Below are positions 1 through 64,000 of a stretch of DNA of 64,000 nucleotides, piece by piece. The stretch spans positions 1 to 64,000 of the forward strand of contig CADCWO010000002.1 in NCBI GenBank assembly GCA_902806435.1. Reading direction: 5' to 3'. Below the pieces are notes generated by a model that saw nothing but the letters and a program-made list of their open reading frames with translations, was not told the DNA's origin and made no database searches. How positions within the stretch are numbered: the stretch's first letter is position 1; the number at the start of each line of letters is the position of its first letter. The translations under genes were made by a program, and so were the position numbers. Source of the DNA: an uncultured Synechococcales cyanobacterium (lineage in GTDB: Bacteria > Cyanobacteriota > Cyanobacteriia > Thermosynechococcales > Thermosynechococcaceae).

Positions 1-1000
1 CCATGATGTTGATGGTGTTCTTCAGCTCCAGGATCTCCCCTTTGACATCCACAGTGATCTTCTTGGACAGGTCCCCGTTGGCCACAGCGGTCGTCACTTC
101 TGCAATGTTGCGCACCTGCCCAGTCAAATTGCCCGCCATCGAGTTGACGTTATCCGTCAAGTCCTTCCAAGTACCAGCCACACCCCGGACATCGGCTTGC
201 ACCCCTAGTTTTCCTTCGGTTCCCACTTCCCGGGCGACGCGCGTGACCTCAGACGCAAAGGAGTTCAACTGGTCCACCATGATGTTGATGGTGTTCTTCA
301 GCTCTAGGATCTCCCCTTTGACATCCACAGTGATTTTCTTGGACAGGTCCCCGTTGGCGACAGCAGTCGTCACTTCTGCGATGTTGCGCACCTGCCCAGT
401 CAAATTGCCCGCCATCGAGTTGACGTTATCCGTCAAGTCCTTCCAAGTACCAGCCACACCCCGGACATCGGCTTGCACCCCTAGTTTTCCTTCGGTTCCC
501 ACTTCCCGGGCGACGCGCGTGACCTCAGACGCAAAGGATGATAGTTGAGCGACCATCGTGTTGACGATCTGGGCAGTTTGGAGAAACTCACCCTTCAAAG
601 GCCTGCCTTCTATCTCTAGCGCAATGGTTTGTGAGAGGTCGCCATTGGCCACGGCCCGAATGACACGGGAGGTTTCTGCTGTCGGTTGGACTAAATCTGT
701 AATCAGAGTATTGACAGACTCGACACAGGCGGTCCAAGAGCCACCAACAGCTCCAAGGGAGGCGCGTTGGGATATCTTGCCTTCTTTACCGACGACTGTA
801 CCGATTCGCTTCAACTCATTAGCCATCATCTCATTCTGCTCAATGATCGCGTTGAGGGTATCGGCTATTTTTCCAGCCACGCCAGTTTGATCATCCGGCA
901 TACGAACGGCAAAGTTACCCTTTTTGACCGCTGTCAAGGTTCTCAGCAGTTGTCTCGTATCTAGATCGTCTGTGGCATTATCTGTTGCCTGAGCTGGCAT
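1..1000 (-). CDS. Multi-HAMP sensor histidine kinase, N-terminal part (runs off the window)
   Basis: The reading frame starts at the ATG at 998-1000 and runs leftward off the window with no stop, so only about 333 N-terminal residues are visible. No membrane segment or signal peptide is seen, suggesting a soluble protein. After an acidic start comes a chain of HAMP-like units with the recurrent motifs [18 protein letters not shown] and [20 protein letters not shown]. This 92-residue repeat is typical of poly-HAMP kinases of the Nik1/group III type, which sense osmotic or cell-envelope stress and signal through His-Asp relay. The kinase, ATPase and receiver domains, if present, lie outside the window. 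The two best-preserved repeats (3-278 and 279-554) are almost identical. Family assignment is confident; the stimulus and domain content of the rest are unknown. Confidence 0.85.
3..554. repeat. Tandem 276-bp repeat coding for HAMP units
   Basis: Two head-to-tail copies of 276 bp (3-278 and 279-554) inside the kinase gene, each coding for 92 residues. By eye the copies differ at five positions in the first 110 bases and at the junction end, and are identical over about 150 bases between. All five scattered differences are synonymous in the kinase frame. Confidence 0.9.
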
Positions 1001-1314
1001 GGTCTGAATCCTTATCGGAAGATATATGTAATTTCCAAAACTTTATTTCTAGTAGCCATTCCTTTTAAGGGCCATGGTCAGAACAAAGCTTTGGCTAAGG
1101 CTGGCGCTGTTCAGGGTAGGCGCGCCTAAAATTAAGCGCTCTAGTGCGATCGCTGCAGTTGTGATTCATAAACGAGATTAATGACCAATCTTTTCCGCTT
1201 AGCTGATCGCAATCCGTTGATATATTCATCATTTTCACCAAAGCTGATGACATTCGCCAAGTGTTCAGCCGGCCTCCTTGTGAGTAAAGGAACTTAAGAG
1301 GCCGCCAGAAGCAA
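1001..1314. other. Intergenic region between kinase and thioesterase genes
   Basis: About 314 bases upstream of the kinase and downstream of the thioesterase. It holds an inverted repeat with arms GGCCTC at 1271-1276 and GAGGCC at about 1298-1303, without a T-run, so it is not a convincing terminator. The kinase promoter should lie at the left end. No gene or RNA recognised. Confidence 0.5.
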
Positions 1315-1734
1315 TTAAGCTCCTGTAGCCTGCCAATGATGCAGCCATTGAATCATGATGGCTGGCAGTTCCTGGCGGGTTCGGCTGGCGGGATCGATGC
1401 AGACATGGCGGGTGATTGCTTTGGCAACGAGGCGATCGCTTCCTTGTTTAAGGATTTCATAAGCAATTTCAAACTTATGATTATCTAACCGCTGGGGAGT
1501 AAAGTGGATCAGCTGGCGATCGCCGCAAAACATTGGTTGAAAAAAATCCACACTGGCATGAACAATGGGGATTGCCACGGCGTTGCTCCCAAAGAAAGCC
1601 TGAAGTTGGATGCCGACCGCAGACAGAGATTCTTCATAAGCTTCATGGCACATCGGCAGGAGATTGGCAAAATAAACAACCCCGGCCGCATCAGTATCTT
1701 GAAAGCGAATCGTGCGAGCGTAGATGAATGGCAT
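1315..1734 (-). CDS. 1,4-dihydroxy-2-naphthoyl-CoA hydrolase-type hotdog thioesterase
   Basis: 139 residues, the usual length for the 4-hydroxybenzoyl-CoA thioesterase-like hotdog family. The N-terminal motif [16 protein letters not shown] (residues 11-26) carries the catalytic Asp region and is characteristic of the cyanobacterial enzyme that hydrolyses DHNA-CoA to DHNA, the step before phytylation in phylloquinone (vitamin K1) synthesis. The MenA enzyme that uses the product is also in this window (31715-32620), but the genes are not linked in an operon. ATG start at 1732-1734. Identification by family motif; a broader acyl-CoA thioesterase role is the alternative. Confidence 0.85.
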
Positions 1735-1884
1735 GGTTCAGTCTGTAACTCTCAATTTGCTAAGTTATTTGGGCTTATACTGGCAGGAAGCTGCTGAGGT
1801 AAGTCCTTATAGGCCTGCAACCGTTGTAACAACTACCCAAGACAAAGATCGTGAATCCACTGCAATTGCCAGGATGAGTGAGTC

Positions 1885-4340
<2,456 letters not shown>

Positions 4341-4514
4341 CTATACCCCAAGGTAATCAAGAACTTCACTCTAGCTATAGGTCTACAGGGCGATCAGCTG
4401 GGGTATGCTGAGAAAAAGTCTGCTGAAGTATTACAGATCTTATGCGAATCTAAAGTTTGGCTTAGATCTACAGTAGAGTCATTGAACTTGCAGTTTAATT
4501 TAGGAAATTTTGTT

Positions 4515-4631
4515 ATGGCAGCCGGATATTTACCCTCAATTCTTGTTCCCCTAATTGGCTTAGTGTTTCCCGCTGTGACTTTTGCCTTCTTCTTCCTCTA
4601 TATTGAACGCGAAGATCCAAGAGGTATTTAA
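4515..4631 (+). CDS. psaI: Photosystem I reaction centre subunit VIII (PsaI)
   Basis: A 38-residue single-span membrane protein. The core [18 protein letters not shown] followed by FLYIERED matches the PsaI pattern (ILVPxxGxxFP, then IE at the stromal end). PsaI is a small subunit of photosystem I near PsaL that helps trimer organisation. The ATG at 4515 is chosen because PsaI proteins begin a few residues before YLP; the open frame extends much further upstream but without family similarity. It is followed 31 bases later by a strong terminator shared with the psbEFLJ operon arriving from the other side. Confidence 0.88.
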
Positions 4632-4662
4632 ACCTGCTTTCTACAGTTAGCCTTTCAATTGA

Positions 4663-4695
4663 AAAAGCCGCCACTTCAGATAAGTGGCGGCTTTT
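4663..4695. terminator. Bidirectional rho-independent terminator between psaI and psbJ
   Basis: A perfect 14-bp stem (4663-4676 with 4682-4695) and a five-base loop. The GC core GCCGCCACTT is flanked by AAAA on the left and TTTT on the right, so it can terminate both psaI on the plus strand and psbEFLJ on the minus strand. Confidence 0.93.
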
Positions 4696-4717
4696 ATATG
4701 AGGAGAGAATTCTCTAG

Positions 4718-4834
4718 TTATAAAGAAGAGCCAAGACCCGCATAGGCACCATAAAAAAAGATGCCTAGGATAGTGATTGCACCTAACCCTGCGACTGTTC
4801 CGACAATCCACAGGGGAATCCTTGTTTGTGACAC
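4718..4834 (-). CDS. psbJ: Photosystem II protein J (PsbJ), GTG start
   Basis: 38 residues, one membrane span, with the conserved core [12 protein letters not shown] and the C-terminal signature [12 protein letters not shown]. PsbJ is a small subunit of photosystem II next to cytochrome b559 that affects electron flow on the acceptor side. No ATG is available: the GTG at 4832-4834 is the only plausible start, because an in-frame TAA lies a few codons upstream and a GGAG ribosome-binding site sits about eight bases before the GTG. Last gene of psbEFLJ; separated from psbL by 77 bases, more than the other gaps in the operon. Confidence 0.95.
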
Positions 4835-4911
4835 AGCTTTATCTCCGTTTTAGGATAAGGACAAGTTTCTGAAATGAGTTAAATTAACCGAATTTAGCTT
4901 GACAACTTCAA

Positions 4912-5034
4912 TTAGTTGAAGAAGTAACTTGAAAACAGTATTGCCAGGACAAAAATTAGCAGCAAGCCCATGAAGAGAGAAGTTCGATTTAACTCAACGG
5001 GTTGCTGATTAGGATTGGGATTTCGTTCAGCCAT
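4912..5034 (-). CDS. psbL: Photosystem II protein L (PsbL)
   Basis: 40 residues with the invariant features of PsbL: polar N-terminus ending PVELNRTSL, one membrane span, and C-terminal SSYFFN. PsbL sits at the photosystem II dimer interface and is needed for quinone-side function. ATG at 5032-5034, nine bases after the psbF stop, preceded by a GGAG-type ribosome-binding site. Too short to be picked up by length-limited gene finding. Confidence 0.97.
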
Positions 5035-5043
5035 CAGTGTCTC

Positions 5044-5178
5044 CTACCGCTGAATAAATTGCATCGATGCGATCGCACCTAGAAAAAAAATCGTTGGAAC
5101 TGCCAATGTATGAACAGCCAGCCATCTAACTGTAAAAATCGGATAGGTAATTGGCTGGTTCGGAGTGTTAGTCGTCAT
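5044..5178 (-). CDS. psbF: Cytochrome b559 beta subunit (PsbF)
   Basis: 44 residues. The motif [18 protein letters not shown] contains the single heme-ligating histidine (VHTLAVP), followed by one membrane span and the terminal FIQR. It pairs with PsbE to bind the b559 heme at the photosystem II core. ATG at 5176-5178, six bases after the psbE stop, preceded by AAAGGA. Tight spacing shows co-translation with psbE. Confidence 0.98.
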
Positions 5179-5184
5179 GTCAAA

Positions 5185-5448
5185 CTATTGTCCTTTCTTA
5201 ACTTGATCAAGCTGTCGTTCGATCTGCTGCCGCCCTTCATAGCGATCGCTCACAACAGGTACCTCTTGGCGAGTCTGGGTAAAATATTCGTTTGGTCTGG
5301 GGGTACCAAATATATCGTAAGCCAAGCCGGTACTTACAAACAACCAACCGGCAATAAACAAAGCTGGAATCGTTACACTGTGGATCACCCAGTAACGCAC
5401 ACTTGTAATGATGTCAGAAAAAGGACGCTCTCCAGTTGTGCCAGACAT
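5185..5448 (-). CDS. psbE: Cytochrome b559 alpha subunit (PsbE)
   Basis: 87 residues from the ATG at 5446-5448. An open frame extends 24 codons further upstream, but PsbE proteins start at [13 protein letters not shown] and a GGAGATT ribosome-binding site precedes this ATG. The heme-ligating histidine is in [14 protein letters not shown], and the lumenal [12 protein letters not shown] motif is conserved. First gene of psbEFLJ, following ycf48 on the same strand. Slightly longer than many PsbE proteins at its C-terminus. Confidence 0.98.
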
Positions 5449-5608
5449 CTCAATCTCCGCTAGAAAGTAATTGCAACCTTCATCATACGCAACTGCCGGG
5501 GCACTCACAAGTAAATGCAAAAAACCTCAACCTCTAGAGGGTAGTTGCACACCCTACACCTCTACAGGGATTTACCGGCAAATTGTTGTTAAAGTCCCTC
5601 GGATTAAC

Positions 5609-6661
5609 CTAGCTAAAAGTCTCTGGCCGTTGTGACTCGCGTGGCTCGTTAAATGCCTGAGCCTGATCGGTATACCTCAGCAGTGTCCCTTTTTGGCCAA
5701 TGATGAATCCTTGGTCGGGGTTGACAAACACAATCTTGTAAAGATTAGAGGGTACATCTTCCATCGCCTTGTCTTTCTGCCAGGTCTTACCGCCATCTAA
5801 GCTACACAGTAAGTTGCCACTACCTCCAGCCAACCAAATCTCCTGTGGGGTCCGGGATGCTAAATCTAGTAAACCAACACTCACAGCATATTGAGGATTT
5901 TGTGGCTCTTCCCACTCGTCGAGCTGGTTGGGCTTACTAAATTGTAGTTGGCCGCCTCGGCTGAGCATCCATAGCCGGCCATCTTGAGTAAATCCCATGT
6001 TTTGAATTCGTCGCGCTCGATTGCGATTGTGGGGTACCCAGGCCGTTTGTCCTGGCTCCCAGGTAGAGTAAAAGTTGCCCCGAGCTGAAACGGCAACATA
6101 GCTGCCTTCCGGCGATCGCGCAATGTTGCGCAAGACACCCACCGCTTCTTGAACCATTGCCTTCCAGGTTTTACCGCTGTCTGACGTCTGGTAGATCGCT
6201 CCCACATCGGTCGTCATTTCTGCCGACTGCGGTCCTAGAGCGACTACTGTGCTTGGAGTGCCTGGTAACTGGCTACTAAGAGCAATTCGGGACCAAGATT
6301 TACCACCATCTGTCGTATGTAACAAAATAGATGGTTTACCCGTAATCCACCCTTCTTGCCCAGTAAAGCTGACAGAGGTAAAGCGATATTCCTGTTCGTC
6401 CAAGGCTAGCTGTCTGGGTTGCCAAGTTTTACCGCCATCAAATGTCTCTAGGAGCGTTGTTCGGTTACCAACCAGCCAGCCGTGTTGGGAATCATCAGTC
6501 ACAAAACTAACATCAGATACAGTGGCATCCGTGGGTAAACCTACGACTTGCCAAGGGTTATAGCTAAGAGGTGGTGCGTAACCCACGCAAGCCGTGCAGG
6601 CTAACACAACCAAAATCATGGCTAGGATTTGCTTGGAAGCTCTGAGGATGAAGTGCGTCAC
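5609..6661 (-). CDS. ycf48: Photosystem II assembly/stability factor Ycf48 (Hcf136 homologue)
   Basis: 350 residues. A hydrophobic signal segment (about residues 10-25) ends in VLACTAC, consistent with a lipoprotein-type export signal. The mature part is a seven-bladed propeller with repeated SDSGKTW, TDGGKSW and DGGKTWQ motifs. Ycf48 is a lumenal factor that binds precursor D1 and helps assemble the photosystem II reaction centre. It sits between rubA and psbE, the conserved cyanobacterial order. The start is a GTG at 6659-6661 with no clear ribosome-binding site; an in-frame TGA lies just upstream. An internal ATG at 6619 is a weaker alternative because it would clip the signal peptide. Confidence 0.95.
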   Translation of the reverse strand: MTHFILRASKQILAMILVVLACTACVGYAPPLSYNPWQVVGLPTDATVSDVSFVTDDSQHGWLVGNRTTLLETFDGGKTWQPRQLALDEQEYRFTSVSFTGQEGWITGKPSILLHTTDGGKSWSRIALSSQLPGTPSTVVALGPQSAEMTTDVGAIYQTSDSGKTWKAMVQEAVGVLRNIARSPEGSYVAVSARGNFYSTWEPGQTAWVPHNRNRARRIQNMGFTQDGRLWMLSRGGQLQFSKPNQLDEWEEPQNPQYAVSVGLLDLASRTPQEIWLAGGSGNLLCSLDGGKTWQKDKAMEDVPSNLYKIVFVNPDQGFIIGQKGTLLRYTDQAQAFNEPRESQRPETFS

Positions 6662-6755
6662 GTTTTGGTTTTCTGCTAATTGAAATCAGTAGGGAGTAGC
6701 CTATGGCTTAAAAAATCTGGTGGAGGTGCAGTATCAGGAGATAACTAGGATAAAC

Positions 6756-7088
6756 TCACTGCAGGGCATAAAGACTAATGAAGCCTAGAAATCCCAAGGC
6801 TAGCGCCCCAAAGATCAAAAGATTCTTCTGGGCTGGGGTGAGCGTGTTAACGCCTAGGCCGTAGCGGAGATTTTCTTGAAAGCCGGAAGCCTTACCTTTG
6901 GGACCAACGTTATTAAATTGGGAAGTTCTAGCGCCACAAATCGGGCAGCGCCAACCAGGAGGTAATTCCTCAAAGGGCGTCCCTTTGGCAACTTTACCTT
7001 TATCATCGCCTAACGCAGGCTCGTAAACGTAGCCGCAGATCACGCATTCATGCCGATCTAGTTCTTTAGGCTCAATTTCAGTGCTCAT
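6756..7088 (-). CDS. rubA: Membrane-anchored rubredoxin RubA
   Basis: 110 residues. Iron-binding cysteines appear as CVICGY (C15, C18) and CPICGA (C48, C51), spanning a typical rubredoxin domain, and one membrane span covers about 89-108. RubA is a thylakoid protein required for photosystem II (and in some species photosystem I) assembly. It heads the rubA-ycf48-psbEFLJ cluster. ATG at 7086-7088. The region upstream (7089-7326) separates it from the divergent petM and should hold both promoters. Confidence 0.96.
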   Translation of the reverse strand: MSTEIEPKELDRHECVICGYVYEPALGDDKGKVAKGTPFEELPPGWRCPICGARTSQFNNVGPKGKASGFQENLRYGLGVNTLTPAQKNLLIFGALALGFLGFISLYALQ

Positions 7089-7326
7089 AACCTAGAATCA
7101 CGGGGTGCGGCAACAATCTATACCCGTGGATATTATGCCATACAGCAGTTTTTGTGTGGATTTTGGTCGGGAGCCTTAGGAGCATATTTACCTCTTGGTA
7201 GCCTGGGAACTGTTACTGAGACTCCTGGAGGCCAAAGCCGCAGAGCAACCACAACACAACTTCTTTGACAGAGCAGCCAGCCGTGGGAGATGATTGAACA
7301 CGGTAATTGAAGGAAATGAATCAAGC

Positions 7327-7440
7327 ATGAATGGTGAGATTCTGAATGCAGCCGTTTTGTCCTTTGCTTTGATCTTGGTTGGACTGGGGGTAGGCTATTT
7401 GCTGCTGAAGCTGACCCCTGAGGATAAAAAACAGTTGTAA
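7327..7440 (+). CDS. petM: Cytochrome b6f complex subunit PetM
   Basis: A 37-residue ORF starting [13 protein letters not shown], with one membrane span and a C-terminal LLLKL, closely resembling cyanobacterial PetM (cytochrome b6f subunit VII, N-terminal pattern M(S/N)GE(L/I)LNAA). PetM is a peripheral single-helix subunit that stabilises the b6f complex between the photosystems. The ATG at 7327 is in frame with the stop at 7438-7440; the overlapping ATG at 7331 is out of frame. Divergent from rubA. Short length leaves some doubt. Confidence 0.85.
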
Positions 7441-7493
7441 CGCGATCGCAGTTCCTGCTGAAGATTAGTCCTGTATCCTGCTTGAACCACAGG

Positions 7494-7730
7494 TCAGTTT
7501 TGAGACTGCTCTGCTAGTGACTGCCAGCCTGCTAGCCATAGACTTCGCTCCTGTAGCACTTTGGCATTAATCCAAAAGCGAACTGAGGGTTCACAAGCCG
7601 CCATCAGCTCAGCGAAAATTAGAGAACCCTGATTTTTGCGATTTACAACCTGGAAGTGCCGCCAGCCGAAGGTGGCCTCGCGGGCGGTCCACTTGGACCC
7701 AACCAGGTAAGGCAATTTTTGCTTTGCCAC
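7494..7730 (-). CDS. TIGR02450-type Trp-rich protein
   Basis: 78 residues, rich in tryptophan, with GSKWTA near residues 11-16 and the following WRHFQVVN. This matches a small conserved family of Trp-rich proteins found in cyanobacteria and marine bacteria with unknown role. The start is a GTG at 7728-7730, placed two bases after the stop of the upstream gene with no separate ribosome-binding site, so it is probably translated by coupling to the phosphotransacetylase-like gene. Confidence 0.75.
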   Translation of the reverse strand: MAKQKLPYLVGSKWTAREATFGWRHFQVVNRKNQGSLIFAELMAACEPSVRFWINAKVLQERSLWLAGWQSLAEQSQN

Positions 7731-7732
7731 GT

Positions 7733-8806
7733 CTATAGCCTAACGACAGGCTTTAAGCCAAGTTGAGCCATTAATCGCTCTGTATCAAAGTGCTTGGCAA
7801 TCATTTGGCGGACGCATTGAACCTTTACTGCCTCTTGCAGCCGCACCTGTTCAAATGTCCGCTCAATAACTTCTACCGTTGTCAAGGTATCTAGATCAAC
7901 GGCCAAGATTGGGATTTCCGCATCCTCAGCTCGGCTAAGGATCATGGGGGAGGGGAAAACATGACCCGTTAATACCAGGCATTGCGTCGATGTTTCTAAG
8001 GCTGCTAATTGAATATCTGTGCGATCGCCACCCGTGACCACGGCCATGTTATGGGCCTTGCGGAAGTACTTCAAGGCTGAGCTGATATTCATCGCCCCAA
8101 TTGTCAGCTGTTCTACCATTAAATCAAGCCGATCGTGGCAGCAAAGCACTTCCGCTTTCAATTGGCGAACGAGCTCCTTGACACTGACACTGCGCAGGAG
8201 CTGGTTACTCGGTAATAGCCCCAAGACAGAAATCCCTTGTGCTTCTAAGAAGGGTTTGATTGTCTCGCTGGCAAAAGTAAGTTGCCCCGGGGGAATGTCG
8301 TTCAATGAGATGCCAATCAGGCGATCGCCCAAACGGGCTTTTGCCGATAGCACGGCATCAACGGTACTAATCGGATCAAACAGAACCGTTAATAGAATGG
8401 CAGCATCCAGAGCCTGGGCAATTTGCAGCAGCGATAGGTCAAATAAGCTGGCTTCCTCTAAGGACCCAGGCCCTTCCCAGAGTGCAAACTCTTGATTTTG
8501 AAGCGAGTATTGCCTCAGCTGTTCAGCGTAGTCAGTTAAATCTTCAGCTTGAATTCGCTGGCGGACTGTCTCAGCATTGAGCGCGAAGAGAGTAGGCCGG
8601 AGACAACTATTCGGTAAATTCAGAATTTGAGCAATAAATCGGACATCTTCATCAACAACTTCAGCAGTTTCACTTGGGCAAGTACCAATTGGCTTACCGT
8701 AGGCGATCGCGATGCCTTTCTTCTGCAACTGATGCGCCACGCCGATAATTGTGGCTGACTTGCCACTATAAGGCTGAATTGAGCCAATCAGTAAGTGTTG
8801 TGGCAC
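7733..8806 (-). CDS. BioD-like/DRTGG-domain phosphotransacetylase family protein
   Basis: 357 residues. The N-terminal half is a dethiobiotin-synthetase-like P-loop domain (GSIQPYSGKS, residues 8-17) and the C-terminal half (about 210-330) matches the DRTGG domain seen at the N-terminus of some phosphate acetyltransferases. The catalytic Pta domain itself is absent, so the protein is unlikely to transfer acetyl groups; nucleotide sensing or regulation is a reasonable inference. The start is a GTG at 8804-8806 with AGGAG eight bases upstream. It appears to form a two-gene operon with the Trp-rich protein downstream. Confidence 0.8.
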   Translation of the reverse strand: MPQHLLIGSIQPYSGKSATIIGVAHQLQKKGIAIAYGKPIGTCPSETAEVVDEDVRFIAQILNLPNSCLRPTLFALNAETVRQRIQAEDLTDYAEQLRQYSLQNQEFALWEGPGSLEEASLFDLSLLQIAQALDAAILLTVLFDPISTVDAVLSAKARLGDRLIGISLNDIPPGQLTFASETIKPFLEAQGISVLGLLPSNQLLRSVSVKELVRQLKAEVLCCHDRLDLMVEQLTIGAMNISSALKYFRKAHNMAVVTGGDRTDIQLAALETSTQCLVLTGHVFPSPMILSRAEDAEIPILAVDLDTLTTVEVIERTFEQVRLQEAVKVQCVRQMIAKHFDTERLMAQLGLKPVVRL

Positions 8807-8962
8807 ACCCTCACTCCTTTTCAGTTATATCTTGACACTCTAGGTCTTGAACTCTCCTATTTTAAGGGAACTTCTACTACAACCTGGTATAGTAAGTGGC
8901 CTAAATTGAGGGTTTCTAGCCAGCCTTATTCTATTAAGTGGCGTTGAGAGGCTGCTACTAGC

Positions 8963-9343
8963 CTAACCCTCTAAGCGAAGTAGCTTGTGGTAAAAACCCT
9001 TAGAAAAGTCTGTTAGATGCGAATGCTGAAAGCTGGTAATCAGTTCAATTAAGAAACCAATGAACTCGAAGTTAGTCATCATCACTTCATAACTTAGCTC
9101 TGGATTGCCGTCAAATTGGAGGCGACAACGGGTTAAGTCAGCTGGGAGCGATGAAACATTCCAGGTAGCAATAAACGGGATGCTTTCGCCGCCTTCAATC
9201 CCTCGCTGTCCCTCAACAGCCCCACTACGATACAAAGAAATTGCTAAGGGTAATAGGTTGCGCCGGTTGCCTTGGTAGTAGGGGAGGTAAACATTGACAT
9301 CCCGTGTGGGTGCAGGCTGAATGCGATCAAGAGTTTCGGGCAT
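8963..9343 (-). CDS. ebsA: Conserved cyanobacterial protein, probable type IV pilus factor EbsA
   Basis: 126 residues, no signal peptide or membrane span. The block SIPFIATWNVSSLPADLTRC, followed by FEFIGFLIELI and a C-terminal FYHKLLRL, resembles a cyanobacteria-wide family. I tentatively recognise it as EbsA, reported to work with PilB and Hfq in type IV pilus assembly and biofilm self-suppression in Synechococcus elongatus. The ATG at 9341-9343 is chosen over an upstream TTG because AGGA lies about nine bases before it. Gene-name confidence is moderate; that the gene is real is nearly certain. Confidence 0.6.
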   Translation of the reverse strand: MPETLDRIQPAPTRDVNVYLPYYQGNRRNLLPLAISLYRSGAVEGQRGIEGGESIPFIATWNVSSLPADLTRCRLQFDGNPELSYEVMMTNFEFIGFLIELITSFQHSHLTDFSKGFYHKLLRLEG

Positions 9344-9865
9344 ACTGAATATCCTGAGTAACAATCAACAGCGAGTAGCATCTGAATGGAATGCTTAGCA
9401 GATTAACTAGTTTGCTTTGTTCCTAGTCAGACCACTCGTAACTTATGGTGCTGATAGGCCCTATTATTCCCAAGACCTCCAGAAGGTCATGCAATCAGAA
9501 GCAAAATTGCTGCACCATTGTTTATGTAGGAACCTTTGAGGCACAGCGGCCGAAGCCGTACAGCCTTTAAGTTTAAGCAGTAAATTCCAGCTGCATTTAC
9601 GGCGCTAATCGCGAGGCTATGCCGATAGTTCCTGGTCTGTCTAACTTGCAGCAGTTTGCATGCTCGGTTAGTACTGCAACTTTTGCTAGCTTTAGCGACT
9701 GGTAACTCCACCATCCGTAGGTCGTCTGTTCAACTAAAACTGCTGTAAACTGAGTTGCATCTGGCTCACTGTTAGGTGCTTAAACAAACATTCAATGATT
9801 CAAGCTTACTAGCCGTGCTTAGTTTTGGATTGTGTTTGAGTTGAACATAATATTAGGAAAACCGT
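9344..9865. other. Intergenic region between divergent genes
   Basis: 522 bases between ebsA (minus) and the radical SAM gene (plus), expected to hold both promoters. A short hairpin GACCT-CCAGA-AGGTC lies at 9474-9488. A 75-codon minus-strand frame (9487-9714) has no ribosome-binding site or recognisable product and is left uncalled. Confidence 0.5.
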
Positions 9866-10840
9866 ATGGCTCCTCTAGTTGCAAATTACTACTTGACCTA
9901 TCGCTGTAATGCCCGTTGTCATTTTTGCGATATTTGGTCTTTAGAACCCGGTAAAGAAGCCGATTTTGCGACAATCCAACAAAACTTAGAGAGTCTGAAG
10001 CGCTTAGGTGTCCGCTACGTAGATTTTACGGGCGGTGAGCCTCTACTGAGAGCTGACATTGGTCAAATTTATCAAGAGGCAAAGCGGCTGGGATTTTATA
10101 CCAGCATGACAACAAACACAATTCTTTATCCCCAAAAAGCAAAGGAAATTCAGGGCCTAGTTGACTTCCTAAATTTTTCCTTGGATGGGCCGGATGCAGA
10201 GAGCCACGATCAGTCTCGGGGGGTGCGGATTTTTGAGAATTTAGTTGAATCAGTCGCGATCGCTAAGGAACTTGGGGAGCAGCCGGTACTCAACCACACA
10301 GTAACGGCTCAAAACTATCACCGGATTGATCAAGTTGCCACCCTAGGCAAGCAAGTAGGAGCAAGGGTCTGGCTGAACCCGGCGTTTACCGCCCATAGTA
10401 ACTACAACAACAAGAAAAACCCGACTCCCGACATGGTGGCGGCGATTCAAGCCAGTGCCAAGCAGCACAGGCATGTTGGCTACAATCAAGCGGCACTGGC
10501 TTTTATTGAAGCTGGAGGTAATGACCGGCAAAAGCCTCGCTGTAAAGCCGTAGATGTGGTGATTGCGATTTCACCAGACAATCAACTACTGCTACCCTGC
10601 TATCACTTTGCCCAAACCGGAATTCCGATTGAGGGGCGCCTGGAGGAACTTTACCGCTCCAATCCGACAGTGGAGTCCTATCGTCGCTCTCAGGGTAAAC
10701 TCTCTGTGTGTGAAGGTTGCACGGTCTGGTGTTACTTGATCCCTAGCTTCTTTCAAGGTTTAGATAAGTATTGGTGGTTGAATCAAGTGAGTTATGTCAA
10801 AGAATTTTTGGCCAGAAAACAATTTCTCCAACACGTCTGA
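9866..10840 (+). CDS. Radical SAM protein with C-terminal cysteine cluster, coupled to mgdA
   Basis: 324 residues. The SAM-binding iron-sulfur motif is C14-x3-C18-x2-C21 (CNARCHFC), followed by GGEPL at 56-60. The C-terminal part has five more cysteines (C226, C245, C282, C285, C289) that could hold an auxiliary cluster, as in SPASM-type enzymes. The substrate is unknown. The gene overlaps mgdA by 47 bases, indicating translational coupling and suggesting a role in membrane glycolipid or lipid-linked chemistry; this is inference from position only. A broadly HpnH-like or peptide-modifying enzyme are alternatives. Confidence 0.85.
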   Translation: MAPLVANYYLTYRCNARCHFCDIWSLEPGKEADFATIQQNLESLKRLGVRYVDFTGGEPLLRADIGQIYQEAKRLGFYTSMTTNTILYPQKAKEIQGLVDFLNFSLDGPDAESHDQSRGVRIFENLVESVAIAKELGEQPVLNHTVTAQNYHRIDQVATLGKQVGARVWLNPAFTAHSNYNNKKNPTPDMVAAIQASAKQHRHVGYNQAALAFIEAGGNDRQKPRCKAVDVVIAISPDNQLLLPCYHFAQTGIPIEGRLEELYRSNPTVESYRRSQGKLSVCEGCTVWCYLIPSFFQGLDKYWWLNQVSYVKEFLARKQFLQHV

Positions 10841-12215
10841 GCCAATTCACACGTTTTTGGCAGATTTATCTGAGTTGCCGCAGCCTGATGAATTTGATGA
10901 ACCCTACCCAGGTTATGAAGGTCGCAGACGAAAAGCTGCCTTAGCCTTAGCCTTGATCTGGAGTGGAACCATTGCTCTGCATTTGCTCTCCGGTGGGTAC
11001 TGGCTAGTTGTTGGGGTAACAACCCTGATGGGGGTGCATACCTTACGGGTATTACTGGCCCAGCGCTCAACGGTCCCCATACCCATGTCAGATGACACGC
11101 CAGAAGCGGAGTGGCCCTACGTTTCACTCTTGGTTGCGGCTAAGAATGAATCAGCAGTAATCGCTTCTTCAATCCGTACGTTATGTAATCTGGATTACCC
11201 TACCAGTCGTTATGAAGTCTGGATCATTGATGACGGTAGTACTGACCAAACACCAGCTCTATTAAAGGAACTCACTCAACAGTACAAACAGCTGCAAGTG
11301 TTGTATCGCCTGCCTGGAGCTGGGGGGGGTAAGTCTGGTGCTCTCAACGAAGTTTTACCCCTGAGCAAAGGTGAAATTGTCGGTGTCTTTGATGCGGATG
11401 CTCAAGTTCCCCAAGATTTGCTACGCCGGGTTCTGCCTCTCTTTCAACGGCAGCAAGTGGGAGCCGTGCAAGTCCGCAAGGCGATCGCCAACGCTGCTAC
11501 TAACTTCTGGACACGCGGGCAAATGGCTGAGATGGCTTTTGACAGCTTTATTCAGCAACAGCGTGTTGCCTTTGGCGGCCTGGGAGAGCTACGGGGCAAC
11601 GGCCAGTTTGTACGTCGTAGCGCCCTAGAGGGTTGTGGTGGCTGGAATGAGCAGACGATCACCGATGACTTGGACCTCACCCTGCGTCTGCACCTGGATC
11701 AGTGGGATATTGACTTTCTGGCCTCTCCAGCCGTCGAAGAAGAGGGGGTAACCCGTGCTCTTGCCTTATGGCACCAACGGAACCGTTGGGCAGAAGGCGG
11801 CTACCAACGATATCTTGACTACTGGCGATTGATTGTTCGCAACCGCTTGGGTACCCGTAAAACAGTCGATCTGGTGATGTTTTGGATCATGCAGTACCTG
11901 CTACCGACGGCTGCATTGCCTGATTTTGTGATGGCGATCGCCCGCAACCGTCCGCCGGTTTTATTGCCAATAACCAATCTCACCGTCAGTATCTCTCTTG
12001 TCGGAATGCTACTCGGTCTGAAGCGATTTCGGACTAAACCAGCCACTATACCCTTATTAACCCTACTTCAGGTTTTGCGGGGCACGTTATACATGTTTCA
12101 CTGGTTGCCAGTGATTGCTAGTACAACGGTTCGCATTTCTCTACGCCCGAAGCGCTTGAAGTGGGTCAAGACCATGCACCAAGGCACGGATGACTGGCTG
12201 GACGTGCCGGAATAG
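10794..12215 (+). CDS. mgdA: Beta-monoglucosyldiacylglycerol synthase
   Basis: 473 residues, a GT2 family glycosyltransferase. It transfers glucose from UDP-glucose to diacylglycerol, the first step in cyanobacterial galactolipid synthesis; the product is later epimerised to MGDG. Catalytic motifs in order: WIIDDGSTD, the DxD of VFDADAQ, ITDDLDL, and HQRNRW (QxxRW). Membrane segments lie near residues 45-75 and in the last 120 residues. The sequence closely resembles Synechocystis Sll1377 as I remember it, including GRRxRKAALxL, ELRGNGQFVRR and the terminal RPKRLKWVKT. ATG at 10794 lies inside the preceding radical SAM gene. Confidence 0.93.
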   Translation: MSKNFWPENNFSNTSEPIHTFLADLSELPQPDEFDEPYPGYEGRRRKAALALALIWSGTIALHLLSGGYWLVVGVTTLMGVHTLRVLLAQRSTVPIPMSDDTPEAEWPYVSLLVAAKNESAVIASSIRTLCNLDYPTSRYEVWIIDDGSTDQTPALLKELTQQYKQLQVLYRLPGAGGGKSGALNEVLPLSKGEIVGVFDADAQVPQDLLRRVLPLFQRQQVGAVQVRKAIANAATNFWTRGQMAEMAFDSFIQQQRVAFGGLGELRGNGQFVRRSALEGCGGWNEQTITDDLDLTLRLHLDQWDIDFLASPAVEEEGVTRALALWHQRNRWAEGGYQRYLDYWRLIVRNRLGTRKTVDLVMFWIMQYLLPTAALPDFVMAIARNRPPVLLPITNLTVSISLVGMLLGLKRFRTKPATIPLLTLLQVLRGTLYMFHWLPVIASTTVRISLRPKRLKWVKTMHQGTDDWLDVPE

Positions 12216-12217
12216 CT

Positions 12218-14557
12218 TTAGAAGGGAAGATCATCTGATTCCTCAAGCTCAGTGACCGAATCTTCAGCATTTGTTAAGGGTTGAGTTAAGCTATACGGCT
12301 GTTCAGAGCCAGCTTCAGTTAACGCAACTGGTACAGCTTCACCCTTCTCTGGGTTGACAACCTCGCCATTAAAAAACTGGGCTAAACTTTTAGCCGCTCT
12401 TAGGACCTCATCTTCTTGCCAGCTTGGAATCAGTGGTTCTGTGGCTCTGATTTGACTGGGTGTCAGCGCTCCTGAAGGCTGGCTCTCTTGCGTCACCAAT
12501 GTCTCTACTGCCGGTGGAGGTGGAATCAAGGAGACAGGCGCTGCTTCAAAGGGCTGAGTATTCTCTAGATGGTGATTTGGCGTAGTGACTGGTGGTAGTC
12601 CTGGCGTGGCAGAAGTAGGAGAATGACTATTGGTAGCAGCATTCAGCGGGCGGTCTTCAGGGGGCTTTATGGGGGCGATCAATTCTGATGAAGCTACAAC
12701 GGCTAGACTTGCCTGCACCTGACAGTTGAAAGCTTTCTCAAAGGCGGCTTCAACATTCGGTAATCTTGCCTGGGCCATTTTAAATAGTGGCTGTGAACTA
12801 ATCGCAATTTGGGCTTTTTGGCCGTTAAAAGCCAATAGGCGGCCCTGCTGTCGCAGGAGAGCCTGAGTACCGGGAGGGTGAAGGTGCATAATTACCTTCT
12901 GCCAAATTTGGTCCAGGTCAAGTTGAACAGTAGTATCCGTAGGAGAAAGTGCAGCCGGTTCTTTCCCCTGAGCTAAGGCTGAAGCAGCTGCTAAATCTTG
13001 GTCTCCTAGGTAACGATTACCTCTTGATGGCAGCGGGGCCTGAGTTTCAGTAGACGCTACTGAGCCGAGTCTAGAAGAGTCTAGTTTTGGTTTCTGGAGC
13101 CTCTCCTCCATCGGTTGCAAGAACATTGACGGGTTAGGGTTCTGAGAGGGCTCTGATCCAATCTGGCTCAACTTATCTTGTACCACAGCATTTGGAGCAG
13201 TGACTGGTGCAATCTCCATTACTGTTATTAGCTCAGGCAGTGTTGGTGCAGTAGTAACAGTTTCTATAACTGAAGGAACTAATTCTGGCGTAGCCTGTTC
13301 TGTCTGGCTGTTGAAATCTGAGGCCACTGCCCCAGGATGTTTCTCTAACTGGCGTGATGGAACGGGTTGGGTCGGCTTCTGAAGGTGCCTTTGAATTGGC
13401 TTAACCTCAGAGCTGAAGTTAGTTATATCCTTCGGACTAGCTGGGGAGATGTCTACAGGTGGTAACAAGCCTAGAAGCGTCACTTCTAGCCATAAGCGAG
13501 GCTGAGCAGTATTTTTGATTTGCACTTCGCAAGCCCGCAGGTGTTGCTGCCCCGTGAGGATGATTGAGGTGTCAAGGGTTTGGGCCAGCTGACAAAGTTG
13601 GTCCCAGACTGACGGGGTAATCATTACCAAGTCCTGTCGGTGGGGCGCGGTTTTGGCAATCAATAAATCTCGGTAGAAACCAGCTAGGTTTTGCAGCACG
13701 ATCAGCGGCTCCCGGCCTCGGTCCATTAGATGCCGTGCTTGCTCTAGAACCGCTTCTGGGTTGTTGGCGGTAATCGCGTGCACTAAGTACATTAAATCCC
13801 GTTCTGGCACGGCTCCAACCAAGTCCCAGACTTGCTCGATTGTGATGGGGGGCGGCAATAAGCTCAGCTGGTCTAGCAAGCTTTCCGCATCCCGCAATCC
13901 TCCCTGAGCAAGTTGGCCAACTAGTTGCACGGCATCGGGGTGGATGTTAATCCCTTCTTGAGTAGCAATCGCGCTCAAATGCCCGACCATTGGCTCCAGG
14001 GGAATGCGCCGGAAGTCAAACCGTTGGCAGCGGGAAATAATCGTAGGTAGCACTCGCTGGGGGTCAGTCGTTGCTAGGACAAAGACGACGCGATCCGGCG
14101 GCTCTTCCAAAGTTTTCAGTAAGGCATTGAATGCCGCAACCGACAACATATGACATTCATCTATGACATACACTTTGTAACGGCACTGGACCGGGGCAAA
14201 TTGGGCACGTTCGATCAACTCCCGGATATTGTCCACCCCAGTGTTGCTAGCCGCGTCGATTTCAATCACATCCAGGGCTGTCCCTCGCCCGATCGCCTTA
14301 CAGACCTCACAGACACCACAGGGTTTGTCTGTCGGAACCTTGCTGGCAAGACAGTTAAGGGACTTTGCTAGAATCCGGGCGCTAGAGGTTTTGCCTGTTC
14401 CCCTGGGACCTGTAAATAGATAGGCTGGGGCAATGCGTGTTTGGCAGATTGCATTGGTCAAGGTTGTGGCAATCGCCTCTTGGCCTACCAAGTCAGCAAA
14501 GGTCTGGGGACGATATTTATGATGTAACGGCTCGTATGGCATTAGGTCTAGAGACAT
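12218..14557 (-). CDS. dnaX: DNA polymerase III gamma/tau subunit (DnaX)
   Basis: 779 residues. The clamp-loader ATPase domain occupies about the first 370 residues: Walker A GPRGTGKT (50-57), zinc-module cysteines C69, C80, C83, C86, and Walker B VIDEC (132-136). The rest is a long Pro/Ser/Thr-rich linker with a tau-like C-terminal region (about 540-620) for polymerase contact. Some cyanobacterial dnaX genes carry an intein; here the ATPase domain is uninterrupted. The start could be the ATG at 14555-14557 or the in-frame ATG five codons later (MPYEPLHHKYRP). It converges with mgdA, leaving two bases between stops. Confidence 0.97.
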   Translation of the reverse strand: MSLDLMPYEPLHHKYRPQTFADLVGQEAIATTLTNAICQTRIAPAYLFTGPRGTGKTSSARILAKSLNCLASKVPTDKPCGVCEVCKAIGRGTALDVIEIDAASNTGVDNIRELIERAQFAPVQCRYKVYVIDECHMLSVAAFNALLKTLEEPPDRVVFVLATTDPQRVLPTIISRCQRFDFRRIPLEPMVGHLSAIATQEGINIHPDAVQLVGQLAQGGLRDAESLLDQLSLLPPPITIEQVWDLVGAVPERDLMYLVHAITANNPEAVLEQARHLMDRGREPLIVLQNLAGFYRDLLIAKTAPHRQDLVMITPSVWDQLCQLAQTLDTSIILTGQQHLRACEVQIKNTAQPRLWLEVTLLGLLPPVDISPASPKDITNFSSEVKPIQRHLQKPTQPVPSRQLEKHPGAVASDFNSQTEQATPELVPSVIETVTTAPTLPELITVMEIAPVTAPNAVVQDKLSQIGSEPSQNPNPSMFLQPMEERLQKPKLDSSRLGSVASTETQAPLPSRGNRYLGDQDLAAASALAQGKEPAALSPTDTTVQLDLDQIWQKVIMHLHPPGTQALLRQQGRLLAFNGQKAQIAISSQPLFKMAQARLPNVEAAFEKAFNCQVQASLAVVASSELIAPIKPPEDRPLNAATNSHSPTSATPGLPPVTTPNHHLENTQPFEAAPVSLIPPPPAVETLVTQESQPSGALTPSQIRATEPLIPSWQEDEVLRAAKSLAQFFNGEVVNPEKGEAVPVALTEAGSEQPYSLTQPLTNAEDSVTELEESDDLPF

Positions 14558-14839
14558 TCCCTACCATCTATGGTATACGCGTCATCAAGGTCGCTAGATG
14601 CTAGCGTGACTTTGGCATCAGTCGCTGAGCTTGTTCCAGCATGTTTTGTTCCTTGGAACCCCCGAAGTGATGCCTAGCCTGGAGCTGTACACTGAGTTCT
14701 CCAGCAATTTTCCCTTGCCTTAACAGTGTTGTCCCACAAACATTGTTTTTCAGCAGTAGTGTTCCAGCCTTCGACGATGGTGTACCGGCGTGACAACTGC
14801 TGCAAGCTTGATACAATCGGGGCGTATTACTGAAAGCCT

Positions 14840-15328
14840 ATGCTACCAACTATTCAAAGCATTTACACCGATGGCGCTTGTTCTGGCAACCCTGGTCCTG
14901 GCGGTTGGGGGGTTGCGATCTACTTTAGCGATGGCTCCATCTACGAATTAGGTGGGGCAGCACCGCAAACCACCAATAACCGTATGGAACTCCAGGCGGC
15001 GATCGCAGCGTTACAGTTTTATGCCGCCTCCGCTCAGCAGGAGCCGATTATTCTCTACACCGACAGTGAGTACGTCAAAAACGGGATTACCAAGTGGCTG
15101 GCTGGCTGGGAGAAGAAGGGTTGGAAAACTGCTGCGGGCAAGCCTGTTTTGAACCAGGAGCTTTGGCAAGCTTTAGGACAACTCAATAATAAGCGGGTGC
15201 AATGGCGCTACGTGCGGGGGCATACGGGTAATGTTGGAAATGAACGTTGTGACGCGATCGCCCGTGCTTTTTCTCTGGGTAAAGCCATAACTTTACAGCA
15301 GCCGCTGCAATTCCAGGTGAAAACCTAA
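14840..15328 (+). CDS. rnhA: Ribonuclease HI
   Basis: 162 residues. The enzyme cuts RNA in RNA-DNA hybrids. The acidic metal-binding set is visible: D11 in [16 protein letters not shown]50 in NNRMELQA, D75 in LYTDSEYV and a late Asp in [10 protein letters not shown]; the handle [10 protein letters not shown] is present. ATG at 14840. A promoter-like GATACAAT lies about 25 bases upstream. The stop at 15326-15328 is followed by a short coding-like stretch in another frame, noted in the findings. Confidence 0.97.
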
Positions 15329-15460
15329 ATCAAACTCCCGCACGGGCCACACCCAAGACGCGAACTAAAAAGGCCCAGCGGCTCCGTGATTTAGATGCTG
15401 TCGAGGCATAGATTCAACAGGGAACATACTGGACGGCAACACAACCATTAAAACCAAGGA

Positions 15461-17623
15461 TTATCTTTGAGAGGTGGCTGGAATGCCGTTAAGGATACTA
15501 AAGCGCACCCCTACTTGAGTTCCGTTGTCTGCGATCGCGCTAACGCCTTGCAATCCATAGTCAGCAACTGAATTTCCCAGATAGAGATCCAAGGCATACA
15601 GCGAATTACCGGCTGGGAATAGTTGTCTGATCCCGACATTATAAAGCGAAGTTCTCCCCTCCAACCCAACAAACTGATTGGCTACAGGGCTATCTTGAAG
15701 TTGGTTTTCTCCTAGCAAAATCGGTGTAAATTGAGCAATGAGCTGGGTGTTGCGAGTCACACTGAACTTAGCTCCCAAGGTAATAGCAAAGATATTTGAA
15801 ATACCTAAGGCCTGAGCTGGCAGCAGAAACTTAGGGGTTATCGTGAAGTCTGTTTTAGCCGCTGAATAGCGGTAAGTGAATGGCAAGTCTGCATACAAAG
15901 AAAATGCTGTCGCGGTATCTGAGCCTTCAAAGGCGAGTAAGCCAGCACTGATGGTCGTTGATAACCCTTCTTGGCCTTTGTCTGGTAAAACGGCTAAGCG
16001 ACCAATAATCGAGCCTTCGCTAGGAATTTGATTCGTACTTCCTTGGTTGTAGTTGAGCATCAATTCAAAGTCATCCAGCAAGCCGAGGCGCACAGTTGGA
16101 TTAATGCGATCGATGGAGCCATAGGCAAGTTGGTAGACAACACTGTTCATTGGCAAAGTGGTGCTGGCAATCCCATTGAGCTGAGAAAGAAACGCCGAAG
16201 CTTCGGGATAGGTTTTACGAATGTCAATCTCATAGTCACTGCCTAAGTCGGGCAGGTAGATAAAATCTAGCCCCACCCCCCAGTCGCCTCCAGGCTGAAC
16301 CAGCAAGTTAGAGGGTGCGGCAGTAATAGGTCCAAACCGATTAGTTGCATAAAGGTTAACGCCAACCCGACTGTTGGGTGCTACCCGAATGCCAGCATTC
16401 CAGACAGGTCGCCCCACAAAAAAAGAATCATTACCTCCGCTGTCCGCCGAATTCTGACCAGCAACAATCGGGGTAAAGTCAGCTGCAAATTGGATGCGCG
16501 GCGTAAAGCTGTAGTCAAAGCCAAGGCCAAGGCCGGCGATCGTTCCAAAATAGTTTAGTTGCTCCCCATCAAACCCAATATTGGCTGCCTGGAGCGGTGT
16601 TGGATCGCCACTCGTTTCGATTACCGAAATTCTGTTTGGAAAAAAGCTGATTTGAGGATTGAGGTGGAGGCGAGCTTGTTTGTTTAACTGGTAGGAAATG
16701 GGAGCGGCAATACTGAAGTAAACCGAATTGTCTTCCGCTAACAAGGCGTTACCAGCGCTAAAGTCTGGAATGCCAAAGTAGATCTGCCGAGGGCCATAAT
16801 CCTGGTTAAAGTTGGGAGTGAACCTCGCAGGAACGGTTTGGAAAGGGAATTCGGCACCCACCACTAAGGCTGTATTCAGTCGCCTACTTTTATAAACCTG
16901 CCATTTCAGTTGGCTCGCAATCCCACCATAGATAAATGTCAGTTGTGTGTTGTTGTTAACCAGGTTTGAAAAAATGGTGTCGTCTTTACCTAAGGCGCCC
17001 ACACTCAGCTGTAACCTGTCAGTAATTCCATAATCCAAACCGAAACGAATGTCGTTACTGCGATTTCCTCGCACATCGTTGGGCGTATTAAATGAGATTC
17101 CCCCGACATTGAACATCAGCTCACCTTGGTTGAGAGGAGTGGCAGTTTCAAACCCAAAAAGCCGGGTGACTGGACGTTCTAAAGGTGATCTGGAAGTTTC
17201 AGTTTCTTCAGGGGGAGCACTAGCAGCCTTGAATGCTGGCAGCTCAGACCAGGAAGTAGAAGTGCTCAATGGCTGGGGGCTCAGATCGGCAGCACGAGTA
17301 GATAGCTGGGCATCTATTTCATTGAGTGGCTGGCGTGCGGGTAGCTCCGGACTAGGGAGGATTGGCACTAAAGGCACAGAAGTTTGGTTCGCGCTCGCCG
17401 CTGGTAGCGAGGCTGCTGGGCTTGTCGTCTCAAGCTGAGTATCTGCTAGTATCTCTAATCCCTTAGGATTCTGGTCACTAGCAGTAATTGTGGAGACGGC
17501 TTCCTGGGGAGAAGGAGAAGGAACTGCTTCTGCTGTCACGGCCTGAGGACTAGCGATCGCAGGCATCTGGTGGAGCCACAGCAACCAGCCAAGGGTACCA
17601 GTGGTCAATTTAAGTTTGGTCAT
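15461..17623 (-). CDS. Large outer-membrane beta-barrel protein with duplicated barrel
   Basis: 720 residues from the ATG at 17621-17623, chosen because it puts a standard signal peptide (cleavage after about IAS) at the N-terminus; an ATG at 17680 and a TTG at 17740 would add residues before it. A Pro/Ser/Ala-rich linker (about 30-150) is followed by alternating aromatic/polar strands typical of an outer-membrane barrel, ending in an aromatic-rich strand. Two halves look related: RIQFAADFTPIVAGQN resembles NTQLIAQFTPILLGEN, and WNAGIRVAPNSRVGVNLY resembles YNVGIRQLFPAGNSLYAL. Cargo or role unknown; no operon partner. Confidence 0.7.
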   Translation of the reverse strand: MTKLKLTTGTLGWLLWLHQMPAIASPQAVTAEAVPSPSPQEAVSTITASDQNPKGLEILADTQLETTSPAASLPAASANQTSVPLVPILPSPELPARQPLNEIDAQLSTRAADLSPQPLSTSTSWSELPAFKAASAPPEETETSRSPLERPVTRLFGFETATPLNQGELMFNVGGISFNTPNDVRGNRSNDIRFGLDYGITDRLQLSVGALGKDDTIFSNLVNNNTQLTFIYGGIASQLKWQVYKSRRLNTALVVGAEFPFQTVPARFTPNFNQDYGPRQIYFGIPDFSAGNALLAEDNSVYFSIAAPISYQLNKQARLHLNPQISFFPNRISVIETSGDPTPLQAANIGFDGEQLNYFGTIAGLGLGFDYSFTPRIQFAADFTPIVAGQNSADSGGNDSFFVGRPVWNAGIRVAPNSRVGVNLYATNRFGPITAAPSNLLVQPGGDWGVGLDFIYLPDLGSDYEIDIRKTYPEASAFLSQLNGIASTTLPMNSVVYQLAYGSIDRINPTVRLGLLDDFELMLNYNQGSTNQIPSEGSIIGRLAVLPDKGQEGLSTTISAGLLAFEGSDTATAFSLYADLPFTYRYSAAKTDFTITPKFLLPAQALGISNIFAITLGAKFSVTRNTQLIAQFTPILLGENQLQDSPVANQFVGLEGRTSLYNVGIRQLFPAGNSLYALDLYLGNSVADYGLQGVSAIADNGTQVGVRFSILNGIPATSQR

Positions 17624-17846
17624 GGGTTCCAAGTTTGGTTTTATCAAACGCTGTAGCTGTAAAGCGGCTTCTAGGGGCATATCGGTGCCTATCCGGCGTT
17701 GGCCTCTGGAGAGTTTTTTCGGGGCGGGAAACTTATGCAAGCTGTCTACAATTTGGAGCCATCAGCGGTGATCGTCCCCTCGCTTGTAATCATTAGAAAC
17801 GTATTTAACTCATCTTTTGGGAATTCTGTAACTTTTATGTCAACTT

Positions 17847-17867
17847 ATGCCTAGGCTGGTCAGGCAT
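17847..17867. repeat. Short inverted repeat upstream of a small gene
   Basis: Arms ATGCCT (17847-17852) and AGGCAT (17862-17867) with a nine-base loop, inside a region flanked by two GAATTC sites (17821 and 17873). It lies about 55 bases before the small gene at 17921 and could be an operator or leader hairpin; no known motif recognised. Confidence 0.35.
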
Positions 17868-17920
17868 ATATAGAATTCAAATATCGTTGAAATATAAAGA
17901 AAATCTTAAGGGGAAGTTTG

Positions 17921-18130
17921 ATGAATCCTTTCCTACTGCGGCAGTTTTGGTCCTTAGTTGAAACAACACAGGCGCAAGTCTTGCTAAGCCTTGACGATGC
18001 CAGCTTGATCCAGGAGTTATTGGGGCAGCTTCAGCAACAACGATTGCTCGATAGTGATGAAACGAGTGTGCTGAACGATTATGCCAGTTCCAAGTTGTCT
18101 TTGATTCGTGACATTGCTCAAAATCGCTAA
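17921..18130 (+). CDS. Small conserved cyanobacterial hypothetical protein
   Basis: 69 residues, predicted helical and soluble, starting MNPFLLRQFWSLVE and ending SLIRDIAQNR. The ATG at 17921 follows AAGGGGAAG, a good ribosome-binding site, so the gene is likely real. I recall similar short proteins of this pattern in other cyanobacteria but know no function. It stands alone between the barrel protein (divergent) and mgtE. Confidence 0.65.
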   Translation: MNPFLLRQFWSLVETTQAQVLLSLDDASLIQELLGQLQQQRLLDSDETSVLNDYASSKLSLIRDIAQNR

Positions 18131-18494
18131 CCTTCGAGATATCCTAACTCCTGTTCAGCCACTACAGGCGCCCAGTTCAGCGGATGACAGCACATGAGCT
18201 GCGTTGTCTAAGGTTAAGCCTTTTCCAGGAGCACGACACAAGAACTGGATTCTGTAAGCCACCCCAATTAGCAAAGCTAGAAATCTTTGCGTGATGTCAG
18301 GAAAAACTGCTGTCGGACCGGAAACTTGGCCTGGTGTCATCCGATAAAACGGTAATATGTTGTTAGCGATACCACTAACAGGTATTGATGTCGAGTTTAA
18401 AAATTTCATGGACCGAAGTCCATCTAGTCATAGTTACAGCTCCTAACTGCTGGGGTGAGTTGATCTCCCAGTAGGAGGGAGATTGAGGAGACCC
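18131..18494. other. Intergenic region upstream of mgtE
   Basis: 364 bases. It holds a hairpin with arms ATGGAC and GTCCAT around CGAA (18408-18423), which reads as a UUCG tetraloop on the minus strand, and a second inverted repeat just before mgtE. An 84-codon minus-strand frame (18155-18409) has an ATG but no ribosome-binding site and no recognised family, so it is not called. Confidence 0.4.
18463..18483 (+). promoter_or_regulatory. Inverted repeat in the mgtE leader
   Basis: Arms ATCTCCC (18463-18469) and GGGAGAT (18477-18483) with a seven-base loop, ending just before the GGAG ribosome-binding site of mgtE. Formation of the stem could affect access to that site. It is too small to be an M-box magnesium riboswitch. 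Confidence 0.35.
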
Positions 18495-19835
18495 ATGCTC
18501 ACCCAGGAAGATTTAACTTCGCTGTTGGATATTGCAGACTTAAACCATTTGAAGTCTGAACTGAACCGGTTACCCGCAGTCGATGTTGCGGACTATATTG
18601 CTGAATTACCACCAAACCAGCGAGCGATCGCGTTTCGAGTCCTGAATAAAGGTCAGGCGACGTCGGTCTTTGAACAGCTGCCAACGGAAGTGCAAGAAGA
18701 AATAGTCGGTTCCCTGCTGGATGTGCAGGTGCGGCATATCGTTGAAGGGATGCGGCCAGATGAACGGGCAGAACTGTTTGATGAACTGCCAGCCGGGGTT
18801 GTTAAGCGCCTATTGCAGCACTTAAGCCCTAGCGAGCGAGAAGCAACGGCAACTATCCTGGGCTACGAAGAAGGTACGGCGGGTCGGATCATGACCACCG
18901 AGTACGTGAAATTGCGGCAGGGCTTAACTGTGAGAGAGGCGCTACGGAAGATCCGCCTCAGCGACCAGGATAAAGAGACCATCTACTACGCCTACGTCAC
19001 GGATGATAATCGTAAGCTGCTACAAGTCATTTCTCTGCGCCAACTCCTATTTTCCATCCCCGATGTGCTGATTAAAGAAATTGCCAGCGATCGCGTCTTG
19101 AAGGTGCATACCGAGACTCCCCAGGAAGAAGTTGCCAACTTGATGAAACGCTACGATTTACTAGCCGTGCCAGTGGTGGATCGAGAAGATCGGCTGGTGG
19201 GGATTATCACCATTGATGACGTTGTAGACATTCTGGAAGAGGAAGCCACAGAAGACATCCAAAAGCTGGCCGGGGCTGGTGGGGACGAAGAAGCGCTTTC
19301 ATCCCCCGCGGTTACCCTTCGCAAGCGCTTACCTTGGTTACTGATCAATATTGGGCTTTACATCGGAGCTGCCAGCGCGATCGCCCCTTTCCAAAAGGTG
19401 ATTGAACAAGTGTCAGTCCTGGCGGTGATCATGCCAATTCTGGCCAACAGTAGTGGTAACGTTGGCTTTCAAACGTTATCGGTGATTGTGCGCGGGATTG
19501 GAGTCGGTGAAGTCTCAACACGTGATACCCCCAGAATTCTGCGCAAAGAAATTCTAGCCGGACTAGGTACCGCCCTAGCCTTGGGTATTGCCTTAGGTTT
19601 AATTACATTGATCTACGCCAGAGAACAAGATCGGTGGGTTGCCTTGGTTGCCGGTATGGTGATGGCAACTAATATCTTGATTGCGGTTACCTTAGGCAGC
19701 CTGTTACCGATGGGGCTCAAGCGCTTACACCTTGATCCCGCCTTGATCAGTGGCCCCTTGATGACAACAACGCTTGATGCCGTTGGATTTTTTACCTTCT
19801 TGACCTTGATCTCATTTGCGCTGCGGCACTTTTAG
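18495..19835 (+). CDS. mgtE: Magnesium transporter MgtE
   Basis: 446 residues. Order: acidic N domain of helical repeats (about 20-130), a CBS pair (about 135-260, with VPVVDREDRLVGIITIDDVVDI), a connecting helix, then five membrane segments (about 285-446). The family is a Mg2+-gated channel in the plasma membrane that closes when Mg2+ fills the N and CBS domains. Pore-region residues are in GNVGFQTLSVIVRG and the terminal domain LDPALISGPLMTTTLDAVGF. ATG at 18495 with GAGGAG just upstream is preferred over an in-frame TTG at 18483. Confidence 0.96.
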   Translation: MLTQEDLTSLLDIADLNHLKSELNRLPAVDVADYIAELPPNQRAIAFRVLNKGQATSVFEQLPTEVQEEIVGSLLDVQVRHIVEGMRPDERAELFDELPAGVVKRLLQHLSPSEREATATILGYEEGTAGRIMTTEYVKLRQGLTVREALRKIRLSDQDKETIYYAYVTDDNRKLLQVISLRQLLFSIPDVLIKEIASDRVLKVHTETPQEEVANLMKRYDLLAVPVVDREDRLVGIITIDDVVDILEEEATEDIQKLAGAGGDEEALSSPAVTLRKRLPWLLINIGLYIGAASAIAPFQKVIEQVSVLAVIMPILANSSGNVGFQTLSVIVRGIGVGEVSTRDTPRILRKEILAGLGTALALGIALGLITLIYAREQDRWVALVAGMVMATNILIAVTLGSLLPMGLKRLHLDPALISGPLMTTTLDAVGFFTFLTLISFALRHF

Positions 19836-19847
19836 CGAGCCTACTTC

Positions 19848-22800
19848 CTAAACAAACAGGCTCAGTTGAGAACCGTCGACAGTTTTGGTAACTTCGATCC
19901 GGGTTTGAAAGGCTTCCTTCAAGGAGGGCATATGGGTGACAGTGAGAATGCAGGCAAAATCTGGAGCGATCGCATTGATTGCAGCGATCAACCGTTCACA
20001 CCCTTCCGTGTCCTGGGTGCCAAAGCCCTCGTCAATCACCAGCATCTGCAAGTCACTGCCGGTACGCTGGGCCAGCAGCCGTGACAGGGCAAGGCGAATC
20101 GCAAAGTTCACCCGAAATGCCTCTCCCCCAGAGTAGGTTTCGTAGGGCCGTGTCCCCTGGGCATCTGCGATCAAGATATCTAAGGTGTCAATCAACCGGG
20201 TTTTCGGGCTACGACCGGCACGTTGAGTCACGAAATGCACGTGCAGTTGATTGGCGCTGAGGCGAGCTAAAAATTGATTAGTTTCTGCCTCCAGTTGGGG
20301 CAAGACATTCTCAATCATCAGTGCCTGGATGCCATTTTTGCCAAAGGCTTGAGCAAGTTCTTGGTAAACCTGGTACTGGCGACGAGCGGTTTGGAGCTGT
20401 TGCTGTTGTGCTTGCTGCTGCACCTTTAAGATTGTCAATTGTTGTTGTTGTTGTTGAAGACGTCCTAGTTGGGTCATCCTGGCGTCAAGCTGGTTACGTC
20501 GCTGCTGGATCTGTTGCGCTAAAACTGCGATCTGCTCAGCGGTATCAGGGGTTTGGGCGAGTTGATCCTGAAGATTAGCAATTTGCTCTGTGATCGTCGC
20601 TAAATCCTGCGATCGCACCTGCCGGGCTTGATCCAGCTCGTGCATTTGCTGCTCTACTCGGGGGTACTGCTGCTGCGCTTGCTGCAACGCTTGATAGCGC
20701 AACTGCCAGACTTGAGCCTGCCGTATAGCAGTGCGGATAGCATTGTGCTGTTCCAAGCTGTAATCCAGTTCAGCTAACTCGGACTCTAGCTGCTCAATCT
20801 GTTGCTGTACGGCTGAGCTATGAAGCTGCTGCTCCAGGTGGTGGAGTCTGGCCGTCTCAGCATCCAACTCCGGCAACCTGGAGGCTATCTGGGCTTGACG
20901 ACGTTGAGCTTGCTTAATTTCGGCGTGTTTAATTTCCGCCCATCGCCAGTGCTCAACTTGCCCCCGCGCTAGAGCATGGTCTTTTTCGTCGTAGTTAAGT
21001 TTCTGAAGCGTTTGTTCCAGTTGGTGCAGCTCAGCGCGCACAGGGGCGGCGTAGTCTCCGGTGGTAAGGGATCTCTCAACGGCATTAACTTCTGCCCCAA
21101 TTTGGGCCAAAGCTATTTTTAGATTATCGGTTGTCTGCAATTGTTCTTGCAGTTGGCCTCGCCGCTCCAGTGTTAGGTGATAGGCTTTCAGTTCTTGATC
21201 TAAGCGGCGGTACTCACCGCGCAAAACCTGGATTTCGCGCTCCGAGACGGCCATTTGCTCCCGCACTACCCAGATCTGGTTGAGAATTTCCTGTTTCTCC
21301 TTGGCTTGTTTCTGCTGCACCAGCTCCCAATGAGTAGCCTCGAGTGGGCGATCGCACAACGGGCAAAGAGCGTTCGGCTGACCAAGAAACTCCATTTTTT
21401 GCGCTAGTTGCGCTAGCCGAGTTTCGTACTCACGTTGTTGCCCTTGCAACCGCTCCATAAAGCTGCGACGTTCTAAACCTTTTTCCTGCACATGCTGCTG
21501 GTAAACGCGTTTTTTCTCTAAATGGTCAATCTGCTCGGTTACCGTGAGGACAGCCTGCTTGATCTGGGGCTGGCGAGATTGCTGAGCTTGCAACTGCTGG
21601 GCACTGTTGTGGAGTTCTTCCAGGTGGGCATTCAGTCGCGAGGTTTGGTGTTCTAACTGAAGTTGCAACTGCTGCTGACGCTGAAGCAAGGGAAATACCT
21701 GGGTTTGCAGTTGATCTAATTGCTGGAGCTGGGCGCGAGCTGCGTGCAATTTTTCTAGAGCAGCTTCAATATCTAGTGCTTTGCGCAGGATTTGTTGAAT
21801 CTCCTGGGATTGTTGGTGCAGTACTGATCGCTGAGCTTCAACCTGCTGGAGTTGACGTTGCAACTCCTGCTGCTGGGATTGTTGCTGCTGCTGTAAAGTT
21901 TGCTGTCGCTCCTGGGCAACCTGGTAAGCCTGAGATTTAGCAGCCTGAGCTTCTTCTTGCACTTGCAAGCGCTGAAAGCGAGTGAACTCCACCGTAATTT
22001 GATTGGCTTGCTGCAACAGGGTTACCAATCCTTGCTGCTGCTGCTGAGTGGTGCTCCATTGTTCTTGCAGGTGTTGCAAGTCTTGGGTCAGGGCCTGTTG
22101 CTGGTGCTGCTGCCACTGGAGTTGCTGCTGCCAGATTTGTCGCTGTTGTTGCGTTGCTTGTAATGCCTGTAACTGTTCACTGTTGGATTGTTGGAGCAGC
22201 CGCATTTGAGCAAGCGCTGCTTCCAAACTGGCTTGTTCGGTGGTGATCGCCGAGTGCTGCTGCAACTGAACCTCAATCGAGGCAGAACTTTGCTCCAAGA
22301 GCGTAATCTGCCCCTTGAATTGGCGTGAGAGATCTTTGGCTTTCTCTGCTAAAGTATCGTATTCGTCTAGTTTCAGTAGTTCTGATAGAAGTTGCTTGCG
22401 ATCGCTGGGCCGCTTGAGCATGAATTCATCCGCTCGGCCTTGGCGCAAGTAAGCTGAGTTGACAAACGTTTCGTAGTCCAACTTGAGGTGAGACAGAATG
22501 GCTTCTTGGGTTGCCCGCAATCCACGCTCAGTCAAGCTCCGAAAGCCAGTAGGGGTAGCTACTTGAAACTCTAAGCTGCTAGCCTGACCTCGGTGACGAT
22601 TGCGGATAATCCGGTAGGTGTGCTGGTGACTGTTAAAAACAAAGCTAACTTGTGCTTCTTTGGTACCAACGTGAATCACATCTTCTTCTGAGCTAGCCCG
22701 GCTTTGGCCCCACACCGCCCAGGCAATCGCTTCTAAAAGTGAAGATTTTCCCGCTCCATTCGGGCCACAAATTCCGGCAACATGCAGGCCCCGAAAGTCG

Positions 22801-22856
22801 AGGGTTGCTTCTCGGTAACTCAGAAAGTTCTTGAGGGTAAGTTGCTGCGGAATCAT
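19848..22856 (-). CDS. sbcC: SbcC/Rad50-type DNA double-strand-break repair ATPase
   Basis: 1002 residues. N-terminal Walker A GPNGAGKS (31-38) and C-terminal signature YSGGEAFRVNFAIRLALSRL plus Walker B MLVIDEGFGTQD form the ABC ATPase head. Between them lies a long Gln-rich coiled coil with a zinc hook CPLCD near residue 497. The SbcCD nuclease opens hairpins and cuts blocked ends; the SbcD partner is not adjacent. A LexA-type box lies 36 bases upstream of the ATG (22854-22856), suggesting SOS control. The coding strand is dominated by Gln codons, giving CTG/TTG-rich repeats on the plus strand. Confidence 0.93.
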   Translation of the reverse strand: MIPQQLTLKNFLSYREATLDFRGLHVAGICGPNGAGKSSLLEAIAWAVWGQSRASSEEDVIHVGTKEAQVSFVFNSHQHTYRIIRNRHRGQASSLEFQVATPTGFRSLTERGLRATQEAILSHLKLDYETFVNSAYLRQGRADEFMLKRPSDRKQLLSELLKLDEYDTLAEKAKDLSRQFKGQITLLEQSSASIEVQLQQHSAITTEQASLEAALAQMRLLQQSNSEQLQALQATQQQRQIWQQQLQWQQHQQQALTQDLQHLQEQWSTTQQQQQGLVTLLQQANQITVEFTRFQRLQVQEEAQAAKSQAYQVAQERQQTLQQQQQSQQQELQRQLQQVEAQRSVLHQQSQEIQQILRKALDIEAALEKLHAARAQLQQLDQLQTQVFPLLQRQQQLQLQLEHQTSRLNAHLEELHNSAQQLQAQQSRQPQIKQAVLTVTEQIDHLEKKRVYQQHVQEKGLERRSFMERLQGQQREYETRLAQLAQKMEFLGQPNALCPLCDRPLEATHWELVQQKQAKEKQEILNQIWVVREQMAVSEREIQVLRGEYRRLDQELKAYHLTLERRGQLQEQLQTTDNLKIALAQIGAEVNAVERSLTTGDYAAPVRAELHQLEQTLQKLNYDEKDHALARGQVEHWRWAEIKHAEIKQAQRRQAQIASRLPELDAETARLHHLEQQLHSSAVQQQIEQLESELAELDYSLEQHNAIRTAIRQAQVWQLRYQALQQAQQQYPRVEQQMHELDQARQVRSQDLATITEQIANLQDQLAQTPDTAEQIAVLAQQIQQRRNQLDARMTQLGRLQQQQQQLTILKVQQQAQQQQLQTARRQYQVYQELAQAFGKNGIQALMIENVLPQLEAETNQFLARLSANQLHVHFVTQRAGRSPKTRLIDTLDILIADAQGTRPYETYSGGEAFRVNFAIRLALSRLLAQRTGSDLQMLVIDEGFGTQDTEGCERLIAAINAIAPDFACILTVTHMPSLKEAFQTRIEVTKTVDGSQLSLFV

Positions 22857-22891
22857 TTAAGCAACAAAATAGTACGCTTTCAACGTCAACG

Positions 22892-22907
22892 CAGTACATT
22901 TGTACTG
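22892..22907. promoter_or_regulatory. LexA-type operator upstream of sbcC
   Basis: AGTACATTTGTACT at 22893-22906 fits the cyanobacterial LexA consensus RGTACNNNDGTWCB. The inverted arms extend to CAGTACA/TGTACTG (22892-22907). It sits 36 bases before the sbcC start codon, in a good position to block transcription. Confidence 0.7.
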
Positions 22908-23091
22908 TTCTACAGTCTAACGGCTGAAATAAACGCCTGTACAGGGATTACAGCGATAAAACCTCAATTTTGCATTACTTTCTGCCCTAGATGGTGGTTG
23001 GACTGATGGAAATAATCCAACGCTTGTTAACCCTCCATGATGGATATGCACTTTTGGGCTTACTCTAGATTTGCCACTAGTTCAAGCAGTA

Positions 23092-23107
23092 TAGTACATA
23101 TGTACTA
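23092..23107. promoter_or_regulatory. LexA-type operator upstream of an unknown gene
   Basis: TAGTACATATGTACTA is a perfect 16-bp palindrome whose core AGTACATATGTACT fits RGTACNNNDGTWCB. It ends 24 bases before the ATG of the 155-residue gene at 23132. It is a second LexA-type site in the same divergent intergenic region as sbcC. Confidence 0.72.
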
Positions 23108-23131
23108 GTTACTAGAAGGAAAGCGCGGGTT

Positions 23132-23599
23132 ATGACAGTAGCTAAGCAGCAAAGTTCTTGGGACTACGTGTTGTGCAAAATTGACCGTGTTTATAGCGAC
23201 TACCAAGCGGCAGCAGAAAAAAGAAAGCTACGCACCCTTAGAAAACAACGGCGGCAATTGATTAACGCCAAGCCCGCGTTTCAGAGGGAGTTGGACAAAG
23301 CCGTTAGCGCTAAAATGCAAAGAGGCTTGGGGATGGAGGTCGCTGTGGATCAAAAACGACTGCCTCAACTTCACTTACTTGCCCAGTTTGAGTTTTTGGG
23401 AAAGCAGTGGCTGCTCACCAGCAAGAGAACCTTTCTAAAAGACAAATGGCAGTTATCTGTTGACGATCAACTTGTTTTTTCTGATTGCCCAACCAGAAAT
23501 TTAGAAAATCAGCTGTGCTACGCCTTGGGCAAGTACAAACATTCCCTGCGCCACAAGGTTAAAACGCTCACATTTTTACCACTCGCTAAAGCATCTTAG
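23132..23599 (+). CDS. Unknown basic protein with a LexA-type operator
   Basis: 155 residues, no family recognised. The N-terminal third is strongly basic and helical (KRKLRTLRKQRRQL, residues 30-43); the rest has a mixed pattern with FEFLGKQWLLTSKRTF (86-101) and a basic C-terminus. No signal peptide or membrane span. The base content suits nucleic-acid binding, but this is inference. ATG at 23132 has AAGGA about eleven bases upstream. A perfect LexA-type palindrome immediately upstream, and divergence from sbcC, suggest DNA-damage-induced expression. Function unknown. Confidence 0.8.
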   Translation: MTVAKQQSSWDYVLCKIDRVYSDYQAAAEKRKLRTLRKQRRQLINAKPAFQRELDKAVSAKMQRGLGMEVAVDQKRLPQLHLLAQFEFLGKQWLLTSKRTFLKDKWQLSVDDQLVFSDCPTRNLENQLCYALGKYKHSLRHKVKTLTFLPLAKAS

Positions 23600-23707
23600 C
23601 CAGTGCCAGCGGTTGAAGTGCATCAGAATCTCTGTTAGTGACTTGCAGCAGCACTCAATCAACCGCCAAGCCTGTTCCAGCATCAGAACTCTGGTGTTAA
23701 TTAGCAG

Positions 23708-25216
23708 TCAAGCTCCTGGCTCCGGAATGGTGATTTCTATAGGCGTCACGGTGGGTTGTAGTGTAGTGAGTGGAGGTTTAATTGCCTTTTGGTTGCCCAC
23801 CACCAGCGTCACGAGCTGCTCCGGCTTCAGATAGGTTTGGGCAACTCGTTGCACATCCGCAACCGTCGTTGCTTTCACCCCTTGCTGGTAGCGAAAGATA
23901 AAGTCACGTGGGTAGTTGTAGTATTCGTAGCGCATCAGCCGCGATAGAGTTTGACCGGGCGCTTGAAAGTTGAAGACAAAGGCGTTGAGAACTGAATCTT
24001 TGGCGTAAGCCAGTTCGGCTGCCGTAATTTCTGAGGCGCGAAGCTTAGCAATTTCTGCTCGAACTGCTTGGATAAAGGGAACGGTTGCTTCAGAGCGGGT
24101 CTGACCAGCGGTAATAAATAACCCAGGATAGTCGTACTGCGGGTTCCAGGCGGTGTAGACGGAGTAGGCTAAACCTTGGCGCGATCTCAACTGATTAAAC
24201 AGCCGCCCCCCAAACCCATTCAACACACCATTCATCACATCCAGCGCTGGATAGTCAGGATCACTCAATCGTCCGCCGAGGTGACCCATTTCGATGTAAC
24301 TCTGCGTGAGTTGGGGTTGCTCCACCAAAAAAATTCCATCTTGTTTTGCTTGAGATGCTTGGGGTAGGTTGATCGTAGAGGTAGGTTCTACTGACCCTCC
24401 AGGCACAGGTTGCCAATTCGCAAACCGCTTCTGGATTAGCGATCGCATAATTTGAGGATTAAAATCCCCGACGATCCCCAAAATCATGCCCCTGGGATGG
24501 AAGTACTGCCGGTAGAACTGCACTAGATCGTCGCGGTTGATATTATCTAGCGTTGCATACTCCACAGTGCGCGCGTAGGGGCTGGTGGTGCCATAGATCA
24601 GTTTTTGGAATTCACGGGCAGCAATTCCGTTTGGGTCGTCATTGCGTCGGGCGATGCCACCTCGCCCTTGCATTTTGGCTAGCTCCAGCTTTTCCGGGGA
24701 AAATACTGGCTCTTGAATCACTTCGGCAAACAGGTCAAAAACCACCCCTAAATCTTCACTCAAGGCACTAAAGCTAGCACTACCAGAAGTTTTACCTACC
24801 CCGGTTTCTACTGTCGCCGCCTGCTGCTCCAGCAACTCGTTCAACTGGTCAGCGGAGTGTCGTTGCGTTCCCCCAGTTCGTATCACATGCCCCGTCAGCC
24901 CTGCCAAGCCGATTTTGTCTGCCGGTTCCAGGCGATCGCCAGTCCGGAATACAGCAGTACCACTGATCAAGGGAAGCTCATGATCTTCTAATAAATAGAC
25001 CACAATGCCGTTATCGAGTTGGAAGCGATTGTAATTGGGAATTTGAATTTCCGGGGGTGGTCCAAACTGCAACTCGGTGTAGTGTCGTGGTGAAGCTGCG
25101 TTGGCGGGCATCCGCAGCAGGAGAAACAGTAAAGTCAAGAGCACCAACCCAATCAGGTTGTAGCCAATCCGCTTTAGTGATTGGACTAGGGATAGTCTAT
25201 TCTTCAACCACTGCAT
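23708..25216 (-). CDS. M16 peptidase-family protein, inactive partner subunit
   Basis: 502 residues with an N-terminal hydrophobic signal or anchor (about residues 17-40). It has the pitrilysin/insulinase-type fold (LDNGIVVYLLEDHELPLISG; later GGRLFNQLRSRQGLAYSVY) but the zinc-binding HxxEH expected near residue 106 is replaced by GLTGHVIRTGG, so it should not cleave alone. Such proteins usually pair with an active M16 subunit, here encoded one base upstream (25218-26798). Probably a periplasmic or membrane-bound peptidase complex. ATG at 25214-25216. Confidence 0.9.
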   Translation of the reverse strand: MQWLKNRLSLVQSLKRIGYNLIGLVLLTLLFLLLRMPANAASPRHYTELQFGPPPEIQIPNYNRFQLDNGIVVYLLEDHELPLISGTAVFRTGDRLEPADKIGLAGLTGHVIRTGGTQRHSADQLNELLEQQAATVETGVGKTSGSASFSALSEDLGVVFDLFAEVIQEPVFSPEKLELAKMQGRGGIARRNDDPNGIAAREFQKLIYGTTSPYARTVEYATLDNINRDDLVQFYRQYFHPRGMILGIVGDFNPQIMRSLIQKRFANWQPVPGGSVEPTSTINLPQASQAKQDGIFLVEQPQLTQSYIEMGHLGGRLSDPDYPALDVMNGVLNGFGGRLFNQLRSRQGLAYSVYTAWNPQYDYPGLFITAGQTRSEATVPFIQAVRAEIAKLRASEITAAELAYAKDSVLNAFVFNFQAPGQTLSRLMRYEYYNYPRDFIFRYQQGVKATTVADVQRVAQTYLKPEQLVTLVVGNQKAIKPPLTTLQPTVTPIEITIPEPGA

Positions 25217-25217
25217 C

Positions 25218-26798
25218 TTAGGGTTTCTCCTGCTGTGTTTCAGCCAAAGGTAAAATCTTTCCGACTGTGCGGTTCTGGGGCTGGAAGGTTGCTTGAGCTA
25301 CACGTTGGATATCGACAGGCGTAACCGCGGCGATTGCCGTCAACTCTTGGAACAAGTTTCGCCAGCTACCCGTTTTCACTTCATACTCCAACAACAGCTC
25401 TGCCATCCCTTGGTTCGAGTTTAGTGATTGGAGGAGACCTGCTCGGGCCTGGGTTTTTACCCGGTCTAACTCTGGGGCTGACACTAACTGAGTTTTCAAC
25501 CGCTCAATTTCTGAGTGCAATTTGGTACCGACCTCCTCCACCGTTCGATCGGGAGCTGTCAGGGCATAAAATAGGAGTAAGCTAGGATACTTCTCTCCAG
25601 GAAAACCATTGGCCCCGACCGCATTAAGTGCCAATCGCTTTTCGACTAATGATTGATAGAGGCGAGAAGTGCGACCATCCGTCAGGATACCAGTCAGCAT
25701 TTCATAGACGACTCGATCAGGGTGGTTGAGCGCCGGACGGTGGTAGCCCTCAATGTACCAGGGCTGGGAAGGTAGTCGTAGGGTCACCTCTTTGAGCACT
25801 GTTTGCGGTGGTTCCACAGCTGTCACCGGCGCAGGCATAGGTTTAGCTGGGTAGCGGCCAAAATAAAGCTCTGCCAGTCGCTTCACCTCAGCTGGATCAA
25901 CATCTCCTACCACGGCGATCGCTAAATTACTTGGCACGTAATAGGTTTCAAAAAATTTCTGGACATCCTGACGCGTCAAGTTTTGGATGTCCTTAGCGTA
26001 GCCAATGACCGGACGCCGATAGGGATGCACCGTATAGGCTTTGGCTAGGAACGCTTCAATCATCTGACCAATCGGGGAATTATCTGTGCGTAGCCGCCGT
26101 TCCTCTAGAATGACTTCTTTCTCTTTATAAAACTCCCGATATACAGGTTCTAGAAATCGTTCTGACTCCAGAGACATCCATAGCTCCAACTTGTTGGCAG
26201 GAAAGCTGTAGAAGTAACGTGTGGCATCCGTGGAAGTATTGGCATTGAGACCGACCCCGCCGGCTTGCTCGACAATCTGGCCCAGCTCGTTTTGCTTGAC
26301 GTAGCTCGCTGCTTGGGATTCAACTTTGTCAAACTCTGCTTGCAAAGTGGCTACCTTAGCGCTCTCACCTGCTGCTTTGCTAGCCTGAATCTGGGCAAAA
26401 AGTTGGTCTAAGCGGTTGAGTAAGCGCTGCTCAGCTTCGTAGTTCCGGGTGCCAATCCGAGTGGTTCCTTTGAAGGCTAGGTGCTCTAAAAAGTGAGCGA
26501 CACCGGTTTTGCCCTCTGGTTCGTTGGCACCACCAACATCCGCGTAGGTGAGAAAGGAAACGACCGGAGCTTCATGACGTTCTAAAACAATAAACCTTAA
26601 GCCGTTATCTAAGCGGAAATCGGTTACCCGCTTGGCTACCCGGTCTAAGTAGGGCTGAACGGAGTTAGCTGGAGCGGCCGTGGAGGGCTTTGCAGCTGTC
26701 CTCGCCCAGGCCGGAGCTGATATAAACCCTAATCCCAATAGGAGGAGTAGGAAAACTGCACAGTATCGCAGGCGGTTGCTTAGCCCTTGAAGTACCAA
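25218..26798 (-). CDS. M16 zinc peptidase, active subunit
   Basis: 526 residues with a signal peptide ending near APAWA (residue 32). The zinc motif HFLEH is at residues 102-106, with the downstream glutamate region EVILEERR. M16 peptidases cut unstructured peptides in a closed chamber. The start is a TTG at 26796-26798: no ATG or GTG exists before the signal peptide, an in-frame TAA lies upstream, and AGGTG sits six bases before the TTG. First gene of a two-gene operon with its catalytically dead paralogue. Confidence 0.92.
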   Translation of the reverse strand: MVLQGLSNRLRYCAVFLLLLLGLGFISAPAWARTAAKPSTAAPANSVQPYLDRVAKRVTDFRLDNGLRFIVLERHEAPVVSFLTYADVGGANEPEGKTGVAHFLEHLAFKGTTRIGTRNYEAEQRLLNRLDQLFAQIQASKAAGESAKVATLQAEFDKVESQAASYVKQNELGQIVEQAGGVGLNANTSTDATRYFYSFPANKLELWMSLESERFLEPVYREFYKEKEVILEERRLRTDNSPIGQMIEAFLAKAYTVHPYRRPVIGYAKDIQNLTRQDVQKFFETYYVPSNLAIAVVGDVDPAEVKRLAELYFGRYPAKPMPAPVTAVEPPQTVLKEVTLRLPSQPWYIEGYHRPALNHPDRVVYEMLTGILTDGRTSRLYQSLVEKRLALNAVGANGFPGEKYPSLLLFYALTAPDRTVEEVGTKLHSEIERLKTQLVSAPELDRVKTQARAGLLQSLNSNQGMAELLLEYEVKTGSWRNLFQELTAIAAVTPVDIQRVAQATFQPQNRTVGKILPLAETQQEKP

Positions 26799-27003
26799 AT
26801 TTTCACCTCTAGCTGGCTCGGAAGCGGATTATAAGGAGCACTTTAACCAGAATAAAGACCTTTCCACTTCCTGCCCACTAAGTTAGGCGGGTTATTAGCT
26901 AAACGTTGGGAGCGTCTCCCTTGACAATGGCTTAGACGAGCGCAGTGTGATTGATGAAAGTGCTCCAATCCCCAGCCCCAGAATAAGCCGACATCCTACC
27001 AGT

Positions 27004-27033
27004 AAAAAACCCAGTGAAATTGTTCCCACTGGG
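27004..27033 (-). terminator. Rho-independent terminator after csbD
   Basis: Read on the minus strand: stem CCCAGTG/CACTGGG (27027-27033 with 27010-27016), a ten-base loop, then six T residues (27009-27004). It lies about 25 bases after the csbD stop. Confidence 0.9.
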
Positions 27034-27059
27034 TCTAAACCAACAAATTTTTTAGAAAT

Positions 27060-27248
27060 TTATGCCCGGTCTACAATATTTTTTGCTGTATCCTTAATAT
27101 CTTCCTTAACGTGCATGGCAGCAGCTTGGTCTTGCTTTGCTTGACCTTCAATTTTGTCGTCAGGATCACCCGTTAGGTTGCCAAGGGTTTCCTGGGCCTT
27201 CCCTTCAATATTTTTGGCAACTGCTTTTGCTCTATCTTCAATGCTCAT
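27060..27248 (-). CDS. CsbD-family stress protein
   Basis: 62 residues, highly charged and helical. The core AKNIEGKAQETLGNLTGDPD followed by KIEGQAKQ is the CsbD signature. These small proteins are stress-induced in many bacteria; molecular role unknown. ATG at 27246-27248 with AGAGG upstream. A strong terminator follows, so it forms a single-gene unit. Confidence 0.93.
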   Translation of the reverse strand: MSIEDRAKAVAKNIEGKAQETLGNLTGDPDDKIEGQAKQDQAAAMHVKEDIKDTAKNIVDRA

Positions 27249-27296
27249 ACTAACCTCTGCTAGTTATAAGTTTTTCTTTACTATAGCAATCGCTAA

Positions 27297-27980
27297 TTAA
27301 GTCTCTATCTTCCGAGAGGTGTATTTTTTTTTGATGACGTTTAAGTCGTGCGGGGTGTTGCAGTTGAATAGCATTTGTTTGTCCGGCAACCTCAGTTCTT
27401 CGACAGGATGTTGCGCTAACCATGCTTGAAAAGAGCGCCCTCCTTGAGCAATAAAAGCTGTCAGATCAGCTAAACAGTTGCGGTGATAAAAACCGCACAG
27501 GGGTTCCCAGCCCTTGGCATGCCGAGGCAGAAAAGCGATCGCTGCTGAGGAGGAGTTTTGTCCATTGATCCATTTGTGATCCTTCGCTGTCTCTGCCCTT
27601 GCTACGTCTTTAACCCAATGTTGCAAGACCTCGACTTGCAACATTGGCAGGTCACAAGCTAGTAGTAGTACCCAGTCTGTCCGAACTGGGATTAATCCCT
27701 GCGCAAACCCAACCAAGGGCCCATGGGGTATTGGCTGCTCACCATCCTGTTTAAGTAAGGGAGTTTCTTGAACTAGCGTGCAGCGGTTGGGCAGCAAGCC
27801 TCGATATCGTTGCGGCCAGGATGTTACAACCACAACTTCGGAAACACACTCGAGCGCTAGTTGGCAAGTTCGTCGGAGCAACGGCACCCCTTCAAACTGA
27901 ATCAGGGCTTTGTCCTGCCCCATCCGAGAACTCAGACCGCCAGCTAAGACAATGGCAGTGAGTGGTAAGGTATCTCCCAC
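27297..27980 (-). CDS. mobA: Molybdenum cofactor guanylyltransferase MobA
   Basis: 227 residues. The nucleotidyltransferase motif VLAGGLSSRMGQDKALI (residues 11-27) is diagnostic of MobA, which attaches GMP to molybdopterin to make the guanine dinucleotide cofactor used, for example, by nitrate reductase. Further motif LLACDLPML near residue 93. Start is a GTG at 27978-27980 with AAAGG about ten bases upstream. No other molybdenum genes are nearby. Confidence 0.9.
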   Translation of the reverse strand: MGDTLPLTAIVLAGGLSSRMGQDKALIQFEGVPLLRRTCQLALECVSEVVVVTSWPQRYRGLLPNRCTLVQETPLLKQDGEQPIPHGPLVGFAQGLIPVRTDWVLLLACDLPMLQVEVLQHWVKDVARAETAKDHKWINGQNSSSAAIAFLPRHAKGWEPLCGFYHRNCLADLTAFIAQGGRSFQAWLAQHPVEELRLPDKQMLFNCNTPHDLNVIKKKYTSRKIET

Positions 27981-28011
27981 AGCAACAAACCTTTTTCTTT
28001 AATATAAAAAT

Positions 28012-28440
28012 ATGTGTGGAGGATTTACCCTCCGGCACTCAGCGGAAACGATAGCCGAAATATCCCAGCTTAATTAGGTTTTAACTCTATAACCCCGGTA
28101 CAACAGCGCCCCATCAGCTCAAGTGGCGGCAGTACTGGTCAGTAAGGACAGCAAGCATCAGCTTAGACTGTTGCACTGGGGCTTAATTCAGGTCTAGGGA
28201 AAGACCCTAAAACTGCGGTAAAAGTGATCAATGCCAGAGCAGAGACAGTCACCGAAAACTCTTCGTTTTGGGCTGCTTTTAAGTATCAGCGCTCTCTAGT
28301 ACTAGCGGATGGCTTTTACGAATGGCCGGTCGCACCTTAGGTGCGACATGAATGGCCCTTTTAGGGAAGGAGGCAGCCCTACCATATCCGAGAATGCAGA
28401 ATGAAAAACACTTGCCTTTGTAAGACTTTGGGAGCATTAG
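28012..28440 (+). pseudogene. Decayed SRAP (YedK/HMCES-type) gene
   Basis: Translated fragments in several frames spell an SRAP protein in the correct order. MCGGFTLRHSAETIAE starts at 28012 (catalytic Cys2 kept). In the same frame, after TAG at 28075 and TAA at 28090, come PRYNSAPSAQVAAVLVSKDS and LRLLHWGLI. After a frameshift near 28195 come GKDP, INARAETVTENSSFWAAFKY and LVLADGFYEW. Finally QPYHI, RMQNEK, LAFVRLWEH and a stop codon where Trp is expected, then QGPDGQ. Intact SRAP proteins trap abasic sites in single-stranded DNA as protein crosslinks. The copy has at least three stops, two or more frameshifts and a 30-nt insertion. The end is approximate; it abuts the 3' end of the convergent secretin gene. 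Confidence 0.88.
28320..28357. repeat. Palindromic 30-nt insertion flanked by 8-bp direct repeat
   Basis: GAATGGCC occurs at 28320-28327 and again at 28350-28357, enclosing a perfect hairpin GTCGCACC-TTA-GGTGCGAC (28329-28347). It interrupts the SRAP pseudogene exactly after DGFYEW. Removing one 30-nt unit restores the expected spacing to the next SRAP block. Confidence 0.8.
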
Positions 28441-28508
28441 CAAGGGCCTGATGGCCAAGATGACTTCTACGGGTTCGCAGAGATCCGAATAGAAGTTTAG
28501 CCAGAGCT

Positions 28509-30701
28509 TTAAGGTTTGAGTAACTTCTGCATCTCAGGGCTCGGCATATAACGATAACCATACGGGGTATTTTTGAGGCCTGAATCAGAGTCGTCTAAGA
28601 GCTGGGGCGTGACAAGGATGACCACCTCTCGTCGTTCGCTGGTCTTATCGACGCGCCGGAAGAGCCGCCCAAGCAATGGAATATCCCCAAGTATCGGTAT
28701 TTTTGCGACATTCAGGCGGTCTTGGTCTTGAATAATCCCGGTCAGAATCAGTGTTTGTCTATCTCGCAAGCGAACTCGGCCAGTTTCGAGGCGACGCTGG
28801 AGTAATAACCGGGCTTGAGACCCTTGGTCCTCAAATACCTCACCGGAAGGAGCACTAACCTCCGGCGAGATGTTCAGCGTCACAAATCCATTGTCATCAA
28901 TCTGGTCAACAGTGACATTAACAATCACCCCAGCAGGCTTGATGATCGGCTTCCGGGCACCTAAGACTAGATCACCATTGACATCCCGCGTTGAGGGTGC
29001 AACTTCAAAACCTGAGAAGATCTCCCGGGTCAAGTTCACCTGAGCGGAACTGCCCTCTTGCACAATCAAAGTAGGGTTGGTGAGGATCTTCGCAGATTGG
29101 TTCTGTACGGCCGCAAACAGGGTGGCAAGGAAGTTTTGTGCGATCGCACCAACGGCACCTACTCCAGTGGCGGCAGCAGCAGCGCCAGTAGCAGTTCTGC
29201 CGATGATCGTGGAAAGACCAACTCGGTTGACATTGTTCGGGTCTGGGCCAAATCGCAGTCCAATTGTGTCATTAACTCGATATTGAAGATCAGCGTTAGC
29301 ATTCTGACCTTGGATCAAATCCACATCCACAATTTTGACATTGACGGCTACCTGCCGCTGGCGAACATCTAACTGCATAAGCTGGAGTGTAGCAATCTCA
29401 ACCAACCGGGGAGGACCAAGCAGGGTCAGCGAATTACTTCTGGCATCAGCAACGACCTCTAAGCCTTGCAAAAGGTTAGAGCTTGCTTTCTGGGTTTGGC
29501 CTTGAACCTGTTGGCCGAGCACTTGACTTTCCGTGATGGTTTGACGTTCACTCTGAGATTGGTTTTCACTCAGAGCTTGGCTTTCTGATGAAGATGTTTG
29601 CAAGCTGGCGGTTGTACCAGTATTAGTTCCACCTCTGTTGGCTCCAAAGGCTTCTAGGAACTCCTTCCCACCTCGATACCTAACGTTTTCAGTCGTAATT
29701 GTGTTTCGTCTTAGGGAAGTTGAGGCTGTGGAGCTACTGGATTTATTAAAGGAATCATCAGAGGTGCCATTGCCACTCACCGTACCCCCGGTTTCGGCTA
29801 GGCTGGATAAACGCCGAATGAGAACAGCCTCCAGTGTCGCCTCAATTTGGTTAAGCCGCAGGGTACGCATCAGTCGGGTGTTTGGTGCTTCTGGTGGGGA
29901 AACATCAATATTAGAAAGGACAATATCCCCCACTGGGGGGGCAACTGCCCTTGGCAGCAGAGGGGCAGTAGAGGCGGCAGGCGTTTTAGGAGGTGCCGCA
30001 GTCGATGGGGTGATTAATAGTGGGCCTAAATTAGTAAAAGATGCGGGAGCACTTGACCTGGGTGGAATCGGGTTAGCTGAAGCAGAACTCGAGGTAGTAC
30101 GAGTTGATGGCCCAGACCCTTGAGTACGCAAAGTCGGCATTAGCGTTGCTGGAGGAGGCGTTAAAGCAGCAGGAACTGGTAGGGTACGTGGAGTGATTGA
30201 AGCGCGGGCTGAAGTGGTTGGCGTTGCTTGAGGTGAAGTAGAAGCTTCTTGGGCCGTAATTTTGGGAGTAGGAGTAGGTGCTGGTGTATTACTGGAATTT
30301 GGGTTGAAACTAAGGGTAATAGCCTCAGCATCTTGCCGGACAATAGTGCTTACGGGTGGCCTGTCAGCCCCAGTAACAACGAGTTGGATACTGTTAGTGC
30401 TTGGCTGATTGACTTGGACGGAGGCAATAGCAAAAGCAGGATTGTTTCGCCAGAAACTCTTGCCTTGAGGTAGGTGAAGCTGCGTATCGCTGATATTGAC
30501 TAGCAAGGTGTTGCTAAGTTCAGCAGTGGCAATAGTAGGACGACTACTGCCTTGAATGTTTAAAGTCAGCTCAATGCCACCACTAGAAGTGGAGTTGAGC
30601 CGGATTGCTGTTACGACGGTTGCAGCGGCCCAGACAGTAGGAGCTGTAAGCAGCAAAATAGTTGCGCCTATTGCTATGCTGCTTGCTTGATGCAGCCTCA
30701 T
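28509..30701 (-). CDS. pilQ: Secretin of type IV pilus/type II secretion type (PilQ-like) with AMIN domain
   Basis: 730 residues with a signal peptide (to about residue 25). An AMIN domain follows (about 28-130), then a long Pro/Thr/Ser-rich linker, an N-domain region (about 265-450), and the secretin ring domain (about 480-710; VNLTREIFSGFEVAPST, ARLLLQRRLETGRVRLRDRQTLILTG, VAKIPILGDIPLLGRLF). This forms the outer-membrane pore for pili. In many cyanobacteria pilQ follows pilMNO; here no pilM, pilN or pilO is adjacent. It may be the main PilQ relocated or a second secretin. ATG at 30699-30701. Confidence 0.85.
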   Translation of the reverse strand: MRLHQASSIAIGATILLLTAPTVWAAATVVTAIRLNSTSSGGIELTLNIQGSSRPTIATAELSNTLLVNISDTQLHLPQGKSFWRNNPAFAIASVQVNQPSTNSIQLVVTGADRPPVSTIVRQDAEAITLSFNPNSSNTPAPTPTPKITAQEASTSPQATPTTSARASITPRTLPVPAALTPPPATLMPTLRTQGSGPSTRTTSSSASANPIPPRSSAPASFTNLGPLLITPSTAAPPKTPAASTAPLLPRAVAPPVGDIVLSNIDVSPPEAPNTRLMRTLRLNQIEATLEAVLIRRLSSLAETGGTVSGNGTSDDSFNKSSSSTASTSLRRNTITTENVRYRGGKEFLEAFGANRGGTNTGTTASLQTSSSESQALSENQSQSERQTITESQVLGQQVQGQTQKASSNLLQGLEVVADARSNSLTLLGPPRLVEIATLQLMQLDVRQRQVAVNVKIVDVDLIQGQNANADLQYRVNDTIGLRFGPDPNNVNRVGLSTIIGRTATGAAAAATGVGAVGAIAQNFLATLFAAVQNQSAKILTNPTLIVQEGSSAQVNLTREIFSGFEVAPSTRDVNGDLVLGARKPIIKPAGVIVNVTVDQIDDNGFVTLNISPEVSAPSGEVFEDQGSQARLLLQRRLETGRVRLRDRQTLILTGIIQDQDRLNVAKIPILGDIPLLGRLFRRVDKTSERREVVILVTPQLLDDSDSGLKNTPYGYRYMPSPEMQKLLKP

Positions 30702-31157
30702 CTTTTAATCCTCGGTCAAAAAAGTCTGAAACAGAACCATCCACAAACGTACCCTCTTAACAAAAATAACTGGCTAGCTTTTCAACTCTTCAAACGAATA
30801 CTTTTTCATGTTGCGGTACGGCTACTCAAGCAAGTGGGTATGCCTAAAGTCGGCAGGGATGAGCCTTTAGAGCCTTTAGGCAAATGTACTGTCAGGCGGG
30901 CACATAATAAGCAACTTAAAAAATAATAAAAACTAGATAGAAAGAGTCTTTGCGTGCAATGCTTTCGGTATTGATGCGGACATTATAGAAGTTACCCTTA
31001 AAGGATCCCTGAACCTACTAGATCTGGAAGATTCTCTAGCATAGGAGTAGGTTAATGGGGTTGCATTCCAGGAGCTAACACCCAAAAAATTCGACATGCC
31101 ATTCAGCAAAAGCGGTTGCTGAGCAAGATTGATAGCAATAGTAATGACTACACAGCG
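30702..31157. other. Intergenic region upstream of the secretin gene
   Basis: 456 bases. It holds an imperfect inverted repeat with 8-bp arms AACCTACT (31012-31019) and AGTAGGTT (31046-31053). A short coding-like stretch around 31075-31135 reads ANTQKIRHAIQQKRLLSKID without a start or family match. Plus-strand frames here lack ribosome-binding sites. Nothing firm. Confidence 0.4.
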
Positions 31158-31637
31158 CTATCTGACGCTCTGAGTGTTGCTAGTAGGTATATCCGCAAGC
31201 ATGGAAAGGAGCAACGCAACCAGCCCAACGATAAAGAGAACAGCACGGGCGGCGTGTCCATACTCCCACTGATCACGCACCTGCATCCAGTCAATTGGCA
31301 CCGATGTTGCGGTATCCACTCTCAGGTTGGCTGGACCAACAAAGCGTATCCAGACGATCAGTGCCACTGCGATGCAGAGCCCAGCGGTCAAGGTTAGAAC
31401 GAAAACAGTTCGGCGCTTACGGACCAGCAAGAGCACAACTACCGTCGCAATCAAAGCAACGTACTCTGCCGGGCCAATGATCCGTCCGAACCCGTTATAT
31501 AAAACCTTTTGCACCTCGAGCCATGTAGAGGCGGGCAAAGCCATTTTGTTGGGAAGCTCCAGCAGATGGCAGAACGCAACCCCGGTGGCTAGAGCTGTAA
31601 GGAGAAGGCTAACGAACCGAGCTGTTTTTAGAATCAT
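31158..31637 (-). CDS. Four-span membrane protein (DUF1772-like)
   Basis: 159 residues from the ATG at 31635-31637, chosen because GAGGG lies about seven bases before it; an ATG two codons upstream is too close to that site. Four hydrophobic segments (about 5-25, 55-72, 80-100, 128-148) with a pattern similar to DUF1772/anthrone-oxygenase-like membrane proteins. Function unknown. It follows menA on the same strand with a 77-base gap. Confidence 0.65.
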   Translation of the reverse strand: MILKTARFVSLLLTALATGVAFCHLLELPNKMALPASTWLEVQKVLYNGFGRIIGPAEYVALIATVVVLLLVRKRRTVFVLTLTAGLCIAVALIVWIRFVGPANLRVDTATSVPIDWMQVRDQWEYGHAARAVLFIVGLVALLLSMLADIPTSNTQSVR

Positions 31638-31714
31638 AAGCATTCCCTCGAATACCGCTTGCCCAAGCAACGCTCGGCAACCTGTACAGCTTACGTCACA
31701 GTCTTAGTACCCAA

Positions 31715-32620
31715 TTAAATTCCTGCAAGCACAAAGCCCAATCCCAGCAATAAGCCGCTCCAAAAATGTAGGGCTACGGCAATAAACTTGCAATTACTGA
31801 CCTTTTCTGGCTGGTTGTGATACTCACCAACGTACCGAGATAGCTTGAGCGCAAAAGGCAGGCTGGCAAAGGTAAGTAACGTCCAGAACGGAAAAATTCC
31901 CAATCCGACAAACAAACCCGTGAGAACATAAATACTGCCACCAAGCCACGGTAACAGTTGGGCAGCTGTGGCTGTCCCTAATCGCACAATCGGAGAACGC
32001 TTTCCCGCCGCCAAGTCATCTTCAACTTGGTGAAAGTGAGAACAAAACAGAATTAAACTTGTGGTGATACCAATAATCAGGGAAGCAGCCAACCCGGTTG
32101 AAGACCAAGCAGCAGTCTGACTGTAGTAGGCGGCGGCAACGGCTAGGGGACCAAAACAAATAAAGCAAATGATCTCTCCTAAACCCTGGTAACCGAAGCG
32201 AAAAGGTGGCCCCTGGTAGCTATAGCCCAGGACACAGCAGAGGAGTACCAGTTCAACCACGGTGGGGTCTTGCTGCCACCAAGCGATCGCCAGCACCCCC
32301 AGCACTCCCACCCCCAGGAACAGATTCCCCAACCAGAAAACCAGCGGCTTATTTCCCGTCAGGTTGACCACGGAATGGTGTTTATTTTGGTCAATCCCAG
32401 TCTCAGCATCAAACACATCATTGCTGAGATTCATCCAGGCCAGAATTGAAATCGCCGCCATTAAGAAAGTAGAAAAGACTGCCCCGTGAATTATCTGCGT
32501 TTGGGCAAAGGCGATCGCAGTCCCGGTCCAAATGGGGATTATCGCGACGCTATACATTGGCGGTTTAATCGCTGCTAACCACAATTGCTTGTTGGAATGA
32601 GCAATAAACTTTGTCGTCAT
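31715..32620 (-). CDS. menA: 2-carboxy-1,4-naphthoquinone phytyltransferase MenA
   Basis: 301 residues, a UbiA-superfamily membrane prenyltransferase with eight to nine predicted spans. The first Asp-rich motif is NDVFDAETGIDQ (about residues 68-79), the second is around HFHQVEDDLAAGKRSP. It attaches the phytyl chain to DHNA in phylloquinone synthesis, supplying the photosystem I A1 cofactor. N-terminal motif LWLAAIKPPMYSVAIIPIW is typical of the cyanobacterial enzyme. ATG at 32618-32620. Confidence 0.93.
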   Translation of the reverse strand: MTTKFIAHSNKQLWLAAIKPPMYSVAIIPIWTGTAIAFAQTQIIHGAVFSTFLMAAISILAWMNLSNDVFDAETGIDQNKHHSVVNLTGNKPLVFWLGNLFLGVGVLGVLAIAWWQQDPTVVELVLLCCVLGYSYQGPPFRFGYQGLGEIICFICFGPLAVAAAYYSQTAAWSSTGLAASLIIGITTSLILFCSHFHQVEDDLAAGKRSPIVRLGTATAAQLLPWLGGSIYVLTGLFVGLGIFPFWTLLTFASLPFALKLSRYVGEYHNQPEKVSNCKFIAVALHFWSGLLLGLGFVLAGI

Positions 32621-32850
32621 TAGATGGTACCCATCACCTGCTTTGAAGTCCCATCATTTTACGCTCCTAGGGTCGGGCCATGACGTTCTTCGTAACAATT
32701 CTCCAGCTGTGCGTGCCTGTGCAGTAGTGGTGCCTGGCAACTCCCTCGACCGTCAGCCATTTTGCTCCTAGGCCCTGAGTCCCTTGCTCCAGCCAGCAAT
32801 GCGCTTCATTTTTAAGCGAAAATTAAGGGGTAGCCTCCTATTGATTGCCT

Positions 32851-34728
32851 GTGACTACCTCCTGGAAAGTCTTGCCCCTGCTTCAAGAGCCTGAGCGTTT
32901 AGAAAACCGCTTAAAAGAAATTCCAGCGGAACCGGGCGTCTATTTTATGCGGGATGCCAGTGACCAGATTCTCTACATTGGCAAGTCAAAAAAACTTCGT
33001 GCTCGTGTTCGTTCCTACTTTCGCGAGGCGCAAGCCCTGGTTCCCCGGTTGGCGTTGATGGTCAAGCAGGTAGCCGAAATTGAGTTCATTGTCACGGATA
33101 CAGAAGCGGAAGCGCTGGCTCTAGAAGCAAACTTGATCAAGCAGCACCAGCCCTACTTCAACGTGCTGCTCAAAGACGACAAGAAGTATCCCTACCTATG
33201 TATTACCTGGTCAGAGACCTATCCCCGCATTTTTATCACGCGCAAACGCCGTTTAAGCCAGGAAAAAGACAGGTACTATGGCCCCTACGTTGACGCCAGG
33301 GTGCTGCGCCAAACCTTGCGCCTAGTTAAGCAGATCTTTCCGCTGCGGCAACGACCACAACCACTGTTCAAAGACCGGCCTTGCTTGAACTATGACATTG
33401 GCCGTTGCCCAGGGGTTTGCCAGCAATTGGTTTCTCCAGAGGAGTATCGCAAGATCATGCAGAAGGTGGCAATGATCTTTCAAGGCCGGACCCAGGAACT
33501 GGTTGAGGCACTCACCCTTCAAATGGAACAGGCGGCAGCAGGTTTGAACTTTGAACAGGCAGCCCGGTTGCGGGATCAAATTGCCGGTTTGAAGTCCCTA
33601 GGAGCTGACCAGAAAGTAGCACTGCCGGATGACACTATCTCCCGCGATGCGATCGCCCTGGCGGTGAGTGAACAATACGCCAGTGTTCAACTTTTTCAGA
33701 TTCGGGCCGGACGGTTGGTCGGACGATTGGGATTTTTTGCTGATGCCCAATCGGGTTCAGCCGGTGCAATTTTGCAGCGGGTGTTAGAAGAACATTACGC
33801 CACTGCTGATCCGGTAGAAATCCCCACAGAAATTTTGGTGCAGCACGAGTTGCCAGAAGGTAGCTTGCTTGCCGACTACCTCAGCACCACTAAAGGCCGT
33901 AAAGTGACTATCTTGATGCCGCAGCGGCAAACGAAGGCGGAACTGATTGAAATGGTGGAGCGGAATGCTCAGCACGAGTTAACTCGCAACCAACGTCTTA
34001 GCGATCGCAATACCGCCGCGATGGCGGATCTAGCGGAAATTTTGGACTTGCCGGAGCTGCCCCACCGGATTGAGGGCTACGACATTTCCCACGTTCAAGG
34101 CTCTGATGCTGTTGCTTCCCAGGTGGTGTTTATCGATGGCCTGCCGGCCAAACAACACTACCGTCACTACAAGATCAAAAGTCCCCAGGTGAGTGCTGGC
34201 CACTCCGATGACTTTGCCAGTATGGCAGAGGTGATCCGACGGCGGTTTCGCGCGTACGCTGCAGACCCAGAACGTCAGCGGCTGGGTAACCCGGACTGGC
34301 CGGACCTGGTGATGATTGATGGCGGCAAAGGGCAGCTCTCGGCTGTCGTGGCAGTCCTCCAGGAACTGGGTTTACTGGAAGACCTGCGGCTGGTTAGCTT
34401 GGCTAAGCAGCGGGAAGAACTATTTCTCCCCGGTGAATCGTTACCTTTGATCAGCGATGCAGAGCAGCCGGGGGTCCAGCTCCTGCGACGGCTGCGAGAT
34501 GAAGCTCACCGATTTGCCGTCAGCTTCCACCGCCAGCAACGTAGCGATCGCATGCGGCGATCACGCCTCGATGAGATTCCCGGTCTGGGTTATCAGCGGC
34601 AAAAGCAACTCTTATCTGCTTTTCGCTCTGTCGACTACATCCGTGAGGCAACGCCAGCCCAACTAGCAACCGTCCCGATGATTGGTCCCCAAATTGCCCA
34701 GCAAATCTACGACTACTTCCATCCTTGA
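32851..34728 (+). CDS. uvrC: UvrABC nucleotide-excision repair endonuclease subunit C
   Basis: About 625 residues. GIY-YIG nuclease domain at the N-terminus ([22 protein letters not shown]), a cysteine-containing region ([13 protein letters not shown]), a UVR motif (about residues 205-240), an RNase H-like second nuclease domain ([22 protein letters not shown]) and a C-terminal helix-hairpin-helix (about 570-625). UvrC cuts on both sides of bulky lesions. There is no ATG at the start: GTG at 32851 or TTG at 32845 are the candidates and no ideal ribosome-binding site decides between them. No LexA-type box seen upstream. Confidence 0.95.
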
Positions 34729-34844
34729 GGAAAAATGTTTGCCGGAAGATACCTCACGTTTGGGAATTTATAAAGTTACCAAGTCAATACATCAAGGACT
34801 TCTAGCCGCAATAACAACTCTATGATGCTACCAGTAGGCTTTTA

Positions 34845-35213
34845 GCACTAAGGAAATTAAGAGTTAGGTTGGTGATTGATGATTCTGAGACAGGCTATTC
34901 TTCCTTGGGGTATCTGCATCAGTTTGCGATCGATATGTTAAAGATTGACCGCTCCTTTATTGCACAGATAGAGCGGCAGCTCGACTAAAAATGTGAGGAT
35001 TTCTCTAGAAGGTAATGACTCTTCTGGTGGGAGAAAGAATAATATGTCCAAGCGCGGCAATTTAGAGATTACTGAAACAATCGTCACCCTGGCTCGAAAA
35101 CTTGGTGTAGATGTGACAGCTGGAGGGGTGGAAACGGCAGAACAGCTGCAACAACTGAGAGCCTTGAAGTGTGATTATGGGCAAGGATATTTTTTCTCAC
35201 ATCCTCTAGCATA
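34845..35213 (+). pseudogene. Fragment of a decayed EAL-domain (c-di-GMP phosphodiesterase) gene
   Basis: The first frame reads LRVRLVIDDSETGYSSLGYL, then FAIDMLKIDRSFIAQI, and ends at a TAA at 34986-34988. In another frame, from about 35043, comes ITETIVTLARKLGVDVTAGG, then VETAEQLQQLRALKCDYGQG and YFFSHPLA. These are consecutive blocks of an EAL domain in the right order. The usual DDFGTGYS is DDSETGYS and the AEGVE glutamate is changed to AGGVE, so the active site is also damaged. The N-terminal half of the domain and any sensor region are missing. Confidence 0.85.
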
Positions 35214-35398
35214 GTCAGACAGCAGAGGAGCTGATGATGGCACAGCCATCATGGTGAGCTTGTAAACTAGAGATGTTCACTTGCTGCTGGTAAAACTCTC
35301 CAGCACCGGCTTGTCCATTCAAATCCACTCAACGACCAAGTCCCTGCTTTCATGGCAAAATGCGTTACAAAGAACTGCCCGTTGGCAGCTTAGAATAA

Positions 35399-36499
35399 AT
35401 GACACAGATTCTTCAAGGACAGGTCGTAGCGCTGTTTGCGTTTGATCTCGGTTACAAAGTTTCGCTAGACCAGGTCAAAGATTTATTGTCATCAATGCCT
35501 GTTCAACCACTTTCGGGTAAGAAGCAAACACCTAACTATTTGCAATACACCCGGCCACCCCAAGTTTTAAATTTGGGAGAAACAGATGTTCTTAATACCC
35601 TTTTGGATCAGCCTGGTCAAATTCAAGCTAAGGTATTTGACTTTGGAGCTGCTAGTCTGTCTTATCGCTGGCCCTTAACGCTGCACGGGCAGGGGCTTCA
35701 GATCCAAGATCTACCGCTACTCAGTCAGAAACTCTACAACCAAAACCTGGAAGCTCACGCCAGGAAGCAGATTCAGAGTTTGATGGAAAAAATTCAACCG
35801 GCAATTATCCGGCCTGATCTGTCGAGCCTGGTTGAAGATTACTACGTATTCATCTTTGAGAGCCTCGAGCAACCTCTGCCAGCCATAGAGTTAATGGCTC
35901 AGCACCACTCAATGCTGGCTCAAGTCTTGCGGTTTGATACCCAACCCCTTAGTTTGGAGCAACAAGAGGAAGCGTTAGGGCAGAAAATCTCCTACTACGA
36001 GAATGACTTGGTGATTGTGGATTGGAATGCCACAATTATTTATGATCAGGACTACTGGGATACGTTCAATGTCCTGGAGTTGCTCAACGCCGAACTGCTA
36101 GAGGCTCGTTGCATCGATGCCCAGCTAGACAAGCGGGTTGAGGACTACGAAGGCCTGGTGGAAAAGCGGGTCGAATGGCCGATTCCTCTGCGGACGCCTT
36201 ATGGTCAAGCAATTGAAGCCCTGGCAGAGTTACGAATTGAAGCATCTTTGATTACAGAACGGGTTGAGAATTCCCTGAAACTGATTGGTGACGTTTACCT
36301 AGCTCGCATTCATAAGGCCGCAACTCAGCGATTTTATTTACAGGAGTGGGAAGTTTCAATTTCCCGAAAGCTTGATATTATTGCTAATCTTTACCAGCTT
36401 TTGACTGACCGGGTAAGCACAGTTCAGTCTCAAACCCTGGAAATCGTGATTATCGCGCTGATTTTGATTGAAATCATCGTAGGTTTACTTCGCGTTTAA
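35399..36499 (+). CDS. Rmd1/YagE (DUF155)-like protein with C-terminal membrane anchor
   Basis: 366 residues. The central ISYYENDLVIVDWNATIIYD, the following LNVELLEA-like helix, and the C-terminal RFYLQEWEVSISRKLDIIANLYQLLTDR followed by one hydrophobic segment (about 345-364) match the layout of the Rmd1/YagE (DUF155) family, whose eukaryotic members support mitochondrial translation. The bacterial role is unknown. ATG at 35399 with a poor ribosome-binding site. Family assignment is by pattern, not search. Confidence 0.65.
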   Translation: MTQILQGQVVALFAFDLGYKVSLDQVKDLLSSMPVQPLSGKKQTPNYLQYTRPPQVLNLGETDVLNTLLDQPGQIQAKVFDFGAASLSYRWPLTLHGQGLQIQDLPLLSQKLYNQNLEAHARKQIQSLMEKIQPAIIRPDLSSLVEDYYVFIFESLEQPLPAIELMAQHHSMLAQVLRFDTQPLSLEQQEEALGQKISYYENDLVIVDWNATIIYDQDYWDTFNVLELLNAELLEARCIDAQLDKRVEDYEGLVEKRVEWPIPLRTPYGQAIEALAELRIEASLITERVENSLKLIGDVYLARIHKAATQRFYLQEWEVSISRKLDIIANLYQLLTDRVSTVQSQTLEIVIIALILIEIIVGLLRV

Positions 36500-37192
36500 G
36501 GCAGAGGTAATTAACCTCAGTTTGACAAAGTTAGAGTGCTGTAGTAACCCCAATGAGCCAGCCTTAGAGAAGCGATCGCATAGGCTCTGCAATTGAGGAC
36601 GTAAGAACTACGGTAGAGGATTTGTACGTCTGGGGTACCAGCTTCTATCTTGTGCATCTTTACTGTTAGGCGGCTAGGATTACTACCTTTGAGGATTCTG
36701 CAGTTGGGTGGTTGAGGATGTTCCAGTTCCTCCACCCTCAGTTGAGCGGTAACTTGAATCCGTTTGGGCCTCTGGGCATCTCATCTAACTAGATCTACTC
36801 CTCTGGTGATCAGCGTTCATGCGGATTTGAGATAAAAATTTAGGAGCGCTTGAAGCAGTCGGGAGTGATGCATATACCGTAAGGGCAACCTTGTAAGTGC
36901 GATCTTCCCCAACCTGTTTTGTGAGCTTTTCAAGTAACCGGCAAGGCCTCATGGCTACCGTAACCTCAAGAGTTGCTACGGTAAGGGTGGCGGCAAGAGG
37001 TAACAGGTAACGGTAAGTTGTCCACCAAAATACTTAATCCACCGGACGCGCGTTCGGTACTTGTCTATTCCCCGCGGCGGTAGCCGGAATTATTGCAGGT
37101 ATCAGAAAACTTACCCCCTGTTGTAGACTCGCTAGTACTGCGGCTGACAAGAGGAGATTTGTTTGGATGGTTGAAGCTAGAAGCCTAAGGTA
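36500..37192. other. 693-base intergenic region without a recognised gene
   Basis: No convincing coding frame on either strand. A 72-codon minus-strand frame (36517-36735) has no family. Features seen: a small inverted repeat GAGGT/ACCTC at about 36505-36519, and a cluster of GGTAA/TTACC-type words between about 36930 and 37020, including a possible TACCGTA/TACGGTA hairpin. The promoter of the M14 peptidase should lie at the right end. Confidence 0.45.
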
Positions 37193-38869
37193 ATGAACTT
37201 TAAACGCTATTTCACTAACGAGGAACTTAAATTTCAACTCCACGAGTGGGCTGAAGCCTATCCTACTCTTTTAGCCTTGAGCCAGATTGGCAGCAGCTAT
37301 CAAGAGCAACCAATATGGCTTGTAACGTTAACTAATCAAGCAACAGGAGTTGATATAGAAAAGCCTGCGGTCTGGCTCGATGCCAATATTCACGCCACAG
37401 AACTTGCGGGGACGGTAACTATCCTGCATGCACTGCACACGCTGCTTACCGGCTATGGGCAAGACGAGCGCATTACTAGCCTGCTAGACACCAGCACCTT
37501 TTACGCCATGCCCCGCGTTAACCCAGATGGGGCAGCGCTAGCAATGGCTGCTACGCCCCGGTACATTCGCTCTGGAGTACGTGCCTATCCATGGGAGGAA
37601 AAAGCAGCAGGATTACATATGGAGGATGTGGATGGGGATGGCCGAATTTTGCAGATACGCATTCCTGATCCGCATGGAGATTGGAAAGTTAGTTCTCTTG
37701 ATACTCGGTTAATGGAGAAACGGGAACCGGATGAACAAGGTGACACCTACTATCGCCTGCTCCCGGAAGGATTGATTGATCACTTTGACGGCTACACCAT
37801 CAAAATTGCCTCACCTCTGGAAGGATTAGATTTTAACCGCAACTTTCCATTTGAGTGGCGGCCAGAAGCGGAGCAGCCGGGAGCCGGCCCCTACCCAGCT
37901 TCAGAGCTAGAGATCAAGGCAATGGTAGACTTTATTGCCAAGCATCCGAATATCAATGCAGCGCTGACCTACCATACCCACGGTGGCGTAATCCTGCGCT
38001 CCTATAGCACCAAGCCTGATGAGGAGATGGATACAGATGATCTACGGGTTTATCAAAAACTCGGCGATCGCGGCAGCCAGCTAACCGGCTATCCCTGCCT
38101 CTCGATCTACCACGACTTCCGTTACCACCCAAAGGAGGTAATTACAGGAGCCTTCGATGACTGGTTGTACGACCACTTTGGTATCTTTGCCTTTACGGTG
38201 GAACTCTGGGACTTGCCCGGACAAGCCGGAGTGCCGGAACGGAAAATCCTTGAGTGGTTCCAGGACCACCCCCACGCAGATGATCTCAAAATTCTCCAGT
38301 GGCTTGATCAGCAGGTTGGGGCCGAAGCCTACGTTGAGTGGTATCCGTTTGAGCACCCGCAACTGGGAGCGGTAGAACTGGGGGGATGGAACACGCTTTA
38401 CACCTGGCGCAATCCTCCGCCAAATTGGCTGGAGCGGGAGGCAGCACGAAACACGCCTTTTGTGTTGGCGCTGGGTGACATGCTGCCCCACTTGACTATC
38501 CACACACTAGACCTGAAGCCCTTGGGCCAAGATGTTTACCAGCTCAAGCTAGTGATCGAAAATACGGGCTTCTGGTCAACCTCAACCAGCCAGCAAGGAA
38601 GAACCCGCCAAGCTGCCCGCCCGGTGAGAGTTGAGCTGAGCTTGCCAGAGACTGCGATTCTGGCTAGTGGTAGACAACGCCTTGAGCTGGGTCACCTAGA
38701 AGGACGCAGTAACAAGTTAAGTTCCGCCTACTACAGCAATAGCCCCACGGATAATCGTGCCTATGCGGAGTGGGTTGTACAGGCCCTACCTGGAGCTGTG
38801 ATCAGCGTCAAGGTCCACAGCGATCGCGCAGGTACCCTCCATAATGAAGTCCAAGTTCCTCTGTTGTAA
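37193..38869 (+). CDS. M14-family zinc carboxypeptidase
   Basis: 558 residues, no signal peptide, so probably cytoplasmic. Zinc ligands are H67 and E70 in NIHATELAG and the His in LTYHTHGG; the catalytic Glu is in FTVELWD. RVNPDGA and FNRNFPFEW are substrate-binding motifs of the family. The last 120 residues look like a separate beta-rich domain. Substrate unknown. Its stop codon overlaps the ATG of the next gene (TAATG), showing translational coupling with the Dabb protein. Confidence 0.9.
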   Translation: MNFKRYFTNEELKFQLHEWAEAYPTLLALSQIGSSYQEQPIWLVTLTNQATGVDIEKPAVWLDANIHATELAGTVTILHALHTLLTGYGQDERITSLLDTSTFYAMPRVNPDGAALAMAATPRYIRSGVRAYPWEEKAAGLHMEDVDGDGRILQIRIPDPHGDWKVSSLDTRLMEKREPDEQGDTYYRLLPEGLIDHFDGYTIKIASPLEGLDFNRNFPFEWRPEAEQPGAGPYPASELEIKAMVDFIAKHPNINAALTYHTHGGVILRSYSTKPDEEMDTDDLRVYQKLGDRGSQLTGYPCLSIYHDFRYHPKEVITGAFDDWLYDHFGIFAFTVELWDLPGQAGVPERKILEWFQDHPHADDLKILQWLDQQVGAEAYVEWYPFEHPQLGAVELGGWNTLYTWRNPPPNWLEREAARNTPFVLALGDMLPHLTIHTLDLKPLGQDVYQLKLVIENTGFWSTSTSQQGRTRQAARPVRVELSLPETAILASGRQRLELGHLEGRSNKLSSAYYSNSPTDNRAYAEWVVQALPGAVISVKVHSDRAGTLHNEVQVPLL

Positions 38870-39174
38870 TGCCGCATCACCATATTGTTCTGATGAAGTT
38901 TAAGCCGCAAGTTACTCCAGAACAAATTACTGAGCTATTACAACTTCTGGCTGAGCTGCAACATCTGATTCCAGGAATTACTAGCTTCTCTGGGGGACCA
39001 AACACTAGCCCAGAGGAATTGCATCAGGGCTACACCCACGGATTTTTAATCACATTTGGAAGCGCTGCCGCGAGAGATGCTTACCTGCCCCACCCAAAAC
39101 ACGAGCGCGTCAAAGCTCAACTTTCACCCTGCCTAGACGGTGTCCTGGTATTTGATTGGGAAGCTGGGTTTTGA
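38869..39174 (+). CDS. Dabb-domain (stress-responsive A/B barrel) protein
   Basis: 101 residues forming one alpha/beta-barrel half (HHIVLMKFKPQVTPEQITEL; LITFGSAAARDAYLPHPKHE). Dabb proteins are small dimeric ferredoxin-like barrels, often stress-associated; some are enzymes. The ATG shares its A with the stop of the M14 peptidase, so the two are translated together. Confidence 0.92.
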   Translation: MPHHHIVLMKFKPQVTPEQITELLQLLAELQHLIPGITSFSGGPNTSPEELHQGYTHGFLITFGSAAARDAYLPHPKHERVKAQLSPCLDGVLVFDWEAGF

Positions 39175-39559
39175 ATTTAGTATAGGTAAAGAAGTCTACT
39201 GTACATCACCCACCCGGGGCCGGGCAGGCTGAAAGTAAAGTCGATAAGTTCCCCGCTCCGTATAAACCTGGGTTTCCATAACTCACCCGGAGACGGGCGG
39301 GCTGAAAGATTGCTCTTTCGCTTCCAGCCGCTAATCGTTTATGAACGTTTCCATAACCTCAACGAACAAAGGCGATCCGCCGAGAGAGATCACGAACTAT
39401 ATCAAACACCGTTGGAGATAACTTTAGGAGGCTGAGTTATACCAATGAAGTAAACCAGTAATTAATAGTGTCTAGTACCCTGCGGAGTCTAAGCTTTTAT
39501 CCAGATTCAGAGCCTTATACTTTTCGAGGATGTCTCTTTTCCTGGTAGACAGCACCCTG
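39175..39559. other. Intergenic region with repeats
   Basis: 385 bases between the Dabb and peroxiredoxin-like genes. It contains a 25-bp direct repeat pair (separately listed) and two copies of a TTTCCATAAC word (about 39273 and 39348). No gene recognised. Confidence 0.5.
39211..39308. repeat. Pair of 25-bp GC-rich direct repeats
   Basis: Copies at 39211-39235 and 39284-39308, both CACCCGGNGNCGGGCNGGCTGAAAG, differing at three positions with a 73-base offset. Each contains the palindromic core CCCGG/CCGGG or close to it. They lie 40 bases after the Dabb stop. Confidence 0.75.
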
Positions 39560-40384
39560 ATGAATTCATATACCTTTCTGAACCAGACTGAGCGCCAACG
39601 AGTCAGTGATGGAGCCGTTGTACCCATCTTGAGTGGTTGCAAGTCAGCTCCTCGGCAACTGGTGTTACTTTGGTCGCAGTTGGGAGATTTTGACAGCCTT
39701 GAATATGCTTGGTGGTTACAGCGGGAGGGCCAGCGGCTGCAAACCGAAGGTGTGGTCATCCGAGTTATTGGCATTGGCAACCTTGCCTCCGGCCAGCGTT
39801 TCTGTGCCTATACTGGCTTCCCGGCAGACTGGTTGTTTGTTGATCCAGCAGCAGAATTGCACCACATGCTTAACCTGTATCCAGGGCTGTCCCTCAAGAT
39901 ACCTCCTTTATCTGCGACTCAGAATGCTTGGCTCAATTTGCTACTCATGTGTGCTGGGATCGGTAGCCCTGGCACGCTCACTGAGGTATTTCGCGGCTAT
40001 CGAGGCGATCGCCAAGCACCTCAGTTAATCGCTGATGAAGAAACGGTCCAGGCAGGGCCTCTGCCAGCCCTCAAGGGTTCATTCTTTAAGTTGGCAGGGG
40101 GTAAAGGCTTTCAACGTCCTTTTGAACTGGCAACCTTGCGCCTGCGGAACATGTTAGAAGTCCTAGGTCATTGGAGAACCTATGTCCCAAATTCTGCCTA
40201 TCTGACACAGCGGGGAGCCACTTTTCTGTTTAATGCCCAGGGAGACTTACTCTATGAACACCGCGATCGAGCTATCCTTGGCTTTGCTTCGGATATGAGC
40301 AATCCCTTATCATTCCTTTCACACCTCACCTCTGAGGAAAAAATTAATAATTGCCTTGGCATCAAGAGGAACAGCAGGTGCTGA
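39560..40384 (+). CDS. AhpC/TSA (peroxiredoxin-like) family protein
   Basis: 274 residues from the ATG at 39560; an ATG ten codons upstream (39530) is possible but sits directly against GAGG. The protein starts NSYTFLNQTERQRVSDGAV and contains LVLLWSQLGDFDSLEYAWWL, a pattern I associate with a cyanobacterial peroxiredoxin-like group. The expected active-site Cys motif of classical AhpC (FTFVCPTE) is not visible, so peroxidase activity is doubtful. Several Cys residues exist (in LSGCKSAP, RFCAYTGF and MCAGIGSP). Function unknown. Confidence 0.65.
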   Translation: MNSYTFLNQTERQRVSDGAVVPILSGCKSAPRQLVLLWSQLGDFDSLEYAWWLQREGQRLQTEGVVIRVIGIGNLASGQRFCAYTGFPADWLFVDPAAELHHMLNLYPGLSLKIPPLSATQNAWLNLLLMCAGIGSPGTLTEVFRGYRGDRQAPQLIADEETVQAGPLPALKGSFFKLAGGKGFQRPFELATLRLRNMLEVLGHWRTYVPNSAYLTQRGATFLFNAQGDLLYEHRDRAILGFASDMSNPLSFLSHLTSEEKINNCLGIKRNSRC

Positions 40385-40417
40385 AGACAGCAAGATATTG
40401 AAAAGGAGCGTGAGCCA

Positions 40418-40963
40418 ATGGTACCGATCCCTCAGCCTCTTGTTCTGACCCTCAAGCTGGATCAAACGACCTTCAACCTATTTGACGAGCTGCGCCAGCA
40501 GCACTTTCCACCTGAGAAAAACTTCCTGCCCGCCCATGTCACACTCTTTCATGCGCTACCTGGTGAGCATGAATCGGATATCCGGCAGACTCTTCAAACA
40601 CGTTGTGCGCAGGTTCAAAGGTTATCTCTCCATTTCCCAACACCACGCTTTTTAGGCAGAGGAGTTGCGGTGGACGTTTACTGTCCTGAGCTAGCCCAGT
40701 TACAAAATCACTTGGCAGTAGGTTGGAGCACATGGCTTAGCCGGCAAGACCAGCAGGGCTACCGACCACACATCACGATTCAAAACAAAGTTGCATCGGA
40801 TGAAGCCCGACAGTTGTATGAGCAACTCCTAAATGGGTGGAGGCCCTTCAATGGCTATGGAGAAGGATTGCTGCTCTGGTACTACAAGGGTGGACCATGG
40901 GCATTGGCAGATGAGGTTCTATTTACCACTAAACCAGAGCGACCATTACCTAGTGGTTCCTAA
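40418..40963 (+). CDS. 2H phosphoesterase (LigT/2'-5' RNA ligase-like)
   Basis: 181 residues. The two HxT motifs that define the 2H superfamily are present: H40 in PAHVTLFH and H118 in RPHITIQ. These enzymes open 2',3'-cyclic phosphates or similar diesters in RNA or nucleotides. ATG at 40418 with AAAAGGAG upstream. It follows the peroxiredoxin-like gene by 33 bases and may be co-transcribed. Confidence 0.88.
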   Translation: MVPIPQPLVLTLKLDQTTFNLFDELRQQHFPPEKNFLPAHVTLFHALPGEHESDIRQTLQTRCAQVQRLSLHFPTPRFLGRGVAVDVYCPELAQLQNHLAVGWSTWLSRQDQQGYRPHITIQNKVASDEARQLYEQLLNGWRPFNGYGEGLLLWYYKGGPWALADEVLFTTKPERPLPSGS

Positions 40964-41116
40964 CTCGAACTAATGAAGCTTCACAGTAGTTTCTTTTATA
41001 TAAGTATTACCATCAGTCCCAAAAATGTCGGTTACCCTCAAAAACCTACTAGAAGAGTGGAGCTCGACCATCCTACCTTCACCTGAGCCGGCACCCAGTC
41101 AGGATAGATTGAAAAA

Positions 41117-41145
41117 CTTCAGCATGGTTTTTCATCATGCTGAAG
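41117..41145 (-). terminator. Rho-independent terminator on the minus strand
   Basis: A perfect 10-bp stem CTTCAGCATG (41117-41126) with CATGCTGAAG (41136-41145) and a nine-base loop. Read on the minus strand it is followed by TTTTT (41116-41112). It lies 28 bases after the stop of a small minus-strand ORF. Confidence 0.88.
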
Positions 41146-41173
41146 CCAAATCCCACGCTAGGCTGAGCCAGAC

Positions 41174-41311
41174 CTACCCTTGGGAGCAATGACAATGATC
41201 TCGAACTTGCGCTTGCTCATAGGCAAGCTTAATGCGCTGACCCTGTCCAATACTCAGATCTAGACACAGCGAAGCATGACTAGCTATATCGACCAGTTCG
41301 AAGCAATACAT
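41174..41311 (-). CDS. Small ORF with strong ribosome-binding site
   Basis: 45 codons, ATG at 41309-41311 preceded by AAAGGAG with about eight bases spacing, and followed 28 bases after its stop by a strong rho-independent terminator. This combination suggests a real small gene. The product starts MYCFELVDIASHASLCLDL and ends RDHCHCSQG; it is soluble and has five cysteines, two of them in HCHC. No family recognised. Confidence 0.55.
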   Translation of the reverse strand: MYCFELVDIASHASLCLDLSIGQGQRIKLAYEQAQVRDHCHCSQG

Positions 41312-41480
41312 TATTCAACTCCTTTCGTAACTTCCCGAAAGGTGGGAGGTCTAACCAATGCTCCCCGTTGTTGACACCCAAAATTTAGCTAAAACCATCC
41401 AACGTTACCCAAGTTTAATCAGAACTGACTTAGGGCGACCTCTAATTTGAAAGCCTTGGAAGCCTGAAACTCTTTTGGAT

Positions 41481-41561
41481 GCGGACGAAAGGACTTGAAC
41501 CTTCACATCTTTCGATACTAGAACCTAAATCTAGCGCGTCTGCCAATTCCGCCACGTCCGC
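41481..41561 (-). tRNA. tRNA-Leu (anticodon UAG)
   Basis: 81 nt on the minus strand. Acceptor stem GCGGACG/CGTCCGC, D-arm GGCGGAATTGGCAGAC, anticodon stem CTAGA/TCTAG with loop TTTAGGT (anticodon TAG), a short variable arm, and T-arm with GGTTCAAGTCC. CCA is not encoded. It reads CUA/CUN leucine codons. Confidence 0.97.
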
Positions 41562-41648
41562 AGGGGTTAGCCTAAACATAATAGCACTGGACAAACTGAT
41601 CGTTCCAGCAGGGACTAAATCTGAGCCCAAGTTATCAGAATGCTGCTC

Positions 41649-42824
41649 TTATTGAAGTTTACGTTTCCCTAAGATGAGTCCAAAGATACCCATCAACAAC
41701 AGACCTAGATTGGTAGCAGGTTCTGGTACTGAAGCAACTTCTTGGGCCGAGGCAGTAAGAGCAGTTGCAGGAGGAACAGTTGCACTAGTCATAGAAGCGG
41801 TGAGAGTATCAACACGGTTCCAGCCAATCACATCGAATAGTCGCAGATCATTCTCTAAAATCTGTTGTTGTTCACCGTAGTTGCTGCGCGGATCCATTAT
41901 GCCAAGACTTGCAAGTTGTTCCTGGAGATGGCTTGCCTGGTAGCCATCCCCCTTAGAGCCTGTAGAAAAATTGGCAATTTTTGTCACTCCGCCGTCAATA
42001 GAAAAGTACTGATCACACCCTGTTGATGCTGAACACTGTGCTGTGAGATCAATAACGCCCTTACCCAGCGCCACACTACGATTAGAAAAGCGAAATAAAT
42101 CCATCATGCTGGCATGATAAGTATCTTCTGACAAAGAGCCGCTAGAGCTCTCAAGCAAATCTACACCACTGGTAAAGCCTAGAATGTGACCAAGTTCATG
42201 GGTTGCTGTACCCGTAAGGTCAACCGCGTCTGTGGTAATTCCATCACCAGGTTGATAATCCCAGCGGGTTTGACTGTTGAGCCTGATCAGTCCATCACTG
42301 CCGCTGTAATTAGAAAGCAAACCCACAGCCTTGGCATTGGCAGTTGTAAGGTCAATTAGTGTGTTGTTCGTGCTGCCATTATTGTCAAAGTAGGGGGTGG
42401 TACTACCAGAACCAGCCGGATTGTTGGTGCTGTAGTTCGTGAGTAAGTTGAATGTCGGACCAGCTTGAAGATTGCTAAACGCAGTAGAATCATCCGTCGA
42501 AGTAACTTGATTCTGGAGATTAGTCCGGATTGAATTGTAAGGCTCAGCGTAGTACATAGCACTGGTCGAACCAGTCGTGCCGGTTGCTAATGAACTGGTA
42601 CCAATGTCCACATTAACAGTCACATCATCAACGAACTTCGATGACCACAGATTACCAGCAGCAGTAAATCCACTGATCACTTCAGTTGGAGTGCCAGGTG
42701 CCGCACTAAAGTTGAAGGTTAGCGCCTGGGCCACCCTGCTCCTGCTACTAGCTTCTGTTGCCAGTCCGAAGGCAACCAATGTCAGTGAGGTTAAATAACG
42801 GACACGAGAGGCAGTAACAGTCAC
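41649..42824 (-). CDS. NF038122-type secreted metalloprotease with PEP-CTERM
   Basis: 391 residues. Signal peptide at the N-terminus (to about residue 35), a zincin motif THELGHILGF (H209, E210, H213), a possible Met-turn IMDPRSNYG, and a C-terminal VPEPATNLGLLLMGIFGLILGKRK, which is the PEP-CTERM sorting signal (VPEP, hydrophobic span, basic tail). Such proteins are exported and processed by exosortase. The start is a GTG at 42822-42824 with a weak ribosome-binding site; no ATG is available before the signal peptide. Target unknown. Confidence 0.85.
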   Translation of the reverse strand: MTVTASRVRYLTSLTLVAFGLATEASSRSRVAQALTFNFSAAPGTPTEVISGFTAAGNLWSSKFVDDVTVNVDIGTSSLATGTTGSTSAMYYAEPYNSIRTNLQNQVTSTDDSTAFSNLQAGPTFNLLTNYSTNNPAGSGSTTPYFDNNGSTNNTLIDLTTANAKAVGLLSNYSGSDGLIRLNSQTRWDYQPGDGITTDAVDLTGTATHELGHILGFTSGVDLLESSSGSLSEDTYHASMMDLFRFSNRSVALGKGVIDLTAQCSASTGCDQYFSIDGGVTKIANFSTGSKGDGYQASHLQEQLASLGIMDPRSNYGEQQQILENDLRLFDVIGWNRVDTLTASMTSATVPPATALTASAQEVASVPEPATNLGLLLMGIFGLILGKRKLQ

Positions 42825-43097
42825 GACGGGTTATGCATTTACTTAAGGGAAAACATTTTACGTGGTACCTGGGCTGCCTAAGTGACGCTGTCAAGCCTCA
42901 CCCATTTTAATTGGGCGCCCATGGTTACAGAAGATTCTAATCGCCCTCCAACTGAATTTTCCAACCAAAAATTTAAGTTTCAAAAGTAAGCTAGCTGAAT
43001 CATCATTCCTTTGCTCAACCGGTTCGATGTCTGAATTATGTCTGAATAAGGATGCGAATATAGTTTTTGAATCAAGTAGCACCCTGCTTGCGGAATT

Positions 43098-46000
43098 CTA
43101 GGCGCTGAAATACTTTGCCTGGGGGTGATAAGTAATGATCGCTGTGGTGGATTGCTCAGGATAGAGTTGTTCACTGTCATCCATAGAGAGGCCAATGCGA
43201 TCGCTTTGCAGTAACTCAAGAAGGGTATATTGATCTTCAAGATTTGGGCAAGCCGGGTAGCCAAAGCTATAGCGGCTCCCTGGATAGCGCTGGGCCAGGA
43301 TGCCACGGATGTTGTCCGGTTCTTCCTTTATCAATCCTAATTCCCGGCGAATGCGAGCGTGTACCCACTCCGCCAAAGCTTCCGCCATTTGAACTGCGAA
43401 TCCGTGAAAGTAAAGGTAGTCAGTGTACTGGTGAGCCTCGAATAGCTTTTTCGCGTATTCAGTAGCAATATCACCCATCGTTACCGCCTGCATTGGGAAG
43501 ACATCAACCTGGCCGGAGGCTTGGGAAGCGTAGAAGTCAGCAATACACAGGCGGCGGAGGGAACGCTGGCGGGGAAACACGAAGGTTGCAACTGGCTTTA
43601 ATTGCGCAGGTAAAGTGGTATGGTCCAGCACTTGCGGGTCGCACAGGTGGAGGCTGTTTCCTTCCGACTGACAGGGAAAATAACCATAGATCGCCTGTGG
43701 GTGTAAGAGGTTTTGTTCGACAACCCGCTGCTTCAACTGCTCTAAGACTGGGTAGACTTTTTGCCTCAGAAAGGCGTCGTACTCTTCCCGTGATTGTTCG
43801 CGCGGCTTGCGAAACTGCCATTGCCCAGCAATTAAGGCCTGTAAATCCAAATACCCAAAGACTTCTTCTAGGGGAATATCTGCAGGTTCTAGCACCTGGG
43901 TGCCCCAGAAGGGGGGGGTGGGACGAGCAATATCAACAGCGATCGCCTCGGAAGGCCGGGTATCTGCGTCAGGAGAACCGGCTGCCACCTCAGGAGCTTG
44001 CATTCCTTGCGGTGATTCTATCAACTCCTGGTAGCCATCTTCCTGTTTCACCTTTATAGCCGGCACAGCCGTCCCATTCAGAAATCCCTGAGTATCATTC
44101 CACTGATTCTGAGCCTTGGCAGGCATCAGCTTGTCCATAAAGTGGAGGTCAGAGAAAGCATCCTTGCCGTAAACCACCTGGCCCTGGTAGGTATTTTGGC
44201 AGTCCTCGTGGACAAACTTTGAGGTCAAGGCGGCACCCCCCAAAATCACGGGGGCGGTAATCCCGCGATCATTAAATACCTGTAAGTTCTCTTTCATGAA
44301 AGCAGTAGATTTGACTAGCAGTCCACTCATCGCAATGCAGTCCGCCTGGTGCTCTTCGTAGGCGGCAATAATATTGTCTACGGGTTGCTTAATCCCCAGG
44401 TTGACCACCTTGTAACCGTTGTTGGAGAGAATAATATCCACCAGGTTTTTACCAATGTCGTGGACATCCCCCTTTACGGTTGCAATTACCACGGTCCCCT
44501 TGGCTCCGCCTGCATCTTCTTTGTCCATCAAGGGCTCCAAGTAAGCCACTGCCGCTTTCATCGTTTCTGCCGATTGCAGGACAAAAGGCAGTTGCATCTG
44601 TCCCGAACCAAAAAGCTCTCCCACCACTTTCATGCCATCCAGCAGGAAAGTATTGATAATTTCCAGTGGTGGGTACTGCTGCAAAGCCTTCTTAAGCTGC
44701 TCCTCTAGACCAATCCTCTCCCCGTCAATGATGTGGCGTTTTAAGCGTTCTTCTACGGGTAAGTTTACATCCCCACTGGTATCGCGTTTTGTGGTTGCCC
44801 CCTCAAACAATGTGGTCAGTTCCGTCAGAGGATCGTAGATACACACCTCCCCTTCAAACCGGCGTTCGTCAAAAATTAATTGGCGGCAAACTTGCTGGTG
44901 GTCTTCTTCAATGCGTACCAGGGGCAAGATCTTACTGGCACTGACAATGGCCGCATCCATTCCCGCGGCCATTGCCAGGTGAAGAAACACTGAATTGAGC
45001 ACTACCCGTGCTGCCGGGTTCAAGCCAAAAGAAACGTTGGAAACCCCCAACACAACATGGCATTCTGGGAGTTCCGCCCGAATTCGGCGAATTGCTTCAA
45101 TTGAGGCGCGGCCATTAGCTCGGTCCTCTTCAATTCCTGTAGATATCGGTAGCGCCAAGGGGTCAAAGAATATTTCCTGGGGAGGAATACCATACTCCAC
45201 CGCTTGACGGTAGGCCCGCTGAGCGATCTCGAACTTTCTTTCCGCTGTTCGCGCCATCCCTTCTTCATCAATCGTCCCAATCACTACCCCAGCTCCATAA
45301 GTTCGAGCTAGCTCCAGTACCTTCAGGAAACGGGCTTCCCCATCTTCGTAGTTAGTAGAGTTGAGTAGGCACTTGCCTCCCGCCACCTTCAGCCCTGCCT
45401 CCATCTTTTCCCACTCTGTGGAGTCAAGCATCAGGGGCAGTGTCACATTTGTAACCAAGCGCAACACAAGTTCGTGCATATCCCGCACACCATCGCGCCC
45501 CACATAGTCCACATTGACATCCAAGACGTGAGCCCCTTCACGCACCTGAGCCTTCGCCAGGGCAACTAGGCCATCCCAATCTTCCGCGTTCAGTAGGTCC
45601 CGGCACTTTTTAGAGCCGCTGGCATTGAGACGTTCCCCAATAATTAAAAAGGAGTTGTCCTGATCGTAGGGTTGAGCACTGTAGATCGAAGCTGCAGCAG
45701 GCTCAAACGCAGGGTGCCGCTCTTTCGGCTTCAGAGTTGAGGCAATTTCTGCCAGCTGTTGAATGTGGTCTGGCCGGGTACCACAACATCCCCCAATCAC
45801 CTGCACCCCTAAGTCTTCGACAAATCTGCTCAGTGCCAGCCGTAGCTCCATCGGCTTCAGCTTGTAGTGAGCGTGGCCGCCAACGTTTTCTGGCAGACCC
45901 GCGTTAGGAATACAGGAAATCACAAACGGCGAGTGCTCTGACAGGTAGCGAATATGTTCCGCCATCTGGTCTGGACCAGTGGCACAGTTGAGGCCCAAGA

Positions 46001-46667
46001 CATCAATCGGGTAGGGCTGCAAAATTGTCAGCACAGCGCTAATTTCGGAACCGATTAGCATTGTGCCTTGCTGTTCTATTGTTACCGAAACCATCAGCGG
46101 ACGGCGTTCCCCTTTGCGGTGAAATACCTCCTCAATCCCATTCAAGGCTGCTTTGATTTGCAGCACATCCTGGCAGGTTTCAACCGTAAACAGGTCTACC
46201 CCACCGTCGTACAGCCCCTCTGCCTGCTCAACATAAGCAGCTGTTAAGGTGTCATAGTCAATGTGGCCTAGGGTTGGTAGTTTGGTTCCGGGACCGATAG
46301 ATCCAGCCACAAATCTAGGTTTATCTGGTGTGGAAAATTCTGCTGCCAGTTGTCTGGCTAATTCCGCCGCTTGTTTATTTAAGGCGTAAGCTTGCTCTGC
46401 CAGGTCATATTCTGCTAGGACAATCGATGTGCCACCGAAGGTATCGGTTTCAATTACATCTGCTCCAGCAGTCAGAAAGTCACGGTGGACCTTTGCCACT
46501 GCTTCCGGTTTAGTTTGAACTAAATACTCGTTACAGCCTTCGTACTCTGCTCCACCAAAATCCTCTGCCGTCAAGTTTTGCATTTGCAGCGAGGTACCCA
46601 TTGCCCCATCGAATACAATCACGGGGCGATCAAGCTGATGGAGGTGAGCCAGAAAGGAGTGCGTCAT
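43098..46667 (-). CDS. metH: Cobalamin-dependent methionine synthase MetH
   Basis: 1189 residues. Modules in order: homocysteine-binding domain with the zinc site GGCCGT (about residues 297-302), pterin/methyl-THF-binding domain (about 340-600), B12-binding domain with [10 protein letters not shown] (His that ligates cobalt), and a C-terminal SAM-dependent activation domain (about 960-1189). It methylates homocysteine to methionine. ATG at 46665-46667. No cobalamin or SAM riboswitch signature was recognised upstream on the minus strand. Confidence 0.97.
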
Positions 46668-47318
46668 AGAGTTAAGCAGTGCGTCGTCAACAGCTTTAAT
46701 TCACTGGGTAAAAGCTTGGGACTTTGATTCTCAATTTAATCTATTTTAAATAGCCATTAGGTGTGGGAGAGTGATTAGCCAAGCTTGACTAGATAAACTT
46801 ACCCAAAAATTCTTATGGTGACGCTGTATTGCATGCCTCATTGGACGACAACTAATCCAGATGACAACTGTCGTTGGGTTAATCAGCTGCGCTTAAACCT
46901 CTAGGCTAGAGACGTTAATCGTTTATACACTCCGCATCGGTTCCATGGCTGCCAAATCCCTGTCTCAGGACGAGTACTGGTTAACCGAAAAATCTTGTTA
47001 GAATGGCGCAGTAGGTTTTTCTGCGACGTTGGTGACTGCCAATAACGTTTTTTGATCTATAAGCTGACAAACGGGAACTGAAAAGTTTTGGTGGCAGTAA
47101 ACCAGGCATGTACCTGGAAACTTTAAATCAAAGCTAGGGGTTCCCACCTGGGTAATCCAGGTCAAAAACTGAGGTAAGACGGCGTCGCGGGAACTTACAT
47201 GGCTTTATAAATTCCCTTGCTTTTTTGGAGTAGGGGAATTTTTATGTTCTTTTCTAGCTTGTTACTAGAGCACCTTGGTAGATTAGAGCGATAGTCAGCC
47301 CATCCTGGAGGAGTTGCC
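46668..47318. other. Long intergenic region between metH and a radical SAM gene
   Basis: 651 bases. The left part has no recognised gene. The right part (about 47000-47170) contains several adjacent hairpins and is listed separately as a possible structured RNA leader. Promoters of metH (minus) and the radical SAM gene (plus) should both be here. Confidence 0.5.
47001..47170 (+). ncRNA. Possible structured leader RNA upstream of the TIGR03960 gene
   Basis: A -10-like TAGAAT (46999-47004) is followed by hairpin CGCAG/CTGCG (47007-47011 with 47021-47025). Next come arms ACGTTGG/CCAATAACGT followed by TTTTTT (ending near 47053), a terminator-like element. Then GGTGG and CCACC enclose CCAGG/CCTGG and CTTT/AAAG hairpins, followed by CTGG-GTAAT-CCAG. 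This may be a leader or a small RNA. No known riboswitch consensus was matched. Confidence 0.35.
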
Positions 47319-49925
47319 GTGGCAGTGGCAGTTGAAGCATTACTAACTCCGGATATCCTGAAACCTGCACGATACCTGGGTAATGAGTTAGGAGCAGTCC
47401 ACAAGGCTTGGGATGCGGCAACCGTGCGGTGGGTATTGACCTATCCAGAAGTCTATGAGGTGGGGGCCTCTAACCTGGGGCATATTATTCTTTACAACAT
47501 TTTGAATGCCCAACCCCGGCAGTTGTGCGATCGCGCTTACCTGCCAGCTCCGGATCTAGCAGCCAAGCTACGTGCCACCCAGACACCTCTATTTGCGGTG
47601 GAGTCCAAAGCTGCATTGCGAGAGTTCGACATTCTCGGCTTCAGCCTCAGCTACGAACTGGGAGCAACTAATATTTTAGAAATGCTCAACTTGGCAGAGA
47701 TTCCTCTGACTTGGCAGGAACGTAATAGATGCAATCTGGCAGGTTACACCTATCCCCTAATTTTTGCCGGGGGACAAACGGCAACCTCCAATCCAGAACC
47801 CTACGCTGACTTTTTTGACTTTATTGCCCTGGGAGATGGCGAAGAACTGCTGCCGGAAATTGGCTTGGTTCTGGAAGAAGGCAAAGCTGCCGGATTAAAT
47901 CGAGATGCTTTATTGCTAGATCTAGCCCAGGTGCCAGGGGTATACGTGCCTCAGTTCTATGCCATGGCCCCGGATGGTTCCGTGCACCCCAATCGCTCGG
48001 ATGTGCCAACCCGGATTTTGCGGCGGGTTGCAGACCCGATGCCTGCTTACTCCATTGGCTTAGTGCCTTATGTCGAAACGGTGCACGATCGCCTGACGAT
48101 TGAAATCAGGCGCGGCTGCACGCGGGGCTGTCGCTTTTGTCAACCAGGGATGCTGACACGTCCTGCGCGGGATGTGGAGCCACAGCAAGTAGTTGAGGCG
48201 ATTGAGCAGGGTATGCGAGCCACCGGCTACAACGAATTTTCCCTGCTCTCCCTCAGTTGCTCTGACTACCTAGCCTTGCCAGCAGTAGGGTTAGAAATCA
48301 AAAATCGCCTCCAGGATGAAAACATTACCCTGACATTACCGAGTCAACGGGTGGATCGCTTTGATCAAAATATTGCCAATATTCTTGGCGGCACCCGCCA
48401 AGGGGGGCTGACCTTCGCTCCAGAGGCCGGTACCCAGCGGTTGCGGGATATTGTCAACAAGGGGTTGACCAACGAAGAACTGCTGCGGGGAGTGAAAACT
48501 GCGGTTGAGCAAGGCTGGGACAAAATCAAGCTCTACTTTATGATTGGCTTGCCCGGTGAAACTGACGTGGATGTACTGGGGATTGCCGAGACCGTGCGCT
48601 GGTTGCAGCAAGAATGCCAGACGGTCGGCAGGAAGCGCCTGCATTTCAACTTGACCATTTCCAATTTCACCCCCAAACCCCATACTCCCTTTCAATGGCA
48701 TTCTGTTTCAACAGCAGAATTTAAGCGCAAGCAGGCACTACTCAAGCAGGAATTCCGCTTTATCAAGGGTTTGAAGGCCAACTTTACAGACGTGCGCATT
48801 TCGGCGATGGAAGATTTTGTGGGTCGTGGCGATCGCCGCCTGGGGTCAGTTGTGCGTCGAGCTTGGGAGTTAGGCGCCGGGATGGATGCCTGGTGGGATT
48901 CTGTGGATCAAGCTTTTAGTGCCTGGAATCAAGCGATTGGCGAAGCGGGCCTAAGTTGGAAGTACCGCCAAGTAGAAAGCGGGGAATGGAATTTGTTTCA
49001 GCAATCAGAATCCAAAACCCAAAACCTACTAGATGCCCCATTGCCCTGGGACCACCTGGATACCGGCATTGACAAACAGTGGCTACAGGCGGATTTAGAA
49101 AGAGCTTTGGCAGCAGCAACTGTCCCAGACTGCTCCTTCGATAGTTGCTCCCACTGTGGAGTTTGCACGCCGGATTTTGGTCACAATGTCGTGATTGCAC
49201 CGCCACCGATTCCGCCGTTTGTTGGTCATTTTGTCCCCAATCAGCAGCGGGTACAGCGAATCCGGGTCTGGTTTGGCAAGCAGGGAAACATGGCCTTAGT
49301 CAGCCACCTGGATCTGGTGCGCCTATTTGACCGGGTAGTGCGCCGCGCTTCCCTTCCCATCACTTTCACCGGAGGATTTCATCCTACCCCCCGAATTTCC
49401 CCTGCCAGCGCCCTGGCTCTAGGGGCGACCAGTTCCGGTGAAATTGTCGATTTTGAGCTGACCGAACTTATGGATGTGGCTCAGTTCCAGCAAAAGCTAG
49501 TGGCTCAATTACCAGCAGAGATTCCCGTCTATCAAGCTGAGAACATTGACTTGAGCACTCCTGCTGCTACACAACTGCTAGAGCAGGCAGAATATTGGGT
49601 CACTGTCGGTCTTGCTGCTGATCCATTACCTAACGCCGCCCAGTGGCAAACCTGGATCGACGATATCAAAGCGAGGGAAGTAATTTTGTGGGAGCACCAG
49701 ACTAAATCGCGGAAAGTTCAAGTGATCAACCTGCGCGATCGCCTATTTGAACTAGAGCTCGTACAAACCCAGCCTGCTCCAGTGCTCCGCTATATTGGTA
49801 GTTGCCGCAACGATGGCACCTTACTCCGGCCAGAGCATTTGATTAATATGTTAGAGCAGGTGGTGCACCAGGAATTTCAGCTTTTACATACCCATCGTCA
49901 GCAACTAATCTTGCGAGACCCATAG
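47319..49925 (+). CDS. TIGR03960-family radical SAM protein fused to DUF2344
   Basis: 868 residues. An N-terminal B12-binding-like region (about 30-240) precedes a radical SAM core with C-x3-C-x2-C in CTRGCRFCQPG. A cysteine-containing segment (FDSCSHCGVC, near residue 610) follows, and a C-terminal DUF2344 domain (about 645-860; RVWFGKQGNMALVSHLDLVRLFDR). This full-length fusion is common in cyanobacteria and other bacteria; the reaction is not established. Start is GTG at 47319, supported by GGAGG eight bases upstream. Confidence 0.9.
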   Translation: MAVAVEALLTPDILKPARYLGNELGAVHKAWDAATVRWVLTYPEVYEVGASNLGHIILYNILNAQPRQLCDRAYLPAPDLAAKLRATQTPLFAVESKAALREFDILGFSLSYELGATNILEMLNLAEIPLTWQERNRCNLAGYTYPLIFAGGQTATSNPEPYADFFDFIALGDGEELLPEIGLVLEEGKAAGLNRDALLLDLAQVPGVYVPQFYAMAPDGSVHPNRSDVPTRILRRVADPMPAYSIGLVPYVETVHDRLTIEIRRGCTRGCRFCQPGMLTRPARDVEPQQVVEAIEQGMRATGYNEFSLLSLSCSDYLALPAVGLEIKNRLQDENITLTLPSQRVDRFDQNIANILGGTRQGGLTFAPEAGTQRLRDIVNKGLTNEELLRGVKTAVEQGWDKIKLYFMIGLPGETDVDVLGIAETVRWLQQECQTVGRKRLHFNLTISNFTPKPHTPFQWHSVSTAEFKRKQALLKQEFRFIKGLKANFTDVRISAMEDFVGRGDRRLGSVVRRAWELGAGMDAWWDSVDQAFSAWNQAIGEAGLSWKYRQVESGEWNLFQQSESKTQNLLDAPLPWDHLDTGIDKQWLQADLERALAAATVPDCSFDSCSHCGVCTPDFGHNVVIAPPPIPPFVGHFVPNQQRVQRIRVWFGKQGNMALVSHLDLVRLFDRVVRRASLPITFTGGFHPTPRISPASALALGATSSGEIVDFELTELMDVAQFQQKLVAQLPAEIPVYQAENIDLSTPAATQLLEQAEYWVTVGLAADPLPNAAQWQTWIDDIKAREVILWEHQTKSRKVQVINLRDRLFELELVQTQPAPVLRYIGSCRNDGTLLRPEHLINMLEQVVHQEFQLLHTHRQQLILRDP

Positions 49926-50135
49926 CGGTAGTAACCAGCAGACTAATTTTGATCCGCCACTGGTAGGAAGCGATCACTTTTTCTGGAGGGGGTCTGCGAA
50001 TGCAACCGTCCCTCAAGGGAGACGGGGGGCTAAGTACCCTGTTCAAGATTGACTTCTAAAATGACTTTGATATGGCCTAGAATCCCTAGGGTGAACAGAG
50101 CAGATTGTCTTCCGTAGCCTACTATCTTAAACAGC

Positions 50136-50855
50136 ATGACGAATCTCAGCGTCAACCTGAATAAGGTTGCATTACTCAGAAACACCCGTAATATTGGTAT
50201 ACCGAGCGTTATTGATGCCGCCAAGACTTGCATCAAAGCGGGTGCCCATGGCATTACCGTTCACCCACGCCCGGACCAGCGACATATTAGAACCTCGGAC
50301 GTCTATGAGCTGGCGGCAATGCTGACGGTTGAATTCAATATTGAGGGCAACCCAACCCCCCCTTTTATGGAGCTGGTTCGTAAGGTGAAGCCCACTCAGG
50401 CCACTTTAGTTCCCGATGCTCCGGAGGCCTTTACCTCCGACCACGGTTGGGATTTAGCGAAAGATAGTGATTATCTAAAACCAATTATCCAAGAACTACA
50501 CGATCTGGGGGTACGTGTCAGTTTATTTATGGACCCGGATCTTGAGCAAATTCAACGGGCAAAAGAGGTTAGAGCAGATCGGATCGAACTATATACCGAA
50601 CCTTACGCCACCGCTTTTCGCGATGGAAACGTAGACCAAATCTTTCCACAGTACGCCCTTGCCGCTCAAAAAGCACAAGAAGTTGGGTTGGGCATCAATG
50701 CAGGACATGACCTGAACCTACAAAACTTAGGAAAATTCTGTTCTATTCCGGGCATTTTAGAGGTGTCCATTGGGCATGCGCTGACGGCCGACGCCTTGGA
50801 GATCGGGTTATTCAATGCCGTAAAAGCGTACCTCAACCTTTTGCCGCCAGAATAA
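50136..50855 (+). CDS. pdxJ: Pyridoxine 5'-phosphate synthase PdxJ, Bacteroidetes-type sequence
   Basis: 239 residues, the right size for PdxJ, which joins 3-amino-1-hydroxyacetone phosphate and deoxyxylulose 5-phosphate to make pyridoxine phosphate (vitamin B6). Motifs: VNLNKVALLRNTR near the N-terminus, GAHGITVHPRPDQRHI, EFNIEGNPTP, ATLVPDAPEAFTSDHGWD, IELYTEPYA and GHDLNLQNL. The VNLNK/PRPDQRHI/TSDHGWD set is typical of the Bacteroidetes-like branch, not of the common cyanobacterial branch (VNIDH, LREDRRHI). ATG at 50136. Horizontal acquisition is inferred. Confidence 0.9.
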   Translation: MTNLSVNLNKVALLRNTRNIGIPSVIDAAKTCIKAGAHGITVHPRPDQRHIRTSDVYELAAMLTVEFNIEGNPTPPFMELVRKVKPTQATLVPDAPEAFTSDHGWDLAKDSDYLKPIIQELHDLGVRVSLFMDPDLEQIQRAKEVRADRIELYTEPYATAFRDGNVDQIFPQYALAAQKAQEVGLGINAGHDLNLQNLGKFCSIPGILEVSIGHALTADALEIGLFNAVKAYLNLLPPE

Positions 50856-51015
50856 TTTCTAACACTTCGCAAAGGCTGCATCTACTTCTAGCATAATTTT
50901 TCCAGCTCCTACGCTTAAAAGGTGCGCAGCATAGTAGTACTAGCGTTTAGGAGTCGCTATGATAGCGACAAGTTCATGCTAGTGTGACTGCCCAAACCTA
51001 ATTTGGAGGAGCACC

Positions 51016-53460
51016 GTGCTGGAGACAAGTGCAGCCCAATTCAGGCCTCTAGAACCATCTCAAGCTTTAATCCTGTGGCTCGATCAGGTTAAGCTCACCG
51101 ACATTCCCCTGGTTGGCGGTAAAAATGCTTCTTTAGGGGAAATGATCCAACACCTGGCTCCACAGGGCATTAATGTTCCGGGTGGATTTGCCACAACGGC
51201 TTTTGCTTATCGCCATTTTGTTCAAACTGCTGGCTTAGAAGCAAAGTTCCATCAGATTTTTGCTGACTTGGATGTAGATGAGGTTAAGAACCTGCAACAA
51301 AGGGGGAAACAACTCCGTTCATTAATTCTGGAAACGCCCTTTCCTCCAGAGCTGGAAACTGCGATTCGTGAAGCGTACCGCAGCCTTTGCCAGCGGTACG
51401 GGGCTGAAGCAGATGTAGCAGTGCGCTCCAGTGCGACGGCTGAAGATTTACCAGATGCTAGCTTTGCGGGTCAGCAAGAAACTTATTTGAATGTCAGCGG
51501 TGAGAAAGGGGTGTTAGAAGCCTGTAAAAAGTGCTTTGCCTCACTGTTTACGGACCGGGCCATTTCCTATCGCCAGCGCCAAGGCTTTGACCACTTTGAG
51601 ATCGCCCTATCAGTTTGTGTGCAGAAAATGGTGCGCTCCGATCTGGCCACGTCTGGTGTGATGTTTTCGATTGACCCGGAAACCGGGTTCGCCAACGCTG
51701 TGTTGATCAGTGCCGCCTATGGTTTGGGGGAGAACGTGGTGCAGGGGGTAGTGAACCCAGATGAGTACGTGGTGTTTAAGCCAACGCTGAAGCAAGGCTT
51801 TCGCCCCATCCTAGAAAAGCGATTGGGTACAAAAGCATACCGCATGGTCTATGCCGGCGGCTCGAAACTGACGCAGAATCTCCCGGTTCCAATTGGTGAA
51901 CAGCAACAGTTTGCCTTGAGTGAGCCTGAGATCTTGCAACTGGCTAGCTGGGCCTGCTTCATTGAGGACCACTACAGCCAACTGCATCACAGTTTTACAC
52001 CCATGGATATTGAGTGGGCGAAGGATGGTGATAGCGGGGAATTGTTTATAGTTCAGGCTCGCCCAGAAACCGTACAATCGCAAAGAGTTAAAAATGTCTT
52101 GCGCAGTTATCAACTCCAGCCGCCAGGAGAAGCGCTAGTCACCGGGCGGAGTGTAGGAGATGCGATCGCCCAAGGGAAAGCCAGGGTAATCCTTGATCCG
52201 AAAAAGTTAGACCACTTCCGCAACGGGGAAGTTTTGGTGACCGGTAAAACTGACCCTGATTGGGAACCAATCATGAAACGGGCCAGTGCGATCGTCACCG
52301 ATCAGGGAGGCCGGGTCTGCCACGCCGCGATCATTGCGCGTGAGTTGGGCATACCCGCAGTGGTCGGCACTGAAAATGCCACTACTCGTTTGAAAACAGG
52401 TCAAGAATTGACGGTTTCCTGCGCTGAAGGCGACGAAGGACGGATCTATCAGGGACTAGTACCTTTTGAGATTAAGGAAGTGCCCTTAGAAACACTCCCC
52501 CAGACCCGCACCCAGTTAATGATGAATGTGGGCAATCCGGGGGAAGCGTTTAGCCTAGCCGCCATCCCGAATGACGGGGTGGGTTTAGCCCGCTTGGAAT
52601 TTATTATCGCCAACCACATCAAGGTGCATCCCCTAGCTTTAATTCATTACGCAAAGCTGGCTGATCCAGAGCTACGAGATCAGCTAGCAGAGCTAACGGT
52701 TTTGTACGCAGACCAAGACAAGCCCCAATACTTTGTCGATAAGTTAGCGCAAGGCGTGGGGATGATTGCGGCGGCTTTCTATCCCAAGCCTGTGGTAGTG
52801 CGACTATCGGACCTGAAGAGCAATGAGTACGCCAATCTTTTAGGCGGGCGACAATTTGAGCCTCTAGAAGAAAATCCGATGCTCGGTTGGCGGGGGGCCT
52901 CCCGCTACTGCGACGATCGCTACCGAGACGCTTTTGCTCTGGAGTGCCAAGCAATGAAACGGGTCCGCGAGGACATGGGATTAACGAATGTGATTCTCAT
53001 GGTGCCCTTTTGTCGCACCCCGGAAGAAGGTCAAGCAGTCCTGGCGGAAATGGCACACCACGGTTTGGTCCGGGGAGAAAATGGTCTTCAGGTCTACGTC
53101 ATGTGTGAGTTACCAAGCAATGTGGTGCTAGCAGACCAGTTTGCCCAGGTGTTTGATGGCTTCTCAATTGGCTCGAATGACTTGACGCAATTAACCCTGG
53201 GCTTGGACCGTGATTCTGCCTTAGTGGCACGGCTATTTGATGAACGTCATCCGGCCGTCAAGCGGATGATCGAAATGGCGATCGCCACAGTCAAAAGTCA
53301 TGGCCGCAAAGTTGGCATTTGTGGTCAGGCTCCCAGCGACTACCCGGAGTTTGCCCGTTTCTTAGTCGAGCAAGGGATTGACTCGATTAGCCTCAATCCT
53401 GACTCAGTTCTGAAAACGCTTTTAGAAGTAGCGGCAGCGGAAGGCGGTCATACTGTGTAA
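51016..53460 (+). CDS. ppsA: Phosphoenolpyruvate synthase
   Basis: 814 residues. The enzyme makes PEP from pyruvate and ATP. N-terminal ATP-grasp-like PPDK domain (VGGKNASLGEM; VRSSATAEDLPDASFAGQQ), central phosphohistidine domain with GGRVCHAAIIARELGIPAVVG (His near residue 436), and C-terminal PEP-utilising barrel (MLGWRGASRY; CELPSNVVLADQFA; GSNDLTQLTLG; GICGQAPSD). Start is GTG at 51016 with GGAGG six bases upstream. Confidence 0.96.
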   Translation: MLETSAAQFRPLEPSQALILWLDQVKLTDIPLVGGKNASLGEMIQHLAPQGINVPGGFATTAFAYRHFVQTAGLEAKFHQIFADLDVDEVKNLQQRGKQLRSLILETPFPPELETAIREAYRSLCQRYGAEADVAVRSSATAEDLPDASFAGQQETYLNVSGEKGVLEACKKCFASLFTDRAISYRQRQGFDHFEIALSVCVQKMVRSDLATSGVMFSIDPETGFANAVLISAAYGLGENVVQGVVNPDEYVVFKPTLKQGFRPILEKRLGTKAYRMVYAGGSKLTQNLPVPIGEQQQFALSEPEILQLASWACFIEDHYSQLHHSFTPMDIEWAKDGDSGELFIVQARPETVQSQRVKNVLRSYQLQPPGEALVTGRSVGDAIAQGKARVILDPKKLDHFRNGEVLVTGKTDPDWEPIMKRASAIVTDQGGRVCHAAIIARELGIPAVVGTENATTRLKTGQELTVSCAEGDEGRIYQGLVPFEIKEVPLETLPQTRTQLMMNVGNPGEAFSLAAIPNDGVGLARLEFIIANHIKVHPLALIHYAKLADPELRDQLAELTVLYADQDKPQYFVDKLAQGVGMIAAAFYPKPVVVRLSDLKSNEYANLLGGRQFEPLEENPMLGWRGASRYCDDRYRDAFALECQAMKRVREDMGLTNVILMVPFCRTPEEGQAVLAEMAHHGLVRGENGLQVYVMCELPSNVVLADQFAQVFDGFSIGSNDLTQLTLGLDRDSALVARLFDERHPAVKRMIEMAIATVKSHGRKVGICGQAPSDYPEFARFLVEQGIDSISLNPDSVLKTLLEVAAAEGGHTV

Positions 53461-53599
53461 CTTTAACTTGGCCAAAGGCAATGCATTTAGATTTAGCCAG
53501 TGGCCTAACTTTGGCCTCAATCTCAATCAGCATTCCTAGCAAACAGTCCACTTGAATACAACTGGTGTGGCAGCGAGTACAGGATGTTAGAAAAGCTTA

Positions 53600-54346
53600 A
53601 TGAATACAAAAATCGAATTTTTAGCTTTCATCTCTCTAACTGTTAACCTATTAATTCTGTGCCTTGGGAGTTGGGCTGTCCAGAAAAAAGGCGGATTATC
53701 CTACTTAGTTCGCAAGCTCTCCTCGATCAAAGCCACTTTTTATCAGACTAGAAGAAATTCCTATAACTCGTTCTACTACCGTCATAAAAGCAGCCAATTT
53801 CAAATACTTCCAAAGCCTGGCTCTAAAATCCTATTTTTAGGCGATAGTTTAACCGATGAGTGTGAATGGATAGAACTCTTTGCAGACCTCAGGATTGGCA
53901 ATCGGGGCATTAGCGGTGATACAACAGACGGCATACTAGCCCGTTTGGCGCAGGTAACAGAACATCATCCTGAAAAAATTTTCCTAATGATTGGCATCAA
54001 TGATTTGTTAAATGAAGGTAAATCTCCCTTAGAAATATCTCAAAACTATAGAATTATTCTTTCTAATATTCAAAGGGATGCACCAGCAACACAGGTATTC
54101 ATTCAAAGTGTGTTACCTGTCAATAGCCAAGTTTATGGAGTCCCCCTCGCCAGCGCCAAAGTCATTGAATTGAATTCCGATCTTCAAGAGCTGGCAAAAG
54201 AATTTTCGTTTCCATATATTGATTTGTTTACTCATTTATCAGATAGCCAGGGCCAGTTAGAGGCCCAATACACCCTTGATGGTGTGCATCTTAACGGTTC
54301 AGCGTATTCGGTTTGGAAGAACGTCATTCAAAAGTATGTGGAGTGA
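53600..54346 (+). CDS. Membrane-anchored SGNH/GDSL hydrolase
   Basis: 248 residues with an N-terminal hydrophobic segment (about 7-25). SGNH blocks: block I FLGDSLTD (Ser), block II IGNRGISGDTT (Gly), block III IGINDL (Asn), block V LDGVHLN (Asp, His). These enzymes are esterases or lipases, here facing the periplasm or lumen by the anchor. The sequence is visibly more AT-rich than its neighbours. ATG at 53600, weak ribosome-binding site. Substrate unknown. Confidence 0.85.
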   Translation: MNTKIEFLAFISLTVNLLILCLGSWAVQKKGGLSYLVRKLSSIKATFYQTRRNSYNSFYYRHKSSQFQILPKPGSKILFLGDSLTDECEWIELFADLRIGNRGISGDTTDGILARLAQVTEHHPEKIFLMIGINDLLNEGKSPLEISQNYRIILSNIQRDAPATQVFIQSVLPVNSQVYGVPLASAKVIELNSDLQELAKEFSFPYIDLFTHLSDSQGQLEAQYTLDGVHLNGSAYSVWKNVIQKYVE

Positions 54347-54450
54347 GGTTAACGCACTTCATAGACCTCCTGCACGAATGTTTAATTTTTAATTTCAACA
54401 CGAGGCTACTCAGAACTTCTGGAGTGGGTTAGTAGGCGGAGCTTAACAAC

Positions 54451-56418
54451 CTAAAAGTCCGCTGTCAAAATTGCTGAGCCGCGTCGATAAATTTCCTGCG
54501 CGTACTCTGTCCAAACGCCTTGTCCCCAGTAGCGAAAACAACTGGTTTGGAGGAGGAGGTTGTGCAGCAGGGCATTGTGGTAGCGATGTTCCTGGGTCAA
54601 GTCCGTTTGAGTTTGCTGTAACGGCTCAATGGTCTGATGAAACAGGGCACTAAGTTGAGCCATCGGCTCTAAGACATTCTCGTATCCGCGCAGCCAACTC
54701 AAGTTGTTTGTCCAAGAAGCACCATCGACATGAAAGTTTGGGTTCTCCTGCTGTAACTGGGCGATCGCGGTTGTCACTGCCTCCGGTCCATCAATCGATG
54801 GATTGACGCGCTGCCAGATCTGGTACTGGGCGATCGCTTGGCAGGTAGGATAGTCTTCCGGGCGGCAACCCGCTGCTTCAATCAACTCCAAGTACTCGGT
54901 CCCATTTAACCCCACCACTCCCGATGTGCCACGCCCCTGAGCAGCTTCTTGGTAGGCCCGTCTAAAAGCATCCGGAAACTCATTCATCATCACCCCACCA
55001 TTTTCCCCATCACCAATTTGGGTCACCAAGGGGGGTACTGAAACTTCATTTAACTGCTGGTGAGAAAGGGTTTTTGCCTCATAGTAGGGCTGCATTTGGC
55101 CGACCAGTTTGGTATCAGACCCCTGAGTTTTGATCAGTGCGGTAATGCTCAGGGTTTCCCCTTGGGAATTACGGGCCACCAGACGATGAGGCACATGCTT
55201 GTTGGGTAAGGGTTGGCCGTCCAGAGTTTCCACGGAATGTTCCTGGACCATTAGCCAACGGTAGCCACAGTCTTTCAGAGCTTTGACAAACTCAAACAGC
55301 GTATCTGGGTGGTTGGGCAGGTGCATCTCTGGCAATGAAAATCCCTTGACCCGGCGCAAAGCATCCCAGCCAAAGATCGCCGCAAAATGGTGTTGCCAAG
55401 CCTGGATGTGTAGTTTGATATCTGGGATCGGGGTAGAGGGAACCACGGCATGACTCCACATGGTTCCCAGCCATTCCACGTAGGGCTGGTAGGTGGGATC
55501 ACAGGTGACTCGCTTCAGGTTATCTAAGATGTCTCCCCGCCCCATCTGCCGTAGCCCCCACAGCAAGTTGCCGGAGTAATCCAGCATGACGCGCGGGTTG
55601 CAGCCTTGAGCGACCAGTTCCGGAATCAAATCAGCAATCCGGCTGTAGCAGTGGGCAAAGGGACCGGCGTTGTGGTTGTCCCCCTCTTGGGGATGCTCGA
55701 ACATATATTGCAGATTGCTGATCAATTCCCCCTCAGCCCCAGCCGGGATTATCGGCTGCTGCATGTGCAAGGCGATCGCAAACGCCGCGGAGACATCTGC
55801 CAGCCGGATATTAGTGGTCGGCAGAAACACAGGCTCACGATGCTGCACCACGGATTGAACTTCTGCTTCCCAACCGGAGATATTGGGCAACCCCTCAACC
55901 AGTTCTGGTAATTCTGGAAGTTTAACCGGAGAAGGGTTAACCGCTGGTGCTGGCGTGGATGTAGGCATAGGGTCTCCTAAAGAGGGCTGGGGCAACGGAT
56001 GGGTCAAGAAAGCGTACTCCTCTACAACCCGGTTGCCAAGCAAGTGTTCTTGAATCACCCGCTCAATTACCGCCGGGGTTGCTGAATGATACCAAACCCC
56101 ATCGGGATAAACGACTAGGATTGGACCTTGCTGACAGACGCGCAGGCAGTTAGCTTTGGTCCGAAAAACGCAAGGCTGCCCTTGTGTAGGCCGGTCTAAA
56201 CGCAACTCCTTAAGGCGCTTTTTTAAGTAATCCCACGCTGCCAAACCTGCTTCTTTGGGGCAACACAACGGCTTTGTTTGGTCGGCACAAATAAAAACAT
56301 GTCGTTGAATTTGGGGCAGCCCTAGGGCTTGTACACAAGTAGTTAGGGAACCACTATCGCACTGTTCAGGGATAGTAACGCCAGGACTGGGTTGCCGGGT
56401 TATATCAGCCTTGGTCAT
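54451..56418 (-). CDS. Fusion of thioredoxin-fold [2Fe-2S] ferredoxin and GH57-like domain
   Basis: 655 residues. The N-terminal domain (about 38-135) resembles thioredoxin-fold ferredoxins: VFICADQ (C44), PLCC (C52/C53), NCLRVC (C91, C95), and [11 protein letters not shown]. After a Pro-rich linker (about 145-170) comes a glycoside hydrolase family 57-like domain (about 200-500), including FSLPEMHLP, where the catalytic Glu is expected, and [22 protein letters not shown]. The last 120 residues are helical. No signal peptide. Start ATG at 56416-56418 with GGGAGAAAGG. Third gene of a minus-strand cluster. The combined function is unknown. Confidence 0.85.
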
Positions 56419-56442
56419 GCCTTTCTCCCACAGGATAATCCA

Positions 56443-56943
56443 CTACTTCAGACGGGTTTCCTCAATAAACGATATCCCATCGAAGGTTCCATCCTTAAAA
56501 GACTGGGTGCTACGGATCCGGTGGTCTTGATCGAGTAGGGTCATCGTTTCCACAAAAGTAATCCGTGCTCCGTCCTGAGTCTTCGTCGCTCGGAAGATAA
56601 TAGTTTCCTGACCGGCATCCCACGCGATCGCCGAGAAGTTTGCGTAGCTGCTGGAAGACATTTTAAGGATTCCGCCTTCAAACTCTCCTTCAAAATGGAG
56701 CTGGAGCTGAGTTCCATCTGAGTACTGATAGCGGTTAACCTGTCGATAGCTGATTCCGTCAATCAGGATAGTAAAGGTACCTGCAAAGCTGCGCAGAAAC
56801 TGTCCGCGGGTATCGGTCTTAATATATTCACCCTGCCAAGTGCCAACGTGGCGCGCAAAGATTGCAGGTACGTTCTCTTGCTCAGGACAGATTGAAGTAG
56901 TCACGATATCTTCGTTCTTGACGGGGAGTGGATCGTTACTCAT
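56443..56943 (-). CDS. Lipocalin-like (DUF3598-type) protein
   Basis: 166 residues with alternating strands (FTILIDGISYRQVNRYQY; LQLHFEGEFEGGILKMSS; ARITFVETMTLL) and the N-terminal HVGTWQGEYIKTD, suggesting a calycin/lipocalin-type barrel as in DUF3598 proteins related to S-type phycobiliprotein lyases. It could bind a small hydrophobic ligand. ATG at 56941-56943; the next gene starts 24 bases after its stop. Tentative family call. Confidence 0.65.
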   Translation of the reverse strand: MSNDPLPVKNEDIVTTSICPEQENVPAIFARHVGTWQGEYIKTDTRGQFLRSFAGTFTILIDGISYRQVNRYQYSDGTQLQLHFEGEFEGGILKMSSSSYANFSAIAWDAGQETIIFRATKTQDGARITFVETMTLLDQDHRIRSTQSFKDGTFDGISFIEETRLK

Positions 56944-57038
56944 GATTAACTGCCGCTTCTGTAAACAATACTGTCAGTCGAATCTAAAGCACATTCCGCT
57001 ACGGCTAAACCGGGTTTTCTGCAGGAGGAAAACTGTTC

Positions 57039-58124
57039 CTAGGTCACTACCTTTTGCCGCCGACCTATCTTGCGACTCATCTCACGGCTCGTGCGTTGAT
57101 ATTCGTGGACGATCGGGAGTCTTTCTACCTCAAAGCGTTTCAGAGCTTCTGCAATATCTACATTAGCAGCGAGATGCCGCGATAAGCTTAAGGCGTCTTC
57201 CCACCCTGAAGTCATACCCCGTGCGCGGGTAGGGCTTTTAGCATGGGCGGCATCCCCGATTAAGACGATTCGTCCTTGATGGAGCCGGGGCAGAGGGTCA
57301 ATGTCATAAGAATAACGAGAGACAATCTGCTCAGGGACAGTTGATTCAATGACAGCCCGTGCTGCTTCTGGCAGCTTAGCAAGTTCTTCGCTAGGAATGG
57401 CTGTATTGCGCGGTATGAGTGCCCCTGCATCAGGTTCTTCTTGATCCTGTTCAATAAAGAATCCCCAGTGCGTGCGATCGCCACCAATATGAAAGAAGTT
57501 GGCATAAATCCCCCGACCACGTGCGTAGACAATAAACTTCCCTGGTGGGCAGAATGTGGTGTCTGGCGTTACACCTCGCCACACCAGGTCGCCGAGGTAG
57601 CAAAGTTCTACCCCAGTCACCACAGACTCACGGACTTTAGAGACAATTCCATCTGCCCCGACCAGTAGATCTCCTGACCAGTGGCTGCCATCGCGAAAAC
57701 GCGCCTCGACTCCGGTACTCGTCTGGGTGAGCGATTCGAGTTGAGCACCAACATGAAGGCACTCTTGCGGCAAGGCCTCCAGGAGGGCTTCTAGAATTGC
57801 CTTGCGGTGGATGAGCATCCCTGGCAGTTCATTGTCCGCATAGGTCACAGATTCAGAGCTGATCACTCCGCCCCGTAGATTACGAAACTCGAACAAGCTT
57901 ACTGGATCACCTGCGTTGATAATCTTCTGGCAGATCTGAGGATTTCCTTGATGGAGTGCTTCCATCCCAGCTTTAACTAGAAGAATGCCACACCCATCCG
58001 TCCGCGGGTGAGGTGCTTTCTCAAATAGGTCAACCTGGAACCCTTGCCTGGCCAGCAAACTCGCAAGATAAACGCCGGATGTTCCAGCACCGATAATCCC
58101 TATCCGACAGTTTGAAGCAACCAT
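57039..58124 (-). CDS. FAD-dependent aromatic-ring-type monooxygenase
   Basis: 361 residues. FAD motifs: GxGxxG in IGIIGAGTSGVYLASLLARQ (about residues 8-27), the DG motif in GDLLVGADGIVSKVR (about 160-175) and GD motif RIVLIGDAAHAKSP (about 283-296). This is the class A flavoprotein monooxygenase fold that hydroxylates aromatic or related compounds with NAD(P)H. Start ATG at 58122-58124 with AAGGAG eight bases upstream. First gene of a possible three-gene operon with the lipocalin-like and ferredoxin-GH57 genes. Substrate unknown. Confidence 0.88.
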   Translation of the reverse strand: MVASNCRIGIIGAGTSGVYLASLLARQGFQVDLFEKAPHPRTDGCGILLVKAGMEALHQGNPQICQKIINAGDPVSLFEFRNLRGGVISSESVTYADNELPGMLIHRKAILEALLEALPQECLHVGAQLESLTQTSTGVEARFRDGSHWSGDLLVGADGIVSKVRESVVTGVELCYLGDLVWRGVTPDTTFCPPGKFIVYARGRGIYANFFHIGGDRTHWGFFIEQDQEEPDAGALIPRNTAIPSEELAKLPEAARAVIESTVPEQIVSRYSYDIDPLPRLHQGRIVLIGDAAHAKSPTRARGMTSGWEDALSLSRHLAANVDIAEALKRFEVERLPIVHEYQRTSREMSRKIGRRQKVVT

Positions 58125-58341
58125 CTGTCTGATCTCCTTATTTAATGCTGCTGAGATACCGTCGAGCTTCCTGCGTGTACTTTGGGCCGCATTGAAGTAG
58201 AACTGGACCCCTTACTTCAATCGTAAAAGAGCTACTAACCGGCAAGTACTAACTTTTCGTTAATTTCAGCACTGAAGCATCTGTTAGATGGGTTTACACT
58301 TGGAGCAGTAGAAAGATAACGGGTAAATAAACTGAATTCTT

Positions 58342-59991
58342 ATGCAACTCCAAGAAAAAATTGAATTAAGCCTCGCCGAAAAGATCCAATCAATTTTTCC
58401 TGAGGAACACAGCATACCAGCGGAAGTTCAACTCATAGACCCAATTCATCAAACAGAATACTTGATCAATGGCGAGTTGCGTCGTTGGGATGGTCCAACG
58501 CAAGAATCCTTTTCGTCAATTTACCTGAAAGGTGAGGCTGGGCTTACTCCTAAACTGATTGGTAGTTTTCCGCTACTCACTGAAAAAGAAGCTCTGGAAG
58601 TTTTGGATGCGGCAGTTGCTGCCTACGACTACGGTAGAGGACCCTGGCCCACGATGTCGGTAGCAGGGCGGATTGAGCATATCCAGGACTTTGCCTACCG
58701 GATGAAGGAGAAACGGCAGGAAGTCGTCAAACTGTTGATGTGGGAGATAGGTAAATCCTTACCCGATTCCGAGAAGGAATTTGATCGGACAATCGCCTAT
58801 ATCGAAGATACAATCGATGCCCTGAAGAACCTGGACCGCAACAATTCCCGGTTTGTCTTAGAACAAGGCATCATTGGGCAGATTCGTCGTGCCCCGTTGG
58901 GTGTCACCCTGTGTTTGGGCCCAACCAACTACCCTCTTAATGAAACCTTCACGACCCTGATTCCGGCCTTGATCATGGGCAATACCGTGGTCCTGAAGCC
59001 ACCACGGCCAGGGGTTGTGCTTTATAGCCCTTTGCTTGAAGCCTTCCGGGATGCGTTTCCGCCAGGGGTAGTGAATACGGTCTACGGCAATGGCCGGGAA
59101 GTAACGCCACCCCTAATGGCTTCCGGTAAGATTGATGCCCTGGCTTTTATTGGTTCTAGTCGCGCGGCAAGTTCCCTCAAAAAGCTGCACCCCAAACCGC
59201 ACCGTTTGCGGAGCATTCTTGGGCTGGAAGCAAAGAACCCCGGTATTGTTCTGCCTTACGCCGATCTGGACCTGGCTGTTAAAGAATGTGTTCTGGGAAC
59301 GTTATCGTACAACGGCCAGCGTTGCACGGCGCTGAAGATTTTGTTTGTCCACACCCAAATTGTCGATGATTTTCTAGAACGGTTTTCAGCCGCGATCGCC
59401 AACCTGAAATTTGGGATGCCTTGGGAAAAAGGCGTCACTGTGACGCCGCTTCCGGAACCAGGCAAGCCCAAGTATTTCACCGAACTTGTAGAAGATGCCC
59501 AGCAATTTGGAGCCCGGATTGTGAATCAAGGGGGCGGTACAGTCAATGAAACTTTCTTTTATCCAGCGGTGATCTACCCGGCAACTGCTGAGATGCGACT
59601 CTACCGGGAAGAGCAGTTTGGTCCCGTGATTCCAGTCATCCCCTTTGACGATATTGAGACACCGATTCAATACATTGTCGATTCCGACTACGGGCAGCAG
59701 GTGAGCATTTTTGGTCAGGATGCCGATACGATCGCGAAACTGGTTGATCCCCTTGTCAACCAGGTTTGCCGGGTCAACATCAATAGCCAATGCCAGCGCG
59801 GGCCTGACACTTTTCCCTTCACAGGGCGCAAAGACTCCGCTGAAGGTACCCTCTCCGTTGCCGATGCACTGCGGGCATTTTCTATCCGTACGCTAGTCGC
59901 CGCCAAAAACACAGAGGTCAATAAGTCAATGCTGACTAAGATTGTGCGAGAGCATCAATCCAACTTCTTATCGACGGATTTCATCCTTTAA
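58342..59991 (+). CDS. gapN: Non-phosphorylating NADP-dependent glyceraldehyde-3-phosphate dehydrogenase (GapN-type)
   Basis: 549 residues, aldehyde dehydrogenase superfamily. Catalytic Glu in LGLEAKNPG (near residue 295) and Cys in NGQRCTALK (near 328). The C-terminal block NINSQCQRGPDTFPFTGRKDSAEGT is characteristic of GapN, which oxidises glyceraldehyde-3-phosphate straight to 3-phosphoglycerate with NADP+, bypassing ATP formation. Longer N-terminus than many ALDHs. ATG at 58342. Followed by pgl; both relate to NADPH supply. Confidence 0.85.
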   Translation: MQLQEKIELSLAEKIQSIFPEEHSIPAEVQLIDPIHQTEYLINGELRRWDGPTQESFSSIYLKGEAGLTPKLIGSFPLLTEKEALEVLDAAVAAYDYGRGPWPTMSVAGRIEHIQDFAYRMKEKRQEVVKLLMWEIGKSLPDSEKEFDRTIAYIEDTIDALKNLDRNNSRFVLEQGIIGQIRRAPLGVTLCLGPTNYPLNETFTTLIPALIMGNTVVLKPPRPGVVLYSPLLEAFRDAFPPGVVNTVYGNGREVTPPLMASGKIDALAFIGSSRAASSLKKLHPKPHRLRSILGLEAKNPGIVLPYADLDLAVKECVLGTLSYNGQRCTALKILFVHTQIVDDFLERFSAAIANLKFGMPWEKGVTVTPLPEPGKPKYFTELVEDAQQFGARIVNQGGGTVNETFFYPAVIYPATAEMRLYREEQFGPVIPVIPFDDIETPIQYIVDSDYGQQVSIFGQDADTIAKLVDPLVNQVCRVNINSQCQRGPDTFPFTGRKDSAEGTLSVADALRAFSIRTLVAAKNTEVNKSMLTKIVREHQSNFLSTDFIL

Positions 59992-60071
59992 GGGCCTTCA
60001 GTGCTTGCGTCATCTAGCCGGTTGAAGTGCGATCATGAAGCTTGAGGATTGCAGTCAATAACGGAATAGAG

Positions 60072-60794
60072 ATGAGCAAGACAGTTGAAGTGTTGCCAGA
60101 CTTGGCAAGTTTAATCCACCGCGGATTGGAGCTGAGTCTGGCTGAAATCAAAAGTGCGATCGCCGAGCGTGGACAGTGTACGTTAGCCCTGGCCGGGGGC
60201 GGTACCCCTAAACCCCTATACGAAGCGCTAGCAACTCAGGATTTGCCTTGGGAGAAAATCCAGATTTTTTGGGGCGATGAGCGCTACGTTCCCCCAGATG
60301 ACTCAGATAGCAACCAACGGATGGCGCGTCAGGCTTGGCTAGACCAAGTCCCCATTCCGGTGGCCAACCTGCACCCAATACCAACAGATGAGGCTGATCC
60401 AGCCGTTGCCGCTCAGAAATACGAGCAACACCTGCAAGCTTTTTTTGGCATCGCTCCTGGAGAATTCCCTGCTTTAGATCTAATTTTTCTGGGAATTGGG
60501 AACGATGGACATACAGCTTCCTTGTTTCCCCATACGGAGGCCTTGCAAGTCTGCGATCGCCTGATCACTGTTGGCAACAAAGATGGACAGCCCCGGATCA
60601 CCTTTACAGTACCCTTGATCAACCAAGCTCGCTGTGTGATGTTCTTGGTGGCTGGAGAGAGTAAACAACCTGCCTTAGAGCAAATATTTGCCCCTGAAGC
60701 AGAGGCAAGCGACTATCCCGCCCGGTTCATTCAGCCCACAGGCAAACTGTTATGGCTTTTGGATCAACCCGCTGGGAACAGGCTAAAACCCTAA
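60072..60794 (+). CDS. pgl: 6-phosphogluconolactonase
   Basis: 240 residues, DevB/Pgl type. Conserved motifs: TLALAGGGTPKPLYEAL, IFWGDERYVPPDD, LDLIFLGIGNDGHTASLFPHT. It hydrolyses the lactone made by glucose-6-phosphate dehydrogenase in the oxidative pentose phosphate pathway. The ATG at 60072 (preceded by GGAATAGAG) is chosen over an in-frame TTG at 60042. It follows gapN by 80 bases and may share its transcript. Confidence 0.95.
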   Translation: MSKTVEVLPDLASLIHRGLELSLAEIKSAIAERGQCTLALAGGGTPKPLYEALATQDLPWEKIQIFWGDERYVPPDDSDSNQRMARQAWLDQVPIPVANLHPIPTDEADPAVAAQKYEQHLQAFFGIAPGEFPALDLIFLGIGNDGHTASLFPHTEALQVCDRLITVGNKDGQPRITFTVPLINQARCVMFLVAGESKQPALEQIFAPEAEASDYPARFIQPTGKLLWLLDQPAGNRLKP

Positions 60795-61031
60795 CTGTCA
60801 GGCTGTAGCTCTAGTTCATGCTTCTCTCCTGTCAACTTGTGTGTTTCAAGCGCTCAGGGGTAGCCGAGTCTCTAGTTCCCGTTGTCAAATAAAGCGCCAG
60901 CCCAGATCAACAGGGAGTGTTTGCTTGGTATGACTTTGATTTGTAAAAAATCTAGATTGCCAGCAGCGCTACCAGCCCTATTTGTTGATGCTGGTTTAAG
61001 GATTGGTCGGATGGGATACCAGGAAAAATCT

Positions 61032-61748
61032 ATGATTAGTTGTCCTCGTTGTCTGCACCAAAACGTTGAGACTGCTACCCACTGTAAAGTGTGCCAGACA
61101 AGTTTATCTATGACTAGTTTTTGTCCGAACTGTGGAGCCTCTATGCCACAGGAGGCCACTTTCTGCGGACAATGCGGCGTGAAGCTTGGGCAAACGGTCG
61201 GGGTCAGCTCTCAAGCCCCAAGTGCACCTGAGCTACCCACACTTCCTGATCTTGAGCCCCCAAATACCTTGTTTGACTTGGAGCAGTTAGCTGCCAAGCT
61301 TGAGCCACCTACAAGGGCAGGAGAGAGTATAGCTGAGCTTACGCTGCCTCCTCTACCAGCTACTTCTTACGTTTCCAAGCCTACCCCTGCTGGGGGACCG
61401 CAAACGCAGTTGCAACGGCAGGCAGCAGCTCACTTGCTACACGTGCACTCTGGGACAACGATTGCCCTGCCCCTAACCTTAAGCATGATTCATATTGGCA
61501 AGCAAAATGAGCAGCTTCCCCCGGATGTTGATGTCGCTGGGTTTCCGCATTCTGAGGTTGTCTCGCGTATTCACGCCAATATTCGCCTGGAAGCAGATAG
61601 CTTTTTTATCGAAGACATCGGTAGTGCGAACGGCACTTATATCAACCATACTTTCTTGCCTCCCGGGAATCGTCACCGGCTGCGGCATGGCGATCGCATT
61701 GCCTTGGGCAAAGGAGACTTGGTTAGCTTCCTGTTTCAAATGGATTAA
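61032..61748 (+). CDS. FHA-domain protein with N-terminal zinc ribbons
   Basis: 238 residues. N-terminal double zinc ribbon: CPRCLHQNVETATHCKVC (C4, C7) and CPNCGASMPQEATFCGQCG. A Pro-rich linker follows (about 70-125), then an FHA domain (about 150-235) with VVSRIHA and the GSANGTYIN loop. FHA domains bind phosphothreonine, linking the protein to Ser/Thr kinase signalling. ATG at 61032 with AGGA eight bases upstream is preferred over upstream in-frame starts, because the zinc ribbon begins right after it. Confidence 0.85.
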   Translation: MISCPRCLHQNVETATHCKVCQTSLSMTSFCPNCGASMPQEATFCGQCGVKLGQTVGVSSQAPSAPELPTLPDLEPPNTLFDLEQLAAKLEPPTRAGESIAELTLPPLPATSYVSKPTPAGGPQTQLQRQAAAHLLHVHSGTTIALPLTLSMIHIGKQNEQLPPDVDVAGFPHSEVVSRIHANIRLEADSFFIEDIGSANGTYINHTFLPPGNRHRLRHGDRIALGKGDLVSFLFQMD

Positions 61749-61813
61749 CCGAAAGCGGTATCCCTGAAGCATATTGGTTAATTCATTTATCCTACTGAGA
61801 CGCCTCAATTATT

Positions 61814-62161
61814 GTGATTACCATTACTCTCCTGCACCCTGTTCAGTCTACCCCTGTTCAAAACTGGACCTTCCAGCATGAACCTGTGATTCGGGTTGGC
61901 CGGGCAGCGGATAACCATGTGATTCTTTACAGTGCAGTTGTGTCTCGTTATCACGTCGAACTAAGACAGGCAGGAAACCGGTGGGAGGTGGTCAGCTTAG
62001 GCTCAAATGGTACTTTCCTCAATGACCAGCAAGTGAAACAAGCCCCTTTAGTTGATGGTGCCATTCTGCGGATTGCTCGTTCTGGACCTAGTATTCAGGT
62101 TCACCTTAGTGCAAAAGATCGGCTGGCAGGAGACGAGCTGCCCACTTCTACCGAACCTTAG
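61814..62161 (+). CDS. Small FHA-domain protein
   Basis: 115 residues, almost entirely one FHA domain: VIRVGRAADNHVIL, VVSRYHVEL, GSNGTFLNDQQV. Start is GTG at 61814. It lies 65 bases after the zinc-ribbon FHA protein, so the two may act in the same phospho-signalling step. No kinase gene is next to them in the window. Confidence 0.82.
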   Translation: MITITLLHPVQSTPVQNWTFQHEPVIRVGRAADNHVILYSAVVSRYHVELRQAGNRWEVVSLGSNGTFLNDQQVKQAPLVDGAILRIARSGPSIQVHLSAKDRLAGDELPTSTEP

Positions 62162-62290
62162 CCGGAGTTTTGGCTGCTATGTATCCAACCATCCGGTTTC
62201 CCTAGGCTTGGCTGTTTTGTTTCAAAAGCAACTCCCAATTAGACTGATGTCTGCTGGCGCAGAACTTGGGCTAAACGCTTTAATTAAAGC

Positions 62291-63211
62291 ATGAGCGACT
62301 TGCCCATCGTCTACCATCCAGACTACGTGGCACCGCTGCCGACGGGACACCGTTTTCCGATGTCCAAATTCCGGCAACTTTACGAGTTACTGTTGCGGGA
62401 TGGAGTCGTCAATTTAGAGCAATTCCAGCAACCTGAGCGCCCGCCGCAAGCTTGGTTAGAGCTAATCCACTCCCCTGAATATGTTCAGGCTTACTGTGAT
62501 GGCACTCTTGATCTTAAAGCTCAGCGGCGGATTGGCTTACCCTGGAGCGAACGGTTAGCTCATCGAACTTGTGTTGCGGTTGGCGGAACGATCATGACGG
62601 CACGGCTGGCCCTATCCCACGGGCTAGCTTGCAATACGGCAGGCGGGACTCATCATGCCTTCCCGACATTTGGCTCTGGCTTTTGTATTTTTAATGACCT
62701 GGCGATCGCGGCGCGGGTGCTACAAGCCACAGGATTGGTGCAAAAAATTTTGATTGTGGACTTAGATGTGCACCAGGGGGATGGCACAGCCCTGATATTC
62801 CAAGCAGACCGAAACGTATTTACGTTCTCGATGCACTGTGACATCAACTTTCCGGGGACGAAGCAGCGTAGTGATCTCGACGTCCCACTCCCACCAGGGA
62901 TGGAAGACGATGATTACCTGAGAACTTTAGCCGACCACCTACCGGGATTACTCGATGATTTTCAGCCTGATCTCATCCTCTACGATGCTGGGGTTGATCC
63001 GCATTTGGCTGATCGCTTAGGCAAGCTGGCCCTCACGGATACAGGCCTATTCCGGCGGGAAATGCAGGTTCTCGGTACCTGTATTGCTCAGGGATATCCG
63101 GTTGCCTGTGTGATTGGTGGCGGTTATGCCGATGATCTAGCGGCGCTAGTCTACCGTCACTCCTTGTTACACCGGGCCGCCAGCGACGTGTATCGGCAGT
63201 ACAAACTCTAG
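62291..63211 (+). CDS. Histone-deacetylase-family (acetoin-utilisation-type) deacetylase
   Basis: 306 residues with the full deacetylase pattern: HPDYVAPLPTGHRFPM near the N-terminus, NTAGGTHHA (catalytic His pair), DLDVHQGDGT and YDAGVDPH (zinc-binding Asp, His, Asp). Bacterial members act on acetylated lysine, polyamines or other amides. ATG at 62291. Downstream lies a GC-rich structured region before the SAM hydrolase-type gene. Confidence 0.92.
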   Translation: MSDLPIVYHPDYVAPLPTGHRFPMSKFRQLYELLLRDGVVNLEQFQQPERPPQAWLELIHSPEYVQAYCDGTLDLKAQRRIGLPWSERLAHRTCVAVGGTIMTARLALSHGLACNTAGGTHHAFPTFGSGFCIFNDLAIAARVLQATGLVQKILIVDLDVHQGDGTALIFQADRNVFTFSMHCDINFPGTKQRSDLDVPLPPGMEDDDYLRTLADHLPGLLDDFQPDLILYDAGVDPHLADRLGKLALTDTGLFRREMQVLGTCIAQGYPVACVIGGGYADDLAALVYRHSLLHRAASDVYRQYKL

Positions 63212-63214
63212 AGC

Positions 63215-63276
63215 GACGGCTTGATATGCCGTCACAGCGCCCCTGGGGATGGGCCGCAGGGCAGAGGCTGTGACGG
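63215..63276 (+). promoter_or_regulatory. Mutually exclusive hairpins before the SAM hydrolase-type gene
   Basis: Hairpin A: GACGGC (63215-63220) with GCCGTC (63228-63233). Hairpin B: CCGTCACAGC (63229-63238) with GCTGTGACGG (63267-63276), with a further GCCCCTG/CAGGGC stem inside. The two share 63229-63233, so only one can form at a time. It could be an attenuator, an intrinsic terminator-like element without a T-run, or an mRNA-processing site. Confidence 0.45.
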
Positions 63277-63354
63277 GGCTGAAGTGAGTACTGTAATGGG
63301 AGGAGTACAAACCAGTTTGCCACAGCGCTATACGATTCCATAGGAGGAGAGCTG

Positions 63355-64000
63355 ATGTTGGTACACATCATTGCTGACTACGGCCAAGGTGATCTTGCCT
63401 TTGCTGAGGTTGTGCAGCGGATTAAGTTCTATCTGCCCGATGCTGAGCCAGTACTGACGCCCGTGCCCGCTTTTGCCACACTAGCAGCCGGATTCTGTAT
63501 TGCCCAGCTGGGCTTGAATGATGCCCCCCAAGGTAGCATCATCTACCATAACGTTGCCCCGCGTACAGATGATGAACAGGCACGCCTGAGCAACGCTGGT
63601 GAGGGGTTGGCATTTGCACGGTTACCGACCGGTGTACGGATTATCGGTGTCAATGCTGGTCATGCTTTCTCATTCGTGCGCGATGCAGCCGAGGAGTTGC
63701 GTTGGGCTGCGGTTGCTGACAAGGGCTCACAATTTCGTTCTCGGGATCTATTTCCCCAAGCAGCAAGCGCAATAGCGCTAGGGCAACCTGATGCTTTAGC
63801 TGCGAAGATAGATCCCTCGCAGATTCCAAACGTGCCGCAAAATTGCGTTGCCTATATTGACGGCTACGGCAATTTAAAAACAACGATCCGTAGTACCAGT
63901 AAGATTGCTGATGGCTCTACGGTTCGGGTACGGATTGCTGATGTGGAGCAGAAAGCGATCGCCAGCAGTGGCAGCTTTGCGGTTGAGCCAAACCAGTTGG
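63355..64000 (+). CDS. SAM hydrolase/adenosyltransferase-like (DUF62) protein, N-terminal part
   Basis: ATG at 63355 with AGGAGGAG just upstream; the frame stays open to the right edge, giving about 215 residues. The order of features (IIADYGQGDLAFAEVV at the N-terminus; IIGVNAGHAFSFV; RSRDLFPQAA; NCVAYIDGYGNLKTT) resembles the DUF62 family of S-adenosylmethionine hydrolases and related chlorinases/fluorinases, though the usual N-terminal TDFG is replaced by ADYG. Family assignment is moderately sure; the halogenase activity itself is unlikely. Confidence 0.7.
   Translation, partial: MLVHIIADYGQGDLAFAEVVQRIKFYLPDAEPVLTPVPAFATLAAGFCIAQLGLNDAPQGSIIYHNVAPRTDDEQARLSNAGEGLAFARLPTGVRIIGVNAGHAFSFVRDAAEELRWAAVADKGSQFRSRDLFPQAASAIALGQPDALAAKIDPSQIPNVPQNCVAYIDGYGNLKTTIRSTSKIADGSTVRVRIADVEQKAIASSGSFAVEPNQL

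Follow-up and report, generated by a model that had tools for sequence, protein, structure and literature searches.

The analysed window is a stretch of 64,000 nucleotides, in which an open reading frame for a protein of 155 amino acids (23132..23599, plus strand) lies divergent from sbcC (19848..22856, minus strand). The latter encodes the exonuclease subunit SbcC, an assignment made in the earlier note and confirmed here by TIGR00618 (538.6 bits against a cut-off of 478.5). The 275-bp intergenic region between the two genes holds both LexA-type palindromes described in that note. One of them, AGTACATTTGTACT (22893..22906), lies 36 nt 5′ of the sbcC ATG and is the predicted LexA-type operator of sbcC. 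The other, TAGTACATATGTACTA (23092..23107), is a perfect 16-bp palindrome ending 24 nt before the ATG of the small gene and is the predicted operator of that gene. The claim that each gene has its own strict site was borne out, as both strict boxes (22893–22906 and 23093–23106) match exactly the consensus AGTACWNWTGTACT of Li et al. 2010 (PMC3091678); they also fit RGTACNNNDGTWCB, the box given for Nostoc PCC7120 and quoted there from Mazon et al. A −10-like hexamer, TATAGT (23090..23095, plus strand; 5/6 matches to TATAAT), overlaps the operator of the small gene, and a purine-rich stretch, AGAAGGAAAG (23114..23123, plus strand), 8 nt before the ATG, is, as read from the sequence, a likely ribosome-binding site. 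A consensus promoter scan of the region found none, and no recognisable −35 element was found for the small gene. Downstream and convergent to it, two tandem minus-strand genes at 23708–26798 resemble M16-type metallopeptidases by eye.

The strict pattern GTACNNNNGTAC (GTACN4GTAC) occurs twice in the 64-kb window, and both copies lie inside the divergent intergenic region. The mean in shuffled sequences was 0.23, and two of 100 shuffles reached two copies. The looser RGTACNNNDGTWCB gave five rows at three places, namely the two boxes described here and 12120–12133 (shuffle mean 0.45).

Homologues of the small protein were present in 11 of the 29 genomes of the order, Acaryochloris included, at 28%–49% identity outside its own genome. 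Since these homologues keep the reading frame, the ORF at 23132–23599 is a real gene. A contig scan using the single window protein as query returned no match, and the family profile A1 then refound eight homologues in four Acaryochloris assemblies, one uncultured Acaryochloris, one Acaryochloridaceae, one Thermosynechococcaceae and one uncultured cyanobacterium. Scans of the window protein drew a blank in NCBIfam, gave one PHROG row at E 0.091 and nothing in Pfam below E 0.55. By these scans it belongs to an undescribed family that has no entry in any of the three libraries, and its description as a basic protein of unrecognised family held well beyond the window, all 11 boxed proteins being basic (pI 9.6–11.2). 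Outside the order, matches came only from one cyanobacterial family, f7, among three sets of 386, 386 and 388 genomes spread over the phylum or class, although remote members may be missed because these searches score only about 10 candidates per genome. The gene is not named in the accessible portions of PMC3091678, PMC5101192 and PMC13416735, and it may stand unnamed in the Acaryochloris supplementary table of Li et al. 2010 (PMC3091678).

A GTAC-N4-GTAC box lies upstream of all 11 homologous genes of the order, which together span five genera. It begins 38–46 nt before the chosen ATG in 10 genes and 143 nt before it in G013, and where alternative start codons existed, as in L002, L003 and L008, one was picked by eye. 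Across the 10 neighbourhoods outside the window (113,290 bp), exactly 10 strict boxes were found, each 5′ of a gene of this family, against an order-1 Markov expectation of 0.31. In seven of the 11 genes a TANNGT hexamer extends into the box and is preceded, at a spacing of 17 nt, by TTGACA; one more has TTGACG, and no −35 of this kind is seen in the window gene, L002 or L004. With the box and the putative promoter overlapping in this way, which is not the case in all 11 genes, a repressor on the box would keep RNA polymerase out.

A single LexA of this genome exceeds the family cut-off (TIGR00498, 199.6 bits against 110.95). Its translation has the Ala-Gly cleavage site, the Ser and the Lys in place, the last being a self-cleavage residue of LexA, and its gene has its own box, GGTACAAATGTTCT, 50 nt before the ORF. 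Roles in self-cleavage are assigned to the Ala-Gly site and the Ser in PMC3091678. The presence of lexA, which the earlier note had proposed to check, was thus established together with intact cleavage residues. In the 4,792,292-base genome, AGTACWNWTGTACT matches exactly at five places: the two in the window and three others, 5′ of gyrA (79 bp), 5′ of a gene for a RecA-like AAA_24 ATPase (48 bp) and in the gap separating ftsH from an SSB gene (225 and 231 bp). Allowing up to one mismatch gave 25 rows, compared with two for the reversed-pattern control, and among the places inspected (C64, C95, C193, C230 and C257), boxes precede topA by 88 bp, the chosen start of a second ssb by 6 bp and a C-terminal remnant of umuC by 167 bp. 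The looser RGTACNNNDGTWCB gave 83 rows against 48 for its reversed control, and most loose matches are therefore noise. From these 83 rows, 20 regions were picked by eye for strictness; of the 22 boxes in them, 10 stand only 5′ of a gene, 10 lie inside a reading frame of at least 90 aa and two are neither.

Several of these loci deserve separate mention. At G000:C257:69759-69780 (L020), two overlapping LexA-type boxes, AGTACATATGTACTAATGTACT in a one-strand reading, lie 5′ of gyrA, and at G000:C64:6209-6222 (L022) the box AGTACATTTGTTCT lies 5′ of topA, so that both genes may be LexA targets in this genome. The exact box upstream of the RecA-like ATPase (325 aa) is at G000:C78:34885-34898 (L013). 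The box at G000:C193:5777-5790 (L017) precedes the umuC remnant (129 aa), perhaps a broken umuDC locus. The recA gene (G000:C277:18800-19759, L099) had no LexA-type box in the 346 bp of upstream contig; recA is listed among the most conserved predicted LexA targets in cyanobacteria (PMC3091678).

LexA over the cut-off was found in 12 of the 29 genomes of the order, 10 of which have the small gene, the other two being G011 and G014. Among the 17 genomes without LexA over the cut-off, only G012 (74% complete) has the gene; it is the exception among the 11 gene-bearing genomes, of which the other 10 have LexA. By genus, the gene occurs in four of six with LexA and one of five without. These counts are not independent because the genomes are related. 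NtcA was ruled out as the reader of the box by its spacing, as the accessible literature gives GTA-N8-TAC for NtcA, compared with GTA-N6-TAC here. Given a lexA gene in the genome and strict upstream boxes in 11 of 11 homologues in the order, membership in the LexA regulon is well supported. On this evidence, LexA very probably controls the gene at 23132–23599, whose family is undescribed.

The association with sbcC did not extend beyond this genome. The earlier note had emphasised the divergent pair, and sbcC is a predicted LexA target in two cyanobacteria (Table 3 of PMC3091678). However, sbcC adjoins the small gene only in the window genome and in none of the 10 other neighbourhoods, two of which end at contig ends. 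Close matches to the SbcC N-terminus (E 1e-30) occur in 13 of the 29 genomes, a count restricted to such near relatives, and only the window genome among these also has the small gene. Excluding L089, which is cut at a contig end, from the 12 sbcC relatives left 11 with readable upstream regions; these come from relatives without LexA, and none has a box. Because the neighbour is not conserved, the pairing with sbcC carries no functional weight, and a partnership as an SbcCD accessory was dropped, a close SbcC and the gene also occurring together in the window genome only. Other neighbours are more constant: an ftsH-like gene lies upstream in all seven Acaryochloris loci, and a DUF2064-like gene follows in the same direction in six of the seven and in G013. 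Pfam confirmed DUF2064 in L055 and L063 and FtsH in L055, and the remaining neighbours were named by eye. Overall, the surroundings of the 11 boxed genes are ordinary chromosomal ones.

One weak match in family f7 (E 2.7e-4) led to a wider profile, which found distant relatives in 15 of the 217 genomes of that family. A profile built from these relatives (A3) used 15 of 19 matches; the identical duplicates L050 and L052 and the matches L039 and L051, which lie at contig ends, are not in it. By itself, A3 finds the window gene at 6.1e-15, and its alignment with A1 (hhalign probability 98.1, E 6.5e-14) showed homology over most of the length; this agreement is support rather than a blind test because A3 was gathered with a profile containing A1. 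The 15 distant relatives tested were all acidic (pI 4.6–5.5), so binding to nucleic acids does not characterise the superfamily as a whole. Family scans of these relatives gave scattered single-member rows, the best at E 0.0076 in Pfam and E 0.016 in PHROGs. No GTAC-type box was found in the fetched flanks of the 19 matches, of which L039 and L051 lacked upstream sequence and four rows represent two identical pairs. The earlier note had named homologues lacking a LexA box as evidence against its proposal. Within the order every one of the 11 homologues is boxed, but the distant homologues in the other cyanobacterial family are not, and the box therefore belongs to this branch only. The more general claim of a role in the DNA-damage response is partly supported.

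The surroundings of the distant relatives were different in kind. Neighbourhoods were available for 10 of the 15 genomes (L069 in part), the C-terminally extended L045, L048, L049 and L053 being outside this set, and in all 10 a gene of approximately 224 aa starting like ‘YTRGKKR’ was seen by eye near the relative. Scans of two loci identified a gp53-like tail fibre and a tail-fibre assembly match in L066 and an amidase endolysin in L072, and most other genes had no Pfam or PHROG match. We read this context as a phage- or plasmid-like mobile module, within which most of the relatives appear to lie. A 6.9-kb stretch of the module matched, at 68.7% DNA identity over 24% of its length, a 20,757-bp circular plasmid of Tolypothrix sp. 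PCC 7601 (NZ_CP064893.1, L131), which suggests that family f7 is Nostocales. This plasmid carries an integrase and encodes a relative of the small protein (2e-10 with A3, 1e-4 with A1); its two loose-pattern matches, at 12844 and 16404, are not beside the relative. Searches with tblastn of both branches against plasmids and phages, with blastn of the 6.9-kb stretch against phage records and with profile A2 against viral contigs (155 pattern matches) revealed no match, no match and no relative, respectively. The module in L064–L073 is possibly an undescribed cyanobacterial virus or phage-plasmid.

At least 10 of the 11 boxed proteins have Lys or Arg at positions 31, 32, 38, 40, 41 and 47, which fall within the long N-terminal helix, and at position 136. 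AlphaFold2 models of the window protein (pLDDT 83.5, pTM 0.62, 11 sequences) and of a distant relative (pLDDT 86.0, pTM 0.66, 15 sequences) agreed in the predicted order of a long N-terminal helix, a short helix, five strands forming a sheet and a C-terminal helix. Foldseek gave no row under E 1 against the PDB, and none of its viral rows was significant (best E 0.025, and 0.14 in a second search); rows for Rad50, a DNA-repair ATPase, had E values of 3 or worse and were ignored. In VIA-align, Mediator and CapZ rows led for the window model (Z 6.5 and less), DR_1245, a candidate match for a type III secretion chaperone-like or YbjN fold, reached Z 5.8 (rmsd 6.6, 96 aligned), and the model of the relative reached Z 7.6 with SycT (rmsd 2.9, 77 aligned), all below the Z of 8 under which matches are common background according to the tool. 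The likenesses to Mediator, CapZ and SycT (Z up to 6.5 and 7.6) were accordingly set aside as a common arrangement. The earlier suggestion of a nucleic-acid-binding repair accessory is compatible with the strong positive charge and the conserved basic helix stretch, but no DNA-binding family or fold match for the window protein was found in Pfam, NCBIfam, PHROGs, Foldseek or VIA-align. The suggestion is thus a guess from charge, fold and regulon company.

From the boxes, their conservation, the intact LexA and the charge, together with the predicted fold, we infer the following sequence of repression, induction and binding. LexA seated on the promoter palindrome would block transcription of the small gene and, from the second box, that of sbcC, and its loss would relieve both. 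Inactivation of LexA, for which the canonical route is self-cleavage stimulated by RecA, would allow the protein to be made and would release with it the other boxed genes, comprising two SSB genes, gyrA, topA and the RecA-like ATPase besides sbcC. Most likely, nucleic acid (DNA or RNA) is bound by the Lys/Arg stretch at positions 31–47 of the long helix and a partner protein by the small sheet-and-helix domain. The basic product would then act as an accessory factor on damaged chromosomes. While LexA control of the gene is well supported by the conserved operators, we put the probability of this explanation as a whole, a LexA-repressed gene with such a product, at roughly 0.5.

Chance can be considered first, and it is a very unlikely explanation. 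The loose pattern is mostly noise genome-wide, yet coincidental palindromes are already contradicted by strict boxes at the same place in all 11 homologues, and the excess of the stricter consensus over its control (25 rows against two) points the same way. A more serious question is which signal LexA reads. LexA might bind here while sensing carbon or redox status, placing the regulon outside the SOS response. According to the accessible portion of PMC5101192, a LexA-run DNA-damage response in cyanobacteria is disputed: Synechocystis PCC6803 LexA was reported to act outside repair and not to regulate repair genes, and lexA of Anabaena reportedly shows no induction by UV-B or mitomycin C. The lack of a box in the 346 bp upstream of recA in this genome fits that picture. 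However, the boxed set is mostly concerned with DNA metabolism and the LexA cleavage residues are kept, and we therefore regard a regulon outside the SOS response as improbable here.

The product could also serve the damage response without touching DNA, as a LexA-controlled checkpoint protein delaying division or replication during repair in the manner of SulA and YneA. SOS division inhibitors are typically small, restricted to one lineage and encoded by a single gene under a strict LexA box, a profile that the present gene shares. Pfam and NCBIfam hold models of the SulA/YneA type, but neither scan matched a division-inhibitor family; the strong conserved positive charge would be left unexplained, and no division-protein gene adjoins except the protease gene ftsH upstream in the Acaryochloris loci. 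Such a checkpoint role seems rather unlikely to us. A different origin is conceivable from the distant branch, in which case the protein would have come from, or been given to, a phage- or plasmid-like module and be under LexA for reasons of the mobile element, such as defence or prophage control, rather than repair. The conserved module with tail-fibre and endolysin-type genes, the relative on the Tolypothrix plasmid with its integrase and the homology supported in both profile directions all agree with this. Nevertheless, the boxed genes are embedded in ordinary chromosomal surroundings, their products have inverted charge, box and protein are kept together in five genera, and neither branch matches phage records; we consider such a mobile-element role unlikely. 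A bolder version of the accessory-factor reading would combine these threads: a mobile-module protein brought under LexA in the Acaryochloris/Thermosynechococcaceae lineage, or the reverse, with its charge switched between acidic and strongly basic and its boxed form binding damaged DNA or a replication-repair partner, might represent a new class of SOS effector. We offer this as a speculative idea with low odds.

The gene is LexA-boxed, and its family has no Pfam, NCBIfam or PHROG entry. The conservation of operator and protein is sufficient to justify bench work on this gene. Its strict operator in all 11 gene-bearing genomes of the order makes it a good reporter for the dispute over the LexA damage response in Acaryochloris and its relatives, and the unexpected tie to a mobile module adds a testable evolutionary question.

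Compared with known systems, the predicted fold shares an antiparallel sheet between helices with type III secretion chaperone-like folds (SycT; Deinococcus DR_1245) and the CapZ alpha core, but the Z values below 8 are common background and no sequence relation was found. SulA and YneA are likewise small, lineage-restricted and LexA-boxed, whereas the present protein has no sequence match to them and is strongly basic. The small acidic protein of the f7 mobile module is homologous over most of its length with the same predicted order of helices and strands; in contrast to the boxed proteins, it is acidic, has no visible box and stands beside tail-fibre and lysis-type genes. The closest parallel is the cyanobacterial LexA regulon. 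It differs in that the accessible portion of PMC3091678 does not name the small gene and in that recA of the window genome has no box in 346 bp, but both boxes of the window fit both published patterns, LexA has its own box, and sbcC is a predicted target there as well.

Follow-up and report, generated by a model that had tools for sequence, protein, structure and literature searches.

A probable 23-nt mobile hairpin, resembling a small dispersed repeat, inside a decayed SRAP gene of an uncultured cyanobacterium

Introduction

The small dispersed repeats (SDRs) of cyanobacteria are said to be 21-27 nt long, hairpin-forming, dispersed and mobile on recent time scales, and they reportedly lie within other repeats or mobile elements, are nested, and are confined to a cyanobacterial group. 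Movement of SDRs via an RNA intermediate is said to have been proposed. Their description, reportedly as eight families from Nostoc punctiforme and its relatives, is credited to Elhai et al. 2008 (Genome Res 18:1484). A general question is how gene-less repeats of ~20-30 nt spread. In the passage of PMC4390886 that cites Elhai 2008, SDR5 is reported to lie between HIP1 nucleotides 3 and 4. REP elements are defined by GTAG or GTGG located 0-2 nt from the hairpin foot (PMC6006769, PMC3733652).

Here we describe a 23-nt hairpin that is like the SDRs in size, folding, dispersal, apparent recent mobility, nesting and restriction to a cyanobacterial group, and that stands apart from them as one hairpin with a tail and by its position-specific recurrence in IS6 transposase genes. 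The family appears to be new within the known SDR class, with which it is compared by description only. With the REP/REPIN elements moved by RAYT it shares a short hairpin with a 5' tail, dispersal and a non-autonomous nature, but it has no associated Y1 gene, occurs mostly as single copies and is often intragenic. As far as sequence comparison goes, its copies show precise gain or loss of 23 nt, no duplication, a target preference, nesting, and hitchhiking in transposase genes. We put at about 0.8 the probability that the feature studied here is one copy of a non-autonomous mobile hairpin of 23 nt, a lineage-restricted small dispersed repeat.

Results and discussion

The window, i.e. the whole stretch of 64 kb that was analysed, reads GAATGGCC-G-GTCGCACC-TTA-GGTGCGAC-AT-GAATGGCC at 28320-28357. 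Just as the initial annotation had described, a hairpin with an 8-bp stem, no mispairs and a TTA loop lies between two copies of GAATGGCC set in a 30-nt register. The hairpin pattern was found once in the window, as an exact match (0.12 expected at ≤3 mismatches, from shuffles), and the folding energy of the 38-mer was -19.5 kcal/mol (z -4.3). The focal stem has one G-C pair more than the family's usual TCGCACC..GGTGCGA. The features of the locus are as follows.

28012..28560, plus strand: decayed SRAP (SOS-response-associated peptidase) pseudogene carrying the insertion, 3' end approximate (PF02586 matches, translations)
28320..28327, plus strand: left GAATGGCC, of which GAATGG is native SRAP coding sequence, E-W of DGFYEW (sequence, SRAP alignment)
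28328..28357, no strand: 30-nt stretch (23-nt unit + GGT + GGCC) whose removal restores the SRAP frame; boundaries presumed (sequence, SRAP translations)
28329..28347, no strand: palindrome GTCGCACC-TTA-GGTGCGAC (sequence, family search, folding)
28331..28353, minus strand: putative 23-nt mobile hairpin unit, ATTCATG-TCGCACC-TAA-GGTGCG on the minus strand (filled/empty pairs elsewhere in the genome, alignment of all copies)
28350..28357, plus strand: right GAATGGCC, in which GAAT closes the 23-nt unit and GGCC is flank (copy alignment)

The SRAP pseudogene lies between a MobA-like gene on one side and a secretin gene on the other. It matches PF02586 at 28012-28206 and 28089-28397, the residues ahead of the insertion match SRAP with E 1.9e-11, and the insertion lies after DGFYEW. 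Removal of the 30-nt stretch had been expected to restore the spacing; the frame is restored, but the spacing comes out one codon short, with 18 nt between TGG and CAGCCC versus 21 nt in the intact paralog and most relatives. Several frameshifts and stops are found beyond the insertion, and an intact SRAP paralog is present on another contig of the same genome; with these lesions and this paralog, the hairpin need not have killed the gene. Across 29 family genomes, a search for an orthologous SRAP gene at this locus found nothing beyond the own-genome paralog and a short match elsewhere, and the boundaries of the focal insertion are therefore not exactly fixable. None of the intact SRAP genes alignable at DGFYEW, whether the own-genome paralog or those of relatives, has the insertion.

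When the genome (4.79 Mb, 278 contigs) was searched, the 19-nt hairpin was found at 17 places at ≤3 mismatches, with 0-1 in the reversed control, and a search with the 23-mer gave 21 matches (control, 0). The proposal of a tiny mobile repeat, dispersed like the cyanobacterial SDRs, is thus supported, and neither of the two outcomes named in advance as speaking against it, a hairpin unique in the genome or one shared with intact SRAP genes, occurred. The copies were aligned in one orientation, that of the minus strand of the focal copy. Their common core is RTTCATGTCGCACCTNAGGTGCG, nearly always followed by A; the hairpin takes up one end of this unit, and the terminal GAAT (or GAAC) is kept in nearly all other copies, including those in IS6 and IS481. 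Like SDRs, the copies are nested in other repeats and mobile elements, here a 24-nt HIP1 repeat, IS6 and IS481. The focal 38-mer had no match in plasmid and phage records, and no Rfam 15 covariance model matched the four loci searched. One copy (L002, 1491-1529) is a 39-nt palindrome, GGCCATTCATGTCGCACCTTAGGTGCGACATGAATGGCC, which looks as if template switching had lengthened the hairpin arms.

Comparison of filled and empty sites shows the presumed mobile unit to be 23 nt, RTTCATGTCGCACCTNAGGTGCG, on the minus strand of the focal copy. This length, within the SDR range of about 21-27 nt, was obtained in three filled/empty comparisons and from the reading frame of an IS481-family gene, and the unit is precisely present or absent at otherwise like sites. 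In IS6, the empty site reads CAAATTTTTGGAGTGGC in L082 and L079, and the near-identical filled L008 reads CAGATTTTT[CGCACCTCAGGTGCGACATGAAT]GGGGTGGC, the difference being one 23-nt insert. Five copies share the composite context GCGATGGTCNNNGACCGGCC[23]AAAGGCCATCGC. A host palindrome without its GGCCNNNGGCC half, sought with the pattern GCGATGGTCN{2,12}GACCATCGC, gave 0 copies, and the prediction was therefore corrected to GCGATGGTCNNNGACCGGCCNNNGGCCATCGC; this empty host form, predicted beforehand, was then found at 13 places (7 exact and 6 at ≤3 mismatches; control, 0). Contigs 79 (L003) and 83 (L096) carry paralogous intergenic loci with 84% identity over 2 kb and almost the same sequence next to two such sites, each of which differs between the loci by exactly 23 nt. 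The IS481-family gene (L007) returns to its expected length when exactly 23 nt are skipped: the read-through EIETKHPGYLGAQDT is as long as EIETEHPGYLLSQDT of a Neochlamydia IS481 transposase, and L007 without the 23 nt reads EIETKHPGYLGAQDTFYVGTLKG, which matches EIETEHPGYLLSQDTYYVGTIKG of that transposase in length.

L003 carries two near-identical composite (24+23 nt) copies at 1475-1530 and 1647-1702, 172 nt apart, and the empty sites of L096 that are paralogous to them differ from each other. This pair suggests that the composite moved or was converted locally.

The same comparisons show that the putative 23-nt unit enters as a precise insertion without target duplication. Aside from the GGCC of the host palindrome, the flanking repeats are 3-5 nt long, the length expected by chance. 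Pre-insertion sites read TCC|AAAAAT and CCC|AAAAAT in IS6, ACC|AAACAT in IS481 and GGCC|AAAGG in the host palindrome, and CC|AAA is found at nearly all insertion sites. Within the host repeat, CC|AAA was present in 5/5 filled versus 2/13 empty sites (Fisher p 0.0025, the paired L003 copies not being independent); this non-independence and the loop changes in the L003 paralogs weaken the preference there, and the insert may itself contribute part of the AAA. At the focal site the sequence is CC|ACC rather than CC|AAA (..GGGCC|ACCGGCCATTCG), so that only CC|A is kept.

The carrier of about half of the hairpin copies is the IS6 family (DDE_Tnp_IS240), whose transposase genes (NF033587 and PF13610) gave 62 matches in the genome. 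The hairpin lies in the 3' ends of these elements at a single position in the transposase C-terminus, where ..IF|GVVA (IFGV.A) is changed to ..IFRTSGAT and a stop, and is an addition to some IS6 copies and no part of the IS6 family itself. In a tree of the IS6 3' regions, built with the 23-nt insert left out, copies filled at this same position were found in several lineages of both main clades, and the filled L008 was sister to the empty L082 (support 95/93) in an otherwise empty clade. A single clade of filled copies was rejected (p-AU 3.7e-59), a value that is only indicative because four long-branch rows were left out of the test after the first tree had been seen. The recurrence would reflect either repeated insertion at the same base pair or recombination that moves the hairpin alone; recombination between IS6 copies could account for it. 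At one IS6 3' end (L091), ATTTTCGAAGTGG is found where other IS6 copies have ATTTTTGGAGTGG, a variant that the 23-nt unit could have left behind when it was lost.

The host palindrome is 32 nt long, GCG[ATGGTCNNNGACCGGCCNNNGGCC]ATCGC, and consists of a 24-nt repeat, ATGGTCNNNGACCGGCCNNNGGCC, within HIP1 (GCGATCGC), which is split between its third and fourth bases (GCG|ATCGC). With a pattern that lacked the HIP1 letters, the 24-nt repeat was detected in 56/390 cyanobacterial class genomes (control, 0), and both HIP1 halves, GCG before and CGC after, were found at 21/30 loci in other genomes even though the pattern did not require them. The repeat also occurs on Acaryochloris plasmids. In an aldo/keto reductase it forms an in-frame insert of 8 residues at A|IA that is missing in related proteins. 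It lies in frame within coding regions, adding 8 residues, at L096, L098-L101 and L103, and its coding hosts include, besides the aldo/keto reductase, a thermonuclease-like gene and an AMP-binding (NRPS-like) gene. The 24-nt repeat thus has the same position between HIP1 nucleotides 3 and 4 as SDR5 and is likewise often in frame in genes, a likeness that concerns position and size only, as given in the relevant passage of PMC4390886; unlike SDR5, it is here also a landing site for the 23-nt hairpin.

The 23-nt hairpin, judged by these searches, appears to be lineage-restricted and narrow in distribution. Of the 390 class genomes, this one and a single member of the same family contain it; the others searched, among them those of the family richest in the 24-nt host repeat (f13), gave no match apart from L049-L051, three hits at 3 mismatches that lack the family context and were set aside as chance. 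Among GTDB contigs elsewhere, only an uncultured Coleofasciculus MAG contained it. The copies of the Coleofasciculus MAG and of the family relative likewise lie in IS6 3' ends.

The initial annotation had taken the 8-bp GAATGGCC repeat for a target duplication, as if a 22-nt hairpin element had transposed into SRAP, and had proposed a whole-genome search for further copies so flanked. The focal copy alone looks exactly like such an event, and removing 30 nt keeps the frame. This reading is nevertheless very improbable. GAAT or GAAC ends nearly all other copies, and in IS6 and IS481 it is missing from the left flank; the focal copy is the only one in the genome flanked by an 8-bp repeat, and the insertions in IS6, IS481 and the 32-nt palindrome show none. 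The GGCC repeats around other copies derive from GGCCNNNGGCC of the host palindrome, and a GGCC flank is found in all copies that lie within this palindrome or resemble remnants of it. Since the element itself ends in the conserved GAAT, the GAATGGCC repeat is not a target-site duplication, a candidate that the family alignment rejected; from the copy alignment, the right repeat is read as GAAT, the unit's end, plus GGCC, the usual flank, beside the native SRAP GAATGGCC. The unit, GGT and GGCC of 28328..28357 were probably captured together. Likewise, a MITE would have terminal inverted repeats and a target-site duplication, and the defined insertions contain no duplication. A chance palindrome combined with an unrelated 30-nt tandem slip, which a dead gene would tolerate, is hardly credible, the same 23 nt with defined boundaries being present at about 20 unrelated places.

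It is rather unlikely that the hairpin is itself immobile, having entered IS6 once, with IS6 transposition, recombination and gene conversion accounting for the rest. IS6 3' ends do hold about half of the copies, as in Coleofasciculus and the family relative, and the duplicated composite at L003 suggests local conversion; however, the copies in the HIP1 palindrome, IS481 and SRAP share with IS6 only the 23 nt plus CC and A residues, and conversion would need to transfer 23 nt alone between diverged subfamilies, as for L008 in its otherwise empty clade. We regard as quite unlikely a REP-type palindrome moved by the genome's own Y1 (RAYT) transposase. The tail-plus-hairpin anatomy and the duplication-free insertion resemble IS200/IS605 and REP elements, and the genome has 11 Y1_Tnp places, but none of these has a hairpin copy beside it, and the hairpin foot, CATG on one strand and variable on the other, carries no GTAG/GTGG tag.

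If the focal feature is one copy of a 23-nt mobile hairpin, copies may in part have been carried along by IS6 elements and by the composite 24+23-nt repeat, and in part have moved by themselves via a folded single-stranded (RNA or DNA) intermediate, with enzymes that would be borrowed from the cell or another element. In the likeliest history, a composite copy would have donated the SRAP hairpin and its GGCC flank by microhomology (ATGGCC / GAATGGCC) to a gene that was presumably decaying or already dead at capture. A bolder reading, which we offer tentatively and with the odds somewhat against it, is that the hairpin actively homes to CC|AAA without target duplication, repeatedly invades the same IS6 C-terminal position, rides on IS6 elements, and forms a mobile composite by landing in the SDR5-like repeat that HIP1 carries. 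If true, few known mobile DNAs with a site preference would be as small.

One genome thus gives the unit boundaries, the target preference, the empty sites and the vehicles of the 23-nt hairpin, and because all of these are readable, the moving machinery is testable with a defined 23-mer and target. The locus also calls for caution, since flanking direct repeats at a single copy may be mistaken for a target duplication.

As a separate observation, an apparent coding region (a putative HAMP-like array) contains, at positions 1-552 of the window, a tandem pair of 276-bp units with 95% identity.
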